From Acetilactobacillus jinshanensis (GTDB lineage: Bacteria > Bacillota > Bacilli > Lactobacillales > Lactobacillaceae), in the NCBI RefSeq assembly GCF_004359375.1, contig NZ_CP034726.1, forward strand, positions 372,001 to 436,000: 64,000 nt of DNA, in the 5' to 3' direction. How positions within the stretch are numbered: position 1 is the first letter of the stretch; each line of letters opens with the position of its first letter. Position numbers and translations under genes: made by a program. This document shows, piece by piece, positions 1 through 64,000 of this stretch. The notes below the pieces were generated by a model, which was given only the letters and a program-made list of their open reading frames with translations, was not told where the DNA came from and ran no database searches.

Positions 1-672
1 TCGAAACTGGACGGTCGTAAAAAGATTACGAAGACGGTTAAACATACGGCAACCACGGTTAATTTGAATTATTTTTCTGAAGCACAGACTAATCGGTTTG
101 TCCAAAGTGTCATTACAAAGCATGGGTACAAAATTAGTCCAAGTAATTTAAGTTTATTGTTGCAACGAACAGAAGGTCAGCTCTCGTCAATAATGGGGGA
201 TTTACCGAAATTACTGCTATATTGTCGAAACACTAAGGTGATTTCTAAAAAGGCTATCGACACGCTGGTCACGAAATCGTTGAACCAAAACGTTTTTGAT
301 TTAGTTAACGATGTTTTATATCAGCGAACGACACAGGCGATTTCGCTATACCATAATTTAATTATCGAGGGTCAGCCATCATTACAAATTAACGCGATCT
401 TGGTCAATCAATTTAGATTATTGTTACAAGTGATGATCTTATATCGATATGGATATAGCCAGGGTAGTTTATCAAGAATGCTTAAGACGAATCCGTTTCG
501 AATTAAGATTGCGTTGAGATTGATCAATAATTTCTCAATGGAACAGCTAATGGCCGCTGATCTAGGCTTAATCCATATGGAAATTCAGATGAAATCAACG
601 AACCAATCGCCTGAAATGCTTTTTGAATTATTTATGTTAAAATTTGCTAAAAAAAATAGTCAATCTGAATAA
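1..672 (+). CDS. holA: DNA polymerase III delta subunit, C-terminal part
   Basis: The reading frame is open from base 1, so only the last 223 residues are present. Delta is the clamp-loader subunit that opens the beta sliding clamp at replication forks. The visible part matches the delta AAA+ lid and C-terminal collar: an NYFSEAQTNRF helix, a QRTEGQLSSIMGDLPKL segment and a VFDLVNDVL segment, as in bacterial HolA. It is followed convergently by rpsT, the usual holA-rpsT neighbourhood in Bacillota. The last codons lie inside the left arm of a terminator hairpin. The 5' end lies outside the window. Confidence 0.93.
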   Translation, partial: SKLDGRKKITKTVKHTATTVNLNYFSEAQTNRFVQSVITKHGYKISPSNLSLLLQRTEGQLSSIMGDLPKLLLYCRNTKVISKKAIDTLVTKSLNQNVFDLVNDVLYQRTTQAISLYHNLIIEGQPSLQINAILVNQFRLLLQVMILYRYGYSQGSLSRMLKTNPFRIKIALRLINNFSMEQLMAADLGLIHMEIQMKSTNQSPEMLFELFMLKFAKKNSQSE

Positions 673-692
673 GTCAGATTGACTATTTTTAT
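650..692. terminator. Bidirectional terminator between holA and rpsT
   Basis: A 15-bp perfect stem (654-668 with 674-688) has a 5-base loop. It is flanked by an A-run on the left and a T-run on the right, so it can end transcription from both holA (+) and rpsT (-). The left arm contains the final holA codons. Confidence 0.9.
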
Positions 693-720
693 TTATAGAT
701 TTAATCACTTAAGATTAAAA

Positions 721-975
721 TTATTTGTTAAATTGCTTAGCTAAATGAGACTTTTGACGCTTAGCTTTGTTAGCCTTGATTAAGCCTTTTGATTTAGCAC
801 GATCAATAGCACTGATAGCACTCTTGTAAGAAGCACCTAAGTCCTTAGAGCCAGCTTTTTTAGCTGTTAAGAATTTCTTAATGGCGCTCTTAGCCTTGCT
901 TCGTTGTGCTACGTTACGCTGCTTAGCGTTAGCATTAGTTCTAACACGTTTGATAGCAGATTTGATGACTGGCAT
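721..975 (-). CDS. rpsT: 30S ribosomal protein S20
   Basis: This is an 84-residue basic protein that binds 16S rRNA early in small-subunit assembly. The sequence [21 protein letters not shown] followed by Ala/Lys-rich helices is typical of S20. The ATG at 975 was chosen because a strong GGAGGTG lies just upstream on the minus strand; a longer in-frame extension to 1050 has no family similarity. It is monocistronic and transcribed away from rpsO. Confidence 0.97.
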
Positions 976-1068
976 ATTTTCACCTCCATATGGAAAATTT
1001 ATCCATATATTCAACAAGAATATTATACAGAATAGTGGCTTAAAATGCAATGCACTCGTCAGTAGTTC

Positions 1069-1097
1069 TTGCGAATATACCCATATCGTAGTATATT
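1069..1097 (+). promoter_or_regulatory. rpsO promoter
   Basis: TTGCGA (1069-1074), 17 bases, then TATATT (1092-1097). It lies about 95 bases before the rpsO start. The 15 bases at 1091-1105 are identical to those over the hrcA -10 region (32911-32925). Confidence 0.6.
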
Positions 1098-1192
1098 ATA
1101 AATGTTGTATATTTTTAACCCGGACTTGGTCTTGGGATTCCACTGACCCATTACTCAGTTCGTGGCACTTTTTTGAAAGGTGGATTTATTTT

Positions 1193-1459
1193 ATGTTAAG
1201 TAAAGATACAAAAGCTAAGCTTATGAAGAAGTATGCTCAGCACGATGGCGATACTGGTTCTACTGAAGTTCAGATTGCTTTATTAACTGCTAACATTAAC
1301 GAAATTAGTAACCATATCAAGACCCATAAGAAGGATCACGTTTCTGCTCGTGGTTTAATGAAGAAGATTGGTCACCGTCGTAACTTACTCCGTTACCTTC
1401 GTAACAATAACTTTAAGAAATATCATAATTTGACCAAGAGCTTAGGCTTACGTCATTAA
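1193..1459 (+). CDS. rpsO: 30S ribosomal protein S15
   Basis: This 88-residue protein binds the 16S rRNA central domain. Family marks are the [16 protein letters not shown] segment, [19 protein letters not shown] and the terminal LGLRH. The ATG at 1193 follows AAAGGTGG at a normal distance; reading further upstream in frame gives non-conserved sequence. It has its own promoter and a terminator directly downstream, so it is probably a single-gene unit, although read-through into the RNase J gene is possible, as in other Bacillota. Confidence 0.97.
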
Positions 1460-1488
1460 TTTTATTAAATTTTAATTTATTTTTTATG

Positions 1489-1525
1489 AATGCGAAATTA
1501 CTGTTTAGTAATTCCGCATTTTTTT
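1489..1525 (+). terminator. rpsO terminator
   Basis: A 14-base stem with one mismatch (1489-1502 with 1507-1520) and a GTTT loop, followed by a run of T. Confidence 0.9.
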
Positions 1526-1624
1526 GTAAAGTCGTGCGATCAATAAACATTATATGCTAAACTGTATTTAGCTATATTACATGTTCGGATAAATAAAATT
1601 AAAGAAAAATACCTGGGGTGAACT

Positions 1625-3310
1625 ATGAAAAGTAAAGTTGAAATTCTCCCACTTGGGGGTATACGAGAAAAAGGCGAAAATTTATACGCAGTCGTCGTTA
1701 ATGGCGGCATTTATATTTTAGATTGTGGATTAAGATACCCTACAAATGAAATGCTCGGGATTGACGTTATTATTCCCGACGTTACTTACTTGAAACAGAA
1801 TCGAAATCGAATCGTGGGTGTCTTTTTAACTCACGGTCATGAAGAAGCAATTGGTGCTTTACCTTATTTCTTAAAAGAATTTAACGTACCAGTCTTTGGA
1901 TCGAAATTCACAATCGCTATGGCTGAACATTTAGTCCACAGTCATCGCGCCACTCGTAAATTTAACAAATTTAATGTAATTAATCCTAATAGTGAAATTA
2001 TCTTCCGAGACGTTGTCGTCACATTTTTCAATACTACGCATTCAATCCCTGGATCGATGGGAATCGTCTTGAATACTAAAGAGGGTCAAATCGTTTATAC
2101 CGGTAATTTTAAGTTTGACCCGACGGTTTACAAGAATTACCGATCAAACCTGATTAGAATTGGTGAAGTTGGTAAAAAGGGCGTCTTAGCATTATTAAGT
2201 GACTCAGCAAATGCTGAAAATTATCACGAAAACGTGCCTGAATTAAAGATTGATCAGTACCTGACGTACTTATTTAGCCACCGTAAGAACCGGATCATCG
2301 TTGGCTGTCAATCCAGTAATTTACTTCGGATCCAACAGATCTTTAACGCGGCCTTTAAAGCTCATCGTAAAGTTTGCTTGATGCACCCTAGATTAGAAGC
2401 ACCGATTATAATCGGTCTGAAGTATCATCAGTTGACGTTACCAGCAAAAGGGATGCTGGTTAACCCGAAGAACATTAATTCCATTGATAAATCTAAATTA
2501 GTTATTTTAGAAACCGGTAAAATGGGAGAATCTCTAAAAGCCCTCAGAAGAATGGCCAGTCAACAGAACGGTTCCGTTAATATTAAGCCCAATGATTTAG
2601 TCATCATTGCGACCGAACCTAATCATTCGATGGAAGTTCAGGTTGCTGAAACTAAGGATGCTATTTGCCGAGCTGAAGGCATCTTTAGAATGATCACCGA
2701 TGAATTTAACGTTACTGATAACGCTAGTCGTCGTGATATGCAGATGATCATTGATTTACTGCACCCGAAGTACCTAATTCCAGTATTAGGTGAATATCGA
2801 GTTCTTAAAGCATATAAGCGATTAGCTATTCAAATGGGCTTTCCAAAGGATCACATCATTACACCGTCTAAAGGTAGCACGCTAGTTTATAACGGCCACC
2901 GAATGAATTATGGTAAGTCAGTCCCTGCTGGTGATACCATTGTTGATGGCAGTGGCGTTGGTGACGTTGGTAATATTGTGTTACGTGATCGTAAAGTCTT
3001 ATCTGAAGACGGGATCTTTATTGCCGTCGTTACGATTGATCATAAGACGGGTAAAGTCGTTGCTGACCCCCAGATCAAATCACGTGGCTTTATCTACGTC
3101 AGTTTGAACAGGGCTTTAATGAACAAGAGTGCTCAATTAGTTAAGCACATTGTTCAAAAGGATTTAAGCAATGGTCAGTATGACTGGAGTTATCTTAAGA
3201 AAGACATTCGCGATGTCTTGAGTAATTATCTATACAAGGCAACGACTCATCACCCTGTAATTATGCCAGTAATTATGGAAATTAATCATGTTAATAAGGA
3301 ATCTGATTAA
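1625..3310 (+). CDS. rnjB: RNase J2-like protein with degenerate metal site
   Basis: This 561-residue protein has the metallo-beta-lactamase/beta-CASP architecture of RNase J: beta-lactamase halves at about 1-200 and 355-440, a beta-CASP part between them, and a C-terminal domain. RNase J enzymes do 5'-3' exo- and endonucleolytic RNA decay. Key ligands differ from active RNase J: the HxHxDH motif reads HGHEEA (70-75), GDFKFD reads GNFKFD (160-165), the SGHA motif reads TDNA (364-367), and PVHGE reads PVLGE (386-390). H139 of the TTHS motif remains. It is therefore probably a non-catalytic or weak partner of an RNase J1 encoded elsewhere. The position after rpsO is usual for this paralogue. 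Confidence 0.9.
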   Translation: MKSKVEILPLGGIREKGENLYAVVVNGGIYILDCGLRYPTNEMLGIDVIIPDVTYLKQNRNRIVGVFLTHGHEEAIGALPYFLKEFNVPVFGSKFTIAMAEHLVHSHRATRKFNKFNVINPNSEIIFRDVVVTFFNTTHSIPGSMGIVLNTKEGQIVYTGNFKFDPTVYKNYRSNLIRIGEVGKKGVLALLSDSANAENYHENVPELKIDQYLTYLFSHRKNRIIVGCQSSNLLRIQQIFNAAFKAHRKVCLMHPRLEAPIIIGLKYHQLTLPAKGMLVNPKNINSIDKSKLVILETGKMGESLKALRRMASQQNGSVNIKPNDLVIIATEPNHSMEVQVAETKDAICRAEGIFRMITDEFNVTDNASRRDMQMIIDLLHPKYLIPVLGEYRVLKAYKRLAIQMGFPKDHIITPSKGSTLVYNGHRMNYGKSVPAGDTIVDGSGVGDVGNIVLRDRKVLSEDGIFIAVVTIDHKTGKVVADPQIKSRGFIYVSLNRALMNKSAQLVKHIVQKDLSNGQYDWSYLKKDIRDVLSNYLYKATTHHPVIMPVIMEINHVNKESD

Positions 3311-3315
3311 ACTTC

Positions 3316-4242
3316 ATGAAAGAACCTTGGTCGAATCAGCAAGCATTTAAAAAATATTTAAGTGCTCGTGATGATTATTCACGAGGGCACTATAAATTAG
3401 CGATTGATAAGTTAGTATCACTTGACCTGATCACTAAGAATGATGACGTTAATCACTTGTTGGTGGCTTGTTTATATCGACAGAAATCGTATCAAGATGC
3501 TGAACAAGTCTTATTATCTGACGTTAATTCATACACGACGCAGGATAAATTAATTAAGCTTATGGTCAACGTTTTGTTAAAGAATCACGAGTTTATTATC
3601 TGTCGAGAGATCGTTGCGTCGTTCAAAGCGAGCCCGTTAAAGACCCGTTTGAATCAACAGATAATTTATCAGGAAGCAACTTTTGATGATCAGACTAAAT
3701 TAGTAAAGCGATTGGCAAAGCGCTTTTATCATTTATCTAATTTTAGTTTGATCCAGCAACGAATTGTTTTCCGGAAGTCACAGAAGCTTCCCCTTAAAAC
3801 GTTTTTGAAAATTTCAAAAACGTTGTTGGTTGATCCGTTTTTGGTACCGATTATGCGTCTAAGTATTTTGGATGCGCTTCGCAAAATGGATCTTGAGATT
3901 AAAATTAAGTATCGATGGATTAATGATCAGGTATACTTGATTAACGTCGGTGATTTACAGGCTGTAACCGATACCCGGAGCTATCATCAGGTTATTAAGG
4001 TCGTTAACGATAGATATTATCATGATCCTCAGCAGACGTTAGCGCTTAAGCAAAATCTACGTTTAGGATTATCTTACTTATACCCATTTAATGATCGAGA
4101 AATCAAGGATCCACAGTTATGGGTGAGAATCGCTGTATTAAGAATGCAGGGAAAACAGCCTGAATTTAAAAATTTAAAAATTAAACAAATTTATTATTTA
4201 CAGGTTAAATTAGATCAATTAACCAAAAATTTAATTAAATAA
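3316..4242 (+). CDS. TPR-like helical repeat protein, unknown function
   Basis: A 308-residue soluble protein starts 5 bases after the RNase J2-like gene, so the two are co-transcribed. The N-terminal ~100 residues look like tetratricopeptide helices (AFKKYLSARDDYSRGHYKLAIDKL, then LACLYRQKSYQDAEQVLL-type spacing). The rest is predicted helical, Lys-rich and without a catalytic motif that I can see. TPR proteins of this sort occur after rnjB in lactobacilli and usually mediate protein contacts. The function is not known, and a link to RNA decay is only suggested by position. Confidence 0.65.
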   Translation: MKEPWSNQQAFKKYLSARDDYSRGHYKLAIDKLVSLDLITKNDDVNHLLVACLYRQKSYQDAEQVLLSDVNSYTTQDKLIKLMVNVLLKNHEFIICREIVASFKASPLKTRLNQQIIYQEATFDDQTKLVKRLAKRFYHLSNFSLIQQRIVFRKSQKLPLKTFLKISKTLLVDPFLVPIMRLSILDALRKMDLEIKIKYRWINDQVYLINVGDLQAVTDTRSYHQVIKVVNDRYYHDPQQTLALKQNLRLGLSYLYPFNDREIKDPQLWVRIAVLRMQGKQPEFKNLKIKQIYYLQVKLDQLTKNLIK

Positions 4243-4251
4243 TTATGAAAT

Positions 4252-4289
4252 AAAGTCTTGAAATTGCAATGTCTATTTCAGGACTTTTT
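4252..4289 (+). terminator. Terminator after TPR-like gene
   Basis: A 13-bp stem with one wobble (4252-4264 with 4275-4287), a 10-base loop, then T's. It closes the RNase J2/TPR unit. Confidence 0.85.
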
Positions 4290-4319
4290 CATATCTAAAT
4301 CCCTAAACTTCCTTAAACA

Positions 4320-4348
4320 TTTACATTTAGCAATCATTACGTTAAAAT
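4320..4348 (+). promoter_or_regulatory. tig promoter
   Basis: TTTACA (4320-4325), 17 bases, then TAAAAT (4343-4348), about 55 bases before the tig start. Confidence 0.6.
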
Positions 4349-4358
4349 TATTAACGTA
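4338..4358. promoter_or_regulatory. Inverted repeat over the tig -10 region
   Basis: TACGTTAA, 5 bases, TTAACGTA: a perfect 8-bp inverted repeat that overlaps the proposed -10 box and start point. There is no T-run, so it is not a terminator. It could be an operator; no regulator can be assigned. Confidence 0.4.
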
Positions 4359-4402
4359 AAACTCACGACAAAATTAATGTTAGAAATATCGGAGGGAACA
4401 TT

Positions 4403-5734
4403 ATGTCAGCAAAATGGGAAAAGACTGGTACTAATGTTGGTAAATTAACCTTTAGTATTAGTACCGATAAAATTAAGGAAGGCTTAGACAAAGCCTTTGC
4501 CAAGAACAAGAAGAACATCACGTTACCTGGCTTCCGTAAGGGTAAGGTATCCCGATCAATCTTCGATGCCATGTATGGTGAAGAAGCATTATATCAGGAT
4601 GCATTAAACATTCTTTTACCAGAAGTTTACCCAGCAGCTTTGAAAGAAGCTAAGGTTCGACCAGTTGATCAGCCTCGCTTAAACATCAAATCTTTAGCTA
4701 AGGGCAAACCATGGGTATTAGAAGCCACGGTTACTGTTGAACCTAGCGTTAAGTTAGGTGATTACAAGGGTGTTCCAGTTCACAAACAGGATACTCGTGT
4801 TTACAAGAAAGATGTTGATTCTGAATTAAACCGTAAGCGTCATGACCAGGCTGAATTAGTATTAAAGCAGGGTCCTGCTGCTAAAGGTGATACTGTAATT
4901 ATTGACTTTGCTGGTTACATTGACGGTAAGCCATTTAAGGGCGGGAAAGCCACTAACTACAGCTTGAAGTTAGGCTCTCATTCTTTCGTTGGTAATTTTG
5001 AAGACCAGTTAGTTGGTCACAAAGATGGCGACAAGGTTGACGTTAACGTAACCTTCCCAAAGAATTACCAGGCTAAGCAGTTACGTAACAAGAAGGCTAC
5101 CTTCAAAGTTACGATGCACGAAGTCAAGGAAGAACAGTTACCTAAGTTAAACGATGAATTCGCTAAGGATGTTGATGAAGATGTTGACACCTTAGACGAA
5201 TTAAAGGATAAGATCAAGAAACAGCTTAAGAACCGTAAAGCTTCCAACGCCAAGAACGCTTTAGAAGATGAAGCCATTGGTAAAGCTGTTGATAACGCTA
5301 CTGTAAAGTCCATTCCTAAAGTTATGATGAAAGAAGATACCCGTCGTCAGATGGACCAGTACTTAGCTAACATGCAGCAGCAGGGTATCAACGCTCAGAC
5401 TTATTACAAGTTAACTGGTACTACTGAAGCTGATTTAAAGAAACAGTTCGCAAATGGTGCTAGCCGTCGTGTTAAGACTAACTTAGTATTAGAAGCCATC
5501 GTTAAAGCTGAAAAGATTAACCCTACTAAGGCTGACCGTGATAAAGAAATTAAGAACCTTGCCAAGACTTATGGTATGAAAGCAAGTTCTGTTCGTAGTG
5601 CTTTAACTCCTGACATGCTTAACCATGATATTGCTATCGAAAAAGCAGTTCAGATGATTACTAAGTCAGCAAAGCAAGAACCTAAGTCTTACTTTAAAGA
5701 TGATAAAAAATCATCTAAAGCAAGCAAAAAGTAA
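4403..5734 (+). CDS. tig: Trigger factor, ribosome-bound peptidyl-prolyl isomerase
   Basis: A 443-residue chaperone that docks at the ribosome exit tunnel through L23. The N-terminal ribosome-binding domain carries the signature GFRKGKVSRSIF (about 44-55), a variant of GFRKGK.P. The FKBP-type PPIase domain follows (about 160-245: KGDTVIIDFAGYIDGKPFKGGKA), then the long helical C-terminal arms. The tail is Lys/Ser-rich. The ATG follows GGAGGGA. It is flanked by its own promoter and terminator. In many lactobacilli tuf precedes tig; here it does not. Confidence 0.97.
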   Translation: MSAKWEKTGTNVGKLTFSISTDKIKEGLDKAFAKNKKNITLPGFRKGKVSRSIFDAMYGEEALYQDALNILLPEVYPAALKEAKVRPVDQPRLNIKSLAKGKPWVLEATVTVEPSVKLGDYKGVPVHKQDTRVYKKDVDSELNRKRHDQAELVLKQGPAAKGDTVIIDFAGYIDGKPFKGGKATNYSLKLGSHSFVGNFEDQLVGHKDGDKVDVNVTFPKNYQAKQLRNKKATFKVTMHEVKEEQLPKLNDEFAKDVDEDVDTLDELKDKIKKQLKNRKASNAKNALEDEAIGKAVDNATVKSIPKVMMKEDTRRQMDQYLANMQQQGINAQTYYKLTGTTEADLKKQFANGASRRVKTNLVLEAIVKAEKINPTKADRDKEIKNLAKTYGMKASSVRSALTPDMLNHDIAIEKAVQMITKSAKQEPKSYFKDDKKSSKASKK

Positions 5735-5759
5735 TTAACTCACAAAACTTATGAGTAAG

Positions 5760-5797
5760 GGATCCATTTTAACGGTTGGTTAAATTGGATCCTTTTG
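5760..5797 (+). terminator. tig terminator
   Basis: A 14-base stem with one mismatch (5760-5773 with 5779-5792), followed by TTTTGTT. Confidence 0.8.
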
Positions 5798-5898
5798 TTC
5801 AATGAATTGAAAGTTGAATTAGTTAATGTGTTAACGAAATTATGTTATAGTTTTTAAGCAATCCAATAATTGCTTGAACTATTTAAGGGGTGATTAAT

Positions 5899-7179
5899 TT
5901 GCGTAAAAATACTGATAAAGGCCCCATCACCTGCTCATTTTGTGGGAAAACCGAAGATCAGGTTAAAAAGATAATCGCAGGTCCCGGTGTCTACATCTGT
6001 AATGAATGTGTTGATCTTTGCAAACACATTCTGGATGAAGAAGCTGCTGAAAATGAAGTAGTTGATTCGAAGAAGGGTGAAGAGGCTAAAAATCATAAGA
6101 TTTTAACCCCGGCTCAGATCGTTGATAAATTAGATGAGTATGTAATTGGCCAGGATGAAGCTAAAAAGACGTTGGCGGTTGCCGTATATAATCATTATCA
6201 GCAAATCCGTGATTTAGCTCATTTAAAGCCCGGTGATACCCAGATCAAAAAGAGTAATATCGTAATGGTCGGGCCAACTGGATCTGGTAAAACTTATATT
6301 GCTCAAACGTTAGCCAAGATCTTAAACGTACCCTTTGCAATTGCCGATGCAACTACACTTACTCAAGCTGGTTACGTTGGTGAAGATGTTGAAAACATTC
6401 TGTTAAAGTTAATTCAGAATGCGCATTACAACATCAAGAAGGCTGAACACGGCATCATTTATATTGATGAAATTGATAAGATTGCTAGAACTTCTAATAA
6501 CGTATCAATCACACGTGATGTATCTGGTGAAGGTGTTCAGCAGTCATTACTGAAGATCTTAGAAGGTACGATCGCTAACGTTCCACCGAATGGTGGTCGT
6601 AAAAACCCGCAGCAGAAGTTTATTCAGATTGATACGAGTAATATTCTGTTCATCGTCGGTGGTGCCTTTGAAGGCATTCAGGACATCGTTAAACGTCGAT
6701 TAGGTGATTACACGATCGGTTTTAATCCGAAATCAGGAAGTTCTAAGACCGGCCGTAAAGCTAAGATTACCGACCGAAACGTTATGCAGCACGTTATTCC
6801 TCAAGATTTAGTATCGTTTGGTTTAATTCCAGAATTCGTTGGTCGTTTACCGATTTTAACCGGTTTAAATAAGCTAGATGAATCTGATTTGATTAAAGTT
6901 CTGACTGAACCTAAGGATGCCTTGGTTAAGCAGTATCAAAAGTTGATTTCATTTGATGGCGCTAAGCTTCATTTTCAGAAGTCAGCTTTAAGAGCAATTG
7001 CTAAGTTAGCTATCAAACGCCATACCGGTGCTCGTGGCTTACGATCCATCATCGAAGATACGATGCGTGATATTATGTTTGACTTACCAAGTCGTGATGA
7101 TGTCGCTGAAGTTATCATTACACCATCGACAGTTAACCGACATACTAAGCCGAAGTTAGTTTTAAAGAAAAATAAATAA
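5899..7179 (+). CDS. clpX: ATP-dependent Clp protease ATP-binding subunit ClpX
   Basis: A 426-residue AAA+ unfoldase feeding substrates to ClpP. It has an N-terminal C4 zinc domain (CSFCG ... CNECVDLC), a Walker A GPTGSGKT, a Walker [11 protein letters not shown], a pore loop in the GYVGED region, sensor motifs and a C-terminal [11 protein letters not shown] segment. The TTG at 5899 is preferred because AAGGGG (5885-5890) sits 8 bases before it; the GTG at 5890 overlaps that site. Family proteins begin a few residues before the zinc domain, which agrees. A palindromic terminator separates it from ysxC. Confidence 0.96.
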
Positions 7180-7191
7180 ATTAACGAAATG

Positions 7192-7218
7192 AAAGTAGGT
7201 TAATTAACCTACTTTTTT
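7192..7218 (+). terminator. clpX terminator
   Basis: A 24-base perfect palindrome (7192-7215), a 12-bp stem with minimal loop, followed by T's. It ends the clpX transcript just before ysxC. Confidence 0.85.
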
Positions 7219-7242
7219 GTTAAACTAAAGAAGTGGATAATT

Positions 7243-7836
7243 ATGGATACTACAGACGTTAAATCTGTGAATTTAGAAATCAGTGCCGTTGAACCTAAGC
7301 AATATCCACGAAAACGGTATCCTGAAATCGCTTTTGTTGGTCGATCAAACGTTGGTAAGTCGTCACTTACCGATGTCTTGATGAACCGAAAGAATTATGC
7401 CCATACCTCAAAACAGCCTGGGAAGACTCAGACGCTTAATTTTTATAATGTTAATGATCAGTTATATCTAGTTGATATTCCCGGGTATGGTTATGCCAAA
7501 GTCCCAAAAGAACAACGGGAAACGTGGGCCAATATGATCGATACGTATTTAACCAAGCGTCATGAATTATCTGGTGTTATTCTTTTGGTTGACGGTCGTC
7601 GCTGGCCATCAAAATTAGATACGCAGATGAAGACCTGGTTAAATTACTACCAGATTCCAACCTTAGTAGTTGCTACTAAGATGGATAAGGTCAAACATAG
7701 TCAATGGAACCGCGAAGCGAAATTCGTGAAAAACGCAATGGCAATCAATGATTCATCATTAGCTTTATTTTCTGCTAGTAAAAAGATTGGCCAGCATCGA
7801 ATTTGGCAATGGATTACCAAGGTCGCCAAGTTATAA
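7243..7836 (+). CDS. ysxC: Ribosome biogenesis GTPase YsxC/YihA (EngB)
   Basis: A 197-residue TRAFAC GTPase needed for late 50S assembly. G1 is GRSNVGKSS (32-40), G2/G3 are TSKQPGKTQT and DIPGYGYA, and G4 reads TKMD. It follows clpX, the standard order clpX-ysxC in Bacillota. A terminator lies between them, so it either relies on read-through or has a local promoter that I could not define. Obg starts 25 bases after its stop. Confidence 0.96.
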   Translation: MDTTDVKSVNLEISAVEPKQYPRKRYPEIAFVGRSNVGKSSLTDVLMNRKNYAHTSKQPGKTQTLNFYNVNDQLYLVDIPGYGYAKVPKEQRETWANMIDTYLTKRHELSGVILLVDGRRWPSKLDTQMKTWLNYYQIPTLVVATKMDKVKHSQWNREAKFVKNAMAINDSSLALFSASKKIGQHRIWQWITKVAKL

Positions 7837-7861
7837 ATCGTTATTAAAGTGAGGAATTAAT

Positions 7862-9154
7862 GTGTTTAAAGATGAAGCTAAAGTAAAAGTTGAAGCCGGT
7901 AACGGTGGTAATGGTATTGTTGCCTTCCGAAGGGAAAAATTCGTCCAATTTGGTGGACCTTCCGGAGGTGATGGTGGCCACGGTGGTGACGTGGTCGCTA
8001 AAGTAGATGAAGGTCTTAACACATTAATGGACTTTCATTATAACGATACGTTTAAAGCTCCAAGTGGTGGCAATGGAATGCCGAAACGAATGCATGGCCG
8101 AAGCGCCCATGATGCTGTAATTCGAGTTCCAGCAGGCACCACAATCTATGATAATGACACGAATGAGCCCATTTGTGATCTAGTTCACCCGAATGATTCT
8201 TGTGTATTAGCTAAAGGCGGTCGTGGTGGCCGTGGTAACATTCATTTTGCGAGTGCTAAGAATCCGGCCCCTGAAATTGCCGAAAATGGTGAACCTGGTC
8301 AACATCGTAATATTCGTCTTGAATTAAAGATGCTTGCTGACGTTGGTTTAGTTGGTTTTCCTTCCGTTGGTAAATCAACTTTATTGTCAGCAATTACCAG
8401 TGCTAATCCCAAGATTGCGGGTTACCACTTCACAACATTGGTTCCTAATTTAGGGATGGTTAAATTACCGGACGGTCGTGATTTTGCAATTGCTGATATG
8501 CCAGGGTTAATTAAGGGGGCTTCAAAAGGAGTTGGCCTTGGTTTTAAATTCCTTCGACATATTGAACGAACCCGAGTTTTACTTCATTTAGTTGACATGA
8601 GTGGGATAGAAGTTCGAGATACGTTTAAGGATTATTATCAGATTAACCAAGAACTTAAGGATTATGATCCGAATTTGCTTAAGCGACCGCAAATTATCGT
8701 TGCTAGTAAAATGGATATGCCACAGTCTAAGGCTAATTTAAAGAAATTTAAGGAAACCTTGGCTAAATCTGATTTACCGAATCGTGAAATTATTCCAATT
8801 TCATCGGTTACCCATCGTGGCCTCAAGCATTTGATTCGTGCAACCGCTAAGTTGCTTGAAACGACACCTCGTTTCCCAATTACGGATGTTGCTTCACCAA
8901 AGCCGAAAGTTATTCATAAGTTTAGGGAACAGCCACCATTTACCGTTAAGCGCAACCGTGATGGCAACTGGGTCGTAAGTGGACCGAAAATTAATAAGTT
9001 ATTCGATATGACTGATACAACGCATATGCAAAGCCTGATTCGTTTTGCCAAAAAAGCGAAAGGAATGGGTGTTGATAAAGCATTGCGTAAAGCTGGTGCC
9101 AAAAACGGTGACACCATCTTAATTCAAGGTCATGCGTTTACTTTCCAAAATTAA
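7862..9154 (+). CDS. obg: GTPase Obg (CgtA)
   Basis: A 430-residue GTPase acting on the 50S subunit and stress physiology. It has an N-terminal Gly-rich Obg fold (GNGGNG, GGDGGHGGDV, GGRGGRGN), a G domain with GFPSVGKSTLL and DMPGLI, a SKMD G4 motif, and a C-terminal OCT domain (about 345-430). The GTG at 7862 follows GTGAGGA. An ATG two bases upstream is in another frame and is not used. Confidence 0.96.
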   Translation: MFKDEAKVKVEAGNGGNGIVAFRREKFVQFGGPSGGDGGHGGDVVAKVDEGLNTLMDFHYNDTFKAPSGGNGMPKRMHGRSAHDAVIRVPAGTTIYDNDTNEPICDLVHPNDSCVLAKGGRGGRGNIHFASAKNPAPEIAENGEPGQHRNIRLELKMLADVGLVGFPSVGKSTLLSAITSANPKIAGYHFTTLVPNLGMVKLPDGRDFAIADMPGLIKGASKGVGLGFKFLRHIERTRVLLHLVDMSGIEVRDTFKDYYQINQELKDYDPNLLKRPQIIVASKMDMPQSKANLKKFKETLAKSDLPNREIIPISSVTHRGLKHLIRATAKLLETTPRFPITDVASPKPKVIHKFREQPPFTVKRNRDGNWVVSGPKINKLFDMTDTTHMQSLIRFAKKAKGMGVDKALRKAGAKNGDTILIQGHAFTFQN

Positions 9155-9175
9155 ATTAAGTTTGATAAAACAAAT

Positions 9176-9199
9176 AGCCTGGTTAAATCCAGGCTTTTA
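9176..9199 (+). terminator. obg terminator
   Basis: A 7-bp GC-rich stem AGCCTGG/CCAGGCT with a 6-base loop, followed by TTTTAC. Confidence 0.75.
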
Positions 9200-9230
9200 C
9201 TTTTGGTAATCTAAAAACGCTAAGTCAGTA

Positions 9231-9239
9231 TGATATAAT
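9231..9239 (+). promoter_or_regulatory. Extended -10 promoter for rnz
   Basis: TGATATAAT, an extended -10 element, 49 bases before the rnz start and directly after the obg terminator. No good -35 box is visible. The surrounding 14 bases (TATGATATAATTGA) recur before tsf. Confidence 0.55.
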
Positions 9240-9287
9240 TGAACCTGCGATTTTACTAGTAGATAAGATAAAGGAATCGAGAAACAT

Positions 9288-10241
9288 ATGAAATTAGAAT
9301 TCTTAGGTACCGGATCAGGAGTTCCAGGTAAATTCCGAAATGTTGCTTGTACTGCATTACGATTACTAGACGAATGTAATTCTGTCTGGTTATTTGATTG
9401 TGGTGAAGGTACCCAGCAGCAAATCCTTCGATCGAATTTAAAGCCCCGAAAGATCAACAAAATTTTTATTACTCATCTGCATGGTGACCATATCTTTGGA
9501 TTACCAGGATTATTGAGTAGTCGGTCATTTCAAGGCGGTAATACACCGCTTACGATATACGGACCGAAAGGGATCAAAAAGTACGTCTGCGTGAGCCTAG
9601 GTGTTTCTCAGACTAAACTTGCTTACCACATCAATTTTGTTGAATTAACCAAACCCGGTAAGATCATGGAAAATAATAAGTTTACGGTCTATATGGATAC
9701 GTTGGATCATGGCATTACTTCGTTCGGTTATCGAGTGGTCGAACACGATCATCCTGGCCAGCTCTTGGTCAATAAACTTAAGCGGGATCACGTTCCGTCG
9801 GGTCCAATTTATGGACAGTTAAAACAGGGTAAAACGGTTCAGCTAAAAGATGGCCGAAAAATCAACGGTAAAGATTACTTAGGGCCATCGGTAAAGGGTC
9901 GAATCATTGCGATCCTTGGTGATACCCGGAAGAACAACCATTCATATGGCTTAGCTAAAAATGCTGACGTGTTGGTGCATGAAAGTACGTTTGCTGCAGA
10001 AGACAGTAAATTAGCCCATGACTATTACCATTCAACAAACGTTCAGGCTGCAGAGTTAGCTAAACGTGCTCACGTAAAACGTTTGATCTTAACTCACATT
10101 TCAGCTCGTTATACCGGCCATATGAATCGAGTTTTACAGAAGCAGGCTCAGAAAGTCTTCCGTAATACCCGTGTGGTTAACGATTTTGATATGATTAACG
10201 TTCCGTTTAATAAACACGACTACGTTATTTCCAAAAAGTAA
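9288..10241 (+). CDS. rnz: Ribonuclease Z (tRNA 3' endonuclease)
   Basis: This 317-residue metallo-beta-lactamase enzyme removes 3' trailers from tRNA precursors lacking encoded CCA. It begins with the RNase Z pattern [18 protein letters not shown] and has the metal motif [13 protein letters not shown] (about 63-75), a GD(T) motif at ILGDTR, and a C-terminal LTHISARY. The ATG follows AAGGAAT. recJ starts 18 bases downstream. In many lactobacilli a short-chain dehydrogenase gene lies between these two; it is absent here. Confidence 0.95.
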
Positions 10242-10259
10242 TTATTAGGGAAGAATTTA

Positions 10260-12575
10260 ATGCAATCCGCTAGATTTAACTGGAAATTAATTCATTCTAA
10301 TCATCCGGACCAGGTTCAGAAATTTGCTAAGGAATTAAAAATCAACCCGATTTTAGTCAAAATTCTTTTTCAGCGAGGTTATCGTGATGTCGACTCGATT
10401 CGTCATTTCTTATCACCGTCGCCAGAGGATTTTCATGATCCTTTTTTGATGCATGATATGAAAAAGGGCATTACCCGGATTGAAAAAGCAATTGAAAATT
10501 CTGAAAAAATCACCATTTATGGTGATTACGATGCTGATGGGATCACGAGTACATCGATAATGTACGAAACCCTTCAAGAATTGGGTGCCAATGTCGATTA
10601 TTACATCCCAAATCGGTTTCGTGATGGTTACGGCCCTAATCCAGATGCATACCGAAGGATTATTAAAAACGGGACTAAGTTAATTATTACCGTAGATAAC
10701 GGTGTTGCGGGACATACCGCAATCGCTTTGGCTAATAAATTAGGTTGTGACGTGATTATAACGGATCATCATGGATTACCTGACCCGTTACCGGATGCAT
10801 ACGCCATTATTCAAGCCCGCTTTCCAGGGGGTCATTATCCGTTTAGTGATCTTTGTGGTGCTGGTGTTGCTTTAAAAGTCGCAACGGCCTTAACAGGTGA
10901 AATTCCTCAGGATAAATTAGATTTAGCGGCCATTGGTACAGTTGCTGATATGGTCTCGTTAACCGATGAAAATCGAGCGATTGTAAAGTTTGGCTTAAAA
11001 TCAATTAAAATTTCGTCACGACCGGGACTTCAAGCGTTGATTAAAACTGCTGGAATTAATCTGAAGAGCCTTAACGAACAAAGCATTAGTTTTGGAATTG
11101 CTCCCAGACTTAACGCTTTGGGCCGAATGGGCGACGCAAATGTTGGTGTTGAGCTCTTAACCACTTTGGATCCTGATCGCGCCGTTCATCTAGCTAAATT
11201 TGTTGAAAATCAGAACCAGAAACGAAAACAACTGGTGGCCAAGATCTCGACTGAAGCAATTCAAATTGCCAATCGACCTGAAAATCGTCGTCGACGAACG
11301 TTAATGATCGTTGGTGAGCACTGGCATCAGGGTGTCGTTGGGATCGTTGCCAGCCGATTAGTTGAGAAGTTTCATAAACCATCGCTAGTTCTGGATTATG
11401 ATCCTAATAAGAAACAGGCTAAGGGATCCGGACGCAGTGTTAAAGGATTTAACCTTTTTGGTGCGCTAAACACAGTTAAGGATGAAATGGTATCATTTGG
11501 TGGCCACAGTATGGCCTGTGGCTTAACGGTCGGTAAAAATCAGTTAGTAGCCGTATCGAAAGCTTTAGAATTAAGCGGTAAATACCAACAGTTAAATCGC
11601 TTGTCTAAACCAAATTTAAATATTGATGCGGTAATTCCAATTCAAGACGTTAATTCGTCATTGTATTATCAATTAAGGCGATTAGGACCGTTCGGTACCA
11701 ACAATCTGCAACCTAATTTTGAGATCCGTCCAGACGTCGTTAACGGTGTTTTCCAGATGGGTAAGACAAATCAGCATTTACGTTTTAAGGCTTGTGGTAA
11801 AAATAGTAAACTGAATGTCGTTGCGTTTAAGCAAGGACCGATGGCAAATACACTTAAAGCAATGCCGTATCAGGTTAATGTTGTCGGATCGATCGGTTTA
11901 AACGTTTGGCGGAACCGAAAGACTTTTCAGTTAGTGGCTAAGGATATTATGGTGACGGGGATACGAGTTATTGATCGACGAAGCCGTTATCTTACGCAAA
12001 ATATGTTTAGGCCATCAACGGTGTATGTATTCTTTCATTCGGATTTAGCTAAATTAATTCATGGATATTTAAATAATGGTTCTAAATTTAAATTGGCTAA
12101 AAATTTGTCGCCGCGAGATCAGTTTGATAATATTATACTTGTTGATTGTCCAGACAACATTAAGCAATTTGTTTCGTTAATCAAAAAACTGAATGTTCAC
12201 CAATTGACGTTATATTTATACCGTAAACGTCCAGCAATTAATTATGGGATGCCGACAAAGGATCAATACATTCGTTTATTTAAGTTTGAATGTACGCATC
12301 AAGATGTTGATGTCCGACACCAGTCAAAATTGCTGGCGTCTTACTTACAAGTTCCGTATGATATCTTAATTTTTATGATTAAGGTCTTTTATGAACTTCA
12401 TTTCATATCGATTAAAAATGGGATAATGAATCCAATTAAAAATCCACAAAAACGTTCATTACAAAATGCACCGGCATATCGTTCGAGACTAGATGAAATT
12501 GATGTTGAAAAACGATTGTTGGGTGTAAGTTCTAGTCAGTTGATTCATTATGTTTGTCAGTTAATTACTGACTAA
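10260..12575 (+). CDS. recJ: Single-stranded-DNA-specific 5'-3' exonuclease RecJ
   Basis: A 771-residue DHH-family exonuclease of recombination and mismatch repair. The DHH part shows GDYDADGITST (about 85-95), VDNGVAG and ITDHHGLPD; the DHHA1 part shows GSGRSVKGFNLF and FGGHSMACGL. An OB-fold and a lactobacillus-type C-terminal extension (from about 560) follow. The length exceeds E. coli RecJ, as usual in Bacillota. It is translated right after rnz, and apt follows 16 bases later. Confidence 0.95.
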   Translation: MQSARFNWKLIHSNHPDQVQKFAKELKINPILVKILFQRGYRDVDSIRHFLSPSPEDFHDPFLMHDMKKGITRIEKAIENSEKITIYGDYDADGITSTSIMYETLQELGANVDYYIPNRFRDGYGPNPDAYRRIIKNGTKLIITVDNGVAGHTAIALANKLGCDVIITDHHGLPDPLPDAYAIIQARFPGGHYPFSDLCGAGVALKVATALTGEIPQDKLDLAAIGTVADMVSLTDENRAIVKFGLKSIKISSRPGLQALIKTAGINLKSLNEQSISFGIAPRLNALGRMGDANVGVELLTTLDPDRAVHLAKFVENQNQKRKQLVAKISTEAIQIANRPENRRRRTLMIVGEHWHQGVVGIVASRLVEKFHKPSLVLDYDPNKKQAKGSGRSVKGFNLFGALNTVKDEMVSFGGHSMACGLTVGKNQLVAVSKALELSGKYQQLNRLSKPNLNIDAVIPIQDVNSSLYYQLRRLGPFGTNNLQPNFEIRPDVVNGVFQMGKTNQHLRFKACGKNSKLNVVAFKQGPMANTLKAMPYQVNVVGSIGLNVWRNRKTFQLVAKDIMVTGIRVIDRRSRYLTQNMFRPSTVYVFFHSDLAKLIHGYLNNGSKFKLAKNLSPRDQFDNIILVDCPDNIKQFVSLIKKLNVHQLTLYLYRKRPAINYGMPTKDQYIRLFKFECTHQDVDVRHQSKLLASYLQVPYDILIFMIKVFYELHFISIKNGIMNPIKNPQKRSLQNAPAYRSRLDEIDVEKRLLGVSSSQLIHYVCQLITD

Positions 12576-12591
12576 AAGGGAGTTAATTTTA

Positions 12592-13110
12592 ATGGCTGTT
12601 GATTTAACTAAGTACATTAGTTCTTATAAGGATTTTCCTAAGAAAGGCATTTTATTTCGTGATATTTCACCATTAATTGAAAATCCAGACGCTTTTCGTG
12701 AAGCTACTAATCGGCTTGCTGCCTTTGCTAAAAAGGAACACGCTAATTTAATTGCAGCTCCTGAAGCCCGAGGTTTTATCGTGGGAAGTCCCGTTGCTTA
12801 TAAATTAGGAATTGGTTTTGTTCCAGCCCGTAAAAAAGGCAAATTACCGACGGCCACCGTTTCAGCTTCCTATGGTTTGGAATATGGTAAATCAACGTTA
12901 TACATGGAAAAGAAAGCCATTAAGCCTGGCGATCGAGTTGTTATCCTTGATGATTTATTGGCTACTGGTGGTACTTATTCTGCTACCGCTAAATTGGTTA
13001 AACAACTTAAGGGTAACGTTGTTGGCGCCGGTTTTATTATTGAATTGTCCGCTTTGAAGGGCCGTAATAAGATTGGTGACGTTGATACCATGAGTTTAAT
13101 TAAATATTAA
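12592..13110 (+). CDS. apt: Adenine phosphoribosyltransferase
   Basis: A 172-residue purine salvage enzyme that makes AMP from adenine and PRPP. It has the type I PRTase fold with the PRPP loop VVILDDLLATGGT (about 120-132), the APT signature PEARGFIVGSPVAY, and an early FPKKGILFRDISPL. It follows recJ closely after AAGGGAG, the order found in many lactobacilli. Confidence 0.97.
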   Translation: MAVDLTKYISSYKDFPKKGILFRDISPLIENPDAFREATNRLAAFAKKEHANLIAAPEARGFIVGSPVAYKLGIGFVPARKKGKLPTATVSASYGLEYGKSTLYMEKKAIKPGDRVVILDDLLATGGTYSATAKLVKQLKGNVVGAGFIIELSALKGRNKIGDVDTMSLIKY

Positions 13111-13135
13111 TCTTAATCAAAGGTGTTGATTAGTT

Positions 13136-13522
13136 ATGAAGATTTCTGATCTGCATCCAGTAAAATTACGGGTATTTAAAAAGAAAAATTTTTATGCCTG
13201 TGACCATCATTACCATGACTGGCAACTTGATTGGTCCCGGTTAAAAGAATTAATTACTGATAACAGTGAATTAATGGCCCAGGTAAAAGCCGGAATCGCT
13301 GAAGATTGGTTAGACACCAATGGCGTTATCTGGGACGATCGGATTGGTTATCATCTTCATCCGAATAGTCCGTACAATGCCATTGATTCCGTCTTCTGGG
13401 CGTATTCGCCATGGGGAACACCATGTATCGTCATCACGTTTTTAGATGAAACGACTCGAGCTTATGCACTGTATACCCACGGTAGAGATCGGACATTTCA
13501 CTATTTAGGTAATCGTAAATAA
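13136..13522 (+). CDS. Hypothetical protein, unknown function
   Basis: A 128-residue soluble protein, rich in Trp, Tyr and His (YACDHHYHDWQLDW; WDDRIGYHLH; FWAYSPWGTP). No signal peptide or membrane segment is seen. A good AAGGTG site precedes the ATG, and spacing to both neighbours is short, so it belongs to the recJ-apt operon. I do not recognise the family; the aromatic/His clusters could be a small binding fold, but no function is assigned. Confidence 0.6.
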   Translation: MKISDLHPVKLRVFKKKNFYACDHHYHDWQLDWSRLKELITDNSELMAQVKAGIAEDWLDTNGVIWDDRIGYHLHPNSPYNAIDSVFWAYSPWGTPCIVITFLDETTRAYALYTHGRDRTFHYLGNRK

Positions 13523-13540
13523 AAATAAAGGAGTGATTCC

Positions 13541-13786
13541 ATGTCAGATAAATATCTTGACAGTTTACTTCCAAGAATTAATCAGTTAGCTGAAATTGAA
13601 AAGAAACGGAATTTAACCTCAAGTGAGAAAAAAGAACAGAAACACCTGCGGTTAAAGTACATCACGCGTTTTCGTGCTAACTTAAGAAGTCGACTTATTC
13701 ACACCAAATTCATTGATCAGAACGGGAATGACGTTACGTCAGATAAAGTTAAAAAGATTCAGCGAGAACATGGCTGGCGTAAATAA
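13541..13786 (+). CDS. UPF0291/DUF896 (YnzC family) small protein
   Basis: An 81-residue helical protein. It has the family pattern INQLAEIEKKRNLTSSEKKEQ then LRLKYITRFRANLRSRL and a C-terminal DQNGNDVT...K. B. subtilis YnzC belongs to this family, and its member YneA-operon copies are under SOS control there; no LexA box is seen here. AAAGGAGTG precedes the start. The cellular role is not established. Confidence 0.88.
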   Translation: MSDKYLDSLLPRINQLAEIEKKRNLTSSEKKEQKHLRLKYITRFRANLRSRLIHTKFIDQNGNDVTSDKVKKIQREHGWRK

Positions 13787-13845
13787 GTAGAGGATCGTAA
13801 TAAACGAATTAATTCATTATAATTAAAGTAAAGGGAGGCGTTACG

Positions 13846-14064
13846 ATGACGTGGCTTTGGATTTTACTAATTATTGTATTTTTCTTAGGTGGAATTGTTG
13901 TTGGCTTTTATGCTGCTCGTAAATACATGAAGACCTACTTAAAGAATAATCCGCCAATTAACGAAACTCAGTTGAGTTTAATGATGTCTCAGATGGGACG
14001 TCGTCCTTCTAAGAAGAAATTACGTCAAATGATGAACACTATGAAAAATCATCAAAATTATTAA
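13846..14064 (+). CDS. UPF0154 (YneF family) membrane protein
   Basis: A 72-residue protein with one N-terminal membrane helix (about 4-25, LWILLIIVFFLGGIVVGF), then a cytoplasmic part with KYMKTYLKNNPPINE and the family motif MMSQMGRRPSKKKLRQMM. AAAGGGAGG precedes the ATG. The function is unknown; the family is widespread in Bacillota. It converges on plsC and shares a two-way terminator with it. Confidence 0.92.
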   Translation: MTWLWILLIIVFFLGGIVVGFYAARKYMKTYLKNNPPINETQLSLMMSQMGRRPSKKKLRQMMNTMKNHQNY

Positions 14065-14068
14065 AAAG

Positions 14069-14110
14069 AAAAGGCGACATAATATTTCTATGTTGCCTTT
14101 TAATTTTATT
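14069..14110. terminator. Bidirectional terminator between yneF-type gene and plsC
   Basis: A 13-base stem with one wobble (14069-14081 with 14089-14101). T-rich sequence follows on the right and A-rich sequence precedes on the left, so it can serve both convergent genes. Confidence 0.8.
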
Positions 14111-14120
14111 TTAATTAGCT

Positions 14121-14768
14121 TTATTTATTTTTTAAGTATTCATCCGAATAATGGAAATTAGGGTTGAGTGACTTATCTAGTGTGTTAAAAGCATCCTGCA
14201 TCTTTTGATCAATTGCTTGTTGACCTGCTTTACTATTTAACTTTAATTTTCGACTGACGTAGATTGGTTTACCAAACGCAACGTGGGTCGTTCGATGGGA
14301 TGAAAATAACTGCTTAAGAGTTAACGGACCTTGATAGACAGCTGGTTCTAAAGGTAATCCTGATAATTGAGCAATTAATGCGGCACCGCTTTTAGCCTTG
14401 CTAGAATGACGGCTTCCGGACGGAAAAATCATAAACGACAGATTAGTCTTTTTTAAAAGCTGAACTGGTCTAATGATGACTGACGGCCCAGGATTTTCAC
14501 GGTTGACGGGGATGCCGTGACACTTAGTTAAGATGTATTTAAGGACTTTGCTCTTATAAAGTTCTTTCTTAGCTAGGAAGCCAAAATCCTTTGGTGAACC
14601 TTTTGGACTGGCGGCTAAAGCTAGCATAATGATATCTAACCAAGTCCGATGGGGTGCAATTAAAATATAATTTCCCTTTGGAATTAATTCATGGTTTCTT
14701 ACGTCAATTTTACCGTTAATTAAATGGACGATTGATCGAGCGAGTTTTCTTAGAAATGGATAAAGCAA
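14121..14768 (-). CDS. plsC: 1-acyl-sn-glycerol-3-phosphate acyltransferase
   Basis: A 215-residue membrane-associated enzyme that acylates lysophosphatidic acid to phosphatidic acid. The catalytic HX4D motif reads HRTWLD (about 40-45). The second motif reads FPSGSR instead of the common FPEGTR, a variant that keeps the Arg. A TTG start at 14768 is supported by GGAGG 8 bases upstream on the minus strand; no ATG fits. It is divergent from the methyltransferase gene. Confidence 0.9.
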   Translation of the reverse strand: MLYPFLRKLARSIVHLINGKIDVRNHELIPKGNYILIAPHRTWLDIIMLALAASPKGSPKDFGFLAKKELYKSKVLKYILTKCHGIPVNRENPGPSVIIRPVQLLKKTNLSFMIFPSGSRHSSKAKSGAALIAQLSGLPLEPAVYQGPLTLKQLFSSHRTTHVAFGKPIYVSRKLKLNSKAGQQAIDQKMQDAFNTLDKSLNPNFHYSDEYLKNK

Positions 14769-14837
14769 TTAGTATACCTCCCAAACTAAATGTATTTTAT
14801 TATTTATTCATAAAAATGTAAATAGGGGCCTATTAAA

Positions 14838-15590
14838 ATGGGATTAAAGCCAAACGAACGAATTGATGAATTATACAGTTTAGGCATTAAAATCATTCAA
14901 AATTCAAAGACGTTCTCGTTTTCTTTGGATGCCGTGTTGTTAGCTTACTTTGCTCAATTGAAACGATCTTCAAAATCATTAACGGTTGACCTTTGTGCAG
15001 GTAATGGTGCCGTGGGTCTATTTGCCAGTCATAAGACTCGTGGCAAAATCATCGGGGTTGAAATTCAGCCTAAGTTAGCCGATATGGCTAAAAGAAGCGT
15101 TGAATTGAATCACTTATCTTCACAAATTAAGGTTTTACCAATTGATTTAAAGGACGTTTTTAAATTCATTAAGCCGAACTCTGCAAACGTGGTGCTGTGT
15201 AATCCACCGTACTTTAAGACGTTACCAACTACTAAAGTTAGTGGCAACCCTTATTTAGCAATTGCCAGAAGTGAGATTAAGACCAATTTAAATCAGGTTA
15301 TCTCAACAATTAGCAAGTTATTAAACACGCGTGGAACGGCGTTTATCGTTTATCGACCCAATCGGTTAATTGAAATGTTAAACACGTTACAGAAGAACAA
15401 ATTAGTCCCTAAAGCAATTCAATTTGCTCACCCGAGATTAAATCAGCCATCGCAATTAGTACTGATTAAAGCCGTTAAATGTGGTAAACCTGGCGTAAAA
15501 ATTTTGCCACCGATTATTGTGAGGAATGAAAATAATTCGGGGTACAGTAAATTTATGCATCAAATCATGTTCGGGTCATGGAACGCGTGA
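14838..15590 (+). CDS. SAM-dependent methyltransferase, TrmN6-like
   Basis: A 250-residue class I methyltransferase. Motif I is VDLCAGNGAVGLF, an acidic GVEIQP strand follows, and the NPPYF motif (about 122-126) marks N6-adenine or related amino-methylation. Proteins of this group are annotated as tRNA1(Val) A37 N6-methyltransferases, and the N-terminal NERIDEL..IKIIQNSKTFSFSLDAVLL fits that group. An adenine in tRNA is the likely substrate; this is family knowledge and is not shown here. Confidence 0.82.
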   Translation: MGLKPNERIDELYSLGIKIIQNSKTFSFSLDAVLLAYFAQLKRSSKSLTVDLCAGNGAVGLFASHKTRGKIIGVEIQPKLADMAKRSVELNHLSSQIKVLPIDLKDVFKFIKPNSANVVLCNPPYFKTLPTTKVSGNPYLAIARSEIKTNLNQVISTISKLLNTRGTAFIVYRPNRLIEMLNTLQKNKLVPKAIQFAHPRLNQPSQLVLIKAVKCGKPGVKILPPIIVRNENNSGYSKFMHQIMFGSWNA

Positions 15591-15677
15591 AAATGCCGAA
15601 GATTATTAGTTCTTAATATTATAATTTATATGGCTGAATGTTATAATACATGTGTTCATAGATTTGGAGGTATTCAT

Positions 15678-16679
15678 ATGAAGAAAATTATTGCATATGG
15701 TGTCCGTAAAGATGAAATGCCATACTTTAAAAAGTGGGCTGAAGATAACTCTGATGTTCAGGTTAAAACTGAACCTAAGTTATTAGATGACAGCACTGTT
15801 TCTGAAGCTAAAGGTTTTGACGGTGTTGATGCATATCAGCAGAAACCATACACTGCTTCCGTATTAAACAAGTTAGGCAGTTATGGTATCCACGCATTAT
15901 CATTACGTAACGTTGGTGTTGATAATGTTGATGCTAAAGCTTTAAAGGCTAACAACATGAAGTTAACCAACGTTCCTTCTTATTCTCCAGAAGCCATCGC
16001 TGAATTAGCTGTTACTGACATGCTTCGTTTAGTACGTCGTGGCAAGATCTTTGATAAGAAGATTATGCATGGTGACTTACGCTGGGCTCCAGACGTTGCC
16101 GATGAAATGGACAAGATGACCGTTGGTATCTTTGGTACTGGTCACATTGGCCGTATGGTAATCAAGATTTTACGTGGTTTCGGATCCAAGATTATTGCTT
16201 ACGATCCATACCCTAACCCGAAGTTAGAAAAGGAAGGTATCTACGTAAAGAACCCTAAGGAATTATATGCTAAGTCTGATATCATTACTATTCATGCACC
16301 AGCATTAAAGTCTAACTACCACATGATCAACGCTAAAGCATTCTCCGAAATGAAGGATGGCGTTTACTTAATCAACGCTGCTCGTGGTACTTTAGTTGAT
16401 ACTGATGCTTTAATCAAAGCATTAGACAGCGGCAAAGTTCAAGGTGCCGGCTTAGATACTTATGAAAACGAAGTTGGTAACTTTAACAAGAACTGGGGCA
16501 GCCTTGATGCTATTCCAGATGCTCGTTTAAAGAACTTAATCAAGCGTGATAACGTAATCGTTACTCCACATATCGCTTTCTACACTAAGATTGCCGTTAA
16601 GAACATGGTTGAATTCTCCATGAGCGCTAACAAAGACTTACTTGAAACTGGCAAGTCCGATAAGTTAGTTAAGTTTTAA
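15678..16679 (+). CDS. ldhD: D-lactate dehydrogenase
   Basis: A 333-residue D-2-hydroxyacid dehydrogenase that reduces pyruvate to D-lactate and regenerates NAD+. It shows the Rossmann motif GIFGTGHIGRM (about 150-160), the catalytic Arg in NAARGTLVDT, the Glu in LDTYENE and the His in VTPHIAFYT. The ATG at 15678 follows TTGGAGG; an upstream in-frame extension has no family match. Codon use is strongly biased toward highly expressed patterns. A TATAAT at 15642-15647 may be its -10. A terminator closes the gene. Confidence 0.95.
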   Translation: MKKIIAYGVRKDEMPYFKKWAEDNSDVQVKTEPKLLDDSTVSEAKGFDGVDAYQQKPYTASVLNKLGSYGIHALSLRNVGVDNVDAKALKANNMKLTNVPSYSPEAIAELAVTDMLRLVRRGKIFDKKIMHGDLRWAPDVADEMDKMTVGIFGTGHIGRMVIKILRGFGSKIIAYDPYPNPKLEKEGIYVKNPKELYAKSDIITIHAPALKSNYHMINAKAFSEMKDGVYLINAARGTLVDTDALIKALDSGKVQGAGLDTYENEVGNFNKNWGSLDAIPDARLKNLIKRDNVIVTPHIAFYTKIAVKNMVEFSMSANKDLLETGKSDKLVKF

Positions 16680-16701
16680 TATTAATTATTAAAATTTTTA
16701 T

Positions 16702-16740
16702 AAAAAAGATATGGTCATTAAGTTAATCATATCTTTTTTA
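16702..16740 (+). terminator. ldhD terminator
   Basis: A 12-bp stem (16702-16713 with 16728-16739) whose right arm ends in the T-run. Confidence 0.85.
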
Positions 16741-16747
16741 TTTTGGA

Positions 16748-16776
16748 TTGAAATCGACGATGAAATCGGTTAACAT
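16748..16776 (+). promoter_or_regulatory. rpsB promoter
   Basis: TTGAAA (16748-16753), 17 bases, then TAACAT (16771-16776). It predicts a leader of about 120 bases before rpsB. Confidence 0.55.
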
Positions 16777-16780
16777 GTTT

Positions 16781-16800
16781 ATTGGTGCTTATGCGCCAAT
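16781..16800 (+). promoter_or_regulatory. 5' hairpin of the rpsB leader
   Basis: An 8-bp stem (one wobble) ATTGGTGC/GCGCCAAT closes a TTAT loop near the predicted transcript start. There is no T-run, so it is not a terminator. S2 leaders in Bacillota can be autoregulatory; this may be such an element or simply a stabilising 5' hairpin. Confidence 0.4.
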
Positions 16801-16901
16801 TCACACTCGTCACGATAATCTGATAAGTGCTCAATTGGAAGTTGGGTTGTTGGATTAAAAGACTGGCGGGGAGGATATAACTAAATTGGAGGTATTTTTA
16901 T

Positions 16902-17678
16902 ATGGCAGTTGTTACCATGAAACAGCTCTTAGAATCTGGAGTTCACTTCGGTCACCAAACCCGTCGTTGGAACCCTAAGATGAAGAAATACATTTTCACT
17001 GAACGTAACGGTATTTATATCATTGATTTACAGAAGACCGTTAAGATGTTAGGCGATGCTTACAAGTTCATGAAGAACGAAGCCTCAAAAGGTGCAGTTG
17101 TACTTTTTGTTGGTACTAAGAAGCAAGCCCAGAACACCATTCATGATGAAGCTACTCGTTGTGGTCAGTACTACGTTAACCATCGTTGGTTAGGTGGTAC
17201 CTTAACTAACTGGGTAACTATTCACAAACGTATCGTTTACTTAAAGAAGTTAAAGAAGATGGCTAAAGATGGCACCTTCGATCGTTTACCTAAGAAAGAA
17301 GTTTCTGTACTTACTAAACGTGCCAAGAAATTAGAATACTTCTTAGGCGGTATCGAAGACATGCCTCGGATTCCTGATGTTATGTACATCGTTGACCCTC
17401 GTAAAGAAGTCATCGCCGTTAACGAAGCTCATAAGTTAAACATTCCAATCGTTGCTATGGTTGATACCAACACTGACCCTGACCAGATTAACGTTGTCAT
17501 TCCTGCCAATGATGATGCTATCCGTGCCGTTAAGTTGATCACTTCCAAGATGGCTGACGCTATCATTGAAGGTAACCAGGGTAAAGAAGGTAAGGATGCT
17601 GGCGCTAAAGCCGCTAGTGATTCCGATGCTTCTGCCAAGAAGTCTGACGATAGCAAAGACGATAACGACAATAAATAA
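16902..17678 (+). CDS. rpsB: 30S ribosomal protein S2
   Basis: A 258-residue ribosomal protein bound to the back of the 30S head/body junction. Family marks: [44 protein letters not shown], and [12 protein letters not shown]. The C-terminal ~35 residues are an acidic/Lys low-complexity tail. AATTGGAGG precedes the ATG. It is followed by a strong terminator, and tsf then has its own promoter. Confidence 0.97.
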
Positions 17679-17696
17679 TTGAAATTATCTTAAAAG

Positions 17697-17733
17697 AAAG
17701 CTGTTTATTCATTATGAATAAACAGCTTTTTTA
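17697..17733 (+). terminator. rpsB terminator
   Basis: A 15-bp stem (17697-17711 with 17715-17729) followed by T's. Confidence 0.9.
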
Positions 17734-17759
17734 TTGGTCGTGTGTTCGTAGGGTAGTTA

Positions 17760-17768
17760 TGATATAAT
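17760..17768 (+). promoter_or_regulatory. Extended -10 promoter for tsf
   Basis: TGATATAAT, about 73 bases before the tsf start and directly after the rpsB terminator. No convincing -35 box at the usual distance. Confidence 0.55.
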
Positions 17769-17840
17769 TGATTTACAAAATAAAATAAGAAATTTTAGGT
17801 CATTGATTTAAGATGATTTAAAATTTCGGGAGGTTAAAAA

Positions 17841-18665
17841 ATGGCTAAAGTTAGTTTTGCTCAAATTAAAGCATTACGTGATGAAACTAATGTTGGAATC
17901 GTTGCCGTTAAAAAAGCATTAGATGCTGCTAATGGTGATAGTAAAAAGGCAATGGACATCTTGAGAAAACAGGGTGCTAAAAAGTCTGCTACCAAGAGTA
18001 ACAATAAGACTGAAAATGGTTTAGTTAACGTTGCTACAAAGGGTAACTTTGCTGTAATCGTTGAAGTTAACTGTGAAACTGATACCTTAACTGCTAACTC
18101 TGATTTTAAGGGCTTAGTTAAGTTAATCAGTGACGCAATCTTAGCTAATCAGCCTAAGACTGTCGATGATGTTCTAAAGTTATCATCTAAAGATGGTACT
18201 ATCAAAGACAGCATGAACCACATCATTCAGATTACTCATGAAAACATTAAGTTAAAGCGCTTTAAGTTACTTAAAAAGACCGATGATGATCACTTTGGTG
18301 CCTACGTTCATAATGGTGGTCAGATCGCTTCATTAGTTCTTTTAAACGGTGCTGATGATAACACTGCTGAAAACGTTGCAATGCATGTTGCTGCTATGGA
18401 CCCAACTTACATGAGCTCTAAAGATATTTCTGATAAAGACATGGCTCATGAAACTGCCGAATTAAAGAAAGAAGCTCTTAATTCTGGTAAGCCTGCCAAG
18501 ATCGTAAAGTTCATCGTTAAGGGCCGTATGAAAAAGCACTTATCACAGATTTGCTTAGCTGATCAGCAGTTCGTAATGGATGACAAGAAGACCGTTGCCC
18601 AGTACGTTGCTTCTAAAAAAGGTAAGTTAGCTGCCTTCGTTCGTTACCAAATTGGTGAAGACTAA
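17841..18665 (+). CDS. tsf: Elongation factor Ts, divergent exchange motifs
   Basis: A 274-residue guanine exchange factor for EF-Tu. Identity is clear from IKALRDETNVG...KKAL at the N-terminus, NCETD, HVAAMDP and the C-terminal IGE. Two contact regions are unusual: the lactobacillar VGMMDAKKAL segment reads VGIVAVKKAL (18-27), losing the Asp, and the TDFVA exchange motif reads TDTLT (80-84), losing the Phe that in E. coli (F81) inserts into EF-Tu. The gene is intact with a good GGGAGG site, so function is likely kept in altered form. Confidence 0.93.
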   Translation: MAKVSFAQIKALRDETNVGIVAVKKALDAANGDSKKAMDILRKQGAKKSATKSNNKTENGLVNVATKGNFAVIVEVNCETDTLTANSDFKGLVKLISDAILANQPKTVDDVLKLSSKDGTIKDSMNHIIQITHENIKLKRFKLLKKTDDDHFGAYVHNGGQIASLVLLNGADDNTAENVAMHVAAMDPTYMSSKDISDKDMAHETAELKKEALNSGKPAKIVKFIVKGRMKKHLSQICLADQQFVMDDKKTVAQYVASKKGKLAAFVRYQIGED

Positions 18666-18683
18666 TTTATTAATATTATGATT

Positions 18684-18722
18684 AAAGATGTGCCAGATAA
18701 TATTTTGGCACATCTTTTTTGT
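18684..18722 (+). terminator. tsf terminator
   Basis: A 12-bp stem (18684-18695 with 18706-18717) followed by TTTTTTG-type sequence. Confidence 0.9.
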
Positions 18723-18748
18723 TGTAAATGTTAATAATTAGCGTAGTA

Positions 18749-18757
18749 TGATAAAAT
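18749..18757 (+). promoter_or_regulatory. Extended -10 promoter for pyrH
   Basis: TGATAAAAT between the tsf terminator and pyrH, about 45 bases before the start codon; -35 unclear. Confidence 0.45.
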
Positions 18758-18799
18758 CAACGTAGATCTGTAGATTCTGTAGATAATGGAGGAAACATC

Positions 18800-19516
18800 T
18801 TGTCTGATTTAAAATATAAACGAATCGTTTTAAAAATAAGTGGTGAAGCCCTAGCCGGGGACCAAGGCTTAGGGATTAATCCTGACGTTATTAAAGCAAT
18901 TACTAAGAAAGTAAAGATTGCTTACCAAACCGGAATTCAAATTGCCATCGTTGTCGGCGGTGGTAACATGTGGCGAGGCGTTACCGGTGCCAAAGTTGGT
19001 ATGGAACGAAGCCGTGCTGATTACATCGGGATGTTAGCCACAATTATGAATAGTTTAGCTTTACAGGACGGTTTACGAGCAATTAATGTCCCAGCCTATG
19101 TTCAGACGTCGATTTCAATGAGACAGGTTGCTGAACCATATAACTTAGACACCGCTTTAAATCATCTTAATCACCATCAAGTTGTTATCTTTGGCGGTGG
19201 AATTGGTAATCCTTACTTCTCTACTGATACAACAGCTGTTCTTAGAGCTGCAGAAATTCACGCAGACGTCATTTTAATGGCTAAGAATGGAGTTGATGGT
19301 ATTTATTCAGCTGACCCTAACAAGGATCCAAAAGCCGTTAAATATAGCCATTTAAACTACGTTGATTTAATTAAAAAGAATCTTCAGGTGATGGATGCCA
19401 CAGCTAGTTCATTAGCAATGGAAAATCACATCCCGTTGATCGTATTTGATTTTAAAGCTGCTGACAATATTACTAAAATTATTAAAGGTGCTTCCGTCGG
19501 CACTCTTGTTGATTAA
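18800..19516 (+). CDS. pyrH: UMP kinase
   Basis: A 238-residue amino-acid-kinase-fold enzyme that makes UDP from UMP. It has the N-terminal [14 protein letters not shown], the [13 protein letters not shown] loop, [10 protein letters not shown] and the C-terminal DFKAADN. The TTG at 18800 follows TGGAGGAAA and matches the family length. It heads the pyrH-frr unit; frr begins 15 bases later. Confidence 0.97.
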
Positions 19517-19531
19517 AGGAGACGGTTCGTT

Positions 19532-20095
19532 ATGTTAAATCCAAATAATCTTTTAAATGATAGTAAAAAGAAAATGCAAAAAGCCATCCGTAATTTAAAG
19601 CATACGTTAGGGACCGTAAGAGCGGGCCGTGCCAATGCCAGTATCTTATCCGGTGTTAAAGCTGAATATTACGGAGTTCCAACCCCGATTAGTCAGATGG
19701 CATCAATCACAACACCTGAACCAAGGGTCTTAACCATTAACCCATACGTTAAGAGTTCCTTAAAGAACATTGCCGAAGGGATCATGAAGGCTAACATTGG
19801 TCTTAATCCAACGAATGACGGTAGTGTAATTCGAATCATTATTCCTCAGTTAACTGATGAACGTCGTGATCAGTTATCTAAGAAGGTCAAAGCCATGGGT
19901 GAAGAAAGTAAAGTTACGATCCGTTACGTTCGTCGTGATGCCATGACCGCCATTAAAAAAGGTGATAAGAACAGTGACATCACCGATGATCAAATGCACC
20001 GGTTAGAAGATCAGGTTCAGAAGCTCACTAATCAATCGACTAAAGGTGTTGACGATGCCGTTAAAGCTAAGCAGCACGAAATTCAAACGGAATAA
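19532..20095 (+). CDS. frr: Ribosome recycling factor
   Basis: A 187-residue factor that splits post-termination ribosomes with EF-G. It shows the RRF pattern RAGRANASIL (about 30-39), YYGVPTPISQMASIT, PEPRVLTINPY, and the RNIRRDA-like VRRDAM segment. AAAGGAGA precedes the ATG. It is usually followed directly by uppS; here an extra gene intervenes. Confidence 0.97.
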   Translation: MLNPNNLLNDSKKKMQKAIRNLKHTLGTVRAGRANASILSGVKAEYYGVPTPISQMASITTPEPRVLTINPYVKSSLKNIAEGIMKANIGLNPTNDGSVIRIIIPQLTDERRDQLSKKVKAMGEESKVTIRYVRRDAMTAIKKGDKNSDITDDQMHRLEDQVQKLTNQSTKGVDDAVKAKQHEIQTE

Positions 20096-20126
20096 TACGT
20101 TAGATAACGAAAGGGTTTAGAGTAAA

Positions 20127-20546
20127 TTGGCTAATAAGCAACACATACTTGAGATCACGCCAGGCTCATCCAAATTTAATAACATGGTGTTTCAGATCAC
20201 CAAGCCGATGAGTGATACCTTGCTTCAAGCAATGGATTATAAAGGTCGACATTTACAAGAAATCCAAAAGGGGATTTTTGTAATGCCGATTTACGTAAAA
20301 GGTAAATTCAATTTGTTTATGATTGTAGGTCGCTTGGTCGCAAAAGACTGGGTCGCTGCTTTTTCACTTGCAAAAGTTAAGCATCATAAAGATGTTACCG
20401 CAGTTACTGATTTATCAGATCCGTTCCCAACGGGGATGGGTTTGAACATGCTTGGATCAAGAAGCCCTAAATCAGCTGATCATGTATTAAAATATTTCCA
20501 GACGCTAATTGAAGCCAAGTACGGTAAATGGCGTTTAGTTAAATAA
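20127..20546 (+). CDS. Hypothetical protein inserted between frr and uppS
   Basis: A 139-residue protein with a TTG start. The AAAGGG site is about 12 bases upstream, longer than usual. No signal peptide or clear membrane helix; one hydrophobic strand, KFNLFMIVGRLV (about 59-70), and a Gly-rich FPTGMGLNMLGSRSP segment. Codon use resembles its neighbours, so no sign of recent transfer. I do not recognise the family. Its placement in a very conserved gene pair suggests a lineage-specific gene. Confidence 0.6.
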   Translation: MANKQHILEITPGSSKFNNMVFQITKPMSDTLLQAMDYKGRHLQEIQKGIFVMPIYVKGKFNLFMIVGRLVAKDWVAAFSLAKVKHHKDVTAVTDLSDPFPTGMGLNMLGSRSPKSADHVLKYFQTLIEAKYGKWRLVK

Positions 20547-20571
20547 TTTAGAGAGAAAGAGTTTTTAATAG

Positions 20572-21315
20572 ATGTTACATACTGATGAACGTGAACTAGA
20601 CCCTAATAATATTCCTAAACACGTTGCCATTATTATGGACGGTAACGGTCGCTGGGCTCATAAGCGTCATTTACCTAGAATTGCTGGACATCATCAAGGA
20701 ATGGAAGCCATTAAAGGCGTTGCTTCTGCCGCTGGTCATTTAGGGATTAAAGTTTTGACGCTATATGCATTTTCAACGGAAAACTGGAAACGGCCCAGTA
20801 AAGAAGTCAAATACATTATGAGTTTGCCACAAAAGTTTTTTAACACTTTTGTACCGCAGTTGATTCATGATAATGTCCGAGTCCATGTAATGGGCTATAC
20901 AGATAAGATCCCAGCATCCACTCAAAAAGCTATTAATAAAGCTGTTCAGGATACATCCCAGTGTACTGGAATGATCCTGAATTTTGCCGTTAATTATGGT
21001 GGCCAGGATGAAATCGTTACCGCAACCAAGAACATTGCGCAAGAGGTTAAAAATAACCAGATTAAGATTAGTGATATTACACCTAAATATTTTGCTAAAC
21101 ATTTAATGACCGGCTTTTTGGGTAAGTATGCTAACCCGGATCTGTTAATTCGAACCAGTGGTGAACAACGGATCTCTAACTTTTTGCTTTGGCAATTAGC
21201 TTATAGTGAATTTCTGTTTCGTCCTGAATACTGGCCGGATTTCAACAAGGATCTATTAGTCGACTCAATATATCAATATCAACAAAGACATCGTCGCTTT
21301 GGCGGCCTTAAATAA
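20572..21315 (+). CDS. uppS: Isoprenyl (undecaprenyl) pyrophosphate synthase
   Basis: A 247-residue cis-prenyltransferase that builds the C55 carrier lipid for peptidoglycan and wall polymers. It has the catalytic MDGNGRWA (with Asp, about 23), TLYAFSTENWKRP, VNYGGQDE, and the C-terminal LIRTSGEQRISNFLLWQ. The carrier it makes would also serve the wall-polymer clusters in this window. cdsA follows at once. Confidence 0.97.
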   Translation: MLHTDERELDPNNIPKHVAIIMDGNGRWAHKRHLPRIAGHHQGMEAIKGVASAAGHLGIKVLTLYAFSTENWKRPSKEVKYIMSLPQKFFNTFVPQLIHDNVRVHVMGYTDKIPASTQKAINKAVQDTSQCTGMILNFAVNYGGQDEIVTATKNIAQEVKNNQIKISDITPKYFAKHLMTGFLGKYANPDLLIRTSGEQRISNFLLWQLAYSEFLFRPEYWPDFNKDLLVDSIYQYQQRHRRFGGLK

Positions 21316-21334
21316 TTTTAAGAGGTTTTTAATT

Positions 21335-22123
21335 ATGAAAAAAAGATTGATTACGGCAATCGTTGCCTTATTAATTTTTATTCCACTTGTAATTTATGGT
21401 GGTTCGCCGTTAACGTTCTTGGCATATTTCTTAGGGTTAACTGCTACCGTTGAAATTTTAATTATGGACAAACGAATCTTAGTTTCACCGGAAGCCATTA
21501 TTGCGTACATTGCGGTAATTATTTTGATAACTCCGGACCGTTGGTTTAGTTCTTTACCGTCATTTTTAAATCAGACTTTTTTGTTTTACGTGATGGTAAT
21601 GCTGTTGTTATTACGAATGGTCTTTACTAAGAACCTTTTCTCGTTTTCGGATGCCGGTGTGATTGCGGTAACCGCTCTTTACATCGGGATGGGCTTCCAT
21701 TACTTCCTTAATGCTAGAATTGATGGCATCGACACCATTTTCTATGCATTGTTTATTGTCTGGTCAACCGATACCGGTGCTTACCTAATTGGTAAAAAAT
21801 TCGGTACGCATCGTTTAGCACCACACATTAGTCCACATAAGACATGGGAAGGTTCATTTGGTGGCTCAATTCTTGCCATGATTGTCGGCACGATTTGGTT
21901 ATATTACTTCCCAGTCCATGCTTACGGTTTTGTCACCATGTTTATCATTACGATCTTCCTTTCGATCGTCAGTCAATTTGGTGATTTAGTTGAATCGGCA
22001 ATTAAGCGTCATTATGGCGTAAAGGATTCTGGTAAAATCTTACCCGGTCACGGTGGAATTTTAGATCGATTTGATAGTTTACTGTTTGTATTACCGGTCT
22101 TACATCTGTTAGGTATTATTTAA
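21335..22123 (+). CDS. cdsA: Phosphatidate cytidylyltransferase
   Basis: A 262-residue polytopic membrane enzyme that makes CDP-diacylglycerol for phospholipid synthesis. It has about eight hydrophobic helices and the CDP-DAG synthase signature SPHKTWEGSFGG followed by SAIKRHYGVKDSGKILPGHGGILDRFDS. The ATG at 21335 follows AAGAGG; an upstream ATG overlapping uppS lacks a site and is not used. Confidence 0.95.
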   Translation: MKKRLITAIVALLIFIPLVIYGGSPLTFLAYFLGLTATVEILIMDKRILVSPEAIIAYIAVIILITPDRWFSSLPSFLNQTFLFYVMVMLLLLRMVFTKNLFSFSDAGVIAVTALYIGMGFHYFLNARIDGIDTIFYALFIVWSTDTGAYLIGKKFGTHRLAPHISPHKTWEGSFGGSILAMIVGTIWLYYFPVHAYGFVTMFIITIFLSIVSQFGDLVESAIKRHYGVKDSGKILPGHGGILDRFDSLLFVLPVLHLLGII

Positions 22124-22144
22124 GTTTAGAAGGTAATCTCGATA

Positions 22145-23419
22145 ATGATCTCTACAATAATAGCCTTTATAATTATTTTTGGGATCCTAGTGATCGTTCA
22201 CGAATTTGGCCACTTCATCGTTGCGAAGAAGTCGGGAATTATGGTTCGTGAATTTTCGGTCGGAATGGGGCCCAAAATATTTTATCATCGGTATAACGGC
22301 ACAACATATACCTTGCGATTATTGCCATTAGGCGGTTACGTCAGAATGGCGGGCAGTGCTGATGACGATAACGAAGAAATGCGTCCTGGGCGTGCCGTTA
22401 ATTTAAAACTAGGAACTAACGGTTTAGTCCAGTCAATCAATACCAGTAACAAACACATGTTATTTAAGGGGTTACCGATAGAGGTCGTTAAATCTGATTT
22501 AGAGCATCAATTAACCATTACCGGTTACGTAAATGGTGATGAAAATCATTTAAAGACGTTTAATGTTGACCATGACGCCACGATTGTTGAACAGGATGGT
22601 ACTGAAGTCCAGATTGCACCAGCTGATGTTCAATATGAGACAGCAAGTGTGTCCAAGAAATTGATGACTAATTTTGCCGGTGTTTTTAACAACGTCTTAT
22701 TAGCGGTAATTGTTTATATGCTGCTATCCTTTGTTCAGGGTGGCGTATTAACGAATTCCAATCAGGTTAATGTTTTACCCCATAATTCCGTTGCTAGGGA
22801 TGCTGGGATTCAAAATGGTGATCGAATTATATCGATTGACCATCATAAGACACCGAATTGGATTGGTCTTCAAAAACAAATCGCAACTCGACCACATCAA
22901 AAAATTAATCTAATGATTAAACGTGATCATCACGTTAAGACACTATCGTTTACAACTAAGTCAAGAGTTATTAGCCACAAACGATACGGGATGATTGGTA
23001 TTGAGCAGACGTTAGACCATAGTGTCAGTGCCAAATTGATTTCTGGCTTTACTCAGACTTGGAGCATGACTGAACAACTGTTCCATGCGTTAGGCCACAT
23101 GATCTTTGGTCACTTTAGTTTAAATGATTTAGGCGGACCCGTTGCCATTTTTGCAACGACGTCACAAGCCGCTAAATTAGGGATTACAGGTCTATTGCAA
23201 TTCTTAGCATTTTTATCAATTAACCTTGCAATTATGAACCTGTTACCAATTCCAGCTTTAGATGGTGGTAAAATAATACTGAACCTTATTCAGGCCATTC
23301 GTCGTCGTCCTGTATCTGAAAATGTTGAAGCCACCATTACGTTAATTGGCTTTGCTCTGATCTTAGTCTTAATGGTGTTAGTGACCTGGAATGATATTGA
23401 ACGCTATTTTATTCATTGA
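22145..23419 (+). CDS. rseP: RIP metalloprotease RseP family
   Basis: A 424-residue site-2-type intramembrane protease. The HEFGH zinc motif is in the first helix (about 19-23). A PDZ domain follows (about 200-285), and the third-ligand motif reads LLPIPALDGG near residue 375. The substrate is unknown here; homologues cleave anti-sigma factors or signal-peptide remnants. It is in the usual cdsA-rseP-proS order. Confidence 0.95.
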   Translation: MISTIIAFIIIFGILVIVHEFGHFIVAKKSGIMVREFSVGMGPKIFYHRYNGTTYTLRLLPLGGYVRMAGSADDDNEEMRPGRAVNLKLGTNGLVQSINTSNKHMLFKGLPIEVVKSDLEHQLTITGYVNGDENHLKTFNVDHDATIVEQDGTEVQIAPADVQYETASVSKKLMTNFAGVFNNVLLAVIVYMLLSFVQGGVLTNSNQVNVLPHNSVARDAGIQNGDRIISIDHHKTPNWIGLQKQIATRPHQKINLMIKRDHHVKTLSFTTKSRVISHKRYGMIGIEQTLDHSVSAKLISGFTQTWSMTEQLFHALGHMIFGHFSLNDLGGPVAIFATTSQAAKLGITGLLQFLAFLSINLAIMNLLPIPALDGGKIILNLIQAIRRRPVSENVEATITLIGFALILVLMVLVTWNDIERYFIH

Positions 23420-23453
23420 TATTAATTAAAAGTAAATTAGGGAGCGCTATTTT

Positions 23454-25169
23454 ATGAGACAATCCAAAATGTTAATCCCGACGTTAAAGCAGAACCCGAA
23501 AGGTGCCGTTGCTTTAAGTCATATTATGATGTTACGAGGTGGCTATATCCATCAGGTTTCTGCTGGTATATATGCCTACTTGCCATTGGCTTATCGGGTT
23601 CTTGAAAAGATTGAAAAGATTATTAATGACGAAATGCAGAAGATTGGTGCCATTCGAATGTTGGTACCAACCTTATTACCCGCTAAGTTATGGAAAGAAT
23701 CCGGCCGTTTAAGTACTTACGGACCCGAATTATTTAAGTTAAAGAACCGTCGTGGTACTGAATATATCTTAGGACCAACCCATGAAGAAACCTTTACGGC
23801 TTTAATTCGTGATACCGTTAATTCCTATAAAGATTTACCATTAATTCTTTATCAAATCCAGTCTAAGTTCCGTGATGAAAACCGTCCTCGTTATGGCTTA
23901 TTACGAGGCCGTGAATTTCTTATGAAGGATGCTTATTCATTCTCCTTAAATGATAAAGATTTAGACCGAATCTATCACAATATGGATGTCGCTTATCGAA
24001 AGATTTTTGATAAGATGCAGTTACACTACCGACCAATCATTGGTAACGGTGGTGCCATGGGCGGATCTGATTCACAAGAATTCTCCGCTCCAGCTAAAGT
24101 TGGTGAAGATACCATCGTTTATTCTGATAAGGGTGATTATCAAGCTAACTTAGAAATGGCTACTAGTAAGTGCATTGCTAAAAAGCCTGACGTTGCACCA
24201 AAGAAATTAGTTAAGAAATCTTGTCCTAACACCAAGACGATTAAGAAGTTAGCTAAGTTCTTAAAGGTTGAACCAAAACAGATTATCAAGAGTGTTCTCT
24301 TTATTGCTAATAAGAAGAAACCAGTCTTGGTATTAGTTCGTGGTGACCATGATGTTAACCCAACTAAGATCCAGAACTTCTTAGGCGCTGACTTCTTAGA
24401 CTTAGCTACTCCTAGCCAGATTAAAAAGCTTGTGGGCTGTGTACCTGGTTACGTAGGCCCAGTTAATACTAACGTCAAGATTTTAGCTGATGATTACGTT
24501 AAGTACATGGTTAATACCGTTGCTGGTGCTAATGAAAATGACTATGATTACGTCAACGTCAACCCAGGCCGTGACTTTAAGGTTGATGCTTATGGTGACT
24601 TCCGTCTAGCTAAGGAAGGCGACGTTGCACCAAACGGTGTTGGTCATTTGAAGTTTACACCAGGAATTGAAATTGCCCATATCTTTAAGTTAGGCACTCG
24701 TTATTCTAAAGATTTAGGTGCTACCGTTTTGAACGAAAATGGTAAGCGAGTACCAGTTATTATGGGATGTTACGGAATTGGTGTAAGTCGTTTACTTTCA
24801 GCAATTGCTGAACAGCAGTCTGATGATAATGGCTTAGTATGGCCAATTTCAGTTGCTCCGTTTGATATTCATATCATTCCAGTTAACGTTAAGAATGATG
24901 TTCAAATGAACTTGGCATTATCCTTAGATAAACAATTAACTAAGGATGGCTATGAAGTCTTACTTGATGACCGAAAGAAGCGTGCTGGTGTTAAGTTCGC
25001 TGATTCTGATTTAATCGGAATCCCATTAAGAATTACCGTTGGCCGTGACGCTAAACAAGGTGTCGTTGAAGTTAAGATCAGAAAGACCGGCGAAACGGTA
25101 AAGGTTCGTAAAGACGAACTAGAAAACACCATTCCAATCTTTAGAAAAGAATTAAGTAATAACAAGTAA
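23454..25169 (+). CDS. proS: Prolyl-tRNA synthetase
   Basis: A 571-residue class II synthetase of the bacterial type with an editing insertion (about 225-390). Motif 1 and the N-terminal RQSKMLIPTLKQNPKGA are typical. Motif 2 is FRDENRPRYGLLRGREFLMKD (written here only as a landmark around 140-160), and motif 3 is GCYGIGVSRLLSA. GGGAGCG precedes the ATG. The N-terminal polC gene follows 38 bases later. Confidence 0.96.
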   Translation: MRQSKMLIPTLKQNPKGAVALSHIMMLRGGYIHQVSAGIYAYLPLAYRVLEKIEKIINDEMQKIGAIRMLVPTLLPAKLWKESGRLSTYGPELFKLKNRRGTEYILGPTHEETFTALIRDTVNSYKDLPLILYQIQSKFRDENRPRYGLLRGREFLMKDAYSFSLNDKDLDRIYHNMDVAYRKIFDKMQLHYRPIIGNGGAMGGSDSQEFSAPAKVGEDTIVYSDKGDYQANLEMATSKCIAKKPDVAPKKLVKKSCPNTKTIKKLAKFLKVEPKQIIKSVLFIANKKKPVLVLVRGDHDVNPTKIQNFLGADFLDLATPSQIKKLVGCVPGYVGPVNTNVKILADDYVKYMVNTVAGANENDYDYVNVNPGRDFKVDAYGDFRLAKEGDVAPNGVGHLKFTPGIEIAHIFKLGTRYSKDLGATVLNENGKRVPVIMGCYGIGVSRLLSAIAEQQSDDNGLVWPISVAPFDIHIIPVNVKNDVQMNLALSLDKQLTKDGYEVLLDDRKKRAGVKFADSDLIGIPLRITVGRDAKQGVVEVKIRKTGETVKVRKDELENTIPIFRKELSNNK

Positions 25170-25207
25170 AAATTCGTTAAGCATATCATATTTAGGAGGA
25201 TTGCAAC

Positions 25208-25822
25208 GTGGCCTCGTATCAGCATGATTTATTTAAGAAGCTAATCGAAAAATTACAGTTAACGACTCCATCTGCGCAAAAAGCTTTGCAGGACGGTTTG
25301 CTAACCGAATTAGTTATTCATGATCGATCCAATTTGTGGTCTTTTCAAATTACGTTGGCTTCGATTATGCCTTATAAGATATTTCAAGATTTTATGCAAC
25401 GTCTGCATAACGTCTTTGCCGGTTCATCTTTAAAGGTTACGTTCCATATTGACCAGCCTAAGGTTACCGATTCTTTGATTAAGGATTATTGGCTATGGGT
25501 CGTTAATAATTGCCATCTTTCATCAATCCTAAAGCAACAGCTAGCCAAAAACAGTCAGCTTAAAGTCACTAACGGTCAAGTATCACTAGATACCAAAGAA
25601 AGATCTCTTCGCAGTTTCTTAATGGACGGTGCTTTAGTTGATCTTGAAGATACGTATCATCAACTAGGCTTTCCGAATTTTAAGATTCATGTTGCTGGCG
25701 TTAGTTCTAAAAGGAATTTGCCGACTCAAGTTGTTGATTTTCCGATTAAGAAAACCAAGAGTGACGTTAAATTAGCTCGTGAAGCCGTTAAAGCCTTAGA
25801 TAACGACGAAAAGCCCAAATAA
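25208..25822 (+). CDS. polC: PolC N-terminal domain only (split or truncated polC)
   Basis: A 204-residue protein in the standard polC slot between proS and rimP. It matches the PolC N-terminal domain across its length: LVIHDRSNLWSFQITLASIMPYKIF, LIKDYWLWVV, YHQLGFPNFKIHV and a Lys-rich linker ending EAVKALDNDEKPK. PolC is normally about 1,430 residues with OB, PHP, exonuclease and polymerase parts; none follows here in any frame, as rimP begins 120 bases later. The GTG has a strong AGGAGG. Clean coding and a stop at a domain boundary favour a functional stand-alone protein over decay. The catalytic part must lie elsewhere or be a lost or misassembled segment. Confidence 0.88.
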   Translation: MASYQHDLFKKLIEKLQLTTPSAQKALQDGLLTELVIHDRSNLWSFQITLASIMPYKIFQDFMQRLHNVFAGSSLKVTFHIDQPKVTDSLIKDYWLWVVNNCHLSSILKQQLAKNSQLKVTNGQVSLDTKERSLRSFLMDGALVDLEDTYHQLGFPNFKIHVAGVSSKRNLPTQVVDFPIKKTKSDVKLAREAVKALDNDEKPK

Positions 25823-25834
25823 TTAAGGGATCGT

Positions 25835-25863
25835 TTGTTATTAGATAGTGGATATGATATGAT
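25835..25863 (+). promoter_or_regulatory. rimP operon promoter
   Basis: TTGTTA (25835-25840), 17 bases, then TATGAT (25858-25863) with an upstream TGA making an extended -10. It lies directly after the polC fragment and predicts a start near 25870, just upstream of a terminator-like hairpin. Confidence 0.65.
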
Positions 25864-25886
25864 TTAATTGAAATAGAAACTCGGTA

Positions 25887-25917
25887 AAAGAGTGAGCAGA
25901 AATGCTCGCTCTTTTTA
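25887..25917 (+). terminator. Terminator/attenuator in the rimP leader
   Basis: A 10-bp stem with one wobble (25889-25898 with 25903-25912), GAAA loop, then TTTTATT. It lies between the proposed promoter and rimP, so it would act on the nusA operon leader as well as end upstream transcripts. In B. subtilis nusA expression is autoregulated by attenuation in this leader; the same may hold here. Confidence 0.75.
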
Positions 25918-25942
25918 TTGGGCTCTTTAGGAGGGTTACGTG

Positions 25943-26419
25943 ATGAACAAAGTTGAAAAGATTGTCACTAACTTATTGCAACCGATTTTAAAAGATCTTC
26001 ATTTTAGTTTATATGATGTAAATTATTCGAAAAAAGGCCCTAAGTGGTACTTAAGCGTTTATGTCGATAAGCCCGCAGGCGGGATTTCGATTAATGATTG
26101 TGCGAAAGTTAGTGACAAGCTGGGAATGAAATTAGATAGTTTAGACCCGGATCCAATTCCACACGCCTATAATTTAGACGTTTCTTCTCCCGGTGCCGAA
26201 CGTCCTCTTAAAAAGCCTCAAGATTTTAAGAGCGCCATTAATCGATATGTACACGTTACGTTGTACTACCCAATTAAGAATCGAAAAATGTATGAAGGAT
26301 ATTTACAGAGCTATGATTCTAAGGATTTAGTCATTAAATATAATGACATGAGCGTTATGAGAGACGTTAAAATTCCTAGGAAAGCAATTGCCTTAGCTCG
26401 TTTAGCGGTTAAGTTATAA
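25943..26419 (+). CDS. rimP: Ribosome maturation factor RimP
   Basis: A 158-residue 30S assembly factor. It shows the YDVNYSKKGPKWYLSVYVDKP, SDKLG and LDVSSPGAERPL motifs of the family. The ATG at 25943 is favoured over a GTG three bases earlier by its distance from AGGAGGG. It heads a six-gene run through rbfA. Confidence 0.95.
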   Translation: MNKVEKIVTNLLQPILKDLHFSLYDVNYSKKGPKWYLSVYVDKPAGGISINDCAKVSDKLGMKLDSLDPDPIPHAYNLDVSSPGAERPLKKPQDFKSAINRYVHVTLYYPIKNRKMYEGYLQSYDSKDLVIKYNDMSVMRDVKIPRKAIALARLAVKL

Positions 26420-26433
26420 AAGGAGATTCCATA

Positions 26434-27648
26434 ATGAATAAACAGAAACAGGAATTAGTAAGTGCTTTTAATTCCTTAGAAAAAGATAAAGGGATTAAAA
26501 AAGGTACTATTATCGATGCTTTAAAAGCAGCTTTAGCTTCAGCATATAAACGTAATTTCCATCAGGCTCAAAACGTCGAAGTCGATTTTGGTGATGACGG
26601 AACTTTAAAGGTTTACGCTATCAAAAAAGTTGTTAAAGACGTTAAAGATCCACGTTTAGAATGCAGCTTGGATGATGCACTTAAGCGTAGTCATGGTTAT
26701 GAATTAGGTGACGAAATTAAGGTTGAAGTTACCCCACGTAACTTTGGTCGAATTGCTGCCCAGACTGCTAAGCAGGTCGTAATGCAGAAGATCAGTGAAG
26801 CTGAACGTCAGAGCATTTACGACGAATACAGTAAATACCAGGATGAATTAATCACTGGTACTGTCGAACGTGAAGATTATAAATTTGTATACGTTAATTT
26901 AGGTAAGGTTATTGCGGTAATGCCTAAGAGTGGCCAAATCCGTGACGAAGATTACCGACCTCATGAAGATATTCAGGTTTACGTTACTAAAGTTGAAAAT
27001 GCTTCAAAAGGCCCTCAAGTATACGTTAGTCGTACCGCACCTGGTTTATTAAAGCGTTTATTCGAAGAAGAAGTTCCTGAAATTTATGATGGAACAGTTG
27101 AAATCGTATCAATTGCTCGTGAAGCCGGTAACCGTGCCAAAGTTGCGGTTCGTTCTACTAACAAGAATATCGATCCAGTTGGTACTACCGTTGGTCCCCG
27201 TGGTGAACGTGTTCAAGCCATCGTTAATAAACTAGGTGGCGAAAACATGGATATCGTTCAATGGGACAGTGATGAGGCAACGTATATTGCTAACGCTTTA
27301 AATCCATCTGAAGTCGATAACGTTATCTTTGATCCGGATAACGATCATGCTTGTACCGTAATCGTACCGGATAACCAGTTATCATTAGCCATTGGTAAAC
27401 GAGGCCAGAACGCTCGTTTAGCTGCTAAATTAACAGGCTATAAGATTGATATTGAACCAGAATCGGATCAGGATAAGATTATTAGCAAAGTTAATAAAGT
27501 TGCTGCTGATTCTGAAGAATCTTCAAAGGATACTTCCTCTGATGAAAAAGCTACTGATGTTGACACATCTGCAGATACTGATGATGATTCAGACGATGTA
27601 AGTAGTGATTCCGATTTAGATAGTGATGCTTCCAGTGAAGATAAATAA
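26434..27648 (+). CDS. nusA: Transcription termination/antitermination protein NusA
   Basis: A 404-residue RNA polymerase-binding factor. The N-terminal domain (about 1-125) is followed by an S1 domain (about 130-200, [16 protein letters not shown]), then KH1 and KH2 ([25 protein letters not shown]). The last ~50 residues are an acidic Ser/Asp low-complexity tail; the C-terminal repeats of enteric NusA are absent, as normal in Bacillota. AAAGGAG precedes the ATG. Confidence 0.97.
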
Positions 27649-27661
27649 GGAGTGATTAACC

Positions 27662-27961
27662 ATGCGTCGCAGAAAAGTACCGATGCGTAAAGATATCGTA
27701 ACGGGTAAGATGGCTCCGAAGAAAAAATTGATTCGAATTGTTCATCAGAAAGATGGCAAAGTGTTCATCGATAAAACTGGTAAACAGTCCGGCCGTGGAG
27801 CATACGTTGGCATGAGTGTCGCCGAAGCCAAAAAGGCTAAAGCTGAAAAGACATTCAATAAAGTATTTTCAGCCGATTTGGATGACAAATTCTATGACCA
27901 GTTAATTAAATATGCTGATCATGAACAGGCCCGTCAACAATTATTAAGTCATGATAAATAA
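27662..27961 (+). CDS. rnpM: YlxR family protein (RNase P modulator RnpM)
   Basis: A 99-residue RNA-binding protein with the MRKDIVTGKM start region and the GRGAYV motif (about 46-51) of the YlxR fold. YlxR has been reported to modulate RNase P in B. subtilis. It overlaps the next gene by 11 bases, showing translational coupling. Cys residues of the zinc-like CxxC variant are absent. Confidence 0.93.
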   Translation: MRRRKVPMRKDIVTGKMAPKKKLIRIVHQKDGKVFIDKTGKQSGRGAYVGMSVAEAKKAKAEKTFNKVFSADLDDKFYDQLIKYADHEQARQQLLSHDK

Positions 27962-28277
27962 GATAAATAATAAGAAGCAGTTCCTAAACTTTTTGGGAAT
28001 TGCCCAGGGAGCTGGTAAAATTATCAGTGGTGAAAACACTTTGATTATGAAGATTAAAGCTCACCAGATTGGCTTTCTTATTATAGCTGCCGATGCCGGT
28101 CAAGCCACCAGTAAGAAATTTCATGATAAAGCCAGTTCTCACAAAATACCGTTAAATGATCAATTTACTAAGAAAGAACTTAGTCACGCAATTGGTAGAA
28201 ATCGAATTGTGATGGGTTTACAGGATCGTGGATTTGTAAATCATTTGATCGAATTGAATCAGAATACTAAAGGATAG
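27951..28277 (+). CDS. YlxQ-type L7Ae/L30e family ribosomal protein
   Basis: A 108-residue kink-turn RNA-binding family member: [34 protein letters not shown] and the nearby basic helix. It begins inside the end of rnpM. Its exact RNA target is not known; the gene order nusA-ylxR-ylxQ-infB is standard. Confidence 0.92.
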
Positions 28278-28284
28278 TGATGAT

Positions 28285-30552
28285 ATGGGTAAAAAACGCG
28301 TTTACACATTAGCTCGTGAACTTCATATGAGTAGTAAACAGCTGATTACTAAGGCAAATAAGAAAGGGATTCATATCAAGAATCATATGGCAACCCTTGA
28401 TTCTAAACAAGAATCTCAAGTCCGACATGCTGTTAAAGCAAGCCGAAATTCTAAGCCCGCTAATAATCACAAATCAAATAATCATCACGGTAATAATCGC
28501 AATAATCAACATCGAGTCAATAATCACAAATCGAACGTAAATAAATCCAATCAGCATTCCCATAATGGTAATAATCACAATAACAATCATAAATCGAATG
28601 CTTCTAAATTTGTTCATCGTCCGAAGAGCTACTCGAACCAAAATGGTAATAACAATTATCACCGTCATAACAATAAGAAGCGTCGTCGATGGAACCGTCG
28701 ACATAACCGTAACAACAACCGTTACAGCACTAATCAGCGAATTCGTCAGATTCATAAGCATAATCATGCCCCAAGACGAAAAGCTCGTCCGTTACCGAAG
28801 ACTTTGTACTACACGGTAGGGATGAACGCTCAGGATATTGGTAAGATTTTACACCGTGCTCCTGCTGAAATCGTCAAAAAATTAATTGATTTAGGGATTA
28901 TGGTTAACCAGAATAAATCTCTGGGTAAGGATACCATTGAATTGTTAGCTGTTGCTTACCATATCAAGGCTAAAGAAAAGAAACAGGTTAACATTTCTGA
29001 TATCGATAAGATGTTCAAGAAAGAAATCAATAACAAGAAACACCTTGTTCCTCGTCCACCAGTAATTACCATCATGGGTCATGTTGATCATGGTAAGACT
29101 ACGTTATTAGATTACCTTCGTCATTCTCATGTGGCTGCACATGAAGCTGGTGGTATTACCCAGGACATTGGTGCTTACCAGATTAAAGAAAAAGGTAAGA
29201 CCATTACGTTCTTAGATACTCCAGGTCATGCTGCATTCTCAGCAATGCGTGCTCGTGGTGCTAGAATTACCGATTTAGTTGTCTTAGTTGTTGCTGCGGA
29301 TGATGGTGTTATGCCACAAACCGTTGAAGCCATCGACCATGCTAAGGCTGCTAAGACCCCAATTATCGTTGCGATTAACAAGATCGATAAACCAGGTGCT
29401 AACCCGAAGAAGGTTACTAACCAGTTAACTCGATACGGCCTAATCCCTGAAAAATGGGGTGGTAATACCATCTTCGTTAATATCTCCGCTAAGTTAGGTA
29501 CTAACGTTAAAGAATTACTGGACATGATTATTCTTAAGGCTGAAGTCATGGAATTAAAGGCTAACCCTAAGCAAAATGCCGCCGGTTCTGTTATTGAATC
29601 AAAGCTAGATAAGGGTAAAGGTCCCGTTGCTTCCGTCTTAGTTCAAGAAGGAACCATGCACATCGAAGATCCAATCGTAGTTGGCGATACGTTCGGTCGA
29701 GTTCGTACCATGACTAACGAAAATGGTAAGCCTTTGAAGTCTGCTGGTCCGTCCACTCCAGTTGAAATTACTGGATTGAGTAGCGTTCCAGAAGCTGGTG
29801 ATCGTTTCGTTGTCTTTGACCACGAAAAGGATGCCCGTGCTGCTGGTGAACAGCGTGCTGAACAAGCTCAGATGGAACGTCGTAAGCAGGATAATACTGT
29901 TACTTTGAGTAACTTATTCAGTACCATGAAGAAGAACGATATGAAGAAAGTTAACTTGATCATCAAAGCCGATGTTCAAGGTTCCGTTGAAGCCATTGAC
30001 TCAAGTTTGAAAGATATTAAAGTCAAGGGGGTTCTAGTAAGTATCGTCCATTCCGGTGTTGGTGCAATCAACGAAAGTGATGTTACCTTAGCTCAAGCTA
30101 CTAATGCAATCGTATTAGGATTTAATGTTCGACCTACACCGCAGGCTAAGATTCAGGCTGAAAACTATAAAGTTGATATTCGACTTTATGACGTTATCTA
30201 TGATTTAATCGATGAAGTTAAATCAGCTATGAAAGGTAAGTTAGCTCCTAAGTATAAAGAAGTTGTTACCGGAGATGCTGACGTCCGTCAACTTTATAAA
30301 GCTTCTGCCGTTGGTACGATTGCCGGTTGTATGGTAACGAAAGGTTACATTGGCAACGGTACCCGAATTCACTTAATCCGTGATAACAAAGTTGTTTACA
30401 CTGGTAAGTTAGCAAGCTTGAAGCGTTTTAAGAATGATGCTAAAGAAGTTAAGCAAGGCTTTGAATGTGGTATGACGATCGAAGACTATAACGACATTAA
30501 AGTCGGTGATGTAATCGAAGCTTATACCATGAAAGCCATTCCAAGAAAGTAA
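28285..30552 (+). CDS. infB: Translation initiation factor IF-2
   Basis: A 755-residue GTPase that delivers fMet-tRNA to the 30S subunit. The N-terminal IF2N segment (1-52) is followed by an Asn/His/Lys-rich low-complexity stretch (about 55-165) with repeated NNHKSN units, then a second IF2N, the G domain ([21 protein letters not shown]), and domains II-IV. Length and C-terminal core are normal; the spacer composition is unusual for its His/Asn content. Confidence 0.97.
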
Positions 30553-30572
30553 TGTTCTAAGGAGACTTAATT

Positions 30573-30929
30573 ATGGCTCAATACCGAGTTGGTAGACTTG
30601 AAACTGAGATTCAGCGATATACTGATGATATTTTAATCAAGCAGATCCGGGATCCTAGAATTCAAGGTGTAACCATTACTGGTGTTAAAGCAACCGGTGA
30701 TCTACAGCAAGCAACGATTTATTACAGTATTCTTTCTGATAAAGAATCAGACCGTAAGAAGACTCAAGAAGGCTTGGATCATGCCACCGGCTTAATTCAA
30801 AGTGAATTAGGTTCTCGGTTAAGACATGTTTACCACACGCCAAAGATTCATTTTGAACTTGATAAATCGATTGAATATGGTAGTAAAATCGATAAAATTA
30901 TCTCTAAATTAAAAAAAGAAAATCGATAA
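30573..30929 (+). CDS. rbfA: Ribosome-binding factor A
   Basis: A 118-residue KH-like 16S rRNA maturation factor. It shows RVGRLETEIQRYTDDIL near the start and IYYSIL; the DPRIQGVTITGVK segment is typical. A good AAGGAGA precedes it. A terminator directly follows, separating it from truB. Confidence 0.96.
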   Translation: MAQYRVGRLETEIQRYTDDILIKQIRDPRIQGVTITGVKATGDLQQATIYYSILSDKESDRKKTQEGLDHATGLIQSELGSRLRHVYHTPKIHFELDKSIEYGSKIDKIISKLKKENR

Positions 30930-30943
30930 TTAATTTTGAAATT

Positions 30944-30980
30944 AAGGGATAGGTAACTAAAAATGCCTATCCCTTTTGTT
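30944..30980 (+). terminator. rbfA terminator
   Basis: A 10-bp perfect stem (30944-30953 with 30966-30975) and TTTTG tail. It marks the end of the rimP-rbfA unit. Confidence 0.85.
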
Positions 30981-30999
30981 GTCATTTATGAGGAAAGTG

Positions 31000-31911
31000 A
31001 TGAATGTGAACGGAATTATTCCATTATATAAACCTCGTGGGATGACCAGTTTTCATTGCGTTAGTAAGATTAGACACCTTTTAAACATTCGAAAGGTCGG
31101 CCACAGTGGGACTTTAGACCCCGATGTCGACGGTGTTTTACCGATTTGCGTGGGCAGTGCAACTAAAGTAGCTGGCTACCTAATGCACTTTGGTAAAGTT
31201 TATCAAGGGTCCGTGACGTTAGGTTTAGCTACCGATACGGCTGATCTTTCTGGTAACGTAATCAAAACGGAAGCCATTGCGAAACCGTATTCTAATAAGC
31301 AAATTGATAAACAAATGAAGACCTTTGAGAAGGATCGTCTAGTTCAGGTTCCACCAATGTATTCTGCTGTCAGGGTTAATGGTAAACACCTGTATGAATA
31401 CGCTCGACAGGGAATTAAAGTTGATCGACCCAAACATATCGTCAGTGTTAAGAGCTTTAAACAGATTAAGCCATCTCAATATGATCGTGATAAAAAGCAG
31501 CAAACCATATACTTTAGGATTGTTTGTGGCAAGGGCACTTATATTCGTTGCATGTCTGTTGATCTTGGTAAAAAACTAGGTGTGCCGGCGGTAATGTCCA
31601 ACCTTACCCGAGTCAAAAGTGGTAATTTTCATCTTGATCAGACAGTCACGTTTGGTCAAATTAAACATGATCTTGAAGATCACGACCTGTCTTTTCTGGC
31701 ACCGATTGAGCATGCTTTACCTGAAATTCCAGTTTATAATTTAAAATCAAGTCAGTGGGCTCGAGTTAAAAATGGTGCCTTTCTGTATCCAGATGAAGTA
31801 CCTAATTACAACAAGTTGATCTTGAAATATAATCATGATACTAAAGCGTTATATGGCCATGACGTTAAGCAGAAATGTTATCGACCGATTACGATGTTTA
31901 GTATCAAATAA
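31000..31911 (+). CDS. truB: tRNA pseudouridine(55) synthase
   Basis: A 303-residue enzyme that makes psi55 in the T-loop of tRNAs. It has the N-terminal NGIIPLYKPRGMTSF, the catalytic GHSGTLDPDVDGVLP (Asp at about 43) and GKGTYIRCMSVDLG. The ATG at 31000 follows AGGAAAG; the GTG at 31006 also fits the family start and cannot be excluded. ribF follows 14 bases after the stop. Confidence 0.95.
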   Translation: MNVNGIIPLYKPRGMTSFHCVSKIRHLLNIRKVGHSGTLDPDVDGVLPICVGSATKVAGYLMHFGKVYQGSVTLGLATDTADLSGNVIKTEAIAKPYSNKQIDKQMKTFEKDRLVQVPPMYSAVRVNGKHLYEYARQGIKVDRPKHIVSVKSFKQIKPSQYDRDKKQQTIYFRIVCGKGTYIRCMSVDLGKKLGVPAVMSNLTRVKSGNFHLDQTVTFGQIKHDLEDHDLSFLAPIEHALPEIPVYNLKSSQWARVKNGAFLYPDEVPNYNKLILKYNHDTKALYGHDVKQKCYRPITMFSIK

Positions 31912-31925
31912 AGTGGGGTGTTAAT

Positions 31926-32870
31926 ATTCAAGTTATTCATTTACATCACCCATTAAATCCGAAGTTAAAATTTAAAGGTCCGGTCGTTCTAGCGATGGGC
32001 TTCTTTGACGGGCTTCATTTAGGTCATCGTCAAGTTATTATGACGGCTAAAAAGATTGCTCAAAAAAAGCACATGCCGTTGGCCTTGTTAACGTATAATC
32101 ATTCACCCAAAGTGGTTTATCAACGATTAAATGATCATAATCGACGGTATTTGACCCTTAACAAGATGAAGCTTCAAATCTTGAAGCGGTGGGGTGTTCA
32201 GATCGTGTACATGATCGATTACACCTATAGTTTTCAGAGTCAAACCCCACAGCAATTTGTTGATAATTACTTGATCCGGTTTAAGGCCAATACAGTAGTT
32301 GCTGGGAGTAACCATACATATGGGCCCAAAGATACGGCTAACATGATGTTATTACCTAAATATACACGGAACCGAATTAATGTTGTTTCTGTGCCGTGTT
32401 TAATCGTTGCCGGTGGTCGAGTTAGTTCAACTCGGATTAGAAAATGTTTAGATGATGGCCAAGTTGCACTAACGGATAAATTACTGGGTCGACCGTTTCA
32501 GACTGTCGGGACCGTGGTTCGAGGGTATCAACGTGGCCGTAAATTAGGTTTTCCTACCATTAATGTTGCTTATGATGAATATCAATGGCTACCTAAAATC
32601 GGGGTTTACGTAACGTCCGTGATTATTAATCATCATTGCTACGAAGGGATGGCTTCGATTGGTCACAACGTTACCTTTGGTAATCACAACCCCATTACGA
32701 TTGAAATTAATTTGTTGAATTTCCACCAGAATGTTTACGGTGAAACCGTAAAGATTAACTGGTTAAAGGAAATTCGGGATCAGATTAAATTCTCTGATGC
32801 CGACGGCTTGATTAAGCAGATGCGTAAGGATCAAGTTGTTACCCATCAATATTTTTCTAACAATAAGTAA
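31926..32870 (+). CDS. ribF: Bifunctional riboflavin kinase/FAD synthetase
   Basis: A 314-residue enzyme making FMN and FAD. The FAD synthetase half has MGFFDGLHLGHRQVI and VSSTRIR; the kinase half has GYQRGRKLGFPTIN and the GMASIG region. The family N-terminus (QVIHLHHP...) begins before the first ATG (31995), and the only in-frame candidate near GTGGGGTG (31913-31920) is ATT at 31926. I therefore place an AUU start there. If wrong, the start is the internal ATG and 23 conserved residues are lost. Confidence 0.88.
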   Translation: MQVIHLHHPLNPKLKFKGPVVLAMGFFDGLHLGHRQVIMTAKKIAQKKHMPLALLTYNHSPKVVYQRLNDHNRRYLTLNKMKLQILKRWGVQIVYMIDYTYSFQSQTPQQFVDNYLIRFKANTVVAGSNHTYGPKDTANMMLLPKYTRNRINVVSVPCLIVAGGRVSSTRIRKCLDDGQVALTDKLLGRPFQTVGTVVRGYQRGRKLGFPTINVAYDEYQWLPKIGVYVTSVIINHHCYEGMASIGHNVTFGNHNPITIEINLLNFHQNVYGETVKINWLKEIRDQIKFSDADGLIKQMRKDQVVTHQYFSNNK

Positions 32871-32888
32871 TTAAATCGAGTGTTTCTC

Positions 32889-32917
32889 TTGATTTATGAT
32901 GTGCCATTTGGTATATT
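32889..32917 (+). promoter_or_regulatory. hrcA-grpE-dnaK promoter
   Basis: TTGATT (32889-32894), 17 bases, then TATATT (32912-32917). The CIRCE element starts 11 bases after the -10. Confidence 0.7.
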
Positions 32918-32928
32918 ATAAATGTACG

Positions 32929-32964
32929 TTAGCACTAAGGACATATGAGTGCTAAGAGTGCTAA
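32929..32964 (+). promoter_or_regulatory. CIRCE operator with an extra tandem half-site
   Basis: TTAGCACTA, 9 bases, GAGTGCTAA (32929-32955) matches the CIRCE consensus with one change in the left arm. A second GAGTGCTAA (32956-32964) follows directly. HrcA binds CIRCE to repress heat-shock genes. Confidence 0.92.
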
Positions 32965-32982
32965 TGAGGGAGTGATTGATTT

Positions 32983-34026
32983 ATGCTTACGTCCAGACAA
33001 AAGAAAGTCTTATTGGCTGTCGTTCGTGATTACATTAAGAACGGCAATCCAGTTGGATCCAAGGCTTTAGCAAATCAATTACCTTTCCAAGTTAGTTCGG
33101 CGACAATTCGTAACGAGATGGCTTACTTAGAAAGAAAAGGCTTGATCAAAAAGACTCATTCTTCGTCAGGACGGTTACCGTCGATTAACGGTTATCGTTA
33201 CTACATTGATCATTTGATTTCACCCAATCCGGTTACTAAGACTGATCAGGAAATTATCAGACATGCCTTAAATGGCCATTTTCATAAGATTGATGAGATT
33301 GTTAAACAATCTGCTGATATCCTATCAAATTTGACACATTATACAGCATTGACGTTACGTCCTGAACAATCTAAGAAACGGAAGCTGAGTGGCTTTAGAT
33401 TAGTTCCGTTAGGTAATTCTGAAGTCATGGCAATCCTGGTTACCGATAATGGTGAAATTGAAAACCAAGTCTTTCATATCACTAGTGATGTTTCTGGTGA
33501 ACAGCTGGAAATGATCGTTAGACTGATTAATAGCCACTTGAAAGGTGAAGCGATTTCTACAGTCTTAGATCAGTTAAAGACTCAGATTCCTGCTGAAGTG
33601 TCAAGATATATTCGAACACCTGATGGCTTCTTGGACACGTTCTACGATGTCCTTAATAAAGCTGTACGTGATCGTTTCTATATCGGTGGTGAATTGAATT
33701 TACTTAACTTCACTAACAGTAGTGATATTGGTTATTTAAAACCGTTATACACTTTGCTTAATAAGACTAATAATATTTCCAATTTTATTGGCGATCCTAA
33801 TCAACCGATTTCTGTCAAGATTGGTTCTGAACTCAGTAATGATTTACTGAGGCACTACAGTGTGATCACCGGTACTTATAACGTCGGCAATTATGGTAAA
33901 GGCCTAATCGCGGTATTAGGGCCAACCAGAATGCCTTATTCTAAGATTATTGGAATTGTGAGTGCATTTCGTAAAGATCTTGCCGAACGATTGCTAGGTT
34001 ACTTTAGAAATTATTATGATCAGTAA
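32983..34026 (+). CDS. hrcA: Heat-inducible transcription repressor HrcA
   Basis: A 347-residue repressor. The N-terminal winged helix shows LTSRQKKVLLAVVRDYI, GNPVGSKAL, SSATIRNEMAYLE and SSSGRLPS; the GAF-like core follows. It binds the CIRCE element just upstream, so the operon is autoregulated. AGGGAG precedes the ATG. grpE starts 18 bases later. Confidence 0.96.
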   Translation: MLTSRQKKVLLAVVRDYIKNGNPVGSKALANQLPFQVSSATIRNEMAYLERKGLIKKTHSSSGRLPSINGYRYYIDHLISPNPVTKTDQEIIRHALNGHFHKIDEIVKQSADILSNLTHYTALTLRPEQSKKRKLSGFRLVPLGNSEVMAILVTDNGEIENQVFHITSDVSGEQLEMIVRLINSHLKGEAISTVLDQLKTQIPAEVSRYIRTPDGFLDTFYDVLNKAVRDRFYIGGELNLLNFTNSSDIGYLKPLYTLLNKTNNISNFIGDPNQPISVKIGSELSNDLLRHYSVITGTYNVGNYGKGLIAVLGPTRMPYSKIIGIVSAFRKDLAERLLGYFRNYYDQ

Positions 34027-34044
34027 TAGATAGGAGGGATCTAT

Positions 34045-34644
34045 TTGGCTGAAAAGAAAGACAAAAAGCAGTTGAAGCAACAGAAACAATCAGCTAAGAA
34101 AGTTGATAAAAAAGCTACTAAGGCGACTGGTAAGAAAGCTACTAAGAAAGCAGCTAAAAAGCCGTCATCAAAAGAAGTTATTTCTCAACTCAAAAAACAA
34201 GTTGCTGATTTAAAAAAGAAGAATGGCTCGTTAGATGATCAATATCTTCGTGCCGAAGCTGAAATGCAAAATGTTCAAAAGCATGATGCAATGGATGCTC
34301 AACAGATTCGGAAATACAGTGGTCAGAAGCTAGCTAAAAGTATTTTACCAGGCCTTGATAATATGGAACGTGCTTTAGCAGTTAAGACACCTGATAAGGG
34401 TGGCAAGCAGTTAAAGCAAGGTGTCAAGATGGTTTATGATCGTTTGACTCAAGCATTATCAGAAAATGGTATTAAAGAAGTTAAAGTTGCTGGCAAGCCA
34501 TTTAATCCAGAATATGCTCAGGCTGTTCAAACCGTTCCCGCCACTAAAAAGCATCCTGCTGCTCAGGTTGTTAAAGTCTTACAAAAAGGTTATCGACTCC
34601 ACGACCGGACGTTACGTCCAGCAATGGTCGTTGTTGCTAAATAA
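34045..34644 (+). CDS. grpE: GrpE nucleotide exchange factor with Lys-rich N-terminus
   Basis: A 199-residue exchange factor for DnaK. The conserved part begins near residue 50 with the coiled coil and continues through LAKSILPGLDNMERAL and the beta-domain GVKMVYDRL ... GKPFNPEYAQAV. The first ~48 residues are strongly basic (KKATKATGKKATKKAAKK), the opposite of the Glu-rich tail seen in most GrpE. TTG start after TAGGAGGGA. It is in the normal hrcA-grpE-dnaK order. Confidence 0.93.
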   Translation: MAEKKDKKQLKQQKQSAKKVDKKATKATGKKATKKAAKKPSSKEVISQLKKQVADLKKKNGSLDDQYLRAEAEMQNVQKHDAMDAQQIRKYSGQKLAKSILPGLDNMERALAVKTPDKGGKQLKQGVKMVYDRLTQALSENGIKEVKVAGKPFNPEYAQAVQTVPATKKHPAAQVVKVLQKGYRLHDRTLRPAMVVVAK

Positions 34645-34694
34645 TTTAAATTAATAATTATTTATAAAAATTTTATGAATCGAGGTTGTAAATT

Positions 34695-36560
34695 ATGGCA
34701 GTAAGTAACAAGATTATTGGTATCGATTTAGGTACTACTAATTCTGCAGTTGCCGTTTTAGAAGGCAAAGAACCTAAGATTATTACTAATCCTGATGGCG
34801 GTCGTACCACACCTTCAGTTGTTGCATTTAAGAATGGTACTCATCAAGTTGGTGATGTTGCTAAGCGTCAGATGATTACTAATCCAAACACGGTTGCATC
34901 AATTAAGCGTCACATGGGTGACCCTAATTACCGTGTTCATGTTGGTAGCAAATCATATACTCCTCAGCAGATTTCCGCTATGATTTTAGGATACATCAAA
35001 GACTTCGCTGAAAAGTACATTGGTGCTACGGTTAACAAAGCCGTCATCACTGTCCCAGCATACTTTGATGATGCTCAGCGTCAGGCCACTAAAGATGCTG
35101 GTAAGATCGCTGGTTTAGATGTTAAGCGTATTATCAACGAACCAACCGCTGCTTCCTTAGCTTATGGCTTAAATAAGAAGCAGGACCAAAAGATTTTGGT
35201 CTATGACTTAGGTGGTGGTACTTTTGATGTCTCCGTACTTCAGTTAGGTGACGGAGTATTCCAGGTACTATCTACTAATGGTGATACCCACTTAGGTGGT
35301 GATGACTTTGATCACCGCATCATGAAGTGGTTAATCGAAGGCTTCAAGAGTGCTCATAATGTTGACTTATCCAAAGATAAGATGGCATTACAACGTTTAA
35401 AGGACGCTTCTGAAAAAGCTAAGAAAGCCTTATCAAGTGAATCAGAAACTGAAATCAGCTTACCATTCATCGCTTCTGGTAAGACTGGTCCGTTACACTT
35501 ACAGGCAACCTTAACCCGTACTAAGTTCAACGAATTAACTTCTGACTTAGTTGACAAGACTAAGATTCCATTCCAGAAAGCATTAAAGGATGCTCACTTA
35601 TCAGTTTCTGACATCGACCACGTTATCTTAAATGGTGGCTCTACTCGTATTCCTGCTGTTCAACAAGCTGTTAAGCAGTGGAGCGGTAAGGAACCTGACC
35701 ATTCCATTAACCCAGATGAAGCCGTTGCTTTAGGTGCCGCTATTCAAGGTGGTGTTCTAACTGGTAACGTTAAAGACGTTGTTCTTTTAGATGTTACTCC
35801 ACTGTCCTTAGGTATTGAAACCATGGGTGGTGTATTCACTAAGTTAATCGATCGTAACACGACCATTCCAACATCTAAGACCAAGGTCTTCTCAACCGCC
35901 GCTGATAATCAGACTGGTGTTGACATTCACGTATTACAAGGTGAACGTCCAATGGCCGCTGATGATAAGAGCTTAGGTCAATTCCAGTTAACTAACATTC
36001 CACCGGCACCACGTGGTGTTCCGCAGATCGCCGTCACTTTTGATATCGATAAGAACGGTATCGTCAACGTATCCGCTAAGGATAAAGGTACTGGTAAGAG
36101 TCAAAACATTACCATCAAGAATGCTAATGGCTTATCCGATGCTGAAATTAAGAAGATGCGTAACGAAGCTAAAGAAAACGAAGCTTCCGATAAGAAGCGT
36201 AAAGCTCAGGTTGACTTAAAGAACAGTGTTGACCAGTTAATCTTCCAGACTGATAAGACCAAGAAAGAAGTTAAGGGTAAGGTATCCCAAGACTTAATCG
36301 ACAAGGCCAACGCAGCCGAAGATGACTTAAAGAAAGCTCGTAAGTCTGGTAACGTTGATGACATGAAGTCCAAGAAGACCGCATTAACTAAGGCTTTACA
36401 AAACTTAGATGTTCAGTTATACAAGCATAAGGGTGGTGCTGCAAAAGGCGGCTCTAATGCTAACGGCAATAATGGATCTAATAATAACAACAACGGTAAC
36501 GGTGGTAATGGTAAGACCGTTAACGGAAACTTCCATACCGTTCATAACAACAACAAATAA
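34695..36560 (+). CDS. dnaK: Molecular chaperone DnaK (Hsp70)
   Basis: A 621-residue Hsp70. The ATPase domain shows [14 protein letters not shown], the [12 protein letters not shown] phosphate loop and [13 protein letters not shown]; the [11 protein letters not shown] linker and substrate domain follow. The C-terminal ~40 residues are Gly/Asn-rich and end [15 protein letters not shown] where most DnaK tails are acidic. No insertion or break. A GAGGTT site precedes the ATG. Confidence 0.97.
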
Positions 36561-36584
36561 TTGAAATAATCAATGTTTTGCAGG

Positions 36585-36620
36585 AAGCCAAGGTCTGCCA
36601 AATGGACTTTGGCTTTTTGT
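36585..36620 (+). terminator. dnaK terminator
   Basis: An 11-bp stem with one wobble (36585-36595 with 36605-36615), T-rich tail. It separates dnaK from dnaJ. Confidence 0.8.
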
Positions 36621-36670
36621 TTAAGATATGCTATCGTTATAATGATTAATTACATGTTGGGAGGTTAATT

Positions 36671-37846
36671 ATGGACCCAAAGCATTATTACAAGATTTTG
36701 GGCGTGCCGCATGATGCAACTCAAAGTCAAATTAACCATGCTTATCGTGAATTAGCTAAAAAATGGCATCCAGATATTAATCACTCTCCCGGCGCCGGTA
36801 AGAAATTTACTAAAATTAACCAGGCATATAGTGTCTTAGGTAATAAAAAGAAACGTCAGCAGTATGATCAGTTTGGATCAGAAGATGCTGGTGGCGGCTT
36901 TGGCGGAGCTGGCGGTTTTAATAACGCTGGTGGCTTCGGTCAAGGCTTTGGAGCCGGTGGCTTCAGTGATATCTTTAATGATTTCTTCGGTGGCGGTGCT
37001 AGAGCACATACGCAACGTCGAAATCCGAACGCACCGCAGCGTGGCCGTGATCTTCAATATTCGATGACCATCAGCTTTACCGATGCTGTGTTTGGTAAGA
37101 AGACTACGATTAGTTATAATCGTCAAGCAGAATGTCAAACTTGTCATGGGACGGGAGCCAAGCCGGGTACAAAACCCGTAACTTGTCCTCGATGCCATGG
37201 TACTGGCTACATTATTAGTGTTGCCAATACACCATTAGGTCAGATGCAGAGTCAGCGAACTTGTCCAGTTTGTAACGGAACCGGTCAGGAAATCAAAGAT
37301 AAGTGTTCGACCTGTGGCGGAACCGGTAAAGTAAGCCAGAGTCATGAAATTGAAGTTGATATTCCAGCTGGAATCGATAATGGTCAACAGATGCGTCTGC
37401 AAGGCCAAGGTGAAGCCGGAATTCATGGTGGATCCTATGGTGATCTATTCATTGTATTCCGTGTTAGACCAAGCAAGAACTTTAAGCGTCGTGGCTCAGA
37501 TATCTACTACCATAAGAACATTTCGTTCGCTCAGGCTGCGTTGGGCAGTCAGGTTAACGTCAAAGCTCTTGATAGTAAAAAGAAGAGTGAAGATGGTGAA
37601 GTTCAGTTGAACATTCCTGCTGGGACCCAGACTGATACGACCTTTAATTTACGTAATTTAGGTGTGCCATATATTCATGGCAGTTCTCGTGGTGATGAAA
37701 AAGTTACTGTTACCGTAACTACACCAAAGCACCTGAATAAGCGTCAAAAGGAAGCTATGCAGGCCTTTGCTGAAGCTAGTGGTGAAACTAACGACGGTAA
37801 AGGTGGTAGCTTTTTCGATAAAATGAAGGATGCCTTTAATAAATAA
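36671..37846 (+). CDS. dnaJ: Molecular chaperone DnaJ (Hsp40)
   Basis: A 391-residue type I J-protein. The J domain (about 5-70) has the HPD motif in KKWHPDINHS. A Gly/Phe-rich segment follows (about 78-115), then four zinc motifs: CQTCHGTG, CPRCHGTG, CPVCNGTG and CSTCGGTG, then the substrate domain. A TATAAT at 36638-36643 may be part of its own promoter, so it may be expressed separately from dnaK. Confidence 0.97.
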   Translation: MDPKHYYKILGVPHDATQSQINHAYRELAKKWHPDINHSPGAGKKFTKINQAYSVLGNKKKRQQYDQFGSEDAGGGFGGAGGFNNAGGFGQGFGAGGFSDIFNDFFGGGARAHTQRRNPNAPQRGRDLQYSMTISFTDAVFGKKTTISYNRQAECQTCHGTGAKPGTKPVTCPRCHGTGYIISVANTPLGQMQSQRTCPVCNGTGQEIKDKCSTCGGTGKVSQSHEIEVDIPAGIDNGQQMRLQGQGEAGIHGGSYGDLFIVFRVRPSKNFKRRGSDIYYHKNISFAQAALGSQVNVKALDSKKKSEDGEVQLNIPAGTQTDTTFNLRNLGVPYIHGSSRGDEKVTVTVTTPKHLNKRQKEAMQAFAEASGETNDGKGGSFFDKMKDAFNK

Positions 37847-37865
37847 AATGGTTTAACTGAATAAT

Positions 37866-37902
37866 AAAGAGTTGAGTTGGTTCAATTCGACTCTTTTTTT
37901 TT
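37866..37902 (+). terminator. dnaJ terminator
   Basis: A 13-bp stem with wobbles (37866-37878 with 37884-37896) and a long T-run. Confidence 0.85.
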
Positions 37903-37948
37903 GTTAAAATAGACTTAGAATAACATGTTGAAGAGGTCGAGAATAAAA

Positions 37949-39787
37949 ATGGATTTAAAAAAGATGCAGCAACGACAAAAATACATTCGTAACTTCTCAA
38001 TTGTTGCGCATATCGATCATGGCAAATCGACGTTAGCTGATCGAATTTTAGAATTAACTGATACCGTTGCTAAAAGAGATATGAAGAATCAAATATTAGA
38101 TAACATGCCCGTTGAACGTGAACGTGGAATCACCGTTAAATTAAATGCGGTCCAATTAACGTACCATGCTAAAGACGGTCATGATTATATTTTCCATTTG
38201 ATTGATACTCCCGGCCATGCTGATTTTTCTTATGAAGTATCGAGAAGCTTAGCGGCCTGTGAAGGGGCCATCTTAGTCGTCGATGCTTCTCAGGGTGTTG
38301 AAGCTCAGACGATTGCTAACGTTTACTTAGCAATTAAAGATAACTTAAAGATCATTCCTGATATTAACAAGATTGACTTACCGTCTGCTCAGCCTGAAAA
38401 GACGAAGAAAGAAATCGAAGACGTGATCGGGATTGATGCTTCTAACGCTGCGGAAACTAGTGCTAAGTATGGAACCGGAGTTCCTGATTTAATGGAAAAG
38501 ATCGTCCACGATATTCCTGCGCCAAAGGGTGACGTCGCCGGTCCGTTGAAGGCTTTAGTCTTCGATTCTGCTTACGATGATTACCGAGGCGTTGTTCTTA
38601 GCGTCCGCTTATATAGTGGCTACGTAAAAGTCGGCGACCGAATTCGGATGATGAACGGAAAACATGAATTTACCGTAACCGAAGTTGGTGTTAACTCACC
38701 AAAGCCGATTGCTAAGAAATACTTGATGGCTGGGGATGTTGGTTACATTACCGCCAGCATTAAGGATATTACCACGACCCGTGTTGGTGATACCGTTACG
38801 AAAGTTGACCGACCAGCTAAACATCCGTTACCAGGTTATAAAGAACGGAAACCGATGGTCTACGCTGGATTATACCCAACCAGTAACAGTAAATTCGAAG
38901 AATTGCGTGAATCACTTGAAAAATTAAAGTTAAACGATGCCGCTTTAGAATTTAAGCCGGAATCATCAAAGGCCTTAGGCTTTGGTTTCCGTTGTGGTTT
39001 CTTAGGCTTACTCCACATGAGTGTAGTTCAGGAACGCCTGGAACAAGAATTTAACATGAGCCTAATTACCACGGCACCATCAGTTACTTATAAAGCGATT
39101 CTAAATGATGGTAAAGTCAAGAAAGTCGAAAATCCGTATGATATGCCCGATCCTGGTACGACCAAGGAAATCGAAGAACCATACGTTAAGGTTACCGTTA
39201 TGACACCTAGTAAGTACATTGGTGCCGTTATGAAGTTATGTCAAGATCGCCGTGGTCAATATAAGACGATGCGGTACTTAGACAAATATCACGTTGACAT
39301 CGTTTACAGCATGCCATTAAGTGAAATTATTTATGATTTCTATGATCATTTAAAGTCTAAGACCCGTGGATATGCTTCTTACACTTATGAATTAGAAGGT
39401 TATAAGCCTAGTGATCTGGTTAAGATTGATATCTTACTAAATGGTGACAAAGTCGATGCGTTGAGTTTTATCTCCCATCGATCCTTTGCGTACAGCAGAA
39501 GCCGTGAAATGGTCACTAAGTTAAAGAAGTTAATTCCGCGGCAAAACTTTGAAATTCCGGTTCAGGCCGCAATTGGTGCCAAAATCATCGCTCGAGCCAC
39601 CATTAAGCCATACCGAAAAGATGTTACTGGTCCGTTATACGGTGGCGACCAGACCCGTAAAGATAAGCTACTTAAGAAGCAAAAAGAAGGTAAAAAGCGG
39701 ATGAAGGCCGTTGGTAAAGTTGTCATTCCGCAATCTGCTTTCATGGCTGTCTTCAAGACTGATGAAGCTGAACGAGGTGGTAAATAA
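37949..39787 (+). CDS. lepA: Elongation factor 4 (LepA)
   Basis: A 612-residue ribosomal GTPase. G1 [10 protein letters not shown]3 DTPGHADF and NKIDLPSA are present; the C-terminal unique domain includes [13 protein letters not shown] near the end. The ATG at 37949 gives the usual family start ([17 protein letters not shown]); an ATG 24 bases earlier is unlikely. It ends the conserved chaperone block; the wall-polymer genes begin 57 bases later. Confidence 0.96.
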
Positions 39788-39844
39788 TTTATCCTAAGTT
39801 TGTTATTTATCATATGATTATCGTTAGATTTAAGGGTGAGAAAA

Positions 39845-40759
39845 GTGAAATTTCTTATTAACGTACTACCGAATAATATTTTTACTGAAGATAACGTTAG
39901 GCAATTTATTCTGAACATTGAGAGTCAGCATAATTCAAACGTAAGTTTAGTTTTCAAAAAGGTGCCATCTCTGACTTCATCGATCATTGATTTTATCAAG
40001 GCCTCTGATGTGGACACGTTAGTGGTTGATGATTATGCCGAGATTCACTTGGATAATAATCAGCAGAATTACTGGATCAATCTACACGTTACGGATTGTT
40101 TATTACCTAACGCTATTACCCAGTGGGAGCAAGTGATCGATCGTCACTCCAGCGATGTAATCGAGCTCACGTATTTACATAATGAAACGTCATTGATCAA
40201 GCAGACGGAAAAGGTTATTAACAAAATCAATCAAAAATACCCGGTTCGGTTGAATACCGTGAAAGCTGTACTTCATTTACCCCTTAACGTTCCGTTATTT
40301 AATCTGTCCTTGTCTTCTCAGTTATTAATTTTGTTAGGACTTCAGAATTATAAAGTTATGGACACCATTCAGCGTTATAGCGAATTAAACAACGTTTACC
40401 TAGGAACCAATTTCCTGATTCACTGTACACCGGTAATGGTTGCTGATTTTAAGAACGGCTTGATTAATACGCTAGTTAACGTGGTTATTAACCGACCTGA
40501 AATCGTCAAGATTAATTTACCAACGGTTATTCTTAGTCGCTTTAGTTTAAAGAACCGGATTGAATGGCTCTCAGAAGTAGGTAACGCAGCTAATTATATT
40601 GGTGATGCCGTGTTATTGAACCAGTACCAGAAATTCGTTAACGACCAGATCACTCACGTTAAAAAAGAGATCTTCCATTCCAAGAATTCTCGATTTATTA
40701 AGCATCATCTGATGTCTAAAGTCAGCCGAATCGGTAGGGTCTTATTACAGACTAAGTAA
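39845..40759 (+). CDS. Hypothetical protein at the head of the GT2/TagF-like cluster
   Basis: A 304-residue protein starting at a GTG 8 bases after AAGGGTGAG. The start MKFLINVLPNNIFTEDNVRQF resembles the beta-strand/helix opening of the two downstream GT2 domains, and there is a VVDDYAEIHLDN segment where a DXD motif might stand, but no clear catalytic motif. No membrane helix. It is 25 bases from the next gene, so it is in the same unit. It may be a degenerate GT2-like domain acting as a partner; this is inference only. Confidence 0.5.
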   Translation: MKFLINVLPNNIFTEDNVRQFILNIESQHNSNVSLVFKKVPSLTSSIIDFIKASDVDTLVVDDYAEIHLDNNQQNYWINLHVTDCLLPNAITQWEQVIDRHSSDVIELTYLHNETSLIKQTEKVINKINQKYPVRLNTVKAVLHLPLNVPLFNLSLSSQLLILLGLQNYKVMDTIQRYSELNNVYLGTNFLIHCTPVMVADFKNGLINTLVNVVINRPEIVKINLPTVILSRFSLKNRIEWLSEVGNAANYIGDAVLLNQYQKFVNDQITHVKKEIFHSKNSRFIKHHLMSKVSRIGRVLLQTK

Positions 40760-40784
40760 ATCGCATTAGAAAGAATGGTCGCCA

Positions 40785-43067
40785 TTGAAATACAGTATTA
40801 TTACGCCGTGTGGGCGTCATGATCTTAATCGAATTAAAGAACTTGCCCGTAATCTAGCAAAACAAAATAGTCATGATTTTGAATGGATCATTGCCTGTAA
40901 TCAATCATTAGAATTGCCATCCGTTGATTTTCCAGTTAAAATCGTTAAATTTCAGCCCAATACGGTTGGTGCTGCTAAAAATGAAGCCATGAAGATTGCT
41001 AAAGGCAAGTATCTATTTTTTATCGATGCAGATGATTATCTTGAGTCAGGAACCATTAACTTATTAAATCACATTGTTGGCGAATATTCGGACGACACGG
41101 TTTATGACGTCAACTGTTATCAGACGTACGAGCCTGAAAAATCTTCACAGATTGAAATGGCTAAAGAGTCATCTTTTAATGATGCGTTACCTGATTGGGG
41201 TGGCTCAAAGTATGATAAGCCTGAAGATCGATACTTTAATTTTGACGTGAAGAATAATGATATCGACACTCATTTTTCATTATGGCTTCAAAATCGGTAC
41301 TGGATTTATGATAAGGAATATCGATACACTGATTTAGATGATCAGTTGTTTTCACGTGGCAAAGTTATTTCAAAGCAGTTTATCGAGGATCATCATTTTC
41401 ATTTCAATGAAGATAACTCACTGTATCCAGATATTCAGTTCATGCTCTTAGTAACGGAATTTTCTGCTCAATTGATTAAATTAAGTGATTATCATTACAT
41501 TAAAATTAATCATAATGATCCAATTAATGATCCATCGTTAAGTCAGATACCTCGTAATGATCGTTGGCAGTTATGGGCTAACGCGGGATGCCGAGCATTA
41601 TTAAAATTAAACGATCAGACCCTGATGAACGTCTTTAGCAAGACCGTAATTAATAACATTAATACGTACTTCTATAAGAATTTAGTTACGAAAGATCAGT
41701 CAATTGGCAATAATGAGGTTCGAACGTTACTAGAGATTCAAAAGTTCTTACAGTTAATTGATCCGCGGACGTACAGTAACTTAAAACGAATTAATCAGAA
41801 AGTTCTTAACGCCATTAAGAGTGGTAATTTTAGTTCAGCTCGTCATTTAATGAAGGTCGTAATCGGCTTACGAAACGCTAATCAATTGGTTGTTAATCGT
41901 GGTCGTGGAATAACGAAGGATACTTATTTCACGTTATTTAAGCACGTTCCAGTCAATCCACACGTGATTCTATTTGAATCGTTCTTGGGCCGTAATTATT
42001 CTGACAGTCCTAAGTATATTTATCGATATCTTCAAAAGCATTACGGCAGTAAATATAAGTACGTGTGGATTGCTGATGCTGAGCATTTTGATCACATTAA
42101 ATCTAAATTAAAGTCTCAGCCTAACACCAAAGTTGTTCGCCGATTTGGCTTTCAATACATGTATTATCTAGCAACATCTAAGTATTTTGTGTTTAACATG
42201 CGGCAGCCAAAATGGTTTGTTAAACGACCTGGCATGCGGTTCATCGAAACTTGGCATGGGACGCCATTAAAGCATTTAGTATTTGATATGGATAATGTTG
42301 CTAGTGCATCGCACTTGTATAAACAGACGTTTTATTATCAATCTCGTCAATGGGATCATTTAGTAACGGCTAATCAGTATTCGTATAATATTTTCCATCG
42401 GGCCTTCATGTATCCTAAAGATAAGATGTTGAAGTCCGGGTATCCCCGAAACGATATCTTAAACAGTCCACGAAGAGATCAGATCGCTAAACACATTAAG
42501 CAAAAGCTAGGCATTCCATTAAATAAGAAGGTCATTTTATATGCCCCGACGTGGCGTGATGATCAATTCTATGGCCCTGGACAGTATAAGTTTAAGTTGC
42601 ACCTAAACTTAGCGGAATTAAAGAAACATTTAAGTGATCAATACGTTTTAATCTTGAGAACGCATTACTTTATCGCCAATCATATTGATACATCCCAATT
42701 TGGTGATTTCGTCTTTAACGAATCTGATTATGATGATATCGCCGAATTGTATTTGATTTCCGACATTTTAATTACCGATTATTCAAGTGTCTTCTTTGAT
42801 TACGCCATTTTGAAACGACCAATTTTGTATTACGTATATGATTATGATGACTATGCTGATGTTCTGCGTGGCTTCTATCTCAATATGAAGAAAGATTTAC
42901 CGGGCCCGTTGTTAAAGACCAGTAAAAGCGTTCTAAACGCGATTGAAAATATTGATGAAGTTAAGTCAAAATATCATGATCGTTATGTCCAGTTTAATCA
43001 TCGCTTTAATACGTGGGATGACGGTCATGCCTCGGCTCGTGTAGCTCATGCCTTGTTGAAATCTTGA
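40785..43067 (+). CDS. GT2 / CDP-glycerol glycerophosphotransferase fusion, copy 1
   Basis: A 760-residue bifunctional wall-polymer enzyme. Residues 1-~240 form a GT2-like domain with FFIDADDYLES (metal DXD). From about 394 a CDP-glycerol glycerophosphotransferase domain shows ILFESFLGRNYSDSPKYIY, ETWHGTPLKHL, GYPRNDIL, ILYAPTWRDDQF, RTHYF and ITDYSSVFFDY, as in TagF/TarL-type polymerases. It would transfer glycerol-phosphate or ribitol-like units onto a growing teichoic-type polymer at the membrane. TTG start; SD weak. It is a close paralogue of the next gene. Confidence 0.85.
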   Translation: MKYSIITPCGRHDLNRIKELARNLAKQNSHDFEWIIACNQSLELPSVDFPVKIVKFQPNTVGAAKNEAMKIAKGKYLFFIDADDYLESGTINLLNHIVGEYSDDTVYDVNCYQTYEPEKSSQIEMAKESSFNDALPDWGGSKYDKPEDRYFNFDVKNNDIDTHFSLWLQNRYWIYDKEYRYTDLDDQLFSRGKVISKQFIEDHHFHFNEDNSLYPDIQFMLLVTEFSAQLIKLSDYHYIKINHNDPINDPSLSQIPRNDRWQLWANAGCRALLKLNDQTLMNVFSKTVINNINTYFYKNLVTKDQSIGNNEVRTLLEIQKFLQLIDPRTYSNLKRINQKVLNAIKSGNFSSARHLMKVVIGLRNANQLVVNRGRGITKDTYFTLFKHVPVNPHVILFESFLGRNYSDSPKYIYRYLQKHYGSKYKYVWIADAEHFDHIKSKLKSQPNTKVVRRFGFQYMYYLATSKYFVFNMRQPKWFVKRPGMRFIETWHGTPLKHLVFDMDNVASASHLYKQTFYYQSRQWDHLVTANQYSYNIFHRAFMYPKDKMLKSGYPRNDILNSPRRDQIAKHIKQKLGIPLNKKVILYAPTWRDDQFYGPGQYKFKLHLNLAELKKHLSDQYVLILRTHYFIANHIDTSQFGDFVFNESDYDDIAELYLISDILITDYSSVFFDYAILKRPILYYVYDYDDYADVLRGFYLNMKKDLPGPLLKTSKSVLNAIENIDEVKSKYHDRYVQFNHRFNTWDDGHASARVAHALLKS

Positions 43068-43089
43068 TTAGAGTAAAAGGAAACGTCAA

Positions 43090-45393
43090 ATGAAGTTTAG
43101 TATTATCACCGCAAGTAGTCGACGTGATTCTCGGCGATTACTCGATTTAGAAAGTAATTTAGAAGCTCAGAGTGATCATGATTTTGAGTGGATAATTGCG
43201 TGCAATCAGTCGAACCTTGATTTACATTCGACTAATTTTAAAATTAAACAGGTTCATTTCTCACCAGATACATTGGGAGCCGCTTTAAATCAAGCTGTTA
43301 AAGCAGCTAGTGGTGAAGATTTGATCTTTGTTGACGTTGATGATTACATGACTCTAGACGCTATCAAAGATTTAGATGCGATGTCTAACCAGTTAGACAA
43401 TCATACGATCATTGACCTAAATACCTATGATACTTATGAACCTAAGAACATTTTTATAAATTCAATTCAGAAAAATAATTCTAGCGAAGATGCACTTCCG
43501 CAGACTCCGTATAAAATCAATAATTTTCATCCGGTTTATCGTGAATTTAGTTATGCTAACGTTCCGTTAAATAACTTGAACGATTATCCTGACTACCAGA
43601 CCTGGTTAAAAGACAAATATTGGATTTATGAAGGTACGGATTTATATAGTCAGATGAAACCGACGTTGATGATGGCCGGGAAAGTTATCCCGGCATCAAT
43701 GATTAAGACTACTGGTGCCCAGTTTGATCCGTATAATCACTTGTATCCGAACGTTAATTTTATGATCCTAATCCTTTTACAAACGGATCGAATCTTAAAA
43801 TTAAGTGATTATCACTATGTCTTAGTAGGTCATAACGATCCAATTAACGATCCATCATTGTGTCAGATTAACTCGTCACACCGTTGGTCAGAGTGGTTAA
43901 ACGCTTGCCTGACGTCGATTCAGATTTTAAACCACAGTAATAACTATCAGTTAAAGCGGGCCTTTAGTCAGTTCACCATCATTTATCTTCACCGTTACTT
44001 TTATAAAGCCATTGCGATGGACTTACATTCGGTTGGCTCGATTCATCATGATTTTAAGTTGCTCCAGCATTATTTGACTGAATTAGATGATGCCGCTTAT
44101 GAACCGATTAATCCGTTGAGTAAGCATATTTTAACTAATATTGAAAATGGTCACTTTAATCTGGCTCGCCGTAAGATGTCATTATTGGTTGCCAGTCGTG
44201 ATGTTCGTAGCTTTATCAAAGATGATAACCAAACGGCAATTTACGAATCATATCGTTTACTTCTTCGTCATTTGCCAGTTAATCCGAAGGTTATTATTTA
44301 TGAATCATTTATTGGTCGAAGCTATGCTGATAATCCGAAGTACATTTATCTATATATTCAGAAGCACTATCCAAATCAATTTATTCATGTCTGGATCGCT
44401 GATGATGAAAACTATGACAAGATCAAACGTGAATTAAAGACTGAACCAAACACGATCGTGGTTCGTAAATTCGGTTTTGAATACATGTATTACTTAGCTA
44501 CGTCTAAGTATCAGATCTTCAACATGCGTCAGCCACGGTGGTTCATTAAGCGACCTGGAACAACGTTTATTGAAACCTGGCATGGAACACCGTTAAAGCA
44601 CTTGGTATTTGATGAAGATAATATTGCTAACGCACCGTTATATAAAAAGGGCTTCTATTATCAAACCAAGCAATGGGATCACCTATTAACTGATAATGAA
44701 TTTTCATATAACGTCTTTAGTCATGCCTTTATGTATCCAAAGAACAAGATGTTAAAGACCGGTTACCCACGAAACGATATCTTAAGTAATCCACATCGTG
44801 ATCGAATCGCTCGTGAGGTCAAGTTGAAGTTAGGGATTCCGCTAGATAAGAAAGTAATCTTATATGCACCAACTTGGCGTGACGATCAGTATCTAGGCGC
44901 TGGTAAGTATAACTTCCAGTTAAAGTTAAATATTGGCAAGATGAAACGAGTCTTAGGTGACCGCTACGTTCTGGTTCTACGTACTCATTACTTCGTTACC
45001 AACCATTTGAACCTAGCTAACTATGGCAATTTCGTCTTTAACGAATCGGGCTATGATGATATTTCAGAATTATACTTGATTGCTGATTTATTGATCACCG
45101 ATTACTCAAGCGTCTTCTTTGATTACGCCAACTTGAAGCGACCGATTTTATACTTTGCTTATGACTATGATCGATACGCCGGTGTCCTGAGAGGATTTTA
45201 CCTGAATATGCAGAAAGATCTACCTGGACCGATTTTAAAGACCAGTGATCAGGTCTTATCCGCAATTTTACACATTGGCCAGGTTAAAGCTAAGTACCAT
45301 GATCGTTACCAGAAGTTTAACAAACGGTTTAATTCCTGGGATGACGGTCATGCTGCTAAGCGAGTCGTCGACGTGATTTTAAATCATAAATAA
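43090..45393 (+). CDS. GT2 / CDP-glycerol glycerophosphotransferase fusion, copy 2
   Basis: A 767-residue paralogue of the preceding gene with the same order: GT2-like domain with VDVDDYMT (DXD kept), then from about 400 the transferase domain with IYESFIGRSYADNPKYIY, ETWHGTPLKHL, GYPRNDIL, APTWRDDQY, LRTHYF and TDYSSVFFDY. The C-terminal halves of the two copies are much more alike than the N-terminal halves, fitting duplication followed by divergence of donor or acceptor choice. AAAGGAAA precedes the ATG. A terminator follows. Confidence 0.85.
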   Translation: MKFSIITASSRRDSRRLLDLESNLEAQSDHDFEWIIACNQSNLDLHSTNFKIKQVHFSPDTLGAALNQAVKAASGEDLIFVDVDDYMTLDAIKDLDAMSNQLDNHTIIDLNTYDTYEPKNIFINSIQKNNSSEDALPQTPYKINNFHPVYREFSYANVPLNNLNDYPDYQTWLKDKYWIYEGTDLYSQMKPTLMMAGKVIPASMIKTTGAQFDPYNHLYPNVNFMILILLQTDRILKLSDYHYVLVGHNDPINDPSLCQINSSHRWSEWLNACLTSIQILNHSNNYQLKRAFSQFTIIYLHRYFYKAIAMDLHSVGSIHHDFKLLQHYLTELDDAAYEPINPLSKHILTNIENGHFNLARRKMSLLVASRDVRSFIKDDNQTAIYESYRLLLRHLPVNPKVIIYESFIGRSYADNPKYIYLYIQKHYPNQFIHVWIADDENYDKIKRELKTEPNTIVVRKFGFEYMYYLATSKYQIFNMRQPRWFIKRPGTTFIETWHGTPLKHLVFDEDNIANAPLYKKGFYYQTKQWDHLLTDNEFSYNVFSHAFMYPKNKMLKTGYPRNDILSNPHRDRIAREVKLKLGIPLDKKVILYAPTWRDDQYLGAGKYNFQLKLNIGKMKRVLGDRYVLVLRTHYFVTNHLNLANYGNFVFNESGYDDISELYLIADLLITDYSSVFFDYANLKRPILYFAYDYDRYAGVLRGFYLNMQKDLPGPILKTSDQVLSAILHIGQVKAKYHDRYQKFNKRFNSWDDGHAAKRVVDVILNHK

Positions 45394-45409
45394 TTCAAGA
45401 TTTTGATTG

Positions 45410-45443
45410 AACGGGATGAATTAGTTTTCATCCCGTTTCGTTT
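45410..45443 (+). terminator. Terminator after the GT2 fusion pair
   Basis: A 10-bp perfect stem (45410-45419 with 45428-45437), then TCGTTTTA. Confidence 0.8.
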
Positions 45444-45451
45444 TAGAATTA

Positions 45452-45466
45452 GTGTAATCGTTTACA
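45452..45466. promoter_or_regulatory. cre-like / LacI-family operator
   Basis: TGTAATCGTTTACA (45453-45466) is a near-palindrome centred on CG and fits the catabolite responsive element pattern except its first base. A LacI-family gene lies 1.1 kb away on the other strand; either CcpA or that protein could bind. Confidence 0.55.
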
Positions 45467-45693
45467 TTTGTTTCATGACGACAGCATAATATCGTTAAGA
45501 GACCCATTGCAATAGGGTTCTGGATTTGGGCATGGTGATAAACATAAAATTTAAATAAATATCGATATGTCAAATATAACCCTTTAAAAGACGGGGTGGG
45601 TTCCTTATAATACTAAATGTTATCGATTTCACTAAATCGACAACGCAAATTTAGATTAATTTTATTAATGCTTAAAGGTGGCTAGTCATAATT
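45467..45693 (+). other. Intergenic leader before the YczE-like gene
   Basis: About 230 bases without a gene. It holds a possible promoter (TTTAAA at 45583-45588, 17 bases, TATAAT at 45606-45611) and a short imperfect inverted repeat CCC-ATTGCAAT-A-GGG near 45505-45520. I see no recognisable riboswitch. Confidence 0.45.
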
Positions 45694-46436
45694 ATGGAGA
45701 GTACTAAACCAAAACGTACAATTTCAATGACTACAGCAATTACTTATTTTGTGGTTTCATTAATTTTTAATTCTGCGGGTAACGTTTTAACGTTAGTCAG
45801 CAGTGCTAAGATCCATGTTAAGATCTTAGGATCTGCTTACTGGACCGCTGCTGAAAATAATTTCGGCTTTGCGTTCCATTGGAGCTTATTCTGGGCTTTC
45901 TTAGGCTTAGGTTTATTAACGACCATGCTTAACTTTATTTTAATTGGTCATTGGAGCTGGAGCCGTTTAATCGGGAACTTAATTTTCTTAATTCCGTTCT
46001 CATCATTAATTCAATTTTTTGATGGCGTATTTAGCAATTATTTCCCGGCAACCAGTAGTATCTTAGGAACTATCGTTTATGTCTTTGTTAACTTCTTAGG
46101 TGTAACGTTTATTGCGGTTGCGATTTCGATTTATCAGCGTGTCAATCTAGCATTGCATCCAGCCGATGATCTTATGCAGATCCTGCGTTTTAAGTATTTT
46201 GACGGTAGTGCTGCAAAAGCAATGTGGTGCTCATACATTCCACCGACTTTAATTGCTATTGCTGCAGTTGTTATGGATGGTATTTTCCAGGGCAGTTTCT
46301 TAACGGACTAGCTAACTTTGGACTTGGTACTGTCTTCGCATTCTTATTCCAGGGTGGTATTACCGGTTGGTCCGATAAACATATCTTCCCTAGTTTAAAG
46401 CATCAGGCACTTGATGTTGGTAAAATTGAAGATTAA
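45694..46436 (+). pseudogene. YczE/YitT-like membrane protein, frameshifted
   Basis: The first frame encodes 205 residues with about five to six membrane helices and ends at a TAG near 46311. The expected C-terminal part (GQFLNGLANFGLGTVFAFLFQGGITGW...) continues without a break in the -1 frame to 46436. The switch falls at a GGG in the sequence near 46290 and would be repaired by one extra G. General topology and the PADDLMQ segment resemble YczE/YitT membrane proteins; the assignment is tentative. It may be a real 1-base deletion or a sequencing error. A good AAAGGTGG precedes the ATG. Confidence 0.65.
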
Positions 46437-46460
46437 TTAAAGATTAAAATCATAAATAAA

Positions 46461-46495
46461 AAAGGAGCACTTCAAATTTTGAAGCGCTCTTTTTG
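46461..46495. terminator. Terminator between YczE-like gene and lacI-type gene
   Basis: A 12-bp stem with one mismatch (46465-46476 with 46478-46489) flanked by A-run and T-run. It can serve both convergent genes. Confidence 0.8.
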
Positions 46496-46515
46496 TATGG
46501 CTTTAGTATGGTTAA

Positions 46516-47496
46516 TCAGAAATATCGCTTTAAGGTCGGTTTTAACAACGTGTGTTTGATCGGTAACTTTGGTGTATTAATTCGATAGATGAGGTTAATT
46601 ACAGCTTTAGAACCCATTTGATGAGCTGGCTGCTGAATTACTGTCATCCCGTGATCTAGGAATTGATAGAAGAAATCATCGTCAAACGTTGCTAACTTGA
46701 CGTTTTTAATGTGTGATTTTTTGATTTTGAGTAAAATCTGCTTAAAGATCGTGTTATTAGCAGCAAAAAGACCATCACATGCTTGGTTAATGATTAATTG
46801 ACCGGTTAGTTTTTCAACGTTGGTCGCTTTGCGATTACTTTCCTGAATGATATCAGGATCGTAAGTAATGTTATTAGCATCTAAAGCTTTTTTGTAGCCA
46901 ATCATTCTTCTGGTGTTGACGTCAGGGACGGAACTGTTAATAAAACCGATTCGTTCGGCACCATTGTGAATTAATGTATTAACGGCTTCAAAACTGCCTT
47001 TAACGTTATCAACTAAGAGCGTGTCAAAGTGATTAACTTCTTTTTTACTAGGAAGTCGGTCAACAAAGATCGTTGGCGTGTTTCGCAGAATTTGCTGATA
47101 ATTATCAATAACGCCGGTACTAATAATAATTAAGCCGTCGACCATCTGATTTAATAGGTTATTGATATCTGCATATTCATGCTCAGGTTTTTCATCAGTG
47201 TTGGTGATCATGATTTGATAGCCACTTAGACGGGCTTGATCTTCAGCACCACGGACTAATTCAGCATAGAACGGGTTAGTAATGTTAGGCAAGATCATCC
47301 CAATCGTCCGTGACACTTTGGTTCGAATTTCTCGTGCGGCTGTGTTAGGGTGATAACCTAACGTTTTAATAATCCCGTTGATTAAATTTCTAGTCTTTGC
47401 TCTAACTCTGGGGCTGTTATTAATGGCTCGAGAAACCGTTGCCTTTGATACGCCAGCGCGCTTGGCAACTTCTTCGATCGTGATCTGTTTTTTCAT
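46516..47496 (-). CDS. LacI-family transcriptional regulator
   Basis: A 326-residue repressor. The N-terminal helix-turn-helix reads ITIEEVAKRAGVSKATVSRAINN (about 4-26), followed by hinge and a periplasmic-binding-like effector domain (FVDRLP, GFINSS). The effector is probably a sugar, unknown here. No sugar operon is next to it; the cre-like palindrome upstream of the YczE-like gene is the nearest candidate target. It converges on that gene. Confidence 0.93.
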   Translation of the reverse strand: MKKQITIEEVAKRAGVSKATVSRAINNSPRVRAKTRNLINGIIKTLGYHPNTAAREIRTKVSRTIGMILPNITNPFYAELVRGAEDQARLSGYQIMITNTDEKPEHEYADINNLLNQMVDGLIIISTGVIDNYQQILRNTPTIFVDRLPSKKEVNHFDTLLVDNVKGSFEAVNTLIHNGAERIGFINSSVPDVNTRRMIGYKKALDANNITYDPDIIQESNRKATNVEKLTGQLIINQACDGLFAANNTIFKQILLKIKKSHIKNVKLATFDDDFFYQFLDHGMTVIQQPAHQMGSKAVINLIYRINTPKLPIKHTLLKPTLKRYF

Positions 47497-47670
47497 GTAA
47501 TCATCTTTTTATGAATTTAATTTCTTTATTGCATGTAATATTATAATACACGAACTCTAATATTACCGGTATGACGATTTATGAATTATTTATGTTCATT
47601 TAATTGTTTTTATTTTAAAAATTGATTAAGATATTAAGTAACACATGTTATTTAATAGGGGGTGCTTTAT
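47497..47670. other. Divergent intergenic region upstream of lacI-type gene
   Basis: AT-rich spacer. On the minus strand a TATAAT around 47540-47546 could be the -10 of the regulator; no clear operator repeat is seen. On the plus strand AGGGGG (47657-47662) is the ribosome site for the next gene. Confidence 0.35.
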
Positions 47671-47982
47671 GTGCTGAGTCAAACTAAAAGATATTTAAAA
47701 GAGAACGGATATTATTATAAGAAGACTTATATTCGTCCGTTAATGGCCCCTGATAATGTTTATGTGTTCCGTTTTGGTCGCTACCGTCTAAATAATCGCT
47801 TAATAATTCGATATGGACATCGCTGGACCGGACGTCAAAAGATCAATGAAATTGACTTGAGACTTCATAAACAGAAGCATCCACGAATCTTTAGGGATGA
47901 AAATGGTTTACTTCATTATCTCCAGGGTCATTTATTAGAACATGAAAAAAAGTTACAGATGCTAAAGAAATTAAAAAAATAA
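47671..47982 (+). CDS. Small basic hypothetical protein
   Basis: A 103-residue protein rich in Arg, Lys and Tyr (YLKENGYYYKKTYIRPL; FRFGRYRLNNRLIIRYGHRW). The GTG at 47671 is 8 bases after AGGGGG and is preferred to a GTG at 47662. No membrane segment. I do not recognise the family; the charge suggests nucleic-acid contact but this is only inference. A terminator overlaps its stop codon. Confidence 0.55.
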   Translation: MLSQTKRYLKENGYYYKKTYIRPLMAPDNVYVFRFGRYRLNNRLIIRYGHRWTGRQKINEIDLRLHKQKHPRIFRDENGLLHYLQGHLLEHEKKLQMLKKLKK

Positions 47983-48016
47983 AGAAGCATAAATATGATG
48001 CTTCTTTATTTTTACA
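47981..48016 (+). terminator. Terminator after the small basic protein gene
   Basis: A 10-bp perfect stem (47981-47990 with 47998-48007), T-rich tail. Confidence 0.8.
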
Positions 48017-48043
48017 ATTTTTTAAAAATAAGGGATGAACACA

Positions 48044-48490
48044 ATGAGAATTGTAATCCAACGCGTTAAACACGCTAAAGTAACCATCGATGGTCAAGTT
48101 CACGGTCAAATTCCGCAGGGCTTTATGATTTTAGTTGGTGTTGAAGATTCTGACGGTGACGATGAAATTAATTATTTAGTTCACAAAGTCACCCATCTAC
48201 GAATCTTCTCTGATGAAAACGGCAAGATGAATTATAACATCTTTAAAGTTCACGGCCAGGTGCTTTCCATCTCTCAATTCACACTTTATGCCGACACTAA
48301 AAAGGGTAATCGGCCGTCATTCTTCCATGCTGGTAAACCGGCTCACGCTAAACAGATTTATCTAAAGTTCAACCAGGCACTTCGTGATGCTGGATTACAC
48401 GTTGAAACCGGTGTCTTTGGAGCTGACATGCAAGTTAAATTAGATAATGATGGCCCATCGACATTTATTTTAGATACTGATCATAAATAA
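48044..48490 (+). CDS. dtd: D-aminoacyl-tRNA deacylase
   Basis: A 148-residue editing enzyme that frees D-amino acids (and Gly from tRNA-Ala) from tRNA. Motifs: MRIVIQRVKHAKVTIDG, SQFTLYAD, KGNRPSF and the NDGPSTFILDT motif, a variant of the Gly-cisPro-containing family motifs. The ATG at 48044 is preferred because AAGGGA lies at a suitable distance. It commonly pairs with relA; here it stands alone, tail-to-tail with the kinase-like gene. Confidence 0.95.
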   Translation: MRIVIQRVKHAKVTIDGQVHGQIPQGFMILVGVEDSDGDDEINYLVHKVTHLRIFSDENGKMNYNIFKVHGQVLSISQFTLYADTKKGNRPSFFHAGKPAHAKQIYLKFNQALRDAGLHVETGVFGADMQVKLDNDGPSTFILDTDHK

Positions 48491-49339
48491 TCAGTATTGA
48501 CTAAGGATACTATCAACGCTGCTTCCGTAGGTTTCACCAAATAAATTAAGGTGGGCCATTAAGTAGTTGAACTGATACCACGGTAATCGTTGCTGAAAAC
48601 CAGGCTTAATTGGGTAAATACTGTTGTAACCTTTATAGAACTGATCGTTAAAGCCACCGAAAACCGTCGTCATGGCTAGATCCATTTCACGGTCACCGAA
48701 GAAGGCGTCTGGATCGATTAACATTGGCTTGCCATCAGCGGTAAACCCAACGTTACCAAACCACAGATCACCATGTAATAAACTCGGGACCACTTTGTGT
48801 TTTGGATTGGAATAATACTTAATGAAAGTAGTTCTTAGGTTCTGGTAATGCCTTTCACGGAACGAGTTCCAAACGTGGTTCTTTTTGGCTAAGTTAACCA
48901 GTGGATCAAGTCGCTGGTTAATGTAGAATTTTGTCCAGCTGTTTTGCCAGTGATTGTTTTTAGGGATCTTACCTAATTTAAAGTCGTGGTCCAAACCAAA
49001 TTTTTTATTATGGATCTGGTGAACCTTTGCTACGGTTTGGCCAAGTTGATATTGACTTCCGGTTCCAAAATCGATCCAGTTAAGGATTAGGTAACCATCT
49101 TTACCGACTTGACCATAGGTGATGACTTTTGGTGTAAGTGCGGCTTGACTCAATAGCTTTAAGCCTTCAACTTCGTGAGCAAAGAAGCCCTTGCCACGAT
49201 TAGGTTGAACCTTCATAAAGTACTTCTTTTGGCTGGTCTTAACACAATAGGATTCATTTATATCTCCGCCTGAAACGGGGGAGACGGATTTGATGCCTTT
49301 GATTGGTAAATGAGTAATCCATTCAGAATTAACGGTCAT
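48491..49339 (-). CDS. Fructosamine kinase family protein
   Basis: A 282-residue protein-kinase-fold phosphotransferase of the fructosamine-3-kinase family. The nucleotide loop part shows PVSGGDINESYCV and YFMKVQ; the catalytic loop is LLHGDLWFGNVGF and the metal motif LIDPDAFFGDREMDLAMT. Such enzymes phosphorylate glycated proteins or sugars for repair; the exact substrate is unknown. The ATG follows GAGGTGATT. Its stop abuts that of dtd. Confidence 0.9.
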   Translation of the reverse strand: MTVNSEWITHLPIKGIKSVSPVSGGDINESYCVKTSQKKYFMKVQPNRGKGFFAHEVEGLKLLSQAALTPKVITYGQVGKDGYLILNWIDFGTGSQYQLGQTVAKVHQIHNKKFGLDHDFKLGKIPKNNHWQNSWTKFYINQRLDPLVNLAKKNHVWNSFRERHYQNLRTTFIKYYSNPKHKVVPSLLHGDLWFGNVGFTADGKPMLIDPDAFFGDREMDLAMTTVFGGFNDQFYKGYNSIYPIKPGFQQRLPWYQFNYLMAHLNLFGETYGSSVDSILSQY

Positions 49340-49417
49340 GATTAATCACCTCAAATTTGATGTCTAATTAAATTATATCGAATTGTGACGATTTTCTAAA
49401 AGGATTACTAAACGCTG

Positions 49418-49446
49418 TTGACTTTATAAGTCAAGTATTCTATTCT
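49418..49446 (+). promoter_or_regulatory. hisS-aspS promoter
   Basis: TTGACT (49418-49423), 17 bases, then TATTCT (49441-49446), directly before the T-box leader. Confidence 0.7.
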
Positions 49447-49475
49447 AAATTTGTAATATATAAAGGCCCATGAGA

Positions 49476-49672
49476 AAGATTAGTAGGAGCGACTTTCAAG
49501 CTTAGAGAGCATCGGCTTTGGTGAAACGGTGCATTGAAATCCTCTAAAAGACACTTTTGAGGCTAATAACTAAGGTTATTCGTTTCGAAGACGTTATCAA
49601 GAGATATAAGAAAAGGTGGTACCGCGCCTTATGCGCCCTCGTCGATTTAATGATGAGGACGCTTTTTTAATA
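49476..49672 (+). ncRNA. T-box leader (riboswitch) of hisS-aspS
   Basis: The leader has the T-box signature AAGGTGGTACCGCG (about 49613-49626), a stem I with AGAGAGC and GGTGAAA, and an ATTAG/CTAAT closure. A CAC triplet (49552-49554) in the 3' side of stem I fits a His specifier. The final hairpin (about 49633-49664, 11-base arms) with a T-run is the terminator. Uncharged tRNA-His would favour antitermination and expression of hisS and aspS. Confidence 0.9.
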
Positions 49673-49711
49673 CATTAATGCGTTTATAAGCGAATTACGA
49701 GGAGGATTCTA

Positions 49712-51007
49712 ATGGTAAAGTATCAACGCCCACGTGGCACAAAAGATATATTACCTGGTGAAACTGAAAAGTGGCAGTACATTGAAGATACTGCACGAAT
49801 GCTTTTTCAAGATTATCGTTATCGTGAAATCAGAACGCCAATGATCGAAAACTATCATGTTTTCTCTCGATCATCTGGTGATACCTCTGATATTGTTTCA
49901 AAAGAAATGTATGACTTTCATGATAAGGGCGGTCGACATATCGCATTACGTCCAGAAGGGACTGCCGGTGTCGTTCGTGCCTTTATTCAGAATAAACTTT
50001 ACGGACCAGATACACCAAAACCATACAAAGTTTATTACATGGGCCCAATGTTTAGATATGAACATCCACAGTCCGGCCGTGAACGTGAATTCCATCAGAT
50101 CGGTGTAGAATCTTTTGGTTCCAAGAGTGCCGAAATGGATGTTGAAGTCATTGCAATGGCAATGGACTTACTTCACCAATACGGTTTAAAGCACTTACAC
50201 TTAGCTTTAAACACCTTAGGTGACCGGAAGACTAAAGATACCTATTGCAAAGCTTTGATTAAGTACTTAGAACCGCACTTTAACGAATTAAGTGAAGATT
50301 CACAGAAGCGGATGCACAAGAATCCTTTACGTGTATTAGACAGTAAAGATCCTCGCGATAAGAAATTCGTTGCTGGTGCGCCATCGATCCTGGATTACTT
50401 AACTCCGGAAGCTAAGGCTCATTTTGATCGGGTTAAGCAGTTATTAGATGCCTTGGGCATTAAGTACTACGTCAGTCCAGATGTTGTTCGTGGCTTAGAT
50501 TACTATAACCACACGATTTTTGAGATTATGGTTAAATCCAGCGCCTTTGGTAACGGCTTCACCACCGTATGCGCCGGTGGTCGTTACAACAAGTTAGTTC
50601 ATCAGTTAGGTGGGCCTGAAGTCCCTGGAATTGGCTTTGGTTTAGGTGTTGAACGTTTAATCTTAGTTATGAAGTCTAAGCACCTACCATTCCCAAAGGC
50701 TAATCCATTAGACGCCTTTGTTGTTAATATTGGTGATAAGGCTGATATTGCTAGTTTAAAGCTGGTTCAAGACTTACGTAATCAGGGGATTTCAACTGAT
50801 CGTGATTACACCGGTCGTAAACCAGGCTCTCAATTCAAGATGGCTAACAAGTTAGATGCTCATTACACGTTAACAATTGGTGATAAGGAACTTAAGAATA
50901 ACTCCGTCAGCATTAAATCGATGGATAGCGGTAAACAGGTTACCGTGCCACTCGATAAAGTTGCTAAACACTTTAGTGACGTCGTTAACAAGGATTTTGA
51001 TGAATAA
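49712..51007 (+). CDS. hisS: Histidyl-tRNA synthetase
   Basis: A 431-residue class II synthetase. Family marks: QRPRGTKDILPGE, motif 2 FRYEHPQSGREREFHQIGVE, the His-specific RGLDYYNHTIFE, and motif 3 GFGLGVERLIL; a C-terminal anticodon domain follows. ACGAGGAGG precedes the ATG. It is under the T-box leader and co-transcribed with aspS 21 bases later. Confidence 0.97.
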   Translation: MVKYQRPRGTKDILPGETEKWQYIEDTARMLFQDYRYREIRTPMIENYHVFSRSSGDTSDIVSKEMYDFHDKGGRHIALRPEGTAGVVRAFIQNKLYGPDTPKPYKVYYMGPMFRYEHPQSGREREFHQIGVESFGSKSAEMDVEVIAMAMDLLHQYGLKHLHLALNTLGDRKTKDTYCKALIKYLEPHFNELSEDSQKRMHKNPLRVLDSKDPRDKKFVAGAPSILDYLTPEAKAHFDRVKQLLDALGIKYYVSPDVVRGLDYYNHTIFEIMVKSSAFGNGFTTVCAGGRYNKLVHQLGGPEVPGIGFGLGVERLILVMKSKHLPFPKANPLDAFVVNIGDKADIASLKLVQDLRNQGISTDRDYTGRKPGSQFKMANKLDAHYTLTIGDKELKNNSVSIKSMDSGKQVTVPLDKVAKHFSDVVNKDFDE

Positions 51008-51028
51008 AATCAGAAGGAGTTCACAGAT

Positions 51029-52822
51029 ATGAAACGTACCACATATGCAGGCTTAGTTACTGAAAAGTATCTAGGTCATGAAGTTACTATTACTGGATGG
51101 GTCCAGTATCAGCGAAGCTTAGGTAAGTTAGTCTTCGTTGACTTACGTGACCGTGAAGGTGTTGTTCAATTAGTATTTAGTAAGCAGATCGACGAAGACG
51201 CCTTAAAGATTGCTCAAGATCTACGTAGCGAATACGTTATTGGTGTTACTGGTAAAGTTGTTGCCCGTAAGCCAAAAGAAGTTAATCCTGATATGAAGAC
51301 GGGTAAGGTTGAAGTTCACGTTACCAAGATCGTGGTCTTCAACAAGGCTGATACTACACCGTTCGAAATCAAGGATCACATCAATGCTTCTATGGAATTA
51401 CGTCTAAAGTACCGTTACTTAGATTTACGTCGTCGTCCTGTATTACGTGGGATGTTAATCCGTAACCAGATTGCTAAATCCGTCCGTAGTTTCTTTAATG
51501 ATCATGGCTTTATTGATGTTGAAACACCTGATTTAACGATCTCTAGTCCAGAAGGTGCTCGTGATTACTTGGTACCAAGCCGTGTTCACCCAGGTTCCTT
51601 CTACGCATTACCACAATCACCACAGCAGTTTAAGCAAATGTTAATGGGTGCCGGCTTTGACCGTGTTTACCAGTTGGCCCGTTGCTTCCGTGATGAAGAT
51701 TTACGTGGTGACCGTCAGCCTGAATTTACCCAGATCGATATGGAAACTTCATTCTTGAACCGTTTCCAGATTCAGTCCTTAACTGAACAGATGATCGCTC
51801 GAGTAATGAAAGAAACCTTGGGCATCAACATTAAGACTCCGTTCCCACGTTTAACCTGGCAGGAATCCATGGATCGTTTTGGTACTGACCAACCTGATAC
51901 CCGTTACAAGATGGAATTAAAGGATGTCTCTGACATCATGAAGGGTACCAGCTTCAAGATCTTTGCTAACGTCTTAAACAGTGACAACGGTCAAGTTAAA
52001 GGAATTGCGGTTCCAAACGGTGCTAAGCATTATTCCCGTAAAGATGTTGACCGCTTCGCTAGTTATATTAAACGTTTTGGTGCTAAAGGCTTAGCATGGA
52101 TGAAAGTTACTGATGGTAGCTTCAGAGGTCCAATCGCTAAGTTCTTCAAGCAGGACTACGATGCCATTACTAAGCGGATGGGTGCTAACCCTGGTGACTT
52201 ATTACTATTTGTTGCTGATACGCCAAAGGTAGTTGCTGGTTCATTAGGTGCCGTTCGTGAAAAGATCGCCGCTGAATTAGGCATGGTACCAAAGAACGTC
52301 TTTAACTACTTATGGATCACTGACTGGCCATTATTTGAATACGATGATGGTATTAAACGCTGGGTTCCAGCCCATCATCCATTCACGATGCCTAACTACG
52401 AAGATGCTCATTACTTAAACAAGGGCGAAGATCCGTATAAGGCTCATGCCCAAAGTTATGACATTATCTTGAACGGTTTAGAATTAGGTGGTGGATCCAT
52501 CCGTATCCATACACCAGGATTACAGATGAAGATGTTCCATGCCTTAGGTTTTACGACTGAACGTGCTAAGAAGCGTTTTGGTTACTTCTTACGTGCATTA
52601 CACTATGGCTTCCCGCCGCATGGTGGTTTAGCAATCGGCTTAGATCGTTTTGCTAGATTATTGGCACAGGCACCTAACATTCGAAACGTCATTGCATTCC
52701 CTAAGAATTCAAAGGCTTCCGAACCGTTAACCGGTGCTCCGCGTCCAGTAACTAAGGGTCAATTAGAAGATGCCCACATCAAGGTTGATCTTGCTAAACA
52801 CGGAATTCATTTCGATAAGTAA
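51029..52822 (+). CDS. aspS: Aspartyl-tRNA synthetase
   Basis: A 597-residue class IIb synthetase. An N-terminal OB anticodon domain ([22 protein letters not shown]) is followed by the catalytic core with [18 protein letters not shown] and the C-terminal [13 protein letters not shown]; the bacterial insertion (GAD-type) lies between. Length is usual for a bacterial AspRS. Co-transcribed with hisS, and closed by a strong terminator. Confidence 0.97.
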
Positions 52823-52854
52823 ATCATTTTTTGAAATTTAATATTAATTTTCTT

Positions 52855-52892
52855 AACTAGGTTATAAATTTATTTATAACCTAGTTTTTTGT
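52855..52892 (+). terminator. aspS terminator
   Basis: A 15-bp perfect stem (52855-52869 with 52872-52886) followed by T's. Confidence 0.9.
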
Positions 52893-52927
52893 TTTTAATT
52901 GAAAAATTATATCCAATCCATTTAAAA

Positions 52928-52956
52928 TTGAACGAGTTAATTTTAAAATATAAAAT
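52928..52956 (+). promoter_or_regulatory. Promoter of the large wall-polymer gene
   Basis: TTGAAC (52928-52933), 17 bases, then TAAAAT (52951-52956), about 65 bases before the start codon. Confidence 0.55.
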
Positions 52957-53021
52957 GATGCGTTATTTCATTAATGTATCAGAGAATACGTGTTAAGTAT
53001 CGATAAATGGAGCGGAATTTT

Positions 53022-56000
53022 ATGAAGAAACAAATTGATTTAAGTGTTATTGTTACTTGCTATAATATCGAACACTATTTAAAAGATTGTTTAGATTCAT
53101 TAAATAAAACGATTTTCCCAAAAGAAAATTTAGAAATCCTGTTAGTTGATGATGGATCAACCGATGGGACACCTAAAATTGTTGATGAATATTCTAATAA
53201 ATATCCATATATTAAGGCCTTACATAAAACCAATGGTGGTGTGAGTTTAGCCCGAAACTATGGGATGGACCATGCATCCGGTAAGTACATTGCGTTTGTT
53301 GATGGTGATGATATCGTTCCACCAAATGCATATACAGACTTAATGTATACTGCTGAAGTCCATGATTCTCAAGTTGTCGTTGGCTTCGTTAAACGTTTTG
53401 ATAATTTACGTTGCCACGGTTCCTATCTACATAAATTTGCTGTTAAAGACACTAAAATTAACACTACGTTAGACAAGACCCACAGTCTTTTATATGACAC
53501 CACGACCTGGAACAAGGTCTATTTACGAAGCTTTTTAGTTAAAAATAACATTCGTTTTATTCCTCATATCTTATATGAAGATTTGCCGTTTACCTTAGAT
53601 GTCCATCTGCATTCCAAGCGAACGTCATTAATTAAAGATGTTGTTTACTATTGGCGTTGGCGTCCGCAGTCAATCACGCAGAGTCGCAGCGCATTATCTA
53701 ACTTTAAGAGCCGAATCAATTCATTGAAGATTTGCCGACAGATGTTGGTCAAAGCTGGCTATAAAGATTCTGATAGCTTAATGGTGGATTTTCGTAAGAA
53801 GGTCATGGGCTTAGATATCCATATCTTTCTAGAAAACATTGGTGATTCTCAGGAAGATTATATCTATAAAGCTCAGGAAATGATCTATAAATTTATGCGA
53901 GATTGGCATTTATGGACATCACCTTACATGAAGAAATTACCAATCAAAGATCAAATCATGTATTACGCAGTTAAAACCGCTAACTTTGAACTTCTTAAGA
54001 AGTTTACATACGTAAAGAATAAGGATATTGGTTACTTAAAGCCAACCAAGTTTTCACACCATTATAAATTTGAAATTTCTGAAGACGATTCATCGGTTAA
54101 CTCCCACATTAATTACAGTGCCGGGACGTTACCAACTACCCAGCGTTTTACCGGATTGACGGTGGATGAAGATAAGCACACCATCTCTGGTAAAGGGATG
54201 TTCCGAATCAGGAACGTTCGGTTGTTTAAGAAACCGTTCAGCGATCAAAATCGGAATGAAGATATTTCGGCTAAGTTAGTCAACGTTGATAACCATAAGG
54301 TTTACCCAATTCACTTCTTACGTAAGCGAACCGCATCCTATAAACGAGTTCTTCATCCAGCTACGATGTGGACTAATTCACGATACAAGTTTAAATTTAA
54401 CTATCAGAAAGCGATTAAGGCCTTGGGCTCTGGGAATTGGTTAATTGAAGTCCATGACGTTCTTGATAATAAGTTCTGGGTCAACGACTATATCTGTGCA
54501 CCAAGTAAAGCTTCAAAAGCATTATTTAACCCAATTTCAGGTCATCAGTTTAAGTTTACCGATGACTTTAACACTAACTGGCAGTTAGTGTTTAAGGCTC
54601 GTTCAAAGCAAGCCATGAAACAGAATAACGAAATTAATCGAATTAGTAATCCTCAAATTAAAGACGGGGCATTATATTTTGATGCTCAATTGAACAATGA
54701 TTATATTACGCCAACCATCGTTTTTGATGCTTACCACCGTCTTTCTGGCCAGGTAATTAACGATAATGACCAGGTTTACATTAAATTCGATTTGAGTAAA
54801 TGGCCGTTAAAGTACGCTCAGAAGCGTTATCAATTATTATTAATTCATAATAAAACCAATAAAGAAGTTCCGTATTTATTTAATACGGATCATAATTTTG
54901 ATCTGAAGTCAGTCAATGATCAAAAAGAAGTTCTAGTTTCATATCTTGACCGAAACGCGATTAACGTTGCTTATCGATTTGCTCAATTTAAGGTTAATAA
55001 GTATTCATTAGTGAATGGTCGTAATTTGCGGGTTATTAGTACGCTTGGGATGCCGTATCACGAACATGAATATCAATATAACCACGCTAAGATCGTGCTA
55101 GTCAATAAGTCATTAAAGAATCGTTATGTATTAACGATTAAGAGGCACCAGGTCAAATTTAACGGTCGTCAGATGATTTTCACGATCCCATTATTAACCC
55201 GTAATTTAAAGCAGCTCCGGGTTCTTCAAGGTAAATATCATTTTATGGTGTATCTACCAGCCGATCGTAACCACGTTGTGAAGACTGGCTTAACGTTAGC
55301 TCCATCCTTAAACATGGACACGCCAAAAACGTTATCCATGAATACCAGGGATCAGGTTACGTACCAGGTAATCCGGAGTGATAACGGTTCATTCCGAATT
55401 AAGATCAAGCAACCGTGGGTTGGCCTAGATAGTTCCAGAAGTTATCGAGCCCTTGCTTACACGTTGATTTATCCACTCATGAGAATGTTACCGATCAAAC
55501 GGAACACCATCGTCTTTGATTCCTATTGGGCCAGTCAGTTCAGTAGTAATGAGCGGTCAATGTATGAGTATATTCGAAAACATTTCCCAAAGATGAATAC
55601 CGTTTGGTTCTTTAAGAACCGCTTGACACCGATTGATGGAAACGCCAAGCGAGTTCGGGTCTTCTCGTTAAAGTATTGGTATTACTTAGCTACCGCCAAG
55701 TATTTAGTTCAGAACGCTAATTTCCCTGACCAGTACTTTAAACGAGCCGGCCAAATTGAGGTTGAAACTCTTCACGGAACGTTCTTAAAACACATGGGCT
55801 TTGATGAGCCTCATTTTAAGAACGCAACCCGAAAGATTCAGGACAATTTTGCCCGTCGAAACCGCCGCTGGGATTATATGGTGGTTCCTTCCAATTACAT
55901 GAAACGAACCGCTTCCCAGGCTTTCGATTATCATCAGAAGGTAATTGAATCTGGTTTTCCAAGAAATGATACGTTAATAACTCATGATAACAAGACGTAT

Positions 56001-58079
56001 ATTAACGCCATTAAGAAACGGTTAAACATTCCGCTTGATAAAAAGGTTATTCTATACGCTCCAACGTACCGTAAGAACATGGCCTTTAACTTCACGTTGG
56101 ATTTAGATCGTTTGCAGCGTGAATTAGGCGATAAATACGTTTTCTTGGTTCGTCTGCATTACTTTGTTGCTCATTCGGACAGCTTCTTTGATAATCCAGG
56201 CTTTGTTTATGACGTCAGTGATTATCCTGATATTAATGATCTGTATTTAATCAGTGATGTCATGATCACGGATTATTCGTCAGTAATGTTTGATTATGCC
56301 TACTTAAAGCGGCCGATGATCTTCTATCCTTATGATAAGAAGATGTACTTGGATGACCGGAACCGTGGAACTTATCTAAACTATGACGAAAGTATGCCCG
56401 GTCCAATCGTTATGAACGAAAATAGTTTGATTCATGCAATTAAGAATCTGGATCAAGTTAAAGATCAATATCATGATAAATTGATCCACTTCTATGATAG
56501 ATTTGCTCAATTTGGTCGCAAGGGCAATGCTACCCAACAGGTAGTTAATACCGTTTTAAACACCAAGGATAGTCAATTAGATCAAGCACCGGATCGTCAT
56601 GTGATCTTCAATAAGTTCTGGCATTGGTTCCAGATCGAAGATTTCCAGTCATTCTTACTGAATTATCTGGGTCAGGTTTTGCCAAAGCGTAACATCATTA
56701 TGTTTGAAAGTTTCTTTGGTACTAAGTATTCAGATAATCCAAAGGCAATCTATCTATACATTAAGAAGCATTATCCGAAGTATAAATTATACTGGAACGT
56801 TAATCCTGAAGACGTACCGTTCTTTAAGAAGCATCACATTCCATATGTCGTCCGATTTAGTTATCGAGGAATGTTTAAACAGGCTCAGGCTAAATACTGG
56901 ATTACTAATGCGCGTCGTCCATTCCGTTGGATCGTGCCGAGAAATACGATTGTCTTACAGACTTGGCACGGAACGCCGTTAAAGACGATCGGTAGTGATG
57001 TTAACCTGGTTACCATGCCTGGTAATAACGTTGCTAAGTATCATCAGCAGGTCTATCAGGATAATATCCGCTGGAATTACTTATTAATTCCTAATATGTA
57101 TTCTGAAAAGATTATGCCACGAGCATTTAGAGAAGATACTTCTCAATTAATGCTAACGGGATACCCACGAAACGATATCTTAGTTAACGCTAGTCCAGAC
57201 TACGTTAAGAAGATTAAGAAGCGTTTAGGTATCAATCCGCATAAAAAGGTTATTCTTTATGCACCAACCTGGCGTGATGATGAATTCGTAAAAAGTGATG
57301 AATTCGTTGCTCACTTACATTTAGATTTATCCAAATTTAAGAAGCATTATGGCAACAAAGTGGTTGTATTAGTTCGAACCCATTACATGATTTCGAATCA
57401 CTTGGATTTATCCAAGTATAAGGACATTGCAATTAACGTTAGTGATTATCAGGATATCGCTGATTTATACTTGATCAGTGACGTTTTGATCACTGATTAT
57501 TCATCCGTCATGTTCGACTATGCAATTCTGAAGCGACCGATCATCTTCTTTGATTATGATTTTGATAACTATGCTAAGAGCACCCGTGGTTTCTACTTTG
57601 ACTTCCGTAAGATTGCTCCAGGTCCAATTGTTACGACGACTGATCAAGTAATTCAGAAATTGGACCCAATTTTAGAAGGTCACTGGCACATGAGCGATAA
57701 ATACCGTCAATTCTCTGCTAAGTTCAATAAGTGGATGGACGGTAAAGCCACGGCCAGAGTTGTCCATCAGTTATTTACGGGGGACAATGTTCACCAACAT
57801 TACTTCACCAAGAAGCCGTTTGGCTTACCTAGTCAAGTCAAGGTTAAAGATGGTGCCGCAATGTGGTTGCCTGATAAAGATTTTCGAAAGCGGTTCGAAG
57901 TTAACTTCTACAAGAATTACGACAATGATGACCATACCTTTAAAGTTATTAAGGGCATGCAGTTACAGTCAGCATCCTTTAATGAATTGATTGGAATGAA
58001 ATTTGTTCTGATCGAAGATCCAGACCAGTCGTATCAAGTATGGGTTAACCTTGATGATTTAAAGCCGGTTAATAAGTAA
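53022..58079 (+). CDS. Giant GT2 plus double CDP-glycerol glycerophosphotransferase
   Basis: A 1,685-residue enzyme. Residues ~5-230 are a GT2 domain with DDGSTDGT and VDGDD. A ~470-residue middle part (about 345-820) has no motif I can name. Transferase domain A (~827-1177) has VETLHGTFLKH, LYAPTYRK and ITDYSSVMFDY; domain B (~1224-1583) has LQTWHGTPLKT, LYAPTWRDDEF and ITDYSSVMFDY. The last ~90 residues may be a small SH3-like domain (AMWLPDKDF...). It likely makes a glycosylated or mixed poly(alditol-phosphate) at the membrane. ATG at 53022 after GGAGCGG; an ATG 15 bases earlier overlaps the site. Confidence 0.85.
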   Translation: MKKQIDLSVIVTCYNIEHYLKDCLDSLNKTIFPKENLEILLVDDGSTDGTPKIVDEYSNKYPYIKALHKTNGGVSLARNYGMDHASGKYIAFVDGDDIVPPNAYTDLMYTAEVHDSQVVVGFVKRFDNLRCHGSYLHKFAVKDTKINTTLDKTHSLLYDTTTWNKVYLRSFLVKNNIRFIPHILYEDLPFTLDVHLHSKRTSLIKDVVYYWRWRPQSITQSRSALSNFKSRINSLKICRQMLVKAGYKDSDSLMVDFRKKVMGLDIHIFLENIGDSQEDYIYKAQEMIYKFMRDWHLWTSPYMKKLPIKDQIMYYAVKTANFELLKKFTYVKNKDIGYLKPTKFSHHYKFEISEDDSSVNSHINYSAGTLPTTQRFTGLTVDEDKHTISGKGMFRIRNVRLFKKPFSDQNRNEDISAKLVNVDNHKVYPIHFLRKRTASYKRVLHPATMWTNSRYKFKFNYQKAIKALGSGNWLIEVHDVLDNKFWVNDYICAPSKASKALFNPISGHQFKFTDDFNTNWQLVFKARSKQAMKQNNEINRISNPQIKDGALYFDAQLNNDYITPTIVFDAYHRLSGQVINDNDQVYIKFDLSKWPLKYAQKRYQLLLIHNKTNKEVPYLFNTDHNFDLKSVNDQKEVLVSYLDRNAINVAYRFAQFKVNKYSLVNGRNLRVISTLGMPYHEHEYQYNHAKIVLVNKSLKNRYVLTIKRHQVKFNGRQMIFTIPLLTRNLKQLRVLQGKYHFMVYLPADRNHVVKTGLTLAPSLNMDTPKTLSMNTRDQVTYQVIRSDNGSFRIKIKQPWVGLDSSRSYRALAYTLIYPLMRMLPIKRNTIVFDSYWASQFSSNERSMYEYIRKHFPKMNTVWFFKNRLTPIDGNAKRVRVFSLKYWYYLATAKYLVQNANFPDQYFKRAGQIEVETLHGTFLKHMGFDEPHFKNATRKIQDNFARRNRRWDYMVVPSNYMKRTASQAFDYHQKVIESGFPRNDTLITHDNKTYINAIKKRLNIPLDKKVILYAPTYRKNMAFNFTLDLDRLQRELGDKYVFLVRLHYFVAHSDSFFDNPGFVYDVSDYPDINDLYLISDVMITDYSSVMFDYAYLKRPMIFYPYDKKMYLDDRNRGTYLNYDESMPGPIVMNENSLIHAIKNLDQVKDQYHDKLIHFYDRFAQFGRKGNATQQVVNTVLNTKDSQLDQAPDRHVIFNKFWHWFQIEDFQSFLLNYLGQVLPKRNIIMFESFFGTKYSDNPKAIYLYIKKHYPKYKLYWNVNPEDVPFFKKHHIPYVVRFSYRGMFKQAQAKYWITNARRPFRWIVPRNTIVLQTWHGTPLKTIGSDVNLVTMPGNNVAKYHQQVYQDNIRWNYLLIPNMYSEKIMPRAFREDTSQLMLTGYPRNDILVNASPDYVKKIKKRLGINPHKKVILYAPTWRDDEFVKSDEFVAHLHLDLSKFKKHYGNKVVVLVRTHYMISNHLDLSKYKDIAINVSDYQDIADLYLISDVLITDYSSVMFDYAILKRPIIFFDYDFDNYAKSTRGFYFDFRKIAPGPIVTTTDQVIQKLDPILEGHWHMSDKYRQFSAKFNKWMDGKATARVVHQLFTGDNVHQHYFTKKPFGLPSQVKVKDGAAMWLPDKDFRKRFEVNFYKNYDNDDHTFKVIKGMQLQSASFNELIGMKFVLIEDPDQSYQVWVNLDDLKPVNK

Positions 58080-58093
58080 TAAATTAAGATTAA

Positions 58094-58133
58094 AAACGGG
58101 ACCTAATCATTTTATGATCAGGCCCCGTTTTTT
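58094..58133 (+). terminator. Terminator after the giant enzyme gene
   Basis: A 17-base stem with two mismatches (58094-58110 with 58114-58130), T-run following. Confidence 0.85.
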
Positions 58134-58173
58134 GCCCATGATCGATCTGGACTTTCAACTTATTATGCGTAAA

Positions 58174-58182
58174 TGGTATAAT
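58174..58182 (+). promoter_or_regulatory. Extended -10 promoter of the tagB-like gene
   Basis: TGGTATAAT at 58174-58182; no good -35. The predicted start near 58189 gives a 5' leader of about 20 bases. Confidence 0.5.
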
Positions 58183-58208
58183 ATTAAAATGAGTTGGTGA
58201 TAAAAATT

Positions 58209-59381
58209 TCTTTGATAAAAAGCCTGTACCTATGGCTCGTTAAAGTCATCTCGCTTTTGCATTTTCATAAAGATCGAAAAAACGTTGTTTATATTATGAG
58301 TTTTGACAATAATATGAACCTGATCTATAAGATTGCAAAAGCGATGCCAGAAGGTCACCACTTAATTGTTTTTTACACCAGGATCAATCCGCACCAAAGA
58401 GCTATTTTGGCGTTACATAGAAGACGCATCCGAGCAATCTGTTTTAAAGATGGCTTGCGTTTTGTTTTTAAGCTACTGCCAATTATCTTGAGTGCAAGAT
58501 TGATTATTTGTGATAATTACTATCCGTTTTTGGGCGGCTTAAAGTTACCTAAAAACGTCAAGGTGATTCAATTGTGGCATGCTGACGGTGCCGTTAAAGA
58601 GTTTGGCTGGGGTGATCCTGACACAGCTCATCAAAGTCGTAGCGATCAACATCGGTACCAATCCGTATATAATCATTTTGATAATTATGTCGTTGCATCA
58701 AAAGCGATGGGACAGGTATTTGTTAATGATTATCATATCCCGTTCTCGCGGATTCGGTTATTAGGTTATCCACGTTCGGATATCTTTTTTAATCGAAAAT
58801 GGATTGAACGATCGCGAAGACAAGTTCTAAAGCGATATCCACAGTTTAGAGGGCGCCGGATTATTTTATACGCCCCGACATATCGAAAGGGCGTTAAGTA
58901 TAATCCACCGATTGGGTTGGTAAAGTCATTAACGAGTGATCCAAAGGCGATCGTCATTGTTAGACTTCATCCCGCGTTACGAGATCAATTTTCCTGGATT
59001 GAACAAGAAATTGGCTTTTCATCAAGGTTGTATTATCTAAATAACGCGTCGACCGCTAAGTTATTGACGATTACCAATACTTTGATCACGGATTATTCGT
59101 CAGTAGCGTTCGACTATAGTTTATTGCCACGGGCTCATTCACTGATCTTTTTCATGTATGATCTAGCAAAGTACCAGAAAATGCCAGGTTGCCAGCCTAA
59201 TTTCTTGAATTGGTTACCGGATTCGCCGGTCGAGAACGTGAAAGATTTGGCGAGAGTCATTAAACAAAATAAGAAGACAAATCTTAAGGCCTTTAATTTA
59301 CGCTGGAATACGTATAACGATGGCCATGCATCTGATAGATTTATTCATCATTATATAGAACCATTGAGAAGAAGGAATTGA
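58209..59381 (+). CDS. TagB/TarB-like CDP-glycerol glycerophosphotransferase
   Basis: About 390 residues. The N-terminus has a hydrophobic membrane-contact segment. The priming-type motif LWHADGAVKEFG (about 120-132) resembles TagB/TarB, which adds the first glycerol phosphate to the lipid-linked disaccharide; GYPRSD, ILYAPTYRKG, RLHPAL and ITDYSSVAFDY follow. I place the start at TTG 58209, 7 bases after GGTGAT; TTG 58194 and GTG 58197 are alternatives with no better site. An ATG at 58189 in another frame opens only a three-codon ORF. The stop is one base from the permease start. Confidence 0.82.
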   Translation, partial: SLIKSLYLWLVKVISLLHFHKDRKNVVYIMSFDNNMNLIYKIAKAMPEGHHLIVFYTRINPHQRAILALHRRRIRAICFKDGLRFVFKLLPIILSARLIICDNYYPFLGGLKLPKNVKVIQLWHADGAVKEFGWGDPDTAHQSRSDQHRYQSVYNHFDNYVVASKAMGQVFVNDYHIPFSRIRLLGYPRSDIFFNRKWIERSRRQVLKRYPQFRGRRIILYAPTYRKGVKYNPPIGLVKSLTSDPKAIVIVRLHPALRDQFSWIEQEIGFSSRLYYLNNASTAKLLTITNTLITDYSSVAFDYSLLPRAHSLIFFMYDLAKYQKMPGCQPNFLNWLPDSPVENVKDLARVIKQNKKTNLKAFNLRWNTYNDGHASDRFIHHYIEPLRRRN

Positions 59382-59382
59382 T

Positions 59383-60192
59383 TTGAAAGACATCGGAGTG
59401 TTGATTAAGGAACAACTGGGTAATTTAGGAATTATGTTCAGGATTTCCAAATACCAGGACATGTCGGATTATCAAAGTCATTATCTAGGGTTAGTTTGGG
59501 AATATCTATATCCACTAATTCAGATTGGTATTTACTGGCTAGTCTTTGGGATTGGCCTAAAAAAAGGAACTTCAACGGGTGTTGATTACCTGACCTGGAT
59601 GGTTATCGGCATTACGCCGTGGTTCTATATGAATAGTGTAACCAACCAAGCTAGTAAGAGTATCTACCAGCAGGTTGGCATGGTCTCCAAAATGAAGTTC
59701 CCAGTCAGCGTTTTACCAACTATTAAATTAATCAGTAATTTAAGTTCGTTCTGGACCATGCTGGCTTTCTCAATCGTGATCGCGTACTTCCGTGGTGGCT
59801 TAATGCCGACGATTTATTGGCTCCAGTGGTTCTACTACTTCTTCGCTATGATCATGTGGCTAGTAGCATTTGGGATCTTTAATTCAACCATTACCGTCCT
59901 GATTCGTGATTACCGAATCTTCTTACAATCAGTAATGCGTGTTCTATTTTACATGTCCGGAGTTCTATTTAATTTTGAAACGAATGCCTTTCCAGCACCA
60001 TTTGCTAGAATTTTACAGTTAAATCCATTCTTCTACGTCATTTCAGGCTTCCGTGATTCGATGTTCTCACAATACTGGTTCTGGCAGCGACCGATTTTAA
60101 CGATCGTCTTCTGGTTGATGGTATTGTTCTTCCTGCTAGTTGGATCACACTTGCATTACAAGTTCCGTGCTCGGTTTGTTGATTTGATCTAA
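59383..60192 (+). CDS. Teichoic-acid ABC transporter permease, TagG-like
   Basis: A 269-residue ABC-2 permease with six hydrophobic helices. The N-terminal SDYQSHYLGLVWEYLYPLIQIGIYW and YLTWMVIGITPWFYM are typical of polysaccharide/teichoic-acid exporters. TTG start after AAGGA. It would export a lipid-linked wall polymer, but the ATPase partner (TagH) that usually follows is missing in this window. It sits between two glycerophosphotransferase genes. Confidence 0.88.
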   Translation: MKDIGVLIKEQLGNLGIMFRISKYQDMSDYQSHYLGLVWEYLYPLIQIGIYWLVFGIGLKKGTSTGVDYLTWMVIGITPWFYMNSVTNQASKSIYQQVGMVSKMKFPVSVLPTIKLISNLSSFWTMLAFSIVIAYFRGGLMPTIYWLQWFYYFFAMIMWLVAFGIFNSTITVLIRDYRIFLQSVMRVLFYMSGVLFNFETNAFPAPFARILQLNPFFYVISGFRDSMFSQYWFWQRPILTIVFWLMVLFFLLVGSHLHYKFRARFVDLI

Positions 60193-60213
60193 TTTAAGGA
60201 AGTCTCGTTCGTA

Positions 60214-61440
60214 ATGAATTTTACACATCGAATTATTTATCGTTTAATCAAGTTAATTAAAATAATAATTCGGAATGGGCTCATCGTTTTAAACGATGGG
60301 CTTATTTGCTTACCTGTTAAGAAGAATTATTATCTCTTTGAAAGTTTTAACGGGAAAGACGTCAGTGATAATCCTGCCGCAATTTATAAGCAACTGGTCC
60401 ATGATGATCCATCAACTCGTGATCGGGCTTACTTTGGGGTTAAACCGGGGATGTATAAGGAATTACATGAAAAGTACCCGAACGTTCATCTCTTGAAGCG
60501 GTTTATGCCCAAGTGGATTTACTGTACCGCTCGAGCTCAGTTCTGGATTTTTAATTCTAGGATGCCAACTTGGTGGCGCAAGAATAAGGGAACTGTATAT
60601 ATTCAAACGTGGCATGGGACGCCCCTTAAGAAGTTAGGCCTGGATATGAAACAAGTTGAAATGCCAGGGACCAGTACCAAACGCTATAAAAAGCATTTTA
60701 AGAAGGAAACTCAGCGCTGGGACTATTTAATCGCACCAAACCTATACTCAGAAAAAATCTTCAAGAGTGCATTTGCTTTTAAGAACCGGTTCCTAAAGAT
60801 TGGCTATCCGCGAAATGACGTTTTATATCGTGATGATCGACCGGAAGTTATTAAGCGATTAAAGAAATCATTACTGGGTCGTTCTGATGTTCATGTAATT
60901 ACGTATGCACCGACTTGGCGGGACGATGACTACATTACCCGTGGTGCGTACCGTTTTGAATTGAAATTCAGTTTAAAGGAATTTTTCAAGCACGTTCCTA
61001 AAGACACGATTTTGATTATTCGACCGCATTACTTGATCAAGAGCAAGATTGACGTTGGTAAGTTTAAGGATCGCGTTAAGGTCATGCGCGACGTTGACAT
61101 TAGCAAGTTATATCTAATCAGTGATTTACTGATTACGGATTACTCATCCGTAATGTTTGATTATGCTAACCTTAATCGACCAATGCTATTCTTTAGCTAT
61201 GATTTAGCGCATTATCGAAATACGTTACGCGGCTTCTACTTCGATTATCAAAAGGATATTCCAGGACCGTTAGCAACGACTGCGGATCAGTTATATAAAG
61301 ATCTAGATGTGTATACTAAACATCACGGCTTCCCAGAGTATGCTGAAAAGATGAAACAATTCCGGCATAAGTACTGTACATGGGAATCCGCTGATTCGTC
61401 AGAAAAAGTGGTTCAATTACTAAAAAAAGTTGGTAAATAG
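60214..61440 (+). CDS. TagF-like CDP-glycerol glycerophosphotransferase
   Basis: A 408-residue enzyme with an N-terminal basic amphipathic/hydrophobic segment (about 5-30). The transferase domain begins near 43 with YLFESFNGKDVSDNPAAIY and continues with QTWHGTPLKKLG, GYPRNDVLY, TYAPTWRDDDY, IRPHYL and ITDYSSVMFDY. No GT2 domain. It probably adds glycerol-phosphate units to the same polymer as its neighbours. The terminator overlaps its stop codon. Confidence 0.87.
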   Translation: MNFTHRIIYRLIKLIKIIIRNGLIVLNDGLICLPVKKNYYLFESFNGKDVSDNPAAIYKQLVHDDPSTRDRAYFGVKPGMYKELHEKYPNVHLLKRFMPKWIYCTARAQFWIFNSRMPTWWRKNKGTVYIQTWHGTPLKKLGLDMKQVEMPGTSTKRYKKHFKKETQRWDYLIAPNLYSEKIFKSAFAFKNRFLKIGYPRNDVLYRDDRPEVIKRLKKSLLGRSDVHVITYAPTWRDDDYITRGAYRFELKFSLKEFFKHVPKDTILIIRPHYLIKSKIDVGKFKDRVKVMRDVDISKLYLISDLLITDYSSVMFDYANLNRPMLFFSYDLAHYRNTLRGFYFDYQKDIPGPLATTADQLYKDLDVYTKHHGFPEYAEKMKQFRHKYCTWESADSSEKVVQLLKKVGK

Positions 61441-61460
61441 TATTTACCAACTTTTTTATT
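61424..61460. terminator. Terminator between tagF-like gene and ppsR
   Basis: A 14-base stem (61426-61439 with 61441-61454) with A-run and T-run on either side. It serves the tagF-like gene and probably the convergent ppsR. Confidence 0.85.
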
Positions 61461-61476
61461 ATTGCTTTAAATTCAA

Positions 61477-62280
61477 TTAATTAATGCCAAGGCTTTCCAT
61501 AATAATGGTTGCCGTTTCTTCGATTGACTTATCAGCAACGTTAATGATTAAGCAGCCGATTTTTCGGTAAAGCTGAATGGCGTAGTCCAATTCCTTTTTA
61601 ATTTGCTTAGGATCCGAGTATGGCGTGTTAGGGCCTAATCCATAGGCAACGGTTCGAGCACTTCGGATTCGCTGTAAGATCTTAATTGAATTGGTTAAAC
61701 CAAAGATACGGTTCTTGTCGACATTCCAAATCTGTTTTGGTAACTGAGTCTTTGGACCGATCGGAACGTTAGCGACCTTTAACTTTTTATTGGCAAGATA
61801 GAGTGATAACGGGGTCTTCGACGTTCTGGAAACACCTAAGATCACGATGTCAGCTTTATCCAAATCCTGTGGATCCTTACCATCATCGTTGGCAACGGCG
61901 AATTCCATTGCGGCAATTCGGTCGAAGTAGTTATGGTTTAATTGGTGGATCATCCCGGTCTTCATAACAGGCTTAACGTTTAACTTCTGGCTAATCATGG
62001 TTACCGGTGCGTGCAAGCAATCGAATGTATATAAGTGACGGCATTTAGCAACGTCATTAATCATGTCATTTAACTTTGGACTGACCAAGGTATAAAAAAT
62101 CATGGCGCTTTTCTGGATTGCCAATTTTAAGATTCCGTTCAGTAAAGATTCGGTCGTAATGAATGGGAACCGTTGATAATTAACTTTGATATCTTTGAAT
62201 TGAGAAATGGCAGTTTTGGCGACTCTTAAAGCTGTGCCACCACTGGAATCTGAAATAACAAATAGATTTAGTTCTGACAT
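61477..62280 (-). CDS. ppsR: Pyruvate, phosphate dikinase regulatory protein family
   Basis: A 267-residue bifunctional Ser/Thr kinase/pyrophosphorylase (DUF299). It shows ISDSSGGTALRVA near the start, the P-loop-like GVSRTSKTPLSLYLA and a C-terminal INVADKSIEETA. It should switch PPDK on and off. The ATG at 62280 is preferred because AAGGAAATG overlaps the upstream ATG. No ppdK is in the window. The ppsR-yqeY-phoH order is usual in lactobacilli. Confidence 0.92.
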   Translation of the reverse strand: MSELNLFVISDSSGGTALRVAKTAISQFKDIKVNYQRFPFITTESLLNGILKLAIQKSAMIFYTLVSPKLNDMINDVAKCRHLYTFDCLHAPVTMISQKLNVKPVMKTGMIHQLNHNYFDRIAAMEFAVANDDGKDPQDLDKADIVILGVSRTSKTPLSLYLANKKLKVANVPIGPKTQLPKQIWNVDKNRIFGLTNSIKILQRIRSARTVAYGLGPNTPYSDPKQIKKELDYAIQLYRKIGCLIINVADKSIEETATIIMESLGIN

Positions 62281-62347
62281 TAATATCATTTCCTTACGTG
62301 TTATTTATATTATAGCGATATTTGTGACGGGTGTCATTGCGTCGTAA

Positions 62348-62376
62348 TTGACCTAAATTCAGATGTTTTGTATAAT
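62348..62376 (+). promoter_or_regulatory. Strong promoter upstream of yqeY
   Basis: TTGACC (62348-62353), 17 bases, then TATAAT (62371-62376): the best sigma-A match in this window. It predicts a start near 62383. Confidence 0.75.
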
Positions 62377-62420
62377 TATAAGGAAACTATTTATAAATTT
62401 AAATTCGTTTAGACATATTC

Positions 62421-62456
62421 AAACGTCTCTGTTGCAACTCTCAGGGGCGTTTTTAA
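62421..62456 (+). terminator. Leader hairpin (attenuator) before yqeY
   Basis: A 10-bp stem with wobbles (62422-62431 with 62442-62451), 10-base loop, then TTTTAAA. It lies about 40 bases after the predicted start, with no gene between. CGTTT at 62406-62410 could pair with AAACG at 62421-62425 and oppose the hairpin. Confidence 0.65.
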
Positions 62457-62482
62457 ATTAAACTTACAGGGGAGTAACGTTT

Positions 62483-62926
62483 ATGAGTTTAAATGAAACG
62501 TTAACTAAAGATATGATCAAAGCTATGAAGGCTCGAGACAATTCTTCTTTATCAGTTATCCGTCAGTTAAAGACTGATTTAACCAATAAGAAGATTGCCT
62601 TAGGTCGTGACTTGACACCAAAAGACGAAACTGCCGTTGTCATGCACGAAGTTAAGCAGCATAAGGAATCAATCGATGCCTTCAAAAAGGGTAAGCGTGC
62701 TGATTTAGTTAAGGAACAAGAAACCTACTTAAAAGCTCTTATGAAATATGCTCCAAAGCCGTTAACTTCTGACCAGGTTAAAAAGTTGGTCAGTGACACC
62801 ATTAAGCAGGTCCATGCCACCAGCATGAAAGACTTTGGTAAAGTTATGGGAACCGTTATGGGTAAGGCTAAAGGCCGTGCTAATGGTACCGTAATTAATA
62901 AGATGGTTCGTCAGTTACTTAAGTAA
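62483..62926 (+). CDS. yqeY: GatB/YqeY domain protein
   Basis: A 147-residue helical protein with the YqeY pattern LTKDMIKAMKARDN..SLSVIRQLKTDL, YLKALMKYAPKPL and DFGKVMGTVMGKAKGRANG. The domain resembles the tRNA-binding tail of GatB; its role alone is not known. GGGGAG precedes the ATG. rpsU often precedes yqeY in Bacillota but is not here. Confidence 0.93.
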   Translation: MSLNETLTKDMIKAMKARDNSSLSVIRQLKTDLTNKKIALGRDLTPKDETAVVMHEVKQHKESIDAFKKGKRADLVKEQETYLKALMKYAPKPLTSDQVKKLVSDTIKQVHATSMKDFGKVMGTVMGKAKGRANGTVINKMVRQLLK

Positions 62927-63051
62927 TTAAAAAATCTTCATCAAAGAACTTCTTCTATGAAGTACTTTGATACATAAATAGATATAGTTCATAAAATTAT
63001 CGGATTATGCTAACATAAGCATAAATTATTAATGAAAGGGTCATTGTAAGA
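62927..63051 (+). other. yqeY-phoH spacer
   Basis: An imperfect hairpin (TCAAAGAACTTC with GAAGTACTTTGA, about 62941-62970) without a T-run. It may be a processing or stability element; I see no clear promoter. Confidence 0.35.
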
Positions 63052-64000
63052 TTGGCAGAAAGCGCTGGATCAGTTAAAAAATTTACTTTAGAAGATTTGA
63101 ACGATGCGCCTAAATTATTGGGCGTTCGTGATAAATTCGCGTCACTTTTAGAAGATGGGATGGACGTTTCGATCAATTTACGGGGAACTACCATTAAAGT
63201 TGCTGGTAAAAATACTCGTGATACAAGTTTAGTCCTAGCCATCTTTAAGCATATGCTGAACCTTATTCATAAGGGGATTACTTTGCATAGTAGCGACTTC
63301 ATTAGTGCAATGAAGATGGCAAAGGGTGATACTCTAGATTATTTTGAAGGCTTATATAATAAAGTCCTGATCCATGATCATAAGGGTCATCCCGTTAGGG
63401 TCAAAAATTTTGGCCAGCGTGAATATGTTCAGGCCGTTAAAAATAATGACATTACGTTTGGGATCGGGCCTGCCGGTACTGGTAAGACCTATCTAGCCGT
63501 CGTTATGGCCGTTAACGAACTCAAGACTGGTAAGGTTGATAAAATCGTTGTAACCCGTCCAGCTGTTGAAGCTGGTGAAAGTCTTGGTTATTTGCCTGGT
63601 GACTTAAAAGAAAAGATTGACCCATATCTTCGACCGATTTACGATGCATTGTTTTCAGTTATCGGTGCTGATCATACCCGTCGGTTAATGGACCGTGGAA
63701 TTATCGAAATTGCACCGTTAGCTTATATGCGTGGTCGAACTTTAAACTCGTCATTTGTAATTCTAGATGAAGCGCAAAACACCACGAACGCTCAGATGAA
63801 AATGTTCTTAACTCGTTTAGGTTTTGGGTCTAAAATGATTGTCAATGGTGATATATCGCAAATTGATCTACCTAAGAGTAAAGAAAGTGGCCTAGTTCAA
63901 GCTAGGACTATTTTAAAGAACGTTAAGGGGATTCATTTCGTTCAATTTACTTCACAGGATGTAGTCAGACATCCAATCGTCGCCAGAATTATCAATGCAT
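63052..64000 (+). CDS. phoH: PhoH-like ATPase, 5' part
   Basis: The first 316 codons of a PhoH family protein; the 3' end is outside the window. Walker A is GPAGTGKT (about 141-148), Walker B is ILDEAQN with NTTNAQMKMFLTR following. The TTG at 63052 gives the family start; AAAGGG is about 11 bases upstream, longer than ideal. PhoH proteins are probable RNA-acting ATPases and usually precede ybeY, which would lie beyond the window. Confidence 0.9.
   Translation, partial: MAESAGSVKKFTLEDLNDAPKLLGVRDKFASLLEDGMDVSINLRGTTIKVAGKNTRDTSLVLAIFKHMLNLIHKGITLHSSDFISAMKMAKGDTLDYFEGLYNKVLIHDHKGHPVRVKNFGQREYVQAVKNNDITFGIGPAGTGKTYLAVVMAVNELKTGKVDKIVVTRPAVEAGESLGYLPGDLKEKIDPYLRPIYDALFSVIGADHTRRLMDRGIIEIAPLAYMRGRTLNSSFVILDEAQNTTNAQMKMFLTRLGFGSKMIVNGDISQIDLPKSKESGLVQARTILKNVKGIHFVQFTSQDVVRHPIVARIINA

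Follow-up and report, generated by a model that had tools for sequence, protein, structure and literature searches.

In Acetilactobacillus jinshanensis the chromosomal polC gene is truncated to its N-terminal domain, the body of PolC is encoded nowhere on the contig and DnaE is the single C-family DNA polymerase found there. We consider it fairly probable that the PolC body was lost from the chromosome, that the DnaE3-type DnaE replicates the chromosome and that the N-terminal domain was kept as a separate adaptor. PolC and DnaE are both held to be essential in Bacilli. A survey of 945 genomes by Timinskas and co-workers recognized, in the portions of the text available, three major polymerase combinations in which DnaE3 always accompanies PolC (PMC3919608). 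The three combinations are restated in passages of a 2026 survey of over 3000 species (PMC12926913), and excerpts of another paper describe DnaE3 as never being the sole replicase (PMC12309361). The A. jinshanensis assembly is an exception to these combinations. Its parts are known and their arrangement is unreported in the literature searched (titles, the beginnings of abstracts and passages, with few subscription papers), where no report of a Bacilli species lacking PolC was found. The result applies to one assembly of one strain, the sole genome of its genus compared, and to the chromosomal contig. The assembly is a single contig of 1,616,430 bases, estimated to be 99.94% complete and 3.19% contaminated.

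Results

A 204-codon polC gene at the usual locus

The window (the whole 64,000-nucleotide stretch of the contig that was analyzed) contains the polC locus, and all features given here lie on its forward strand. The usual gene order is proS-polC-rimP, and A. jinshanensis keeps both flanking genes: proS (23454..25169, a 571-aa open reading frame) and rimP (25940..26419, 159 aa), with ProS and RimP matches found also in the polC loci of relatives. Between them lies a 204-codon gene (25208..25822) with a GTG start codon, read in the sequence 8 nt downstream of an AGGAGG ribosome-binding site (25194..25199). Its codon usage falls at the 42nd percentile among 262 genes of the genome. The encoded protein belongs to the PolC N-terminal region, with matches over the gathering score to PF14480 (PolC N-terminus I; residues 8-81, E 1.2e-11, 44.8 bits, cut-off 22) and then PF11490 (PolC N-terminus II; residues 93-202, E 7.6e-10, 39.2 bits, cut-off 26.3). 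It also covers positions 3-200 of the 1445 positions of NCBIfam PRK00448 (E 6.6e-17, 60.4 bits); the cut-off of 873 is that of a full-length model and a fragment necessarily scores below it. When it is aligned with 15 full-length PolCs from its family, the Lactobacillaceae, the protein ends within the charged linker that precedes the OB fold. The first-pass annotation had described the proS-rimP interval as holding only a PolC N-terminal gene, with a strong ribosome site and no frame damage, that ends at the domain boundary in a charged linker, and this description holds throughout.

The protein can be divided into subdomain NI, the first KH-like unit (residues 8-81, 25229..25450; PF14480, with a predicted block pLDDT of 93-98), the core of subdomain NII, the second KH-like unit (residues 87-165, 25466..25702; PF11490 and a VIA match to 4tps), and a charged tail that was formerly the linker to the OB domain (residues 167-204, 25706..25819; alignment and low pLDDT). 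A single helix is predicted in this tail, at residues 183-198. When 41 genomes were searched for the domain 40 gave a match, 38 of them in frames of 1432-1540 aa; the other two were a 692-aa piece in genome G007 and a 208-aa frame in A. jinshanensis. The sole miss was G035, in which the PolC body was found by another search. Note that in G007 (contigs C16 and C8) PolC and DnaE are each in two adjacent pieces, perhaps owing to frameshift errors in the assembly. A pattern search for a near-identical domain elsewhere returned 58 matches, none of which encodes a relative, although near records may be left out of such a search.

The spacer downstream of the truncated gene is of the normal kind. A hairpin followed by a T run in the rimP leader (25890..25916) lies 67 nt 3' of the stop codon. 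In 15 relatives the corresponding distance from the polC stop is 56-64 nt in 10, 83 and 111 nt in two and 451 nt in one, and the hairpin is absent within 600 nt in two. The element (GAGTGAGCA...TGCTCGCTC plus the T run) is thus found at most 600 nt from the polC stop in 13 of the 15, and the hairpin matched no Rfam family. Since the protein stops within the linker and the usual spacer follows, polC lacks its sequence from there up to approximately the former stop codon, and the neighboring genes are intact. rimP had also been credited with a promoter of its own. A promoter-like TTGTTA-17-TATGAT sequence is indeed present (25835..25863) and is partly conserved in an alignment of the window with four relatives, but by itself such a site does not exceed chance (two in the region, 2.3 expected).

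The PolC body is absent from the chromosomal contig

The PolC body model TIGR01405 had no match over its cut-off in the A. jinshanensis contig. Below it, exonuclease segments were matched in two proteins, a DinG-type helicase and a DnaQ-like protein of 178 aa, and DnaE gave weak matches. The polymerase core (PF07733) was found in one protein, DnaE, whereas each of four relatives has both DnaE and PolC, and a separate search for DnaE likewise gave a single match. The 204-codon gene is therefore not a PolC-type Pol III as defined by TIGR01405 and PRK00448, as it stops at residue 204 with no body, and a contig with a single C-family polymerase lacks the PolC plus DnaE3 pair. These negative searches tell against a PolC body elsewhere on the contig, which gives no support to the earlier suggestion of a split polymerase with its body encoded elsewhere; nor was a complete second polC, which the first-pass annotation had named as a possible refutation, seen on the contig.

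Of the 397 genomes drawn from the family, 391 had a PolC over the cut-off. The six below it were A. jinshanensis, G310 and G364, in which PolC is present in adjacent pieces, and G183, G189 and G204, which gave exonuclease matches only and are 65-76% complete. In the class draw PolC was over the cut-off in 395 of 398 genomes, and the best E value was 0 in every genome save A. jinshanensis, including the two others that fell below the cut-off. Plasmid records matching family PolC numbered 415, all with less than 60% identity to the family PolC used as query. Among them, PolC-like records from Pontibacillus, Priestia and Lactococcus (H12 and H14-H17) match only from residue 241-341 onwards. Judging from these alignments such plasmid PolCs may be without the N-terminal domain, a domain that is poorly conserved.

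The free domain has changed rapidly with its frame intact

Near-invariant positions were those common to at least 14 of 15 relatives, and each relative was tested likewise. The free domain has other residues at 11 of 35 such positions, whereas none of the 15 relatives does so at more than 4 of 34. In the same genome the departures are 20 of 213 for ProS, 11 of 59 for RimP, 16 of 140 for NusA, 33 of 327 for DnaE and 11 of 226 for DnaX (5-19%), and at most 4.9% for HolB. Note that the ProS of G015 and the NusA of G057 were evidently wrong gene picks, which distort the departure counts of those two genomes; they were left out of the branch-length comparison but kept in the survey of loci and protein lengths. 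In maximum-likelihood trees of 12-13 taxa the terminal branch of the free domain was 1.96, so long that its absolute size is poorly determined, against a median of 0.21 and a maximum of 0.59 for the others. This was the longest A. jinshanensis branch of the seven genes compared, those of ProS, RimP, NusA, DnaE, DnaX and HolB being 0.37, 0.56, 0.36, 0.78, 0.45 and 0.50, respectively. The ratio of mean distances was 2.23 for the free domain versus 0.93-1.58 for the six other genes.

Eighteen columns are nevertheless invariant across all 16 aligned sequences, that of the free domain included. In a toy simulation on the 204-codon gene, which ignored insertions and deletions, the frame was kept in 1.3% of the runs with 120 random substitutions. 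The domain has thus undergone accelerated evolution and has kept its frame. Accelerated change with frame and fold intact is what one would expect if the truncation is old and the domain has gone on working in an altered way. It also bears on the concern raised in the first-pass annotation that about 3.7 kb is missing from the assembly, since the mere loss of 3.7 kb would leave an ordinary N-terminus and the domain is strongly diverged; with DnaE remodelled as well, such a gap is unlikely.

DnaE and DnaX of A. jinshanensis are altered

The native DnaE is 1237 aa long versus a median of 1122 in 12 relatives. The segment that separates the HhH part from the OB part, counted as far as residue 1041, measures 174 aa versus 81-83 aa in the best 29 of 109 relatives, giving about 93 extra residues between the HhH and OB parts; the polymerase core is 455 aa versus 431-439 in the same best 29 of 109. 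The insertion matched no Pfam domain. In 17 of these best 29 relatives the HhH-OB stretch contains an S-x-x-[LMI]-F peptide approximately where DnaE has its clamp-binding motif. The A. jinshanensis stretch lacks this peptide and has only TPSLF (900-904) and QAVKVF (989); all three peptides are putative clamp motifs. The palm and catalytic motifs PDIDLD and KIDFLGLRNL are retained, and over its aligned part DnaE is not unusually fast (distance ratio 1.23). It is a DnaE3, assigned by its matches in 109-110 family genomes (the nearest with 55% identity over about 870 residues, 1-866) and by its motifs rather than by a tree. At the place where a His pair is expected the PHP start reads VIS, as it does in the four relatives shown; the active PHP motif is HHDHEH[C/H]DH, as given in an excerpt of the recent survey (PMC12926913). 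In three genomes of genus g44 (G045, G080 and G110) the DnaE matches start only at residue 290, and the open frames that contain them are 961-978 aa long, which would fit loss or strong divergence of the PHP domain.

The clamp-loader genes dnaX and holB are present in the genome. DnaX has a 3-residue insertion in its conserved C-terminal peptide that occurs in none of 13 relatives. The changes in DnaE and DnaX are those to look for in a take-over by DnaE, but they do not prove it.

Predicted fold of the domain

The N-terminal region of PolC is characterized by a pair of type II KH-like folds. It has reportedly been recognized as a distant relative of tau domain V, by Timinskas and Venclovas in 2011. 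A structure model of the 204-aa protein built on 48 named relatives had a mean pLDDT of 86.7 and predicts two KH-like units. In VIA the predicted unit of residues 87-165 matched an entry of SirA with DnaA domain I (4tps, chain D), with a Z score of 9.6 and an rmsd of 2.4 over 79 of 84 residues; from its length and numbering this chain is probably DnaA. Other DnaA N-terminal domain entries scored 7.9 and 7.3 and a DnaB-DciA entry 7.0, although by the tool's own note a Z score below 8 may reflect merely a common arrangement. Foldseek with the whole model gave weak matches (TM about 0.25), and neither program listed tau domain V among its structural matches. The likeness to DnaA domain I and other KH-like replication domains lies in the predicted fold of residues 87-165. 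It is a likeness of fold only, with no sequence relation shown, and says nothing of the partner.

Proofreading and strand asymmetry

A. jinshanensis has two RNase_T proteins versus three to four in seven relatives. Both have orthologues in the relatives, and no new exonuclease or proofreader was found among them. In a comparison with six of the seven relatives, the 178-aa DnaQ-like protein has changed at 9 of 74 invariant positions and the next relative at 8 of 73; the seventh, G048, had no called start and was omitted. The A. jinshanensis protein was considered as a remodelled proofreader and rejected, being an ordinary family orthologue that has changed little more than those of the relatives. 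MutS is present in the genome. Proofreading might be supplied by the DnaQ-like protein or the DinG-type exonuclease, or errors might be left to mismatch repair. According to the passages available of one paper, proofreading of DnaE errors in B. subtilis is done by the exonuclease of PolC, and DnaE and DnaQ of S. pyogenes are without interaction (PMC5627055).

Strand asymmetry at fourfold sites gave no clear signature in a comparison of 10 genomes. The GC contrast of A. jinshanensis was the lowest (+0.177 versus +0.253 to +0.504), as was its AT contrast (-0.092), with G113, which has PolC, close at -0.072. For A. jinshanensis 12 of 14 stretches passed the skew threshold, with the leading strand called from the skew itself. 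Lactobacillus is described, in the text available, as without a definite adenine bias (PMC4070872). The sign of the GC skew also flips weakly near 0.5 and 1.1 Mb (C1:560001-1060000), a pattern that an inverted central segment in an otherwise simple two-arm chromosome would give.

Discussion

The loss of PolC is probably ancient. The OB, PHP/exonuclease and polymerase parts and the clamp-binding tail would have gone from the chromosome so early that the partners left behind had time to change, leaving the native DnaE, of the DnaE3 type and the last C-family polymerase, to copy the chromosome as its presumptive sole replicase. That the body was lost and the domain kept suggests that the domain still occupies DnaX and hands its place to DnaE: the 204-aa protein would sit on DnaX/tau, bind DnaE as well and keep the polymerase at the fork. 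The first-pass annotation had offered either a split polymerase or a domain kept for its clamp-loader contact; the split is unsupported, and the second fits what remains, with the binding itself a literature proposal. As far as the parts of these papers available to us go, the PolC N-terminal domain has been proposed as the contact with the clamp loader (DnaX/tau) (PMC3919608), and the B. subtilis replisome has PolC bound to both DnaX and the clamp, with primer extension carried out by DnaE, which can do without its own clamp contact (PMC13220808, PMC12309361). The same kind of partial text describes B. subtilis DnaE as slow and error-prone, with no DnaE-DnaX contact mentioned there (PMC13220808), and reports a contact of DnaE with HolA, another clamp-loader subunit (PMC5627055). 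Given the HolA contact, the adaptor need not be required. We lean slightly towards regarding A. jinshanensis as having a fourth bacterial replicase arrangement, a sole DnaE3 remodelled between HhH and OB and held at the fork by a free PolC N-terminal adaptor.

Some results weigh against the main reading: DnaE changes at an ordinary rate over its aligned part, the genome has no new exonuclease and the strand contrasts show no clear signature. The rapid change of the domain is also expected of a vestige and counts against an adaptor. If PolC was lost and DnaE took over, the leftover domain could be a functionless remnant, evolving faster than the six other genes compared and departing at about a third of its near-invariant positions. 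This is unlikely, as the gene has an open frame, a strong ribosome site and typical codon usage, and the protein has its columns of full invariance and a confidently predicted fold; the simulated runs also rarely kept the frame, although the 120 substitutions are an assumed count rather than an estimate of those that followed the loss. It is a little less probable still that the domain has a PolC body to work with in trans, encoded by a plasmid or other replicon beyond the single-contig assembly. The plasmid PolCs that may be without an N-terminal domain make this a live rival. However, the body is nowhere on the chromosome, none of the matching plasmid records reached 60% identity to the family PolC, it would be unusual for a dispensable replicon to carry an essential replicase and the remodelled DnaE would be left unexplained.

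A new role for the domain, for example as a DnaX regulator or a competitor for the clamp loader, with DnaE reaching the fork by its own contacts, seems improbable. The residues gained by DnaE between HhH and OB, the HolA contact known in B. subtilis (in the text available; PMC5627055) and the occurrence of similar KH-like folds in DnaA domain I are all in keeping with it, but retention of the contact already proposed for full-length PolC is the simpler assumption and any specific partner is conjecture. Slightly less probable still is an assembly artefact that removed about 3.7 kb of polC. There is a single assembly and PolC is considered essential in the group, yet the reading frame closes properly within the linker, the spacer beyond it is an ordinary one, the domain is more diverged than in any of the 15 full-length PolCs and DnaE is remodelled in the same genome.

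Compared with the PolC plus DnaE3 system of the B. subtilis type, A. jinshanensis shares the polC locus, dnaX and holB and a native DnaE orthologue, and differs in that the body is absent and the N-terminal domain is a separate gene. With the DnaE1-only system of the E. coli type it shares a single C-family polymerase and a separate DnaQ-like exonuclease, but its polymerase is the Bacilli DnaE orthologue, with a PHP start that looks inactive from its residues, and its DnaQ-like protein is the ordinary 178-aa orthologue of the family. The free domain keeps both subdomains (PF14480 and PF11490) and the linker in the order found in PolC; it differs in being free-standing and strongly diverged at near-invariant positions.

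If the adaptor reading is true, a two-polymerase replisome can collapse to one. A natural organism with DnaE3 only would allow tests of what PolC is needed for, of how speed, processivity and fidelity are acquired by DnaE and of whether the N-terminal domain of PolC can serve as a clamp-loader tether on its own. A. jinshanensis would also be predicted to be naturally insensitive to PolC-directed inhibitors such as HPUra.
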